Virus record (IMG/VR): IMGVR_UViG_3300014839_000031
Location: 1 to 29,849 of that record
Reading direction: 5' to 3' (one strand)
Length of the DNA: 29,849 nt
From: a virus
Below the pieces are notes generated by a model. The model saw only the letters and a program-made list of their open reading frames with translations. It did not search any database and was not told the DNA's origin. This document shows positions 1-29,849 of this stretch, piece after piece; the first letter of the stretch is position 1, and the number at the start of each line of letters is the position of its first letter. The translations under genes were made by a program, and so were the position numbers.

Positions 1-11
1 TATCTTTATAG

Positions 12-44
12 TAGGGGACTATATAGGGGACTAAGTAGGGGAGT
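12..44 (+). repeat. Three direct repeats, 12-bp period, in the leader
   Basis: TAGGGGACT occurs at 12-20 and 24-32 and TAGGGGAGT at 36-44, each exactly 12 bp after the last, just upstream of the first gene. The third copy can pair with ACTCCCCCTA at 59-68 (one bulged C) to make a stem with a 14-nt loop. Iterated sites of this type are often bound by a regulator or initiator, but nothing here shows what binds. The surrounding AT-rich bases could hold a promoter; I cannot assign -35/-10 boxes with confidence. Confidence 0.6.
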
Positions 45-90
45 GAAGCCTAATAGTTACTCCCCCTATTTGTAGAGGAAAAGTACGACA

Positions 91-318
91 ATGAGCAAAT
101 ATGGAGCTAAGCACAACATGCCGGGATACGATGCTTTTAGTACCGGACTCTGCTATAAGGACGTGTGGGAGATGCTACGTGATGATAGTGAAGACAGAAC
201 TAAATGGCGTTACAAAAGCAGAGGCGTCGTACTAGGTAAGTGGCATGAATTGAAGTTGCAACTGTATGAGCAAGCAGTGGACTGTGGGTACATGAACAAA
301 AGAGAAAGCAGCAAATGA
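91..318 (+). CDS. Small hypothetical phage protein (75 aa)
   Basis: I do not recognise this protein. It is 75 aa, charged, with an aromatic N-terminal half and a basic middle. The ATG at 91 follows a GAGGAAAA Shine-Dalgarno-like tract near 75-82, and its stop overlaps the ATG of the next gene (ATGA at 315-318), so the two are probably translationally coupled. It is the first gene after the leader repeats. It has no signal peptide, membrane segment or cysteine cluster. Position near the small terminase gene suggests an accessory role, but that is only inference. Confidence 0.6.
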   Translation: MSKYGAKHNMPGYDAFSTGLCYKDVWEMLRDDSEDRTKWRYKSRGVVLGKWHELKLQLYEQAVDCGYMNKRESSK

Positions 319-497
319 GCAAACAGAAATGCAAACTGTGCGCGTGCGCAGGCGTGGACAACACCGTACTGTGCCGGGAGCACTTAGACGGCTACGAATA
401 CACCTACAACTATTTACCTGGTTCAACTGTCACACAGTTGTCGAAGCTAATTACTCAGCAACCAAAGGAGTCAGACGGCAATGGCAAAAGCAAATAG
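315..497 (+). CDS. Small cysteine-containing protein (60 aa)
   Basis: This is a 60-aa protein with four cysteines, three of them in a CxLCxC cluster at residues 6-11 and one at about residue 20, followed by a His. The pattern could bind zinc, though it is not a standard ribbon. The start overlaps the upstream stop in an ATGA. Its last 17 bases overlap the start of the nuclease gene at 481 in another frame. Function is unknown. It is one of several small Cys-rich proteins in this part of the genome. Confidence 0.55.
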   Translation: MSKQKCKLCACAGVDNTVLCREHLDGYEYTYNYLPGSTVTQLSKLITQQPKESDGNGKSK

Positions 498-1056
498 AGA
501 CAAAGGCGCACACGACGCCAACTGTGATACGCTACAAGTAGGTCCAGATCTAGGACCTTCAATGAAGCCGTGCAATTGCTCTAAGCTAACCCGCTCAAAG
601 CGCGGACGCGGCAGCAAGCGCAAAGGCGCACGCGGCGAGCGCGAAGTAATCGACCTGTTGCAGCCCATTGTGGACACTGCCTACAAAGAAGCTGGCAGGG
701 AGTCACCGCAGCTCAAGCGCACGTCAAGCATGCAAGCAGACGACGGCGGCTGCGACGTCCACGGCTTGCCTTGGCTAGCCTTGGAGGTAAAGCGCTGCGA
801 GACGCTGCAAATCGAAAGCTGGTGGCGACAGTGCGTAGAGCAGGCGAAGGGTGGGCAGCTTCCGGCGTTAGTATATCGCCAAAACAAGCGAACGTGGCGC
901 GCACGCGTTTGTTTGCAAGAGGTAATCGACGGTCAGCGTTCCACAGTAGTAGACATAGCTATTGTTGATTTTCTAGTCTATTTCAAAAGCATGCTAGAAC
1001 TGGCTGTTTGCTACGAAACTGGGCGTATTGTTCCGGCGCTGGGACGTGTGCTATGA
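481..1056 (+). CDS. PD-(D/E)XK nuclease, Holliday-junction-resolvase-like
   Basis: The 191-aa protein carries the ordered signature of a PD-(D/E)XK nuclease: a basic KGARGERE segment with the helix acid (E55), GGCDV with the metal-binding D92, and LEVK with E102 and K104. A QCVEQAKGG helix follows, as in phage proteins annotated as Holliday-junction-resolvase or VRR/Hjc-like nucleases. Residues 30-48 are very basic and probably bind DNA. AAGGAG lies about 10 bases before the ATG at 481. The likely role is DNA branch or junction cleavage during packaging or recombination; nearness to the terminase genes fits. The fold class is fairly secure, the substrate is not. Confidence 0.75.
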   Translation: MAKANRDKGAHDANCDTLQVGPDLGPSMKPCNCSKLTRSKRGRGSKRKGARGEREVIDLLQPIVDTAYKEAGRESPQLKRTSSMQADDGGCDVHGLPWLALEVKRCETLQIESWWRQCVEQAKGGQLPALVYRQNKRTWRARVCLQEVIDGQRSTVVDIAIVDFLVYFKSMLELAVCYETGRIVPALGRVL

Positions 1057-1304
1057 GAAACTGTAGAGTCTGCTACGTTGTTGTTGGCAAGTATGAAAGA
1101 TGCTGTGCAGCTTGCGGCAGTACACAAGTTATCCGCACGACTGCCGGCCCTAAGACCTTGCGTAAGTACGCCGCGTGCGCGCGCATGCTTGCAGGCATGC
1201 GCGGCCCTGCTTGTGTGTGCGGACTGCACGGGCCGCATACGTGCACGCGCAGCGAGGAGTGGCGCAAGCAGACGCTTTCGATGCTGGCAATGAGGCAACT
1301 GTAA
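1053..1304 (+). CDS. Small zinc-ribbon-like Cys-rich protein (83 aa)
   Basis: I chose the ATG at 1053 because it overlaps the nuclease stop (ATGA); the frame stays open upstream to 1008 but that would run deep into the nuclease gene. The 83-aa product begins MRNCRVC and continues with CCAAC about 10 residues on, a CxxC...CxxC arrangement typical of a zinc ribbon. A second Cys pair (CVC) and several His follow in the C-terminal half. A role as a DNA-binding or protein-interaction zinc protein is plausible. The family is not recognised. Confidence 0.6.
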   Translation: MRNCRVCYVVVGKYERCCAACGSTQVIRTTAGPKTLRKYAACARMLAGMRGPACVCGLHGPHTCTRSEEWRKQTLSMLAMRQL

Positions 1305-1359
1305 ATGGCACGAGGGCGCGCATCTCGGGCGATGCGCGTCGCTGTTACACAATGGTGAG

Positions 1360-1494
1360 GTGAAGGCGCCGTTGGACGGCGCAGACTGTGCACAGTTTTC
1401 TACTAGTTTGCGGCCAACGTGCTCTACTTGTGATCGCGTCGATTGCGATGCAGACTTCACAGGCACGTGCCCCCTCGTAAACACGGAGATTTGA
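1360..1494 (+). CDS. Possible small Cys-rich protein (44 aa, GTG start)
   Basis: The stretch 1305-1530 has no other gene. A GTG at 1360 opens a 44-aa frame with cysteines spaced as CSTCxxxxC plus one before and one after, resembling the other small zinc-type proteins here. The start context is GAGG immediately before the GTG, too close for a good ribosome site, so the start is uncertain. It might be non-coding, and the region just upstream of the small terminase gene could instead hold a packaging recognition site. I see no direct evidence for that. Confidence 0.35.
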   Translation: MKAPLDGADCAQFSTSLRPTCSTCDRVDCDADFTGTCPLVNTEI

Positions 1495-1530
1495 CAGCGG
1501 CACCTTGCACAGCGTAGTCTTGCAGGTTGT

Positions 1531-2034
1531 ATGCCTCGTCGCACCGTTAACCAGCGCGTGAAGCTGCCCCGCTCGCAAGGCGGGGTAGATCCGCGCGTGC
1601 GTGCGCAGTTGGATCGTTTTGTCGAGGGGCTGTTGATGGGACTCGGTAGCACACAAGCTGCTGTGTTCGCTGGCGTGACGTCGCGTTCTGCTGCGCGTAC
1701 GGGGTACAGGTATAAGACCGACGCCTACGTGCAGGAGCGCTTCGCAAAGCTGCGCGCGAAGCTCGACCGCGATCAAATCTGCGACTTCGCCGAGCTGGCG
1801 CTGAACGTTAAATCGATGGCCTTTGATGAGCTGGCAGCGTACAAGGATCGCATACGCGCGTCGGCACTTATGGCCAATCTCATGGGTCACAACGCGCCCA
1901 CGCGCGTAGCGACGACGGTAAACGGCGGCGTGCTGCTGTTGCCCGTCGCCGACAGCATGGAACAATGGGAAAGTCAAGCAGTAGCAGCGCAGGCGGCGTT
2001 GCAGAAAGAAGTGGAACAAGATGCTAACCGATAG
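1531..2034 (+). CDS. terS: Terminase small subunit
   Basis: The 167-aa protein has the Terminase_2-like layout: an N-terminal helix-turn-helix region (residues about 20-60, with the GSTQAAVFAGVTSRSAAR motif in which the helix-turn-helix recruits the phage genome end), a long charged helix, and a later helix starting near ELAAYKDRIRASALMANLMGH (about 105-125). It would bind the packaging site and deliver DNA to the large subunit encoded 3.5 kb downstream; the lysis cassette and insert lie between them. It starts at ATG 1531 with a weak AGG site. The last bases overlap the next gene, which starts at 2021. Confidence 0.8.
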   Translation: MPRRTVNQRVKLPRSQGGVDPRVRAQLDRFVEGLLMGLGSTQAAVFAGVTSRSAARTGYRYKTDAYVQERFAKLRAKLDRDQICDFAELALNVKSMAFDELAAYKDRIRASALMANLMGHNAPTRVATTVNGGVLLLPVADSMEQWESQAVAAQAALQKEVEQDANR

Positions 2035-2215
2035 CGATCCGAAAGTATTGACTCCTGCACAGGCGCTCGGTGTTGCGCTGTCGATTCCGATGAGCGAATT
2101 AGTCATGTCGGATTGTCAAGTAGTCATGTCGGATTGTCAAGCCTACGCAGTTGCGATGCTCGAACACTTGCACAAGATGGGATTTGATGTTGTTGCATTG
2201 GTGCAAGAGTGCTGA
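2021..2215 (+). CDS. Small hypothetical protein with internal 7-aa duplication
   Basis: This 64-aa protein starts inside the end of the small terminase gene and ends inside the start of the lysozyme gene, so all three are tightly packed. Its centre reads VMSDCQ V VMSDCQ A, the product of an exact 21-bp tandem duplication (2100-2120 and 2121-2141). The C-terminal part is an amphipathic helix (MLEHLHKMGFDVVALV). No family is recognised. It could be a small lysis-associated or terminase-associated protein, but nothing in the sequence decides. Confidence 0.5.
   Translation: MLTDSDPKVLTPAQALGVALSIPMSELVMSDCQVVMSDCQAYAVAMLEHLHKMGFDVVALVQEC
2100..2141 (+). repeat. Exact 21-bp tandem duplication
   Basis: TAGTCATGTCGGATTGTCAA plus a final G occurs twice head to tail (2100-2120, 2121-2141) with no mismatch. 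The length is a multiple of three, so the small gene at 2021 keeps its frame and gains seven residues. The absence of differences suggests a recent replication slippage event. Confidence 0.95.
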
Positions 2216-2823
2216 CAGACGACGAGTTTAATCAAGTATGCGACGTGCTCACGAAGCACGAAGGCTTGATTGCTTGGCTCTATTGTGACAGCAAAGGCTT
2301 TGTTACCGTCGGCGTCGGCGACAAGGTTTCGCAGGCGTCCGTGCTGACAATGCCTTTCGTGCATCTGCTTGACGGCAGCGCCGCAGATGCTGAGGAAAAG
2401 CAGACGGCCTACACCCGCGTGCTTGGACTTTTTGTGAAGGGCCTTACGGCTAGTGCGTACCGTGCTTGCTCTGACTTGCGCTTGCCCGCTGACTTTTGCA
2501 GGCGTCGGCTAAAGTACAGAGTAACAAGCGAGTTTGTGCCTGCTATTGAAAAGCAGTGCCCGCAGTTCGCAGACTTCCCGACGCCAGCGAAGCTAGTCCT
2601 TGTGGACATCGCATACAACACAGGAACAGCAGGCTTCGCTGCTTTTCAGCAGCTAATTGCAGACTGCAATGCGGGACATTTTGCAAATGCTGCTGAGCAA
2701 GTGCATACACAGCAAGACGGCGAAGATCCGCGCAATCCCGAAACGTGGGGTACACGTAATATGTGGCGGCACGATACAATGCGTGACGCTGCTTTGGCTG
2801 TTGGTTGGCGGGATCACGGCTGA
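2209..2823 (+). CDS. Endolysin, T4-type lysozyme (GH24)
   Basis: The 204-aa protein has the exact catalytic spacing of the T4 lysozyme family, E-8x-D-5x-T: E18, D27 and T33, within HEGLIAWLYCDSKGFVTVGVG. A second conserved block, LVDIAYNTG, lies at about residues 126-134, and a GTRNMWR segment near the C-terminus matches the family's late RR/WRxxE region. It would cleave the MurNAc-GlcNAc bond of peptidoglycan at lysis. No signal peptide or SAR anchor is visible, so a holin would be needed for access to the wall. The start is GTG 2209, overlapping the upstream stop. The following membrane protein starts on its stop (TGATG). Confidence 0.9.
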   Translation: MLTDDEFNQVCDVLTKHEGLIAWLYCDSKGFVTVGVGDKVSQASVLTMPFVHLLDGSAADAEEKQTAYTRVLGLFVKGLTASAYRACSDLRLPADFCRRRLKYRVTSEFVPAIEKQCPQFADFPTPAKLVLVDIAYNTGTAGFAAFQQLIADCNAGHFANAAEQVHTQQDGEDPRNPETWGTRNMWRHDTMRDAALAVGWRDHG

Positions 2824-3269
2824 TGGAAACAGCAATCAAAGAGCTTGCAAGCTCGGGCACACTCGGTGCCGTGCTTGCGTCCGTGTTCGCGCTGCTTGCC
2901 ATTGTGATCGGCGTGCTTGTTTGGGCGCTGAAGCGCTTTGTTGATTCGTCGATTGACGACAAAAAGGATTTCAGTGCGTTTATGCAAGCGCTGACGACAT
3001 CGCTTAATGGGCTTGGGCTGAACTTCGCAGCGACACGCGCGGACACGTTGGCCGAAGTGCGCGACATGGGCGACAAGATCAACAACGTGACGTGGGCTGC
3101 ACACGAGAAGATGGTAACTGTATTTCGTGACTCATTGACGGGCGCCGCAAACTCCATACGTGAAGGCAACAATAAGCTAGTGCAGGACTTAGAGACGCAG
3201 CGGTTGCGCGACGCAAATGCAGAACTGAGCCGCCCGCAAAATGTAGGAGACGGGACTGTGCGGCGGTGA
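2823..3269 (+). CDS. Single-span membrane protein, holin or spanin candidate
   Basis: I start at ATG 2823, which overlaps the lysozyme stop (TGATG), giving 148 aa; a longer frame from 2805 would run into the lysozyme gene. Residues about 14-36 form one strongly hydrophobic segment (GAVLASVFALLAIVIGVLVWAL) followed by KR. The remainder is a long hydrophilic, helical, partly coiled tail ending in a basic QRLRDANAELSRPQ stretch. The layout fits a single-span holin or an inner-membrane spanin subunit. Position directly after the lysozyme supports a lysis role. Which of the two it is cannot be decided from sequence. Confidence 0.6.
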   Translation: METAIKELASSGTLGAVLASVFALLAIVIGVLVWALKRFVDSSIDDKKDFSAFMQALTTSLNGLGLNFAATRADTLAEVRDMGDKINNVTWAAHEKMVTVFRDSLTGAANSIREGNNKLVQDLETQRLRDANAELSRPQNVGDGTVRR

Positions 3270-3580
3270 GTGATATTTCTCGCAAAACCGTTTGTGAGCC
3301 TAATACACAAGAAGGCTGCCAATTGCGTATCACATCCTTGGAAAAGGCTGTGAGCGACTTGAAGGAAAGTAACAGGCGCTTAGAGCAGAGCAATCGTGAA
3401 TTGAGCGACGACGTGCGCGCCGCAATGGCTGAATCAAAACGCCGTAGTGAATCGCTCGACAACTTGGCCAAGATACTATTGGCGAGCAATGAGGGTATTG
3501 AATTGTCGGGAGTAGTGCAGCCGTCAAGCACAACAGACACAACCAAGATCGTCAAACCACGGAAGGACACAAGCAAATGA
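3266..3580 (+). CDS. Coiled-coil protein in the lysis cassette
   Basis: The 104-aa product starts at GTG 3266, overlapping the upstream stop (GTGA), and ends overlapping the ATG of the next gene. Residues about 22-72 show a heptad-rich charged helix (LEKAVSDLKESNRRLEQSNR) that should form a coiled coil. Two cysteines (10 and 18) lie before it, and a Ser/Thr-rich tail ends in a basic stretch. It has no signal peptide or membrane span. It may act as a partner of the membrane proteins on either side, for example as a cytoplasmic regulator, but this is inference. No family is recognised. Confidence 0.6.
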   Translation: MSDISRKTVCEPNTQEGCQLRITSLEKAVSDLKESNRRLEQSNRELSDDVRAAMAESKRRSESLDNLAKILLASNEGIELSGVVQPSSTTDTTKIVKPRKDTSK

Positions 3581-4422
3581 TGCAAGACACGCGAGTTATC
3601 AGACAAGGTTTGCAAACACTGTTGGGGCTGGCAATGATTGTGCTGCCTGTTGCAATGGCGACGCCTTTTGATTGGCGCGCGTTGGTCAGCGCTACACTTG
3701 GCGGGATCATGACGTTGCTCACGAATCCGCGCCTGGTGCCTGGCCTTAAGGTTGTGATGCCTGATGCCGGTAGCTCAATTGCCGTGCCGCCTTCTGCGCG
3801 TGATGGCAGCAAAGGACATGCGACGCCTACCATTCTGCTTGTGCTTGTGCTTGCTTTTGCTGTGCTTGCTGTTAGTGCTGTGCTGCTGATTTCGTTGCCT
3901 GCTGACGCCGCCGAGACAGCAGTGATGCCGTCTCAGTCCACCCCGGTTGCCGCCACCGCAACCCCTGCGCATTGGGAGGGGCTCAGCTATGTCATCTCGG
4001 CTACGTGGACGTGCAGCCCCGTGGCCGCGCTGACCGGGTATCAGCTCAACGTTAAGACGACGATCTTTCAGCAGGGTGTGAGCCTCGGGGCCGGAGCTGG
4101 CTGCCGCTACACGGGCTGGTCTGTCCCACTATCGATCGAGGCCGTGGGAGGATTCGCGGCCAACAGCAACGCTCCGAACGCCGGCCAGGGAAATCTGATT
4201 TTCGTCGTGGCCGACAATTTTGGAGTTGGGCCTGGGATGCAAGTTTTCAAGGACCCGACGATCGGAAGCTACACCGAGCAGATGTTGGTTTCGTTCTTCC
4301 TCACAGGGTCTTGGGCATCTACCATTCATCAACTCAAGCAAGAGAAATCTAAGTCAGCGATGGATGGCGCCGGTTTTAGACTCAAGAGTGAGGCGCCGTC
4401 GCTGGAAAGTATTAGCCAATGA
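3577..4422 (+). CDS. Holin-like membrane protein with extra beta-rich C-terminal domain
   Basis: The 281-aa protein has hydrophobic segments at about 11-29, 33-49 and 84-107, an arrangement compatible with a holin. Residues 108-131 are a Pro/Ala/Thr-rich linker. Residues about 132-250 are quite different: alternating beta-type stretches rich in Gly and aromatic residues, two cysteines (146, 176), a VGGFAANSNAPN turn and a C-terminal F-L-T-G-S-W strand, which look like an outer-membrane or beta-sandwich domain. Codon use changes at about 3910-3960, within the linker, to a much more G+C-rich style. I infer a fusion made by recombination. It ends in ATGA overlap with the peptidase gene. I do not recognise the C-terminal family. 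Confidence 0.55.
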   Translation: MMQDTRVIRQGLQTLLGLAMIVLPVAMATPFDWRALVSATLGGIMTLLTNPRLVPGLKVVMPDAGSSIAVPPSARDGSKGHATPTILLVLVLAFAVLAVSAVLLISLPADAAETAVMPSQSTPVAATATPAHWEGLSYVISATWTCSPVAALTGYQLNVKTTIFQQGVSLGAGAGCRYTGWSVPLSIEAVGGFAANSNAPNAGQGNLIFVVADNFGVGPGMQVFKDPTIGSYTEQMLVSFFLTGSWASTIHQLKQEKSKSAMDGAGFRLKSEAPSLESISQ

Positions 4423-5234
4423 CCCGCGCACTCGGCTGGACGCCGCCAACCCTGGCCCAGCAGGTCCGCGCCCTGCGCAGATCTTCACCGGAAGCTGGGG
4501 ATAGCGTCCTGGCCGGCATTGATCCAGCGCCAGCCAGCGACATCAGTGGCCGGACCTGTGATCTCGACCAAGGTTCGATCGGCAGTTGCCAGTCGAACGC
4601 CACGGCGCAAGCGCTCTACGTGGCGATGGTGACTGCCGCCATGGCTGCATTCGTGCTGGCGCGATTGTGGCTCTACCGATCGCTTCGGTACATCGAGAAT
4701 ACCCTCGACCAGGACGCAGGCGGGAACATCGGCGACGCGTTCGCCATGCTGGCCGCGAAGGGTGTTCCGCCCGAGACGGCGTGGCCCTACGACGTGGCGA
4801 AGTTCAAAGACGACCCAGGGCCAGCGGTGGACCGACTCGCATACGATTCGCGTGGCACCGTGGGGCTGAACTACCATCCCATCAGCACGACCGGAGAGTC
4901 GCTTCTCGCCGATGTGGAGAGAGCCTTGACAGGCGGTTTCGCCGTGGTGTTTGGCTGCACGGTCAGCGAGGCATTCTGTTCAACGCAGCCGAGCGGAACC
5001 GTGCAGGCGCCTGGACCGAAGGATAAGATCGCAGGGAGACACGCGCTGACGGTAGTTGGGCACGACCGCGCGGGCCGGCGGCTCAAGATCAAGAACAGTT
5101 GGAGCGATTTGTGGGGCGACCCTGACGCCGGGCCGGGCTGCTTTTGGATGGATTATTCGTACTTCTCCGATTCGATGTACGGCGCGAGCGACATATGGAT
5201 CGTCACCGTACTGCCTGGAGGTATCGGACAATGA
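4419..5234 (+). CDS. Papain-like (C1 family) cysteine peptidase
   Basis: The 271-aa protein shows all four active-site elements of the papain family in order: oxyanion Gln51 and nucleophile Cys57 in DQGSIGSCQSNA, His208 in AGRHALTVVGHD, and Asn226 in IKNSWSDLWGD. The N-terminal R-A-L-G-W-x-P block resembles the start of other bacterial C1 peptidases that lack a propeptide. No signal peptide is seen; a moderately hydrophobic stretch sits at 66-84, within the expected helix after the catalytic Cys. It is G+C-rich (43 of 60 bases at 4741-4800) unlike the phage core. It is coupled by ATGA overlaps to the membrane protein before and the lipoprotein after. The target is unknown; wall lysis, host-protein cleavage or anti-defence are all possible. 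Confidence 0.85.
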   Translation: MTRALGWTPPTLAQQVRALRRSSPEAGDSVLAGIDPAPASDISGRTCDLDQGSIGSCQSNATAQALYVAMVTAAMAAFVLARLWLYRSLRYIENTLDQDAGGNIGDAFAMLAAKGVPPETAWPYDVAKFKDDPGPAVDRLAYDSRGTVGLNYHPISTTGESLLADVERALTGGFAVVFGCTVSEAFCSTQPSGTVQAPGPKDKIAGRHALTVVGHDRAGRRLKIKNSWSDLWGDPDAGPGCFWMDYSYFSDSMYGASDIWIVTVLPGGIGQ

Positions 5235-5485
5235 AGCGCATCACCCTGATTCTCGCCATCGCCCTCGCCGGCTGCGCGACGACCCAGTGCCCGACCAGCG
5301 CCACGCCGTGCCCAGCGCCGGCGGATTGCTCATCTGCTTGCCTCCATGGGAGCAACCTCGGCTGCGAGTGGGCGACACCGACGCCGGCCGGAGGCACGTG
5401 CTTGCAAGTGTGCGAGAACGCGACTGCGAGCGGCGTACCGTGGAACGTGATCGATCTGACGGCTGTTACATCCTGTCAGCCATGA
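5231..5485 (+). CDS. Cysteine-rich lipoprotein (84 aa)
   Basis: I start at ATG 5231, which overlaps the peptidase stop (ATGA); the open frame extends upstream to 5144 but the signal peptide begins at 5231. Residues 1-15 are a classic lipoprotein signal (KR, hydrophobic core, LAGC lipobox with Cys15). Ala follows the Cys, so outer-membrane sorting is expected by the E. coli rule. The mature part has eight further cysteines, suggesting disulfides in the periplasm, and a LGCEWATPTPAGGTC segment. It could be an outer spanin, an exclusion lipoprotein or a partner of the peptidase. Unlike typical Rz1 it is not dominated by proline. Confidence 0.75.
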   Translation: MKRITLILAIALAGCATTQCPTSATPCPAPADCSSACLHGSNLGCEWATPTPAGGTCLQVCENATASGVPWNVIDLTAVTSCQP

Positions 5486-5598
5486 TAGCAATTTGGCGCC
5501 GCTTCATTTGCTGGTTTCTCGGGCATCGTCAGCCCAAGTGCCCGCCTGTGTGGTGCTCAAGCTGTCGCATGCGCTGTCCGCACTGCGGAGGCTGCTAG
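5482..5598 (+). CDS. Tiny Cys-rich protein (38 aa)
   Basis: An ATG at 5482 overlaps the lipoprotein stop (ATGA) and opens a 38-aa frame ending at TAG 5596-5598. The first half is aromatic and basic (MIAIWRRFICWFLGHRQ); the second half has six cysteines in CxxxxCxxCxxxCxxCxxC spacing, resembling a zinc-binding knot. The coupling and conserved-looking spacing support a real gene despite its size. Its own GGAGG stretch (5587-5591) doubles as the Shine-Dalgarno site of the large terminase gene. Function is unknown. Confidence 0.6.
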   Translation: MIAIWRRFICWFLGHRQPKCPPVWCSSCRMRCPHCGGC

Positions 5599-5602
5599 AC
5601 TC

Positions 5603-7156
5603 GTGCAACAAGTAGTCGCTTGGAAGCCGCTTGGTACCGTTGCTGTGCAAGGCAGTGACGGTGCTTGGCGTCTGCAAATCAAGCGTGTGACAGGCCAACT
5701 GCTGGCCATTCAGTGCCAGTGCAACCACGTCTTCTTCCACGGTGCGCGCGGGCGAGGCTCGACCGAAGCGCAGTTGATGGCGTATCGTCGCTACGTCGGC
5801 GCAGGCTACGGCTCGCACTGGCGCGGCGTTGTGTTTGATCGCGAGTACAAGAACCTTGACGACTTGATAGCGAAGTCTCACCGCTTGTTCAACGGACGCG
5901 GCGACGGCGCGGAGTTTCTTGCAAGCCGTAGTGACTACAAATGGCGCTGGCCTACTGGCGAAGAACTGATGATTCGCCAAATCAAGAAGGAATCTGACTA
6001 CTGGCTGTATCACGGCCAAGAGTTTCCGTTTATCGGATGGAATGAGCTTCCAAAATATCCGACGCCTTCACTGTACGACGCAATGGGAAGCTGCAACCGT
6101 AGCGGCTTTACGTCAGCAGAGCACTACGCGTGCACAGGCTTGATTCTGCCTTCAATTCCGTTGCACACGTTTGCAACAGGCAACCCGTTTGGTCCTGGCC
6201 ATACTTGGGTGAAGAAGCGCTTTATTGATGCCGCGCCTGCGGGCAAAATCACGTACACGACAACGCTAGTCTTCAATCCGCAGACGCAACAGCGCGAGCC
6301 CGTTACGACGTCGCAGGTTGCGATCTTCGGTAGTTGGCGTGAGAATGAGCATCTAGATCCGCAGTACGTCGCCGGGCTCGAGCGCATGACTGACAAGGAT
6401 AAGCAAAAGGCTTGGCGCGACGGCAACTGGAATATCCTCAGCGGCGGCTCCTACGCTGTCGGTGATTTGTGGAAACCGTCTGTCCATGTGCGCCCGCGCT
6501 TCCGTGTTCCCGTCGGCTGTCGCGTGTTTCGCGCGCTCGATTGGGGCACTACTAAACCGTTTTCTGTCGGTTGGTGGATGCGCGCAAACGGTGAAGACAT
6601 CAAATTGCTTGACGGCTCTACTTGGTGCCCGCAGCCGGGATCGCTTGTGCGCATTGCCGAATGGTATGGTAGTGAAGATGTAGGAACCAACATCGGCTTG
6701 CGCATGACAGGCGGTGCAGCCGGGCGCGGGATTGCAGAGCGTGAAGCGGCGCTATTAGCAAATGGTTGGATCTCCGCGCCAGTGTGGGCCGGTCCCGCTG
6801 ACAACAACATTTTTAGCACAGGTGACAATCTAGCCGCTGACTCAATTGCGAAGCAAATGGAAGTGGAAGGCGTCACCTGGACACGCGCCAACAAGTCGCC
6901 GGGCTCGCGCAAGCTCGGCCTTGACCTGATCCGCACGCGTCTAGAGAATTCTTTGCGGGGTGAGGGGCCAAGCCTGTACTATACCGACAACTGCCGCGCG
7001 GCGATTGCGCTTAACCCAACACTTCCGCGCGACGAAGAAAAGACCGACGAAGTAGATAAAGAATGCGAAGATCACATGCACGACGAAGAACGCTATATGG
7101 TGCTTGATAGCGGCGATTCTGCGGCGACTTCAATCAACATCCAATTTGCGAGGTAG
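5603..7156 (+). CDS. terL: Terminase large subunit with atypical Walker motifs
   Basis: The 517-aa protein is the packaging motor ATPase/nuclease. The ATPase half has a Walker A position GARGRGST at 47-54, where the usual GKT lysine is Ser53, and a Walker B-like FPFIGWNEL at 141-149 with Asn147 where Asp is common and Glu148 kept. A conserved NRS block follows near 170. The nuclease half has D313 in LDWGTTKPF, GPADNN in the middle and the late EDHMHDEERY with D490 and D494, the RNase H-type metal set. The start is GTG 5603, 11 bases after GGAGG. It lies directly before the portal gene. The assignment is secure; how it binds ATP without the lysine is the open question. Confidence 0.92.
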   Translation: MQQVVAWKPLGTVAVQGSDGAWRLQIKRVTGQLLAIQCQCNHVFFHGARGRGSTEAQLMAYRRYVGAGYGSHWRGVVFDREYKNLDDLIAKSHRLFNGRGDGAEFLASRSDYKWRWPTGEELMIRQIKKESDYWLYHGQEFPFIGWNELPKYPTPSLYDAMGSCNRSGFTSAEHYACTGLILPSIPLHTFATGNPFGPGHTWVKKRFIDAAPAGKITYTTTLVFNPQTQQREPVTTSQVAIFGSWRENEHLDPQYVAGLERMTDKDKQKAWRDGNWNILSGGSYAVGDLWKPSVHVRPRFRVPVGCRVFRALDWGTTKPFSVGWWMRANGEDIKLLDGSTWCPQPGSLVRIAEWYGSEDVGTNIGLRMTGGAAGRGIAEREAALLANGWISAPVWAGPADNNIFSTGDNLAADSIAKQMEVEGVTWTRANKSPGSRKLGLDLIRTRLENSLRGEGPSLYYTDNCRAAIALNPTLPRDEEKTDEVDKECEDHMHDEERYMVLDSGDSAATSINIQFAR

Positions 7157-7160
7157 ACTG

Positions 7161-8684
7161 ATGGCAACAGCCCCGATTGTGCAGAATCCAGATCAGCCGA
7201 CGCCTAATGTCGCGTATGTGTTGCCAGAAGTGCAGGCGAAGGCGCCGCAGTGGCAAATAATCCGTGACTGTATTGCAGGGCAGGACGCTATCAAGGCGGC
7301 GACAACTACCTATCTGCCGATGCCGAACGCTGACGACCAAAGCGAGCAAAATCGCGCACGGTATGTTTCCTATTTGGAGCGCGCTGTTTTTTACGGTGTG
7401 ACAGGGCGCACGCACAAGGGCCTAGTAAGCCTCGCTTTTGCCGAGGAGCCTACAGTTGAGCTTGCACCGCAGTTGCAGGGCTTGCTCACAAATGTTGATG
7501 GCGCGGGTATCAGCCTTGAACAGCAGGCACGTGCAACGCTCGGCGAAGTTGCAGCGACAGGGCGCTGCGGTCTGCTGGTTGACTATCCGCCTGTAGTTAC
7601 GCCCGTTAGTAAAGCGCAATTGGCTACATTCGGATTGCAGCCAACAATCAGAAGCTATCAGCCGCAAGACATCATCAATTGGCGCGTCGCTTTTATCGGC
7701 GGCTTGCGTGTGCTCACGCTTGTTGTTTTGCAAGAGGCTGTTGCTGTTCCAACAGATCCTTTTATCTCGCAGATTGTGAAGCAGTGGCGCGTGCTTCGCT
7801 TGGTTCCCAATGAAGCGGGCGTGTTTCGCTACGTCGTGACTGTTTACCAGATGCCCACAAATGCAAGCCAGATGGGATACACGGCAATTACTGCGCTCGA
7901 ACAGTATGAACCTCTGGACTTTCAAGGTCGACCGTGGTCATTCATTCCATTTCAAGCGCTCGGTGCCGAGAACAACGAAATTACAATTGATCCCGCGCCA
8001 CTGTTGGATCTTGCTAACATAAATATTGCGCACTATCGCAATAGTGCCGACTACGAAGAATCAGTATTTATGTGTGGACAGTCAACGCCAACACTTACCG
8101 GCATGACAAAGGATTGGTGGGAAAACGTACTGAACAAGACTGTGCGGCTCGGATCGCGATCTGCTGTGGCGTTGCCTGTCGGCGCTGCTTTGCAACTCAT
8201 ACAGGCGGCGCCTAACGGACTCGTGCGCGAGGCGATGCAGGACAAAGAAAGGCAGATGGTTGCACTCGGTGCGCGACTCATTCAGACGAACACCGTACAG
8301 CGCACAGCAACCGAGGCAAAGATTGAGTCTGCAAGTGAGCTATCAGTGCTTAGCACTTGCGCGAACAACGTGGCCGCAGGCTACACGAAGGCGCTACAAT
8401 GGGCAGGCATGTTTGCAGGCACAAAGCAGGAAAGCACGTTCACGATGCATCCCAACGCGGATCTTGATAGCCTGTCTATCGAAGAACGCGCGCAACTCAT
8501 GGCTGAATTGCAAGACGGAGGTATCTCGTGGACCGAGTATCGCGAGCATTTGCACGCATCGGGCGTTGCCACGCAAGATGATGCCAAAGCGAAGGCAGAG
8601 ATCGCAGCGGACAAGCCGAAGCCGCCTGTTGCGCCGCCTGTTCCACCGCAAGTTACCGATTCCATCATAGGCAAAGTGAAGTAA
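7161..8684 (+). CDS. Portal protein (DUF4055 type)
   Basis: I choose ATG 7161, just after the terminase stop, giving 507 aa; an in-frame ATG at 7104 lies inside the terminase gene. The N-terminal region (SYLERAVFYGVTGRTHKGL near 75-93, NVDGAGISLEQQA, GRCGLLVDYPP) and the late block with KERQMVALGARLI match the DUF4055 portal family. Twelve copies should form the DNA gate at one capsid vertex and bind the terminase and neck. The C-terminus is proline-rich (PKPPVAPPVPPQ). The next gene, the scaffold, follows after a strong Shine-Dalgarno. Order terminase-portal-scaffold-capsid is standard. Confidence 0.88.
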   Translation: MATAPIVQNPDQPTPNVAYVLPEVQAKAPQWQIIRDCIAGQDAIKAATTTYLPMPNADDQSEQNRARYVSYLERAVFYGVTGRTHKGLVSLAFAEEPTVELAPQLQGLLTNVDGAGISLEQQARATLGEVAATGRCGLLVDYPPVVTPVSKAQLATFGLQPTIRSYQPQDIINWRVAFIGGLRVLTLVVLQEAVAVPTDPFISQIVKQWRVLRLVPNEAGVFRYVVTVYQMPTNASQMGYTAITALEQYEPLDFQGRPWSFIPFQALGAENNEITIDPAPLLDLANINIAHYRNSADYEESVFMCGQSTPTLTGMTKDWWENVLNKTVRLGSRSAVALPVGAALQLIQAAPNGLVREAMQDKERQMVALGARLIQTNTVQRTATEAKIESASELSVLSTCANNVAAGYTKALQWAGMFAGTKQESTFTMHPNADLDSLSIEERAQLMAELQDGGISWTEYREHLHASGVATQDDAKAKAEIAADKPKPPVAPPVPPQVTDSIIGKVK

Positions 8685-8703
8685 ACCGAAGGAGGCTCCC
8701 ATC

Positions 8704-9435
8704 ATGAAAGCAATTGTAGACAAGATCGAAGACGTGGCAGAAGGCTTGCGCGGCGAGTACGTTGCAGGCGAAGGCGGCAAGTTCTACCTCAAGATCGAAG
8801 GGCTTGAAGCAGGCAGCGGCAGCAAACACCCTGCTGTAACTGAGTTGCTAAATGCAAAGCAACACAGCAACACTGAACTGCAAACAGTCAAGCAAGAGTT
8901 GCAAGACGCAAAGAAGGCAACCAAGGATGCGCAGGATGCACTGCACGCGCGCTTGAGTGGCAAGGTCGACAAAACCGATCTCGAGGCGCTTGAAAAGAGT
9001 TGGGGGCAGCGCCTTGCCGATGCGCAAAAAGCGCACGGCACAGAAAAAATGGCGCTTGAGTCGAGCTTGAAAGACGTACTTGTCACGCGCGAAGCTCTTG
9101 CGATGGCTTCGCGGATTGCAGTGGAAGGCTCTGCACCACTTTTGGCCAAGTCGATTGGCGAGCGCCTTTCAGCGGAGATCACAAGCGAAGGCAAGGCAAT
9201 TACTCGTGTTTTAGGTGTTGATGGCAAGCCGTCTGCGGCTTCAATTGCAGACCTGGAAAAAGAAATAGTTGCAACGCCTATGTATCATCCGCTATTGTTA
9301 GGATCGAAGGCGTCCGGAAGCGGTGCTTCGGGAAGCCAGGGCGCTAGCGGTGCTAGCAACGGTGGCACGGTCAATTGGATGAACGGCAATCCGACCGAGC
9401 TTGCAGCAACAGCCGCAAAACAGTTTGCGCCCTAG
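8704..9435 (+). CDS. Capsid scaffolding protein
   Basis: The 243-aa protein is highly charged with long helix-forming, coiled-coil-like stretches at about 45-145 (QELQDAKKATKDAQDALHAR and following), then a helical region and a Gly/Ser/Ala linker at about 200-222 before a short C-terminal helix. This composition and its place between portal and major capsid genes identify a scaffold, which would organise procapsid assembly and leave before or during packaging. The ATG is preceded by AAGGAGG at about 8689-8695. No serine protease motif is visible, so I do not call a protease fusion. A terminator-like hairpin follows the gene. Confidence 0.8.
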   Translation: MKAIVDKIEDVAEGLRGEYVAGEGGKFYLKIEGLEAGSGSKHPAVTELLNAKQHSNTELQTVKQELQDAKKATKDAQDALHARLSGKVDKTDLEALEKSWGQRLADAQKAHGTEKMALESSLKDVLVTREALAMASRIAVEGSAPLLAKSIGERLSAEITSEGKAITRVLGVDGKPSAASIADLEKEIVATPMYHPLLLGSKASGSGASGSQGASGASNGGTVNWMNGNPTELAATAAKQFAP

Positions 9436-9456
9436 AAGGTAACGCACCGACAGCGG

Positions 9457-9495
9457 AAGCCTCCTGGGCATTACACCACGCTCAGGAGGTTTTTT
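9457..9495 (+). terminator. Rho-independent terminator whose 3' arm is the capsid RBS
   Basis: CCTCCTGGGC at 9460-9469 pairs with GCTCAGGAGG at 9480-9489 (10 bp, one G-U wobble) around a 10-nt loop, and TTTTTT follows at 9490-9495. AAG at 9457-9459 can extend the stem with the Ts. The 3' arm contains AGGAGG, the Shine-Dalgarno of the major capsid gene that starts at 9497. It would act as a partial terminator, an RBS lock, or both. Confidence 0.8.
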
Positions 9496-9496
9496 C

Positions 9497-10465
9497 ATGC
9501 CCGCATCGAATCTCACGAACCTGCAAGTTTTCCAGCGCACGCTGGAAACTGTCAACACGCAGATCATCGCACAGTATGTGAACGCGTTCAATGCTGCCAG
9601 CCGTGGCGGTATCGTTCTGCGTGGCGGGAACAATCCCGGCGACTACAACCGCGAGACGCTGTACAACCTGCTGGATGCTGTGCAGTTGCGCGACATCAAC
9701 GTCGACGACGATCAGACGTCCATTGCGCTTGCTCGCAGCGTGATCGGCGGCGTCAAGGTCGGCTACGGCACCAAGCCGATCCGCATGGACGAAGCGCTGC
9801 AAAACTGGATCGGGCGCGCACCTGGCGAGGCTGGCGTTGTCACTGCTCAGCAGCTTGCGCCCGCCTTCTTGGCGCAGAAGTTGAACGTGTCCATTGGGGC
9901 AGCCGTCGCAGCACTCGGCACGATTGGCGCGACTGTCGTCAATGACATTTTGGCCGCTACGATGTCGCTGCCTGCGCTTGTGGACACTGCCGGTTTGTTC
10001 GGCGACCGCGCGCAGGCTGTCACTTGTTGGGTCATGCACAGCCATGTGCATACGCAACTTGTGAAGGCGAATCTTGCGCAGGCTGCGGCGTTCCTCTTCA
10101 CGTTCGGCACCGTCAACATCGGGCAGGATGTTTCCGGGCGCACGTTCGTTGTCACGGACTCGCCCGATCTGATCGCCGAGGACGGCGACTACTTCACGCT
10201 GGGCCTCGTGCCAGGCGGCATCGTGATCGAGGAGAACCCTGGTTTCCGCACGAACATGGACACCCGCAACGGCGGGACGAGCATCCGCGACACGTGGCAG
10301 GCGGAAGGCACTTTCAACTTGACGTTGAAGGGGCTCAAGTGGGACGAAGCCAACGGTGGCCCGTCGCCTCTGTCGGACGCGCTGATCATGGGGACCAACT
10401 GGGATCAGATCGTCACGTCCATCAAAGACGGCATGGGTGTGATGGTTCGTTCGGCTGCGGCCTAA
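9497..10465 (+). CDS. Major capsid protein
   Basis: The 322-aa protein sits right after portal and scaffold and has features of an HK97-fold major capsid protein of the DUF4055-portal phages: an N-terminal helix, a central alanine-rich core (IGAAVAALGTIGATVVNDIL near 135-155) and a C-terminal block with an F-R-T-N-M-D-T-R-N-G-G-T-S segment. Its codon use is noticeably richer in G+C at third positions than its neighbours, as expected for a very highly expressed protein. The RBS is AGGAGG inside the upstream hairpin, 7 bases from ATG 9497. The family assignment rests mainly on context and composition. Confidence 0.85.
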   Translation: MPASNLTNLQVFQRTLETVNTQIIAQYVNAFNAASRGGIVLRGGNNPGDYNRETLYNLLDAVQLRDINVDDDQTSIALARSVIGGVKVGYGTKPIRMDEALQNWIGRAPGEAGVVTAQQLAPAFLAQKLNVSIGAAVAALGTIGATVVNDILAATMSLPALVDTAGLFGDRAQAVTCWVMHSHVHTQLVKANLAQAAAFLFTFGTVNIGQDVSGRTFVVTDSPDLIAEDGDYFTLGLVPGGIVIEENPGFRTNMDTRNGGTSIRDTWQAEGTFNLTLKGLKWDEANGGPSPLSDALIMGTNWDQIVTSIKDGMGVMVRSAAA

Positions 10466-10475
10466 CAGCGACCTT

Positions 10476-10512
10476 GCAAGCTGGCGCTGCTAACTAAGTG
10501 GTGCCAGTTTGC
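10476..10512 (+). terminator. Hairpin after the capsid gene
   Basis: GCAAGCTGGC at 10476-10485 pairs with GCCAGTTTGC at 10503-10512 (10 bp with one G-U) around a 17-nt loop, 10 bases after the capsid stop. Only a short, mixed T-containing tract follows (TTGTTTCC), so termination would be weak. It could also protect the capsid mRNA 3' end. Confidence 0.5.
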
Positions 10513-10558
10513 AGCTTGTTTCCACAATTTCACCAACCATTTGCAAAAGGCTTTTACC

Positions 10559-10906
10559 ATGAAACTTCGATTTGGATTTGCAACGATTCTCGCTTGTTTG
10601 CTTGCTTTCACGTTCGGCGTTGGTGTCGCACACGCCGCAAAGAAGATCCTGTATTTCACTGCCGGACCTGTGCCGACCACGACCGAGAAGGCGGCAATCG
10701 CCAAGCTGAACGCGCAGGCCGCCGCGCCCTACGTGGTGCGCGTGCGCAACAGCATCGAGGCTAGAAATCGCGCGCGTGAGGCGACGGACTATGTTGCGGG
10801 CGCGGCAATCCCACCAAATTACCGCGACGGCGGCGTTGACAGCGGCTCATCGATTTACACCGTGTACAATCCCAGCAGTCCGATCAAGCCTGACGCTTTC
10901 AACTAA
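10559..10906 (+). CDS. Signal-peptide-bearing small head-region protein
   Basis: I choose ATG 10559, since the signal peptide begins there and AAAAGG lies 6-10 bases before; an upstream in-frame TTG at 10541 is less likely. The 115-aa product has a clear Sec signal (residues 1-26: KLR, hydrophobic core, A-H-A cleavage site). The mature part contains F-T-A-G-P-V-P-T and, later, V-A-G-A-A-I-P-P-N-Y-R, a pattern shared with the next gene's product, which lacks a signal peptide. The two look like paralogues. Export of a protein encoded between the capsid and connector genes is unusual. Function is unknown. Confidence 0.7.
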   Translation: MKLRFGFATILACLLAFTFGVGVAHAAKKILYFTAGPVPTTTEKAAIAKLNAQAAAPYVVRVRNSIEARNRAREATDYVAGAAIPPNYRDGGVDSGSSIYTVYNPSSPIKPDAFN

Positions 10907-10948
10907 CAAGCGCAACCGGCGATCATAACAAACAGAAGAGGCCCGATC

Positions 10949-11188
10949 ATGCAGAAAGCAGAACAATCCCGAAATATCTTCTTCGCCGCAGGAGCAATCC
11001 CGACGAAGGAAGAGCTCGCACAAGCGAAGGCGCTCGGAATGACCGCATTTCGCAACGCCAAGAAGCACGGCGCGCTGCCCGTGGGCGAATGCACGCTGGC
11101 GGGCGCTGTGCCTGAGCGCTACCGCAAACTGCCCAACGTCAAGCTCGTTTCGGCGCCTGAACAGCCTGCGCAGCCGAGCAAGAAGTAA
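10949..11188 (+). CDS. Small head-region protein, cytoplasmic paralogue
   Basis: The 79-aa protein reads IFFAAGAIPT near its N-terminus and LAGAVPERYR near residue 58, matching the spacing of the corresponding blocks in the preceding exported protein. It has no signal sequence. GAGG lies about 8 bases before ATG 10949. Its place between the capsid gene and the connector genes suggests a head-decoration or head-completion role; that is inference. The C-terminus is proline- and lysine-rich. Confidence 0.65.
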   Translation: MQKAEQSRNIFFAAGAIPTKEELAQAKALGMTAFRNAKKHGALPVGECTLAGAVPERYRKLPNVKLVSAPEQPAQPSKK

Positions 11189-11199
11189 CAGGAGGATTT

Positions 11200-11275
11200 G
11201 CGCGTGTCACTGACGGTAGAAGATGGAAGCCTCCCAAACGGAGCGAATAGCTACGTTTCCGTCAGTGACACGCGC
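11200..11275 (+). promoter_or_regulatory. Perfect 17-bp inverted repeat over a start codon
   Basis: GCGCGTGTCACTGACGG at 11200-11216 is the exact reverse complement of 11259-11275, separated by 42 bases. The 5' arm contains the GTG start codon at 11204 of the next gene and the 3' arm lies in its coding sequence. In mRNA the stem would bury the start codon while leaving the AGGAGG site (11190-11195) free. The sequence is directly visible; a regulatory role is inferred. Confidence 0.75.
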
Positions 11276-11713
11276 GCTTTTGCAGTTGCGCGTGGTATTA
11301 CGCTGCCCGCGCTTACTGGCGATGTCGAAGTGCTGCTGACTAAGGCGCTCGACTATATCGAAGGACTACGCGCGGAGTTTCAAGGCAGCAAGTTGTCCGT
11401 CGCGCAGTCGCTACAATGGCCGCGCAGTGGCGTCACCGTTGACGGTTTCCCCGTGGCCACGAACGCGATCCCGGACGTGCTGCCGAAGGCGCAGGCGCAA
11501 CTTGCTTGCGACGCCTACACGCTCGGGACACTGACACCAATTGGCGACGGACGTGTCGTCATTGAGTCGCGTGTAGAAGGCGCCGTTGATACGAAGTGGG
11601 CGGATCACGGCGACAACAATCCACAGCCGCAGTTGACAGCCGCGCGCAAGCTGCTTGCGCCGCTGTTGCTTGGCGGTGAGTCGATGGGCTTTGGTATTGC
11701 GGTGCGCGTATGA
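11204..11713 (+). CDS. Head-tail connector, DnaT-like family
   Basis: The 169-aa protein begins SLTVEDGSLPNGANSYVSV and continues with LQWPRSGVTVDGFPV and IPDVLPKAQAQLA, the typical blocks of a phage family annotated as DnaT-like ssDNA-binding protein but found in structural modules in the adaptor position. I infer a head-tail adaptor under the portal. GTG 11204 is chosen because AGGAGG ends 8 bases before it; the TTG at 11198 would be only 2 bases away. A perfect 17-bp inverted repeat covers this start. Its stop overlaps the next ATG. Confidence 0.75.
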   Translation: MSLTVEDGSLPNGANSYVSVSDTRAFAVARGITLPALTGDVEVLLTKALDYIEGLRAEFQGSKLSVAQSLQWPRSGVTVDGFPVATNAIPDVLPKAQAQLACDAYTLGTLTPIGDGRVVIESRVEGAVDTKWADHGDNNPQPQLTAARKLLAPLLLGGESMGFGIAVRV

Positions 11714-12090
11714 ACTACGCCGAAATGGCAACGCGCGCGCAAGGCCAGCTAAAGGATGCGGGGCGCGCGATCACGATCAATCGCTACGCGGCTTCGCGCA
11801 ATAGTAGCACAGGCGAAATCACAAAAGGCGATCCTGTGCTAACAGCTTCGCCTTACGCGGTGGAGTTGCCCGCTGCGAAGGGTTTGCAAATGTTTGAGGC
11901 GCAAATCAAAGCGGAGTCGCTTGTCATACAGCAACTGCGCTTCTTTGTGCTTGAAGCTGTGGGGCAGACATTTGCACCGATGCCGCAAGACGAAGCCGTG
12001 ATTGACAGCGCAGTATGGCCGATCAAAGGCGTCAACGGTTACACGCCCGCAACTGTTGCGCTTACCTATAACATCATGGTGGCAAAGTGA
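11710..12090 (+). CDS. Neck / head-closure protein
   Basis: The 126-aa protein starts on the stop of the connector gene and its stop overlaps the next start, so it is one of four tightly coupled neck genes. It is rich in beta-type segments in its C-terminal half (QTFAPMPQDEAVIDSAVWPI), as in head-closure proteins of siphoviruses. No motif settles the family; assignment rests on gene order between the adaptor and the HK97 gp10-like protein. It is likely to seal the portal channel after packaging. Confidence 0.6.
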   Translation: MNYAEMATRAQGQLKDAGRAITINRYAASRNSSTGEITKGDPVLTASPYAVELPAAKGLQMFEAQIKAESLVIQQLRFFVLEAVGQTFAPMPQDEAVIDSAVWPIKGVNGYTPATVALTYNIMVAK

Positions 12091-12491
12091 GTTTCGCGCT
12101 CGACATAGAGAAGTTTGCCGACGAGGCAATCGCAGCCGTCGAAAACACGCGGCGGATCTTCATTGGCAATCTGTGCCTGCGAATCATTGACAGAACGCCT
12201 GTACTCAGCGGCCACCTCAAAGGCAACTGGCAGCCAAGCGTCGGCGCGGCTGAATACGACGAGGTAGCGCGCGCATCGAAAGACGGCGCTTTCGTCAAGA
12301 AGCTGTCCCTTGACGTGCTGGCGACGTTGAAAGGCGACGAGACGTTTTACTTCAGCAACAACGCGCCTTATGTGCTTGTCATTGAGTACGAAGGTCACAG
12401 CAGCGTAAAAGCGCCTGACGGTATGGTGCGCGTGAGCATGGCCGAGGTTGGCCAGTTGATCAACCAAGCGGTGCGCGACGGGGGCTTGTGA
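12087..12491 (+). CDS. Tail completion protein, HK97 gp10-like
   Basis: The 134-aa product shows the hallmark blocks of the HK97 gp10-like family: an N-terminal helix, R-T-P-V-L-S-G-H-L-K-G-N-W, and F-S-N-N-A-P-Y-V-L-V-I-E-Y-E-G-H-S followed by A-P-D-G-M-V-R-V. It would help join head and tail at the neck. The GTG at 12087 overlaps the upstream stop, and the TGA overlaps the GTG start of the tail terminator gene. Length is usual for the family. Confidence 0.82.
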   Translation: MSFALDIEKFADEAIAAVENTRRIFIGNLCLRIIDRTPVLSGHLKGNWQPSVGAAEYDEVARASKDGAFVKKLSLDVLATLKGDETFYFSNNAPYVLVIEYEGHSSVKAPDGMVRVSMAEVGQLINQAVRDGGL

Positions 12492-12895
12492 GCTACGCAG
12501 CGGCACAACTCGCACTTGAAGTGCAGCTTGCAACTCCGCTTGCCGCGTGGCTTGTGCAGTGGCCGAATGGTCCCGCAATCAAGCCTGATGGCGCACCCTA
12601 CGCAGAAGTGTTCCACTTGCCTGCAAGCACGTTTGTGGACACGCTTGGACAGCACGGACGCGACGTCACGCCTGGAATCACGCAAATTGATTTGTATTTT
12701 GCGCTCGAAACAGGCAACAATGCGGCGGCGGCAGCCGTCGATACTTTTCGCGCGTCTTTTGTTGCGGGTACGTGGCTGATCAACAATGAACAAGCGGTGC
12801 TTGTTCGCTCTTGCGGGCCTGGACCGTCGCGCAAAGATGGCAGCTATTTCAAATCAATAATCACAATCGAATGGGAAGCGCGGATCACGCGCTGA
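12488..12895 (+). CDS. Tail terminator protein
   Basis: The 135-aa protein is in the position of the tail terminator, between the gp10-like and tail tube genes. Its pattern, with an early TPLAAWLVQWPN, a central beta segment with D-V-T-P-G-I-T-Q-I-D-L-Y-F, and a late Y-F-K-S-I-I-T-I-E-W, fits the DUF4128-like terminator fold of alternating strands and one helix. It would cap the finished tail tube. The start GTG 12488 overlaps the upstream stop. Confidence 0.7.
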   Translation: MSYAAAQLALEVQLATPLAAWLVQWPNGPAIKPDGAPYAEVFHLPASTFVDTLGQHGRDVTPGITQIDLYFALETGNNAAAAAVDTFRASFVAGTWLINNEQAVLVRSCGPGPSRKDGSYFKSIITIEWEARITR

Positions 12896-12905
12896 AAGGA
12901 TCACA

Positions 12906-13835
12906 ATGGCGACAGGTGCAGCACGCAGACTTGCTTTGGTGGCCGAGGCGTCGTATGGAGCGGGTGCGCCGGCAACGCCCGCATGGGACACGATTCTCGT
13001 CAAGTCGGGCGGACCGAAACTCGACGTCGATATCCTCGAGGATGATCGAATCCGCGGCGACTTCAATCGCCCTGGAATTCGGCACGGCTCGCGGAAGGGT
13101 ACTTTTTCGATCCCCACGCTGCTTGCCTATGGTGCCTATGACACCTACTTGCAAGCGCTGCTTGGAGGCACGTGGACTGCTGACGTGCTCAAAACGGGCA
13201 TGACCAGGCGGTCATTCTGCTGCGAAGAATTCTATGCAGACTTGGCGAATGCGGACAAGCCCTATCACCGTTGGACAGGCTTGGAATTTTCTAAGATGGC
13301 AATGTCTATTGCAAACAATCAGCTTGTTTCGCTGACTTTTGACGGACTTTGCAAAGACGTTGCCTGCGACACTGTAATCGTGACAGGCGCAACTTACGGC
13401 GCGCCAAACACAGCGCAGGCCATGGCGTGTAAGGATGCGACGTTCACCGTCGGCGGATCAAGTCTCGGCATCATCACCTCTCTTTCGCTGTCGGTTGATC
13501 GCCAGCTTCAGCCGCGCTACGTCACCAACGGCACGACGACGCTGCGGCCTGATAGCCGTAACATCAAGGTAAACGGTACCCTTGAAATCTGGCTCGACAC
13601 TGGCGCGGGCACGATGATCGATGCTTTCTTGGGTGAGACTGAAAAGACACTCGGTGCAGCCTTCGTAGATCCGGCTGGCAATTCGCTCGCGTTCGCGCTG
13701 CCTGCGCTCAAGTTCACTTCGGGTATGCCTGACGTGAAGGGTGATACCTCGGTGCCCGTGTCGCTCAACTATGAAGCGTACTACGATGCCACAGCAACGT
13801 CACAACTGACGATCACGCGCACACCGCACGCGTAG
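12906..13835 (+). CDS. Major tail tube protein
   Basis: The 309-aa protein has an N-terminal EASYGAGAPATPAWDTILV and F-N-R-P-G-I-R-H-G-S-R-K-G-T-F, common blocks of phage tail tube proteins, then mostly beta structure with many small residues. The C-terminal half (about 160-300) repeats short beta blocks (LSLSVDRQLQPRYV, IKVNGTLEIWLDTG). Hexameric rings should stack to form the tail tube. AAAGGA lies 6-11 bases before ATG 12906. The next gene is the chaperone G. This gene, the chaperones and the tape measure together identify a long-tailed phage. Confidence 0.85.
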   Translation: MATGAARRLALVAEASYGAGAPATPAWDTILVKSGGPKLDVDILEDDRIRGDFNRPGIRHGSRKGTFSIPTLLAYGAYDTYLQALLGGTWTADVLKTGMTRRSFCCEEFYADLANADKPYHRWTGLEFSKMAMSIANNQLVSLTFDGLCKDVACDTVIVTGATYGAPNTAQAMACKDATFTVGGSSLGIITSLSLSVDRQLQPRYVTNGTTTLRPDSRNIKVNGTLEIWLDTGAGTMIDAFLGETEKTLGAAFVDPAGNSLAFALPALKFTSGMPDVKGDTSVPVSLNYEAYYDATATSQLTITRTPHA

Positions 13836-13859
13836 TCCACAAGCAACGGGAGGCTTCCA

Positions 13860-14336
13860 ATGCAAATCAAAGAACTGTTCACACGCAAGCGGCACAACGA
13901 AGGTATCAAACTCGACATCAAAGACGAATCCGGCGCGGTTGTCGGCTGGGTTCGTGTCAGGGGCTTGGACTCGGACGCGTACCGAAGCGCGCACGATGCC
14001 GCCAATCAGGCAATGGTGCGGCTTGCGGGAGCGGTACGCGCAAAGGCCGACGCCACGCTGTTGGTTGCCACGCAGGAAGAGAAGGACGCGGCCAAGCTGG
14101 CCGAGCACGTGGCGCTTGTTGCGGAGTGGAGTTTCGACGACGAATGCACCGTCGCAAACGCGACAGAGCTATTCAAAGAAGCGCCATACTTGAGCGATCA
14201 AGTCTACTATGTGGCTTGCGACCGTGATCGTTTTTTAGGAATCAGCTCGCCAGCTTCTTCCGCTGGTCCGAGTATCAACTCGGACTCAACAAGCCCGCAA
14301 CAGCCGGATCAGCTCACAGCCTCGCCGAATCCATAG
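13860..14336 (+). CDS. Tail assembly chaperone G (zero-frame product)
   Basis: The 158-aa protein lies between the tail tube and tape measure genes, the place of lambda gpG. GGGAGG is 8 bases before ATG 13860. It is acidic and helical in its first 125 residues; the last 32 residues, after the frameshift site, are a low-complexity Ser/Pro tail, as expected for the short product. It should bind the tape measure with the GT fusion before tube assembly. Confidence 0.85.
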   Translation: MQIKELFTRKRHNEGIKLDIKDESGAVVGWVRVRGLDSDAYRSAHDAANQAMVRLAGAVRAKADATLLVATQEEKDAAKLAEHVALVAEWSFDDECTVANATELFKEAPYLSDQVYYVACDRDRFLGISSPASSAGPSINSDSTSPQQPDQLTASPNP

Positions 14337-14584
14337 CCTTCTACCAGAAGCGCACAGGCAAACTTCCGCCCGGTCATACGGAAGCGCCTGCGCCGCCCGA
14401 AGAGCTGCTGTATTTGTGGACATTGTTTTGCGACTTAGCAACAGGAGAGGATCTTACTTACCGGGAAATCGAGGCTTGCGCGAAGTTGACCGGGCGGCAG
14501 CTAGCAACATGGGAAGCCGAAGCATTGCACGCACTGGATAAGTTACGCAGAAAGGTTGCAAATGGCCAGCACAGCACATCTTGA
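13860..14584 (+). CDS. Tail assembly chaperone GT, -1 frameshift fusion
   Basis: A -1 shift on T-TTT-TTA (14231-14237) joins the first 126 residues of the G product to 115 residues read from AGG at 14237 to the TGA at 14582-14584, giving about 241 aa. The T part starts RNQLASFFRWSEYQLG and continues as a helical, charged domain through LTYREIEACAKLTGRQ, and fills the 219 bases that otherwise contain no gene before the tape measure. The fusion overlaps the tape measure start by 23 bases. The pattern matches lambda gpGT: both proteins are needed for tail assembly and their ratio is set by the shift. Confidence 0.85.
14231..14285 (+). other. -1 ribosomal frameshift site with two competing hairpins
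   Basis: The slippery heptamer T-TTT-TTA is at 14231-14237 in the correct phase. Eight bases later, CTCGCCAGC (14246-14254) pairs with GCTGG (14262-14266) and CGAG (14269-14272), skipping two bases. A second stem, GTCCGAGT (14266-14273) with ACTCGGAC (14278-14285) around ATCA, uses the same bases, so the two exclude each other. Confidence 0.85.
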
Positions 14585-17246
14585 AGTAGTTGTCACAAGT
14601 AGCGGCGTGCAAAGTGCTGACAAGGATCTCAAGCAACTAACTGCCACGTCAAAGGAGACAGAGAAGCAACACCAGCACATGGCGGCTGTGTTTGCTGAAA
14701 TTGCGGCGGCAGAAGCGCGCGAGACTGCGAAGGCTGTTGCCGCTTCTGAACAGAAAGCCGTTGCGACTGAGAAGGCGGCGCAGCGGGCAGCGGCAGCGGC
14801 AGCACACCAGGCACAGCAGGCGGCATCGGCAGCGGCACGCGAGGATGCGGCGTGGAACGACGCCAAGCAGAAGGCGCTAGCCTATGCCGACCGCAAAGCA
14901 GAAGCCGCAGAGAAGGCAGCTTCGCGCCAAATGGCGGCGGCAGACAAGGCGGCGAAGCGCGAAGATGAACACTGGACCAATGCCATTCAGCGTGCGAAGG
15001 CTGGCCTCGATGGCGTGCTGCCTATTCGCCCGTCGCTGCAACGGATAGAGGCGAAGACAAACGAGTCGCGCGGATTAGTAGGCGGCGCCCTGGAAGGGAT
15101 TCAAGGGGCCATTCCTGGATTTGGGACGCTGACCGCTGCTAACGCCACAGCGCTGGTAGGCGTAAAGATCGCCGAGGGCATGGTAGAGGCTGTGCACGCC
15201 ACAATCGAAGCGGCTGTTGAGATGGAGAATCTCAAGGCGAGGATTTCAGGCGTTACAGGCAGCACTGACTCTGCTACTGAAAAGTTCGAAGAGCTGGAGA
15301 AGTTGACGAACGGGAAACTTCCTTTCGCGGTAAAGGCCGTCACTGAAGCGTTCATTCAACTAGAAAACAGTGGGTTAGACGGCTCTGCGGAAGCGCTGAA
15401 GGCTTACGCCAATATGGCGGCTCAAACAGGCAGTAGCATTAACGACGTGGCGTCAGCCGTTCAAGCGGCTACTTTAGGAAACTATCGCTCACTGCGTAGC
15501 TACGGCATCAAGGTAACCGAAGAAGGCAACAATCTGAATGTTACCTTCCGTGGGCACACGGAAACAATTCACAAAGGATCTGAAGAAATTCAGCACTACT
15601 TGCAGCAACTCGGCGAAGTTGACTTTGCGGGGGCAGCTGATCGGCAGATGGAGACGGTAGGCGGGTCAATCATCAAGGCCAAGCAGGCATGGGAGGAACT
15701 AGCTGACACTGTAGCGAAGGGACCTGTTGGGGAGTTTATTGCAACAGGCATGAAAGAGGCCGCGAAGGGGATAACTCTCGCGTCTGAAGCCTTCGAGTCG
15801 TTCTTGCAGGTTGTTACCTCAGGCGCCCCAAAGATGGCTGAGGAGGCGCAGAGAAGCTTAGCACACTTCATGGATCCTAAATGGGGCAAAGAAGGCAAAG
15901 ACACGACCCAGAAAGACTGGGAGGCTATGTTTGCCGACCTCGCCGACAAGGCAAAATCCTCGCAGGACAAGCGGCTTGCAGCGTACAGCGCGGCTTCGCA
16001 GAGGATCGACGACCTTGCGAAGAAGGCCTTGGAACAAGGTAAGGTCTTTGACTCTGCAACTGCACATGCGAACTTGTACACCGCGTACAATCGCGAAGAG
16101 GGTGGCGATACGAAGACGTCCAAAGGAAAAACATCAACCAAAGGAAAAACATCAACAGTTAAGGACGACTTTCAATACTCAGACATTGCTTATGCTAGTC
16201 AGCTTAGCCGCAACAAGGCGCTAGAAAAGGAGCAAGAAGATTACGAGGCTGCGCAAGCTAAGGAGTACGAAACGTTGCGCGAGTCTCTTGCTGACAAGGA
16301 AGATGCGGAACTGGCTAGCTATAAGAAGCGTAGGGATCAGCTTGTTACTTACTTGGGCGATGATCGCGAGGAGTTGATCGCTAAGAACGAAAAGAAAGGG
16401 CAAGCTCGTCTTGAGGCGCTTGCCATGGCAAATGCAGAAAAGCAGATTGCTTTGCAGCGCAAGCTGCAAAGTATTGGCATCGGCCCGCAGTCGCAGCTTC
16501 AGCTAATCAACAGCAAGACAGCAGGCGACCGTCACGAGCTTGGCGCAGCACTGGCGGACAATCTCAGCGGCAAGAACGGCGAAGCGCTGAAGCTGGAAGC
16601 CGAGCGCACCTATGCCGCCAAGTCAACTGCAATTGAGAAGGCGCGCACGGAAGAAATCAAGAAGCTGAACATGGAACTGGCGGCGCAGTCCACACAGAAC
16701 GCCGCTGCGATGTTCGGCAGCCTTGCGACTGTGATGAAGAACGCGCACGGCGAGCAGAGCAAAGAATACCGCACAATGTTTGAGGTACAGCGCGCGTTTG
16801 GTATCGCGTCGGCTGAGATTGCGATGTTGCAGTCAATGGCAGAAGCGAGCAAGCAGCCTTTTCCCGAGAACATCCCATTGTACTTGAAAGCAGCGGCGCA
16901 AGGCGCGGGCATTGTCGCGCAGATTTCAAACACTGCCTACAGCGGCTCTTACGATGCAGGAGGCAGCATCTACGACGGTAGCAGCGGCGACGTTGCCGAG
17001 CGCAGGCCAGAGCTTGTGATGCTTCATGGGCGCTCGCGTGTCCAGGGGCCTGCTACCGTGATCGGCGGCGCAGACACGGCGGCACTGCTTGGCGGCGGCA
17101 AGAGTGCTGCGCCTAACATCTCTGTGCATTTGCACGACGACATCAATGGCGCTTTCGATCACTACATGGGTAGTACGCGCGGTAGCCGCGCAATGAACCT
17201 GCATATTAAGCGCAACGGTGCGCTGATAAGGTCGATCACGGGGTAG
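14562..17246 (+). CDS. Tail tape measure protein
   Basis: The 894-aa protein is the longest in the tail module apart from the tip protein and follows the chaperone genes, so it sets tail length. Residues about 30-155 are an Ala/Lys/Glu-rich coiled coil. A hydrophobic Gly/Ala segment follows at about 175-230, then a helical core of tape-measure type. Around 520-533 is a duplicated KGKTST block. The C-terminal 150 residues are helical, then Gly-rich (GGSIYDGSSGDVAERRPELV) and end in a basic tail. AAAGG lies about 7 bases before ATG 14562, which I prefer over the TTG at 14556. Confidence 0.88.
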   Translation: MASTAHLEVVVTSSGVQSADKDLKQLTATSKETEKQHQHMAAVFAEIAAAEARETAKAVAASEQKAVATEKAAQRAAAAAAHQAQQAASAAAREDAAWNDAKQKALAYADRKAEAAEKAASRQMAAADKAAKREDEHWTNAIQRAKAGLDGVLPIRPSLQRIEAKTNESRGLVGGALEGIQGAIPGFGTLTAANATALVGVKIAEGMVEAVHATIEAAVEMENLKARISGVTGSTDSATEKFEELEKLTNGKLPFAVKAVTEAFIQLENSGLDGSAEALKAYANMAAQTGSSINDVASAVQAATLGNYRSLRSYGIKVTEEGNNLNVTFRGHTETIHKGSEEIQHYLQQLGEVDFAGAADRQMETVGGSIIKAKQAWEELADTVAKGPVGEFIATGMKEAAKGITLASEAFESFLQVVTSGAPKMAEEAQRSLAHFMDPKWGKEGKDTTQKDWEAMFADLADKAKSSQDKRLAAYSAASQRIDDLAKKALEQGKVFDSATAHANLYTAYNREEGGDTKTSKGKTSTKGKTSTVKDDFQYSDIAYASQLSRNKALEKEQEDYEAAQAKEYETLRESLADKEDAELASYKKRRDQLVTYLGDDREELIAKNEKKGQARLEALAMANAEKQIALQRKLQSIGIGPQSQLQLINSKTAGDRHELGAALADNLSGKNGEALKLEAERTYAAKSTAIEKARTEEIKKLNMELAAQSTQNAAAMFGSLATVMKNAHGEQSKEYRTMFEVQRAFGIASAEIAMLQSMAEASKQPFPENIPLYLKAAAQGAGIVAQISNTAYSGSYDAGGSIYDGSSGDVAERRPELVMLHGRSRVQGPATVIGGADTAALLGGGKSAAPNISVHLHDDINGAFDHYMGSTRGSRAMNLHIKRNGALIRSITG
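16120..16155 (+). repeat. 18-bp tandem duplication in the tape measure gene
   Basis: CCAAAGGAAAAACATCAA occurs twice head to tail at 16120-16137 and 16138-16155 without mismatch, giving two KGKTST hexapeptides in a basic linker. It keeps the frame. Confidence 0.95.
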
Positions 17247-17249
17247 CAC

Positions 17250-18398
17250 TTGGAACTGTGGCCACATAGACCGCAAGGCAACGTTATTGAAAGCCTGGAA
17301 TGGCTGACGGACGTTATCCCGTGCAAGTCGACAGAGCGGCGCCAGAGCTTGCGCCCGCTGCCGCGACAAACGCTGACTTTCGATCATCAGATGGGCGCAC
17401 AGGAATATGGGCTTGCGCGCGAGAAGGCGCGCCTGATTGGCGGCGATCCGATGCTCGTTCCTGACTGGCACTGCCTTGTGGACATACCGGGATTGAGCGC
17501 GGGGACAGTCTCTATTCCTATCGACGCTTCGCACGCGCCTGCATACAAGCTCGGCGGCTCGCTGTTGTTGTGGGACGCTTACGATCACTGTGAAGCCTGC
17601 ACAATTTCTGCAATCGGTTCAGGTACGATTACAATCAGCGCAACGGTCAACAGCTATTCGCGGCCAACTGTTGCGCCTTTGCGTGTCGGCACGTTCGCTC
17701 AGCCATTTTCAGGTAAGCGACCGCCTGCACACTACAACACAGCACAAGTTGTGTTTGTAGTGACTGCCACCGAAAGCATGATCGACAGCGGCGCAACGGC
17801 GTATCAGACCTACGCGGGAAAGCCGCTTGTGACGTCGATGCGTGAGGAAATCAACGCCGACGAAGACAAGCTAGCACGTGAGCTTGACACGCTAGATTCC
17901 AAAATAGGACCGTTGGTCAACTTCCCACTGCGTAACGCCGCTACGTTGGGAATGAACCTGTCAATCACGGCGCAGACAGCGGCGGAACTGATCAACTTGC
18001 GTTCTTTCCTCGCGTCGCTGCGCGGGCGCTGGCAGTCGTTTTGGTTGCCTAGCTGGAATGCTGACTTTGTAATGACTGCCAGCATTGCGCCAGGGAACGA
18101 TTATGTGCAAGTCGCCGCTGTTGATTTTGTCAATACCTACGGAATCGGCGCGCATATTGTGGTTATTACCACTGTGGGCGGCTTTACTCCGTTGCAGATT
18201 ACCAGTGTGTCCACAGAAGTAGCGGGAAGCGAGCGCTTGCACTTCGCAGGCGCGTTCAGCGGCGCGCTTGATCTCGCATACGTTGACCGCGTTTGCCTGC
18301 TGACACTATCGCGCCTTGATTCCGATCTTGTAGAATTCCAGTATTTGCCGGGATTGGCTGTAACCGTTGTTGCGCCAACTGTCGAGGTTCCAGCGTGA
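17250..18398 (+). CDS. Distal tail protein
   Basis: The 382-aa protein starts at TTG 17250, 4 bases after the tape measure stop; the first in-frame ATG is 48 codons later and would remove a conserved block. The N-terminus (WPHRPQGNVIESLEWLTDVI, then ERRQSLRPLPRQTLTFD) matches a family of phage tail proteins encoded directly after the tape measure. The C-terminal half carries NLRSFLASLRGRWQSFWLPSW, another family block. It probably forms the ring joining tube and tip (the Dit position). The stop overlaps the GTG of the next gene. Confidence 0.72.
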   Translation: MELWPHRPQGNVIESLEWLTDVIPCKSTERRQSLRPLPRQTLTFDHQMGAQEYGLAREKARLIGGDPMLVPDWHCLVDIPGLSAGTVSIPIDASHAPAYKLGGSLLLWDAYDHCEACTISAIGSGTITISATVNSYSRPTVAPLRVGTFAQPFSGKRPPAHYNTAQVVFVVTATESMIDSGATAYQTYAGKPLVTSMREEINADEDKLARELDTLDSKIGPLVNFPLRNAATLGMNLSITAQTAAELINLRSFLASLRGRWQSFWLPSWNADFVMTASIAPGNDYVQVAAVDFVNTYGIGAHIVVITTVGGFTPLQITSVSTEVAGSERLHFAGAFSGALDLAYVDRVCLLTLSRLDSDLVEFQYLPGLAVTVVAPTVEVPA

Positions 18399-19216
18399 GT
18401 TACGACAGCATCGATCAATCAGTGCAAGATGCAGATCCTGTGCTGCTGTTTCAATTCGTGCGCGGCGCGACGACTTGGCGCTACTGTGCCTTGCCTGTCG
18501 ACTTCGCAGCACGCGGGCAAACGTGGCTGTCTGAAGTGATCGGGCTTGCGGGCAATATCAAGAATGGGAGCGATATTTCCAAGAACGATCTCGGCGTCAC
18601 ACTGCCGAGCACCAACGCAATGGCCGCTGCATTTTTGGCCTACGCGCCCGATGCCGTCACCACACTGACGATCTTTCGCACGCTGTACTCAAACCCAACG
18701 CTGGGTGGTGCTGTGTGGAAAGGACGTGTATTGCACACGCCGACAGCGATTGCGACAGTTACGCTCAATTGTGAAAGTATTTTTTCGTCGATGCGCCGAA
18801 TGGGACTGCGCCAGGTCTACACGCGCAAGTGCCGCCACATGCTATTTAAGGCAGGCTGCAACCTGAACGCAGCCGACTACGCGTTGACGGTGACGGTTTC
18901 CAATGTCGTTGCGAACGTCGTTACGCTGAGCACAAGCGGCTTGGCTCAGTACCTCGGCGGCAACATCAAAGCGCCCGACGGAACACTACGCAAGATAATT
19001 GAGCAGGCAGGCTCAGTGCTGACGCTCATGCGTCCGGTGCAGAGCTTGATACAGCAATTCGCCGCGCATCCTGGCGGCTTTACTGCAACGCTGTATCCAG
19101 GCTGCGACAAGTCCACAGCCACTTGCCGCGCAACCTTTGGCAATATCGGCAATCATGGCGGGTTTGCCGGAATGAACGGAATCAACCCGATGGATTGGTC
19201 GACAAATGCGTTCTAG
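18395..19216 (+). CDS. Baseplate hub protein, DUF2163/BR0599-like
   Basis: The 273-aa protein has the paired cysteine motifs of the DUF2163 / phage BR0599 family: R-Q-V-Y-T-R-K-C-R-H-M-L-F-K-A-G-C-N near 141-158, and G-C-D-K-S-T-A-T-C-R-A-T-F-G-N near 234-248, ending in GGFAGMNGINPM. The cysteines probably bind a metal, as in related hub proteins. It is encoded before the tip protein, as usual. It starts at GTG 18395 overlapping the upstream stop. An NlpC/P60 peptidase gene, often found next, is absent here. Confidence 0.82.
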   Translation: MSYDSIDQSVQDADPVLLFQFVRGATTWRYCALPVDFAARGQTWLSEVIGLAGNIKNGSDISKNDLGVTLPSTNAMAAAFLAYAPDAVTTLTIFRTLYSNPTLGGAVWKGRVLHTPTAIATVTLNCESIFSSMRRMGLRQVYTRKCRHMLFKAGCNLNAADYALTVTVSNVVANVVTLSTSGLAQYLGGNIKAPDGTLRKIIEQAGSVLTLMRPVQSLIQQFAAHPGGFTATLYPGCDKSTATCRATFGNIGNHGGFAGMNGINPMDWSTNAF

Positions 19217-19229
19217 TGGGGGCAGCTAA

Positions 19230-22200
19230 ATGGGACCTTGGATTATTGTTGGACTCACGCTAGCCGCCTACGGTTATGCGCTTTACAAGCAATCGCATAT
19301 CGCAAGCCCGAAGCCTGAACGCTGGAAAGAGCCGACGGCTGAAGAAGGTGTCGCGATTCCTGTTGTGTTTGGCTCGGCGATTGTTCGCAACGTGAGTATC
19401 AATGGCTTCTACGACAGGGAAATTCGCGCCGATAGCGTTGGCACGTTTAACGACGCTGGCGAGCTAATTGTCAACGAAAGCGCAAACAAGGGATCGGCGC
19501 TGTATATCGCGACGCTACATCTAGGGATATGTCAAGGGAAGATCGATCGGTTGCTCGAAGTATATGCATCGGACAAGAGTTGCCTTGTATCGCAGGAGAA
19601 TGTCGCAACGGGCGCGACTCGCGCACGCCTGGCAATTGGCCGCGACACTGATCACAGCAGTAATTGGGGCGGGTTTGCAACTGTTTATGACGGCGCTGCA
19701 AACTTGTCCACGGTGGACGCAGGCGTCAGCAATTACCTAGCTAAGACGTCAGGCATGCCGGGCGGAATTGGCTCGCAATATTTCGGGATTGTTACCGCGC
19801 TGCTTGTTAAATTTGCTTGGGGCGCTGCGCCTGCTATCTCGCCGCTTGCCTTTGCTGTCAAGCGAATCTATACGCGGCTCGGTGGCACAGCGGTGCAATG
19901 GTACTATGAAAAAGCCGAGATTTCAGAAGGCGTTCGCGGGCGCGAAGATGTTTGGAAATGGAAGCTGGCCGCTAAGTCAGACAATACAGACTATTCTGGC
20001 GCGAGCTACGACGACTCTGGCTGGAATCAAAATGCAGGCGGCTTTGGCAATGCGCCTGTCGGACACGTCATGGCGAAGGACTTGACCAATTACACGACAG
20101 TGCCGCCTGTGTTGACGTGTATTGCTGGAACAACGCTCGCAGGCGCCTTGATCGGCGGCTACCCTAACTACAGCGTTCCCGAAGGCATGAAGCTGTGGCT
20201 TCGTTGGAACATGGGACCGATGCCCGCCTTTACGACTGCTGTGCAGTGCTGGCACGATGACAGCGCAACATTGTGGTTTAACGGCAATGAAATTGCATTA
20301 ACGCCTGCAAATGTCGACTTGTCGGAAGAACACTTTACATCGACGGCGCTTATTCCTGCTGAATACATCAACGAATCCGGCCCCAACATTGTTGCCTATC
20401 GCGTGCGCGACAGCTATTCAGCAGACGGTGCGACACGCCTTGGAACAAACATGCTCATTTATGCGGGATTGCAGATAGGCGCTGCAATCAACGCAGAGCC
20501 GCCGCCTGGCATGGGCTGCATGAATCCTGCCCACATGATTAGAGAGGCGCTAACAGACACTGTTTGGGGTATGGGTTACCCTGACGCCGACATCGATGAC
20601 ACTTCTTTTACGGCGGCGGCGGACACGCTGTATGCCGAAGGCTTGGGGCTGTCTTTCGAGTGGGCGCAGCAATCTCCCATTGAAGACTTGATCAACGAAA
20701 TCAAACGCCACATTTCAGCCGTCGTCTACATTGCACCGGACACCGGGCTCTATACGATCAAGCTGATCCGCGAGGATTTCACAGTTGGCGATCTTCCTGT
20801 GCTTGACGAATCGCACATAGTCGAAATATCGGAAGCGAGCCGCAAGCAGCCCGGCGAGTTGACCAACTGCGTGACTGTCACGTACACCGCAAGCCTACGC
20901 GGCGACAAGGGCAGCACAGAGCCGATATTTGATGACAACCTTGTGGAAATTCAAGGCGGCATCGTCAGCGCCCAAGTCGACTATCCAGGCGTCACGACGC
21001 CCGTCAATGCGGCTAAGTTGGCTTTGCGTGACTTGCGCATTCTGTCCGCACCGCTTCTCACTTGTCGTATTGTTGCAGATCGCTTTGCTGCTAGCTTCTA
21101 CCCAAGCAAGCCGTTTGTGCTCAATTGGCCCGCACTTGGTTTTGATAACGTCGTCATGCGTGTTGACGAAATGGATAGCGGCAACGGCATTGACAACAAG
21201 GTTACGCTGACTTGCATTGAAGACGTGTTTGCATTTCCGTCGCAGGCGCTTGTGATGCCGAATGATCCTGTTGGCTTGTCACCTGTTGTTGCTCCGACAG
21301 CTACGACGTCCACGGACAGCTATCGCACGGCACTCACCGTGGACACGCGCAATCGCGGGATGGTTGAATTCGTATTCTGTCCGACAACGCACTTTGGCGA
21401 CGCAGGAAGTCCGTTCATCGACAACGGAGGATTGGTCGGATGGACCATGACGGAGCCAGGCGTGATGGTGTGTGATGCCATCGGGCCGGAGGCGTTCAGT
21501 GGGCGCAGCGATGGTGTTAACGTGTTTGAAGGTGACAGTGGTACGCAACCCTACACCAGTTGGATGATCGGGCGGATCGTCTGGGTTGGAAAGCCGGAGA
21601 ATGAGGTCTACAACGACCAAGAGAAAGCAGGCCCTTACGTTGTTGATGACGTTGGTGGATATCGCAACGAATCGAATGCGTTCGTTGCCACGTATGCGCG
21701 CATGCACCGCGCGCCTGGATTCAGCGCAAGCGGAGACTTTGCGAAGGATATGGTTGTGCAGGTTCGCAACGGCACGACCTACGGCGGACACTTCTTGCAA
21801 CTTGGGACCGCCAACGTCGTACTAGGCGCAACAGCACAAGAATGGTCAGACGTCGGAACGTCGTTTACATTTGTGGACACTTACGATCTGCTGCGCAGTG
21901 ATCAATTTGCAACACGACAGACGTCACCTGATTCATCGTTGGTGGTAATAGGAACATATCCAAACGGAACAATCCCTTTGTCGGAAGGGTTTAAAACACT
22001 TAGTTCAACACCTAACGCGACGTCGATACCGGCAGGCTTGTGGACAATTCAGGCAAGCGCTTGCATAGTTAGTGGCGGCGACGTCGATGCGGTAACTACC
22101 TTGGGGTTTGCTCTATATCGCGAAACAGATTCGGCATCGATACTGCTTTTTGAATTGCAGACGGCTGCCCTTGTGGCGGGATTCAACGTAATTGACGATC

Positions 22201-22703
22201 CTCTTACGTACCAAGCGCCCGCGTTTCCCATGGCGCCTACTGATCGCCTTCGCATTCAACCGACCTTGCATACAACGTCGAGCACACCTGTTACATTAGC
22301 GGCATCGTTCAATGCCGCCAACGCAATCACGCTGCAAATGCCGAAGGCGCAGACGTTCACGCTTGCACCGACTGATGCGTGGTTTGACGTGACGATAGTC
22401 GACGGCGTGATTGCAGACTTCGGCACGCATAGGCACTTGCGCGTGCATGGCGCAGGTCCGCTTGTCGGCATTGATACCAGCACTTGCAGCGGTGCAGACG
22501 CGCTCACACTGTTTTTCACGGATGATGCGAGCATCACAGGCGCGGGAACACCAAGCAGCGGCGCGCCTGTCTACACAGAGCAACAGGGGACAGGAACCTA
22601 TCAATCCGTCGGTTGTCCAGTAAATTCTATTGTGTTTGTGACGCTTATGCCTGATGATGGCACCACGACGTTTTGGAAGTATTCAGGAGGATCTACGGGA
22701 TGA
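19230..22703 (+). CDS. Tail tip / host-specificity protein (gpJ-like)
   Basis: The 1157-aa protein is in the position of the tip attachment protein. It has a hydrophobic N-terminal helix (2-18), then a hub-type domain with VAIPVVFGSAIVRNV. Residues about 239-420 look like an inserted galactose-binding-like beta-sandwich: DDSGW at 261-265, GGFG a few residues on, and HDDSATLWFNG at 342-352. The tail-type fold resumes at about 430-690 (MIREALTDTVWGMGYPDADID) and is followed by beta-rich fibre domains of unknown family to the C-terminus. ATG 19230 follows a GGGGG site. It would form the tip and contact the receptor. The stop overlaps the next ATG. Confidence 0.8.
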   Translation: MGPWIIVGLTLAAYGYALYKQSHIASPKPERWKEPTAEEGVAIPVVFGSAIVRNVSINGFYDREIRADSVGTFNDAGELIVNESANKGSALYIATLHLGICQGKIDRLLEVYASDKSCLVSQENVATGATRARLAIGRDTDHSSNWGGFATVYDGAANLSTVDAGVSNYLAKTSGMPGGIGSQYFGIVTALLVKFAWGAAPAISPLAFAVKRIYTRLGGTAVQWYYEKAEISEGVRGREDVWKWKLAAKSDNTDYSGASYDDSGWNQNAGGFGNAPVGHVMAKDLTNYTTVPPVLTCIAGTTLAGALIGGYPNYSVPEGMKLWLRWNMGPMPAFTTAVQCWHDDSATLWFNGNEIALTPANVDLSEEHFTSTALIPAEYINESGPNIVAYRVRDSYSADGATRLGTNMLIYAGLQIGAAINAEPPPGMGCMNPAHMIREALTDTVWGMGYPDADIDDTSFTAAADTLYAEGLGLSFEWAQQSPIEDLINEIKRHISAVVYIAPDTGLYTIKLIREDFTVGDLPVLDESHIVEISEASRKQPGELTNCVTVTYTASLRGDKGSTEPIFDDNLVEIQGGIVSAQVDYPGVTTPVNAAKLALRDLRILSAPLLTCRIVADRFAASFYPSKPFVLNWPALGFDNVVMRVDEMDSGNGIDNKVTLTCIEDVFAFPSQALVMPNDPVGLSPVVAPTATTSTDSYRTALTVDTRNRGMVEFVFCPTTHFGDAGSPFIDNGGLVGWTMTEPGVMVCDAIGPEAFSGRSDGVNVFEGDSGTQPYTSWMIGRIVWVGKPENEVYNDQEKAGPYVVDDVGGYRNESNAFVATYARMHRAPGFSASGDFAKDMVVQVRNGTTYGGHFLQLGTANVVLGATAQEWSDVGTSFTFVDTYDLLRSDQFATRQTSPDSSLVVIGTYPNGTIPLSEGFKTLSSTPNATSIPAGLWTIQASACIVSGGDVDAVTTLGFALYRETDSASILLFELQTAALVAGFNVIDDPLTYQAPAFPMAPTDRLRIQPTLHTTSSTPVTLAASFNAANAITLQMPKAQTFTLAPTDAWFDVTIVDGVIADFGTHRHLRVHGAGPLVGIDTSTCSGADALTLFFTDDASITGAGTPSSGAPVYTEQQGTGTYQSVGCPVNSIVFVTLMPDDGTTTFWKYSGGSTG

Positions 22704-24274
22704 AAAAACTAGCGCTGCTGTTTCTGTTGTTCGGCTGCTCAACAGCCGTCGCCGCAGGCATCTGTGGATACACGCCAAACGACTGCACCACACAGCAAGC
22801 ATGGTGTTCAAAAGTGCCAGGCGTGACGCTGAACTTGCCCAATGCAACGAAAACCGAAACAAGCCTCTGCACGGCGATCACGATTACCAATGCTGATTTG
22901 AATGATCTAGCAAGACCTTCTTCAGTATGTACCTCTGGTCAAGTGTTGACCAGTTTATCATCTGGTGTCACCTCGTGTGTTACTGGCACAGCGTCTGGTG
23001 TGGGGTGTAGCGGTACGTGTTCATCCCCCTCTTGGGCCGTGTTCTCTGACTCCACACACGTGACCAACGCTTCGTTTACGCCAATGGACTCGTTGGTGAC
23101 ACATTTATCAGGAGATGTTGCCACCAGCACGACAGTTTGTGGTCACGCACTCACAAGCAATGTGTCTTGTACTTATGCCGATGTTGGCGCCGACATCGTG
23201 GGCGCCGCAGCAGCCAGAGCCGCGCCGGGTACCTGTCCCGGCGGCCAGTACGCATCGGCGACGACGACGAGCGGAGTCACCTGTTCCACGCCGTCAGGTA
23301 GTAGCTACACCCTCCCCGCCGCCACCTCCAGCGCCCTCGGCGGCGTCAAGTGCGGTTCAGGCACGACATGCGCGGGCGACGGAACCATGTCGGTATCGAC
23401 GAGCTACGACGCATCCGGGGCAGCTACCTCGGCGGTCAACGCGGCGGTGAGCGGTTCAGCCAACGTCGTTCCGAAGTTCACTTCGGCGCACGTCGTTGGA
23501 AATTCGCAAATCTCCGATGACGGCACCACGATGACCCTCGGGAACACCACAAATGCGCTCACCAAAATCACAGGCGGGACTGGCTACCTACTCTGCGGGC
23601 AGCTCTCCGACGCTACCGCCTACGGTGGATGCGCGTTCGATCAGTCGACGCTGAACACCGGCACCTTTGGGATCGCAGGCAACGTCACGACCGGGACTAT
23701 CCTTAATGCCAATGCTGGCAAGACAGTGCTCTTCAACGTCGGGAACGTCAACTATGCCAGCGTGACCAGCGCTGGAATCTCGGCTAGCAATATCTCGGCG
23801 ACCCCGACAGCATCCGCGATACCAAAGGCGGATGGAAGCGGAACACTCAATAGTTGGGTCACAGGGAGAGTAATTTCTAGTGGGGTTGCGCAGTTCACCA
23901 GCGGGTTAGTGATAAACCCGGACGACGCCTGGCATGATATTGTGTCTACTTCATTTACTTACGCTACGGGAGAACAGATTGTCCTGGACGCTTCCGCGTT
24001 GATGACATGCTCATACGCAAATTCTCCAGCAGGTATTTCTATCTTCATTTCTGCAAACGGTGGCTCTTACACGCAGTTCGGTGTTCCTGGCTGGTCGGGG
24101 TTGACAATGAACAACGGCTCAGCGTATTTCGCTACGCTGTTCAGTCACGCCATACTAACGGGGGCCGCACCAGGGACGATGATTGTAGTTGTTAGGGGTC
24201 AGGTGTACAGCAATTCGGCACAGGTACTGGCAGGTAACAATACAGCAGAACTTCGCGTTCAGGTCATCAAATGA
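22700..24274 (+). CDS. Fibre-like protein with a signal peptide
   Basis: I start at ATG 22700, overlapping the tip-protein stop, 9 bases after AGGAGG; the frame continues upstream to 22673 but the signal begins here. The 524-aa protein opens with KK, a hydrophobic core and either an L-F-G-C lipobox (Cys13) or an A-V-A cleavage site (16-18). The mature part is Ser/Thr/Gly-rich with many cysteines early on, then a fibre repeat segment with SSYTLPAATSSALGGVK, and a C-terminal beta domain. Bases about 23200-23870 are much more G+C-rich than the flanks (44 of 60 at 23221-23280), marking a recombined module. Signal peptides are unusual in fibres. Confidence 0.65.
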   Translation: MKKLALLFLLFGCSTAVAAGICGYTPNDCTTQQAWCSKVPGVTLNLPNATKTETSLCTAITITNADLNDLARPSSVCTSGQVLTSLSSGVTSCVTGTASGVGCSGTCSSPSWAVFSDSTHVTNASFTPMDSLVTHLSGDVATSTTVCGHALTSNVSCTYADVGADIVGAAAARAAPGTCPGGQYASATTTSGVTCSTPSGSSYTLPAATSSALGGVKCGSGTTCAGDGTMSVSTSYDASGAATSAVNAAVSGSANVVPKFTSAHVVGNSQISDDGTTMTLGNTTNALTKITGGTGYLLCGQLSDATAYGGCAFDQSTLNTGTFGIAGNVTTGTILNANAGKTVLFNVGNVNYASVTSAGISASNISATPTASAIPKADGSGTLNSWVTGRVISSGVAQFTSGLVINPDDAWHDIVSTSFTYATGEQIVLDASALMTCSYANSPAGISIFISANGGSYTQFGVPGWSGLTMNNGSAYFATLFSHAILTGAAPGTMIVVVRGQVYSNSAQVLAGNNTAELRVQVIK

Positions 24275-24534
24275 TGCTACCGGCAGCCATAGGCAGCGGC
24301 GCAGTCGGCATGCTCGACCGCGCAACCGAGCGAGGCGGACACGAGGCGAGCATCGCTTCCAGGTTCGCACGCGGATGCGTCCAGCGTGACCGTGCGGCCT
24401 CGGTATCCGGCGCCCCGCTGTCCACCTGGGCAGCGACGCTGAAGGTGCAAATCATCGGTACCAATAGCTACACTTGCAAAACATTCACTGGTAGCTCAAT
24501 GGTAACCATTCGCGACTACGGACCGCTACAGTAA
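24271..24534 (+). CDS. Small fibre-associated ORF, possibly an alternative fibre C-terminus
   Basis: An 87-aa frame opens at ATG 24271, overlapping the fibre stop (ATGA). Its first 55 residues are Arg/Ala/Gly-rich and have no fibre character. The last 33 residues (A-A-T-L-K-V-Q-I-I-G and onward to RDYGPLQ) resemble the fibre's own ending A-E-L-R-V-Q-V-I-K and look like a leftover fibre C-terminus. It could be a small chaperone or a relic. I cannot decide. Confidence 0.4.
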   Translation: MMLPAAIGSGAVGMLDRATERGGHEASIASRFARGCVQRDRAASVSGAPLSTWAATLKVQIIGTNSYTCKTFTGSSMVTIRDYGPLQ

Positions 24535-24550
24535 ACAGAAGAGGATCAGT

Positions 24551-25732
24551 ATGCCAACAACAAGATTGATTGCTTCATTCAGCTCAACGATTCAGCAGAA
24601 CTGCGCTTGGGCGCTGGCGATCTCTTTCACGAACGCCGACGGATCGCCATTTGACCTGACAGGGATCACGCTGACAGGACAATTCCGGGAAACGGCGACG
24701 CCGACGGCAACGCCGCTCGCGTCTGCAACATTCACTGTCGCTAGTCCCACAAGCGGTGTTGCTGTTGCGGGTTTGTCGGCACATGATGCAGGATTGCTGC
24801 CTGCGCAAGAAAACAAGTTCAGTCGCGTAACGTCGATTGTGATGGAAATTGACGGAGCACATGCTGGCGATCCGAACAATCCGTTTCGCCTTGGCGAAGG
24901 CGCGATAGGTGTTTCGCCTGGCGGAAATGCGTCGCCTAGCGCGTCTTCTGCGCCAACGGTACCACTGGATTCAATTTCGCTTGTTGTCGGTGCGGTAAGC
25001 GCGCCAGCAGCGCGCAAGTTGATCGGGGTGAATGACGATGCTGGATTGATTCCTATCGCACAACTTCCGCCCGCCACCGCCGTCTCGCCGGGGGTGATGA
25101 GCGCGGAGCAGTACAGCAAGCTTAAGTCGCTGGGCTTTGGTGGATGGGTCGATTTCGCAGCTCTGTCCGCAGGTCCGCACGCCACCGGCGCGGTGGCACC
25201 TCGGCGCCTCGCTCTGTCGACTCTGCCGCCTGCTCTGAATTTGGGCGCGAAAGTACAATCCGCTCCTATCGAGGGTGGTGGAATTTGGCCTGTGGGGATG
25301 GCCGGATGGACGGAGCTCTCGCAGGCAATAATCCAAACTCCTACTCAGAAGTCGTGGATTGCGGCGTTCGATATGGTGATGCCTGTCCCCGTGGCAGGGG
25401 CGAGCGGGTATGTGGGCCTGAAAAACGCTTCCGGGAGCTTCTATTTCATGCTGGCGCACGCCTATGACAGCTCTGTTGCGGCTCGCACGTGTCTGCTGGT
25501 GGCACCCAGTGCGGGCACAGTAGTGTTAGGTCCCGTGTTGGATGGGCTGCGTCACACGTTCGCGCTTTGTTTCGACGCTGTTACGGGGCTATTGGCGCTG
25601 ATGCGGGACGGACTGTTGGCTCTTACCTGGAATATCGTCAATGTGCAAAATCTGCCGCTCATGGTGGCAGTCAATGCGTCCACTGCGCCCATGGTGGCGC
25701 TCTCTCGTTATGTGGTGTTGACGACCCAATGA
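24551..25732 (+). CDS. Receptor-binding fibre with BppU-like N-terminus and lectin-like C-terminus
   Basis: The 393-aa protein begins with a beta domain of the kind seen at the N-terminus of baseplate upper proteins (NCAWALAISFTNADGSPFDLTG and TLTGQFRE), used for attachment to the tail. A hinge follows (PATAVSPGVMSAEQYSKLKSL, about 177-197). The C-terminal 190 residues are beta-rich and resemble a concanavalin/LamG-like sandwich (SWIAAFDMVMPVP, LRHTFALCFDAVTGLLALMRDG). DNA from about 25130 onward has a different, more G+C-rich codon style, so the receptor half was probably swapped in. AGAGGA precedes ATG 24551. The stop lies in a 19-bp duplication. Confidence 0.7.
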   Translation: MPTTRLIASFSSTIQQNCAWALAISFTNADGSPFDLTGITLTGQFRETATPTATPLASATFTVASPTSGVAVAGLSAHDAGLLPAQENKFSRVTSIVMEIDGAHAGDPNNPFRLGEGAIGVSPGGNASPSASSAPTVPLDSISLVVGAVSAPAARKLIGVNDDAGLIPIAQLPPATAVSPGVMSAEQYSKLKSLGFGGWVDFAALSAGPHATGAVAPRRLALSTLPPALNLGAKVQSAPIEGGGIWPVGMAGWTELSQAIIQTPTQKSWIAAFDMVMPVPVAGASGYVGLKNASGSFYFMLAHAYDSSVAARTCLLVAPSAGTVVLGPVLDGLRHTFALCFDAVTGLLALMRDGLLALTWNIVNVQNLPLMVAVNASTAPMVALSRYVVLTTQ

Positions 25733-25763
25733 TTTGTGAGGACGCCAATGATTTGTGAAGACG
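25726..25763 (+). repeat. 19-bp tandem duplication at a gene junction
   Basis: CCAATGATTTGTGAGGACG at 25726-25744 is repeated at 25745-25763 with one change (G to A). The unit holds a stop codon of the fibre gene and an overlapping ATG start. Because 19 is not a multiple of three, only the second ATG (25748) leads into the hydrolase; the first gives a 9-residue dead-end frame. Confidence 0.9.
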
Positions 25764-26359
25764 TTGTGCCCGTGCCTGTGTGGCAACTAGTTGCTCATGG
25801 CAATTCGCTGACCCACGGGTCGGGCGCGGTACCCTACACCGCTTCGCTGGCTCCCCTGATTTCGTCGCGGGTACCACTGATCTACAACTGCGGCGTGGAC
25901 GGGGCGACTACGCCGCGTTTGGTGACGGGCGACTACCTGTGCGCAGCATCTCCTGTCTTGCCGCAGGGATTGGAAACGTGTGTGCCCCGTCTCGTGGTCG
26001 TGTTGTGGGAAATCTCGAACGATATCATCACGAACGATCCGGGGGCTGAGCAGCTCTTGGCCAATGTCCGGAAGTGGGTGTCTCTCTATCGTGAGCGAGG
26101 CGCGCGGGTTGTCGTTTTGAACTGTCTGCCTCGCGCGGATTGTACTGGGGAGAAAGAGGCGTCTCGTGTGGAGTGCAACGCGCGCCTGTCCGCCGAGTGG
26201 GCGGACTTTTGCGATGCGATTTTGGACGTGGCGGAAATGTTCCCCGATCCTCATGATGCCGACAACTACCAGGTAGATGGTATCCATTTGAAGACTGCGG
26301 CCTATGCGCGAATCGCCGCCGCGCTGGCGCCCGTGGTGCTGTCACTGGTGGGTGACTGA
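25748..26359 (+). CDS. SGNH/GDSL hydrolase, probable carbohydrate esterase
   Basis: The 203-aa protein (ATG 25748; GTG 25736 would add four residues) has the four SGNH blocks in order: HGNSLTHG with nucleophile Ser20, YNCGVDGATT with Gly49, WEISND with Asn91, and DGIHL with Asp177 and His180. The usual GDS is GNS here. Such domains in phage tails remove acetyl groups from surface polysaccharide. It is encoded at the end of the fibre module and has no signal peptide, so it is probably a virion enzyme, perhaps bound to the upstream fibre. It shares the G+C-rich codon style of the fibre's C-terminal half, suggesting joint transfer. Confidence 0.82.
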   Translation: MICEDVVPVPVWQLVAHGNSLTHGSGAVPYTASLAPLISSRVPLIYNCGVDGATTPRLVTGDYLCAASPVLPQGLETCVPRLVVVLWEISNDIITNDPGAEQLLANVRKWVSLYRERGARVVVLNCLPRADCTGEKEASRVECNARLSAEWADFCDAILDVAEMFPDPHDADNYQVDGIHLKTAAYARIAAALAPVVLSLVGD

Positions 26360-26424
26360 TGACCGTATCCGAATACACCGCCGTGATGACCTGTATCGAC
26401 GCCGTCGGCGCCGAGAACCGATAG
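26359..26424 (+). CDS. Mini-ORF at the end of the late operon (21 aa)
   Basis: An ATG at 26359 overlaps the hydrolase stop (TGATG) and gives 21 residues before TAG. Beyond that stop the frame runs only five more codons to another TAG. It may be the remnant of a gene that followed the hydrolase in a donor phage. Confidence 0.3.
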   Translation: MTVSEYTAVMTCIDAVGAENR

Positions 26425-26476
26425 GCAATCCGCGAGGAGTAGCTAGGCAACAGCGGTAAGCTTCCCCCAATTGGCG

Positions 26477-26525
26477 CCGCGTTCTTCTTCCGCCATTACA
26501 GGCACACGGAGCGGGAGCGCGGTTT
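26477..26525 (+). terminator. Hairpin between the convergent operons
   Basis: CCGCGTTCTTCTTCCG at 26477-26492 pairs with CGGAGCGGGAGCGCGG at 26507-26522 at 15 of 16 positions, four being G-U wobbles, with a 14-nt loop, and TTT follows. The wobbles favour folding of the plus-strand RNA, so this could end late transcription just before the oppositely transcribed polymerase gene. The T tract is short, so strength is uncertain. Confidence 0.5.
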
Positions 26526-26528
26526 CCG

Positions 26529-28514
26529 TTATAGCGCGTGCGTACTGCCCCAGTTAATGCCAGTTGTGCATTCCGCACGAACAGGAACACGTAACATAAT
26601 TGCAGTTTCCATCGTGTGTTTTACTTCGCGGAAGGCTTCCGCACAACTACCAGGATCAGAAAAACCAAACTCGTCATGTACTATTACGTGCGGATAGCCT
26701 GTTACAGCAAGCACGCCAGAGCGGTGGAGCAACAACAAGGTACGCTTCATGATGGCAGCTTCAAGCGCCTGTAGATTGTAGTTCAGTGCTCTGTAGGTCC
26801 ATGCGCGCTTGATGCCAGATCCATACACACGCAGCGCTTGATCATAAGGCAATGCGGGCGGCGGTTCTTTATCCCGTTCGCGTCGTGCAGGCTCCCACAT
26901 GTCGAAACGAAACCTACGCCCGTCAATAGCTGTCACGTAACCCACCTGTTGAGCTTGCTCACTGATAGCCGCCAGCGTAGGGCGCGCGAAAGGCACACCT
27001 TTGTGGTAAGCAGCAAGCAAGGGGCGCGCTTTACTTAGCGCCATGTGCAGGATTTCGGCTGTGTGTGCCTCGCCCATTCCGAAGATAAAGCCAAAATTAA
27101 CATTCTTAATTACGGTACTACGCCAATGCTTGCGCGCCTCTGGTGTGGACAGATCCCAATCCGCAACAGGACCTACAAGATCAAGAGTCATGTTGTGATA
27201 ATCAGTTGTAGGATCGTCTACGTATTTCGCCCGAGCGACATCACTTCCTGGACCTACAGCGTAATGCACCAAGCCCCTGTACTGAATTTGACTAAGGTCT
27301 GCGCCAAACCAGGCACAGTCGCTATTAGGCAAGAACAAGCTGCGCAATTTAGGACCCCACACCTTATCTCGCTTAGGTATGTTAGTCAGGTTAGGATCAC
27401 TAGAACTGAAACGGCCTGTCTTAGTTCCGCCTTCCGTGTTACGTAGTGGATGAAATTGACAATGAATTCTTCCATTGACGTGGGAGTTAAGTAAGTAGTT
27501 TTCCACAAATGTGGTGCGCAGCTTGTCTAGCTTGCGGATCTCATTGATCGCGTCTGCAACTGGATTCTTGCACGCGGTTAGGAAGTCCTTGTCAAACGAC
27601 GGCGCACCCCTCGGCGTGCGTTCATACGGATAACCAAACTTGTCGAACGCCTTCGCAATGCTCGCGGCTGCGTTCACATTGATCTCAAAGCCGACAATTA
27701 CGCGCAGCTTTGCTTGTTCTTCAAGCGAAGCCGTCAGCAACGCTGCGCGGGTTTCCTCTGCCGCTGCAAGGTCAACGGATACGCCAGCAAAGCGCATTTC
27801 GATAAGCAGCGGTATCAAGTCGCATTCCATGCGGAACAGATCCGCGAGTCCTTCCGCCTGCAATCGCGGCCACTGCTTGTCCAGCACGCGGAAGGGTAGA
27901 TCAACGTCGCCTTCCGCGTACGGCCCCACAAGGCGCGGCGGCGCGCGGTAGATGTTCGCGCGTTGGTCAATCCCGCCGCCGTACCAGGCGCGGCACCAAT
28001 CGTAAAGCGCTGACGACGTTTTACCTGTGCCTAGATAGCGCTGTCCGAGATCGTCTAGATTGACCGTCGCGGCTTCATCGAGCAACGCTTCTGCAAACTC
28101 AACGTCGAACAGATCGCCAGCAACGCGCACGCCTTCTTGCCGAAGCCAACCGACATCATAGATCAGATTGGCGCCTACCTTCGGCTGTGTCGGCCTTGCA
28201 AGCTCAACAGCCGCCCAAGCCAGCACGCGCGCAGGATCTAGATTGTCTTGCGGCTCGACTGTGTGACGAATCGGAAAGTACCAGCGGTGTCCGTCGTCTG
28301 TGCCTACAACAACGCCGACGATGTGCCCCTTGCCACGTGCCCATCCCGGCCCGTGTTCCAATAAATCGGGATCGTATGTTTCGACGTCGATTGACAGCGC
28401 GTGCGCCGCTGCCAGGTTCGGAAAGTCGCGCGGAGGCTTCCAGCCGGTGTCAGGGATCGGCGGCATCAACCGCGTGACGGCTGGCGCGCTGTCTTGCCAG
28501 AAAAGGCCACTCAT
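26529..28514 (-). CDS. DNA polymerase, family A, with 3'-5' exonuclease
   Basis: The 661-aa protein has the proofreading motifs IDVE (D43, E45), NLIYD (D120) and YAEGD (Y199, D203), then the polymerase block TGRFSSSDPNLTNIP (366-380), motif A GADLSQIQYR with D406, motif B KNVNFGFIFG with K470, F474 and F478, and motif C VHDE (H613, D614, E615). No 5' nuclease domain is present, as usual in phage. Two positions differ from the family norm: Gln411 replaces the motif A steric-gate Glu, and Phe478 replaces the motif B Tyr (E710 and Y766 of E. coli Pol I). It starts on the stop of the truncated methyltransferase gene (TAATG) and is the last gene of the minus-strand unit. Confidence 0.93.
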   Translation of the reverse strand: MSGLFWQDSAPAVTRLMPPIPDTGWKPPRDFPNLAAAHALSIDVETYDPDLLEHGPGWARGKGHIVGVVVGTDDGHRWYFPIRHTVEPQDNLDPARVLAWAAVELARPTQPKVGANLIYDVGWLRQEGVRVAGDLFDVEFAEALLDEAATVNLDDLGQRYLGTGKTSSALYDWCRAWYGGGIDQRANIYRAPPRLVGPYAEGDVDLPFRVLDKQWPRLQAEGLADLFRMECDLIPLLIEMRFAGVSVDLAAAEETRAALLTASLEEQAKLRVIVGFEINVNAAASIAKAFDKFGYPYERTPRGAPSFDKDFLTACKNPVADAINEIRKLDKLRTTFVENYLLNSHVNGRIHCQFHPLRNTEGGTKTGRFSSSDPNLTNIPKRDKVWGPKLRSLFLPNSDCAWFGADLSQIQYRGLVHYAVGPGSDVARAKYVDDPTTDYHNMTLDLVGPVADWDLSTPEARKHWRSTVIKNVNFGFIFGMGEAHTAEILHMALSKARPLLAAYHKGVPFARPTLAAISEQAQQVGYVTAIDGRRFRFDMWEPARRERDKEPPPALPYDQALRVYGSGIKRAWTYRALNYNLQALEAAIMKRTLLLLHRSGVLAVTGYPHVIVHDEFGFSDPGSCAEAFREVKHTMETAIMLRVPVRAECTTGINWGSTHAL

Positions 28515-28699
28515 TAGCGCACGGCTTGGATCAACGAAATCAGTGGCACGCTGGCGTCGCTCGCGTAGACCGGGTGTAGCTGCTCTGTCATTGACAAGCC
28601 TCCACAGAACGGCTCTATCAGCGTGCGTCCTTTTGCAAGCTCAAGAATGATTGGCGCTAGCTTCTTAGCAATGCGAAATTTGCCGCCTAAGTATCGCAT
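28514..28699 (-). pseudogene. Truncated Dam-like N6-adenine methyltransferase (N-terminal part)
   Basis: The 61-aa product is the start of a D12-class adenine methyltransferase: RYLGGK at 2-7 (SAM-binding motif X), IEPFCGG at 28-34 (motif I) and YASD at 45-48 (motif II). Full enzymes are about 250-300 aa and carry a DPPY catalytic motif, absent here. The frame ends at TAA exactly where the polymerase ATG begins; the other frames of that stretch do not restore the rest. It lies 3 bases after the clamp gene stop. The fragment cannot methylate alone. It may be a relic kept for coupling, or one part of a split protein. Confidence 0.8.
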
Positions 28700-28702
28700 C
28701 GA

Positions 28703-29635
28703 TCACACGCACCCGAGTATCACACCACGAGCGCTACCGCCAACAAAGCGGCACGGCTGCGGGTAGTCGCTGAAATTGATCGCCGTGGCGATGTCCGCTA
28801 GCTTGCTCAGTTGCTTGACGTCAAAGCGGGAACCGTCAGGCAGGCCAGGCAGCGCGACTTGCGCGCATGAGGTAGCCAGCCCTTCACGTGTCAGAAGCAC
28901 GTCGCCGAAGAGATCGAAGCCTTCTAGCTGCGCAAGCGCTGCGAAGAAGCCTTCCGGCAGTGGCGTTGCTTTGGTGTGGCTTAATAGTGACGTAAGCGAT
29001 TGTGGCCAGGCCGTAGGGTAAAGCTGTGTCCGCATCCATCGTCCGTCGGCGAAGTGGAACGTCGCGGACTTCTCTGTCAGTTGTAGGCGCGTCGGTTCTT
29101 CATTAAGGTGGACAAGTGCACGCACAGCGGACAGCGGGATATTCACGTCAACAGGCAGCAAATGACCAAGCCAATACTCAATTAGAATTGTGTTATTGGT
29201 TGCGTAGGCAGCAGACCCCCGCAGCAGGATGCCGTTGCTCCATTGCCTGGTGGTATCTGTGGACACAAACGGCAGCAAGGCTTTGAGCGCAGGAAGAAAG
29301 ATTCCGCCAATCGGCATATCAAAGCCGCTCGGGAATATGCGCAGGAATGTGTCTTGCGTGCAAGGCACTGTAACACGCAAGGCGCCTGATTGAACCACCA
29401 AGCCTTGCTCCGTCAAGTGAAGCTGTGCAGGCTCAGTGCAGGCGGCGATTGCCTTGGCGAAGATGTCCGCACGCGGACACGCCGCCAGGTCGAGCGTGAT
29501 CGGTGCGCACAGCGCGACGGTGCCGTTGAAACTGACGACGCAGCCGCCGCCGATTGCAACATGCTGTAACGCTGGCAAATAGTCGCTTTTGGCGACTGCG
29601 CCAGCTACAAACTTCAAAGCCGCTAGCAATTCCAT
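28703..29635 (-). CDS. Sliding-clamp-like protein (DnaN-like)
   Basis: I start at the ATG at 29635, since GGGAGG lies 4 bases upstream; a longer frame to 29674 adds 13 residues without an RBS. The 310-aa protein resembles a bacterial beta clamp in pattern rather than motif: repeated helix-strand units with LLAALKFVAGAVAKSDYLPAL at the start, I-F-L-P-A-L-K-A-L-L-P-F-V-S in the second unit, S-N-G-I-L-L-R and V-N-I-P-L-S-A-V-R-A-L. It would encircle DNA and hold the polymerase encoded two genes downstream. Clamps have low sequence identity, so a structure prediction would be decisive. Confidence 0.65.
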   Translation of the reverse strand: MELLAALKFVAGAVAKSDYLPALQHVAIGGGCVVSFNGTVALCAPITLDLAACPRADIFAKAIAACTEPAQLHLTEQGLVVQSGALRVTVPCTQDTFLRIFPSGFDMPIGGIFLPALKALLPFVSTDTTRQWSNGILLRGSAAYATNNTILIEYWLGHLLPVDVNIPLSAVRALVHLNEEPTRLQLTEKSATFHFADGRWMRTQLYPTAWPQSLTSLLSHTKATPLPEGFFAALAQLEGFDLFGDVLLTREGLATSCAQVALPGLPDGSRFDVKQLSKLADIATAINFSDYPQPCRFVGGSARGVILGCV

Positions 29636-29688
29636 CGTGCCTCCCAGGGTGCTCGCGTCCTGTGACGTGAGCACGAACGAAGCGCGAT

Positions 29689-29849
29689 CTAGGCGGGAAC
29701 GCTACGCAGCCACGGAGGCAGCGACGTAGCCGGTACAGCTTGCGGCGCAATCACAGACGGCACAGACGCCGCAGGCATCGGCAACGGCTGCTGACTAACA
29801 GCCATTTGCGCAGGCTGCACTTGCGGCATGTTGATTGGCGGTGCTGCGA
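29689..29849 (-). CDS. Proline/alanine-rich protein C-terminus (partial, runs off window)
   Basis: On the minus strand a frame is open from the window edge to a TAG at 29691-29689. The visible 52 residues are rich in Pro, Ala and Gln (QPAQMAVSQQPLPMPAASVP) and end in LPPWLRSVPA. It has the look of a disordered tail such as those of ssDNA-binding or recombination proteins, but the domain lies outside the window. It is the first gene of the minus-strand set visible here; the clamp gene follows after 53 bases. Confidence 0.6.
   Translation of the reverse strand, partial: AAPPINMPQVQPAQMAVSQQPLPMPAASVPSVIAPQAVPATSLPPWLRSVPA

Follow-up and report, generated by a model that had tools for sequence, protein, structure and literature searches.

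A transferable phage cassette joining a papain-family peptidase, a Cys-rich lipoprotein and a holin-linked exported domain, with a possible role in lysis

In the lysis region of the window, the whole stretch of DNA analysed here (a complete 29,849-nucleotide, or 29.8-kb, IMG/VR record classed as a fragment), we found genes for a leaderless papain-family (C1) peptidase, a Cys-rich lipoprotein and an exported domain, termed A, that together seem to form a transferable cassette common to otherwise different phages and, as a set, apparently undescribed. We tentatively favour, with slightly less than even confidence, its being an accessory lysis module passed between phages, in which a holin-freed peptidase would act with a lipoprotein partner and an A barrel.

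By its sequence, the window appears to come from a tailed phage, with packaging genes distantly akin to those of Pseudoxanthomonas phage PW916 (Mesyanzhinovviridae), the two large terminases (TerL) being about 50% identical. Eleven further records are close backbone relatives, with large terminases 79–94% identical to that of the window. The gene order around the cassette is given in Table 1. The endolysin is context, lying outside the mobile cassette, and the earlier description of this flank as lysis genes was right for it. Of the two context proteins that follow, the one-helix protein has similar-looking counterparts, judged by eye, at the same position in contigs L093, L098 and L177, and the coiled-coil protein is 52% identical to L002 3503–3694 (tblastn, E 9e-17). 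The TerL P-loop region (5747–5780) of the window and its close relatives L009–L019 has the sequence GARGRGSTE, in which the lysine usual for Walker A is missing.

Table 1. Features of the cassette region and its flanks (positions in the window)
Feature	Position	Strand	Basis or remark
Small terminase	starts 1531
Endolysin, T4-lysozyme-like, without signal peptide	2209..2823	+	PF00959, E 4e-5, above cut-off; phrog_7 endolysin
One-helix membrane protein with coiled coil, lysis-region context	2847..3269	+	hydrophobic segment 7–25, mean hydropathy 2.82
Coiled-coil protein without membrane helix, context	3266..3580	+	no hydrophobic segment
Fusion ORF	3577..4422		281 residues
Holin-like N-terminal part of fusion ORF, two predicted helices	3577..3834	+	stands alone in L019 (113 aa)
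Internal signal-peptide-like segment of fusion ORF, ending ...LISLPADA(A)	3835..3912	+	hydrophobicity, AxA motif
Domain A, exported, beta-rich	3913..4419 (stop codon 4420–4422)	+	predicted small outer-membrane barrel
C1 (papain-family, xylellain-like) peptidase, leaderless	4419..5234	+	PF00112, xylellain 3OIS profile
Catalytic codons of the peptidase	Cys57 4587–4589; His208 5040–5042; Asn226 5094–5096	+	codons checked
Cys-rich lipoprotein	5231..5485	+	lipobox LAGC (Cys15 codon 5273–5275), Ala at +2, proline-rich spacer
38-aa Cys-rich micro-ORF	5482..5598	+	overlaps lipoprotein stop by ATGA; reading frame checked
Large terminase	starts 5603

The peptidase, which an earlier note on this DNA had described as complete, scores 23.9 bits against PF00112 (curated cut-off 20.7) with its catalytic residues in place, and a five-sequence profile matches xylellain, a short bacterial C1A enzyme (PDB 3OIS), over 250 residues at E 3e-77. 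It carries the C1A active-site set Q51, C57, H208 and N226, which predicts proteolysis; among ten aligned peptidases from cassettes, Cys and His are invariant (10/10) and Asn is kept in 9/10, with Gly in L098. The likeness to xylellain extends over the whole length and includes the short form without a long papain propeptide, whereas the phage clade is set apart by a distinctive motif at the N-terminus (ALR..PEAGDS), one further conserved cysteine (FCS) and a fixed lipoprotein partner. Xylellain-type genes have been reported in myo- and siphoviruses (PMC10380794). We detected no hydrophobic segment at the N-terminus of the window's enzyme, which should therefore remain cytoplasmic for as long as the inner membrane is intact.

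The genes travel together, which the earlier note had named as the point on which its idea of a single system could fail. We searched viral contigs reciprocally, taking in turn the peptidase, the lipoprotein and A as the seed, and recovered the peptidase–lipoprotein pair from 11 contigs (the window, L002, L010, L093, L094, L096, L097, L098, L176, L177 and L186). Starting from the peptidase, a seven-sequence alignment confirmed 395 relatives; among the best 80 of these 395, the lipoprotein profile matched only beside the closest peptidases (in the window, L002, L010, L093, L094, L096, L097 and L098). Starting from the lipoprotein, all nine loci recovered had an adjoining peptidase, with L176 and L177 as new contigs, and starting from A, four of six loci contained the pair (L186 being new) and the remaining two, in L009 and L018, had A only. 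The cassette was single-copy in each contig tested (10/10). Three coupled coding segments had been claimed, and this is what we observed: A and the peptidase, and the peptidase and the lipoprotein, overlap by ATGA, as do the lipoprotein and the 38-aa ORF, and the peptidase and lipoprotein are ATGA-coupled in most loci. The micro-ORF has a 56% identical counterpart at the same place in L010 and is a possible fourth cassette member. The proposal that three genes form one unit held for the peptidase and lipoprotein, always paired in cassettes; A is looser, lying directly upstream of the pair in 10 of the 11 contigs, in most cases following a holin-like protein or fused to one, but absent from L096 and without the pair in L009 and L018. 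In L096, a tyrosine-phosphatase-like protein (4556–5326, PF13350) with a lipobox-like N-terminus lies directly upstream of the peptidase, in A's usual slot.

In a peptidase tree of 78 sequences, which included the ten paired members known at that point, all ten fell on one side of a branch and the 68 solo sequences on the other (SH-aLRT 99). The roughly 68 unpaired phage relatives in this set lack the lipoprotein, and about 50,700 records of isolated phages yielded only three distant peptidases, none with the lipoprotein. Around the solo peptidases, no lysis families appeared among the top 25 neighbours; 84 sampled neighbouring ORFs, picked with a crude gene-calling procedure, included terminases, HNH nucleases, RNA ligases and others. 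A general lysis role for all phage C1 peptidases is consequently unsupported, the solo copies sitting in varied non-lysis neighbourhoods. These neighbourhoods, and the missing signal peptide, fit an enzyme with an intracellular target, be it a host or a defence protein, its place among lysis genes being incidental; such a cytoplasmic effector is distinctly improbable in our judgement, as it leaves the strict link to an exported lipoprotein and A unexplained and the paired peptidases form a clade apart from the solo ones.

Several observations bear on whether the cassette is kept as a functional set. All three parts are under purifying selection between the window and L002, with dN/dS of 0.12 for A, 0.17 for the peptidase and 0.20 for the lipoprotein. 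Synonymous divergence in the same comparison is unequal (0.36 for the peptidase, 1.08 for A and 1.18 for the lipoprotein), suggesting that cassette parts also recombine singly; such piecewise exchange is expected of a functional set, with differences in codon constraint as a possible alternative. This gene-level mosaicism, with the peptidase far below the other two, could also be taken, along with the loss of the catalytic Asn from the L098 peptidase, as a sign of chance neighbours or decaying foreign DNA without joint function. We consider that highly improbable, given a cassette intact in 11 contigs, in the same order, with purifying selection and reciprocal co-occurrence. In L093, an HNH endonuclease gene (3449–3904) separates the peptidase from the lipoprotein, which is what a homing element entering a pair that is elsewhere linked should produce; a downstream ORF of this contig (4249–5139), without a Pfam match, has an HFVQDCLVPHH motif that recalls phospholipase C-type enzymes. 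In L176, a single ORF (5932–7299) joins a putative zinc metallopeptidase (PF15887) to the C-terminal domain of an Fe/Mn superoxide dismutase (PF02777).

In composition and in its borders, the region behaves as the foreign G+C-rich insert it had been taken for. Positions 3950–5485 have 62.5% G+C versus 56.2% for the rest of the window, and the counts first reported (43/60 at 4741–4800, 30/60 at 7741–7800) were reproduced exactly. The shift survived a sliding-window test that had been named beforehand as a possible refutation: the richest 1536-bp interval of the record starts at about 4378, and away from the insert the maximum is 60.3%. Among segments of 1.5 kb, the richest begins at position 3901; permutation gave p = 0.0004 for 100-bp bins and p = 0.026 for 500-bp blocks. 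Aligned with the backbone relative L018, the window loses DNA homology at 3791 and regains it at 5614, and it matches L002 at 83–85% identity over 3951–4316 and 4433–5448. As L002 has no match to the window's large terminase, it represents a different backbone, and these borders indicate that the insert is a block with its closest relative in another phage. The cassette is conspicuous against backbones of 55–56% G+C (the window and L010) and blends in within phages of 61–64% G+C, for which the simplest account, judging from the sequences, is horizontal movement from a G+C-richer phage.

The acceptor site itself varies among close relatives. In L011–L014 the endolysin is followed directly by the terminase, in L019 there is only the short holin-like protein, L018/L009 have the holin and A with a small lipoprotein of another kind, and the set is complete in L010, so that the peptidase is present in only one of the 11 close backbone relatives. 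Since these relatives manage without it, the cassette is accessory and dispensable, and it may matter only for some hosts or conditions. The different lipoprotein of L018 (58 aa, 5543–5719), which follows A where the peptidase is absent, is a candidate alternative partner or o-spanin.

The lipoprotein, called Cys-rich from the outset, has a lipobox-type Cys and six further cysteines that are invariant in an alignment of ten members. Four of the six lie in two CX3C motifs, for which a twin-CX3C helical hairpin is predicted; the structural model is helical, at low confidence (pLDDT 65), and fits a hairpin tied by disulfides. In most aligned members Ala occupies position +2, which by the E. coli rule directs sorting to the outer membrane, and the spacer is of the CP/PCPKP type. 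The gene is the only lipobox ORF in the window with a plausible strand and position. No named family matched it beyond the signal peptide: a match to Cor (phrog_1119) covers residues 1–22, that is, the signal peptide only (E 0.045), spanin families of PHROGs give weak matches (best E 0.008), and one phage lipoprotein in a viral fold library resembles it (probability 0.99, E 0.03). As to a bacterial origin of the cassette, scans of 84,980 genomes confirmed no relative of A or the lipoprotein; these used short exact motifs, by which distant relatives would be missed.

Such a lipoprotein could be an envelope-tethered inhibitor that guards against a toxin, the peptidase being freed at lysis to attack neighbouring cells, debris or competing phages. 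The strict pairing, the ATGA coupling in most loci and the conservation of twin CX3C in all aligned lipoproteins would suit this, and twin-CX3C helical hairpins include plant protease inhibitors. Nevertheless, we regard this explanation as unlikely: no immunity or secretion gene was seen, the peptidase has no receptor-binding part, and the likeness to inhibitors lies in the motif, with neither a sequence nor a fold match.

What had been listed as a separate gene for a membrane-associated domain proved to be the C-terminal part of the fusion ORF; an exported domain does exist there. The N-terminal part, like its 113-aa version in L019, is small, has at least one predicted membrane helix and lies in the lysis region, as a holin would, and that of the window has no holin-family match. 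L094 and L177 have a different protein in this slot, with weak matches to PHROG holin families, and its free homologue in L176 matches holin phrog_36209 at E 7e-7. The strongest hydrophobic segment of the fusion ORF (residues 87–105, mean 3.23) precedes A, and in fused forms this hydrophobic stretch and the AxA motif make cleavage by signal peptidase I, ahead of A, likely on sequence grounds. A is fused to the two-helix holin-like segment in the window, L010 and L018/L009 and to the other holin type in L094 and L177; in L002, L176, L093, L097, L098 and L186 it is encoded separately and carries a Sec-like signal peptide of its own. Since two different holin types are fused to A in separate contigs, the fusion arose more than once, and the in-frame arrangement of holin, signal and A in L018/L009, L010, L094 and L177 rules out a frameshift or chimera as the source of the ORF in the window. 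Just upstream of the fusion in L094 is a gene (2640–3851) for an RRXRR-domain protein (PF14239, E 9e-37) resembling IscB-type nucleases.

The A proteins are very diverse, with about 20% identity at the extremes, and have no sequence match in Pfam or PHROGs. They nonetheless form one family, as a profile from one subgroup retrieved the other as its only significant matches (window E 0.001, L094 E 6e-6), and the two subgroup profiles align with probability 90 and E 2e-6. In an AlphaFold model built from ten sequences, with a mean pLDDT of 78, six long antiparallel strands (pLDDT near 89) form a meander. The best viral fold match of this model has E 1e-4, and among weaker matches outer-membrane barrels recur (PagL, OmpA and Ail, all with E above 0.1 against the PDB), from which we read A as a predicted small outer-membrane barrel. 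The match to PagL (probability 0.97 but E 0.17) is too weak for assignment as a PagL-like lipid A deacylase.

A barrel and a small lipoprotein in a phage accessory slot recall Lom, Bor and Cor, and phage lambda's Lom and Bor set the precedent for this combination. On that model, A and the lipoprotein would alter the host surface, through superinfection exclusion or Lom/Bor-like conversion, and the peptidase would process a receptor or one of these two proteins. The accessory and mobile nature of the cassette agrees with such a moron, which we nevertheless judge quite unlikely. Leaderless, the peptidase cannot reach the surface before lysis; the Cor match is confined to the signal peptide, PADLOC has no match, and the cassette contains no internal promoter-like site (Rfam and simple promoter and terminator scans of the region gave nothing notable). 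Nor does A's release need the peptidase, the fusion occurring without it in L018/L009 and free A with it in L002, L176 and L186, which also discounts the enzyme as processor of the holin–A fusion. A further difference from Lom, Bor and Cor is that A lacks a Pfam or PHROG match and is linked to a holin and a peptidase.

Among the functions first proposed (lysis, superinfection exclusion and defence), only lysis found support in context. In cassette loci, a holin or holin-like gene is directly upstream of A or fused to it, and peptidoglycan hydrolases are encoded near the cassette in at least seven contigs (the window, L002, L010, L094, L177, L098 and L186); no endolysin was found near it in L093, L096, L097 or L176. 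None of the three cassette proteins had a PADLOC match, by which we rejected a defence system, and a Cor-type superinfection exclusion lipoprotein was set aside since homology stops at the signal peptide; a role in either process is possible. Against the lysis module, position beside lysis genes is not function, and lysis regions also collect morons, lambda bor being one gene that lies in such a region.

If the cassette is a lysis module, we infer that it would act in the following way. Late in infection, the holin would open the inner membrane. Until then, the peptidase, having no export signal, would wait in the cytoplasm like an endolysin and would reach the periplasm only through the holin lesion; to our knowledge, leaderless hydrolases encoded beside a holin have been endolysin-like and holin-released in all studied cases. 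The freed enzyme would cleave those envelope proteins by which the cell is still kept intact. Its dedicated partner, whether as anchor, activator or inhibitor, would be the lipoprotein, already exported by then and fixed to the outer membrane. A, supplied from a holin–A polyprotein or as a separate secreted protein, would insert in the outer membrane as a small barrel, where it might help weaken that membrane or position the peptidase–lipoprotein pair.

A more specific version would have the cassette replace spanins in a protease-based outer-membrane lysis step: the holin-released peptidase, docked on the twin-CX3C lipoprotein, would sever the protein links between outer membrane and cell wall, the holin-linked barrel having been delivered beforehand as a third component. 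We hold this version to be conceivable but doubtful. Like Rz1 of the Rz/Rz1 spanins, the cassette has in the lysis region what its sequence predicts to be a small proline-rich lipoprotein of outer-membrane type, possibly serving an outer-membrane lysis step. However, it has no recognisable type II inner-membrane coiled-coil partner, nested or adjoining (the peptidase precedes the lipoprotein, which has no neighbouring inner-membrane protein with a coiled coil in the periplasm), and its lipoprotein has a twin-CX3C domain with six Cys and is partnered by an enzyme. We recognised no spanin pair of the classic kind in the window, spanins being hard to detect and the record a fragment.

The statement that no system of this composition had been described agreed with our searches, in that the literature and family libraries searched contained no description of the peptidase–lipoprotein pair, A or the holin–A fusions. 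The nearest case is the TA-TA transposable prophage of Leptospira, in which a holin/antiholin pair lies beside a predicted cysteine protease proposed as an endolysin; the likeness is one of description, and the available extract of that report mentions no Cys-rich lipoprotein or A (PMC8705779).

If the lysis reading is true, a papain-type protease with a dedicated lipoprotein would offer an additional, enzymatic means of passing the outer membrane, whether through it or around it, and the repeated fusion of different holins to an exported barrel would constitute a new link between inner and outer membranes. Lysis of Gram-negative hosts is usually told as a sequence of holin, endolysin and spanin. 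The cassette is short and self-contained, and natural pairs with and without it exist in near-identical backbones, making its effect directly testable. This would give a function by context to one clade among the many phage C1 peptidases now called hypothetical.
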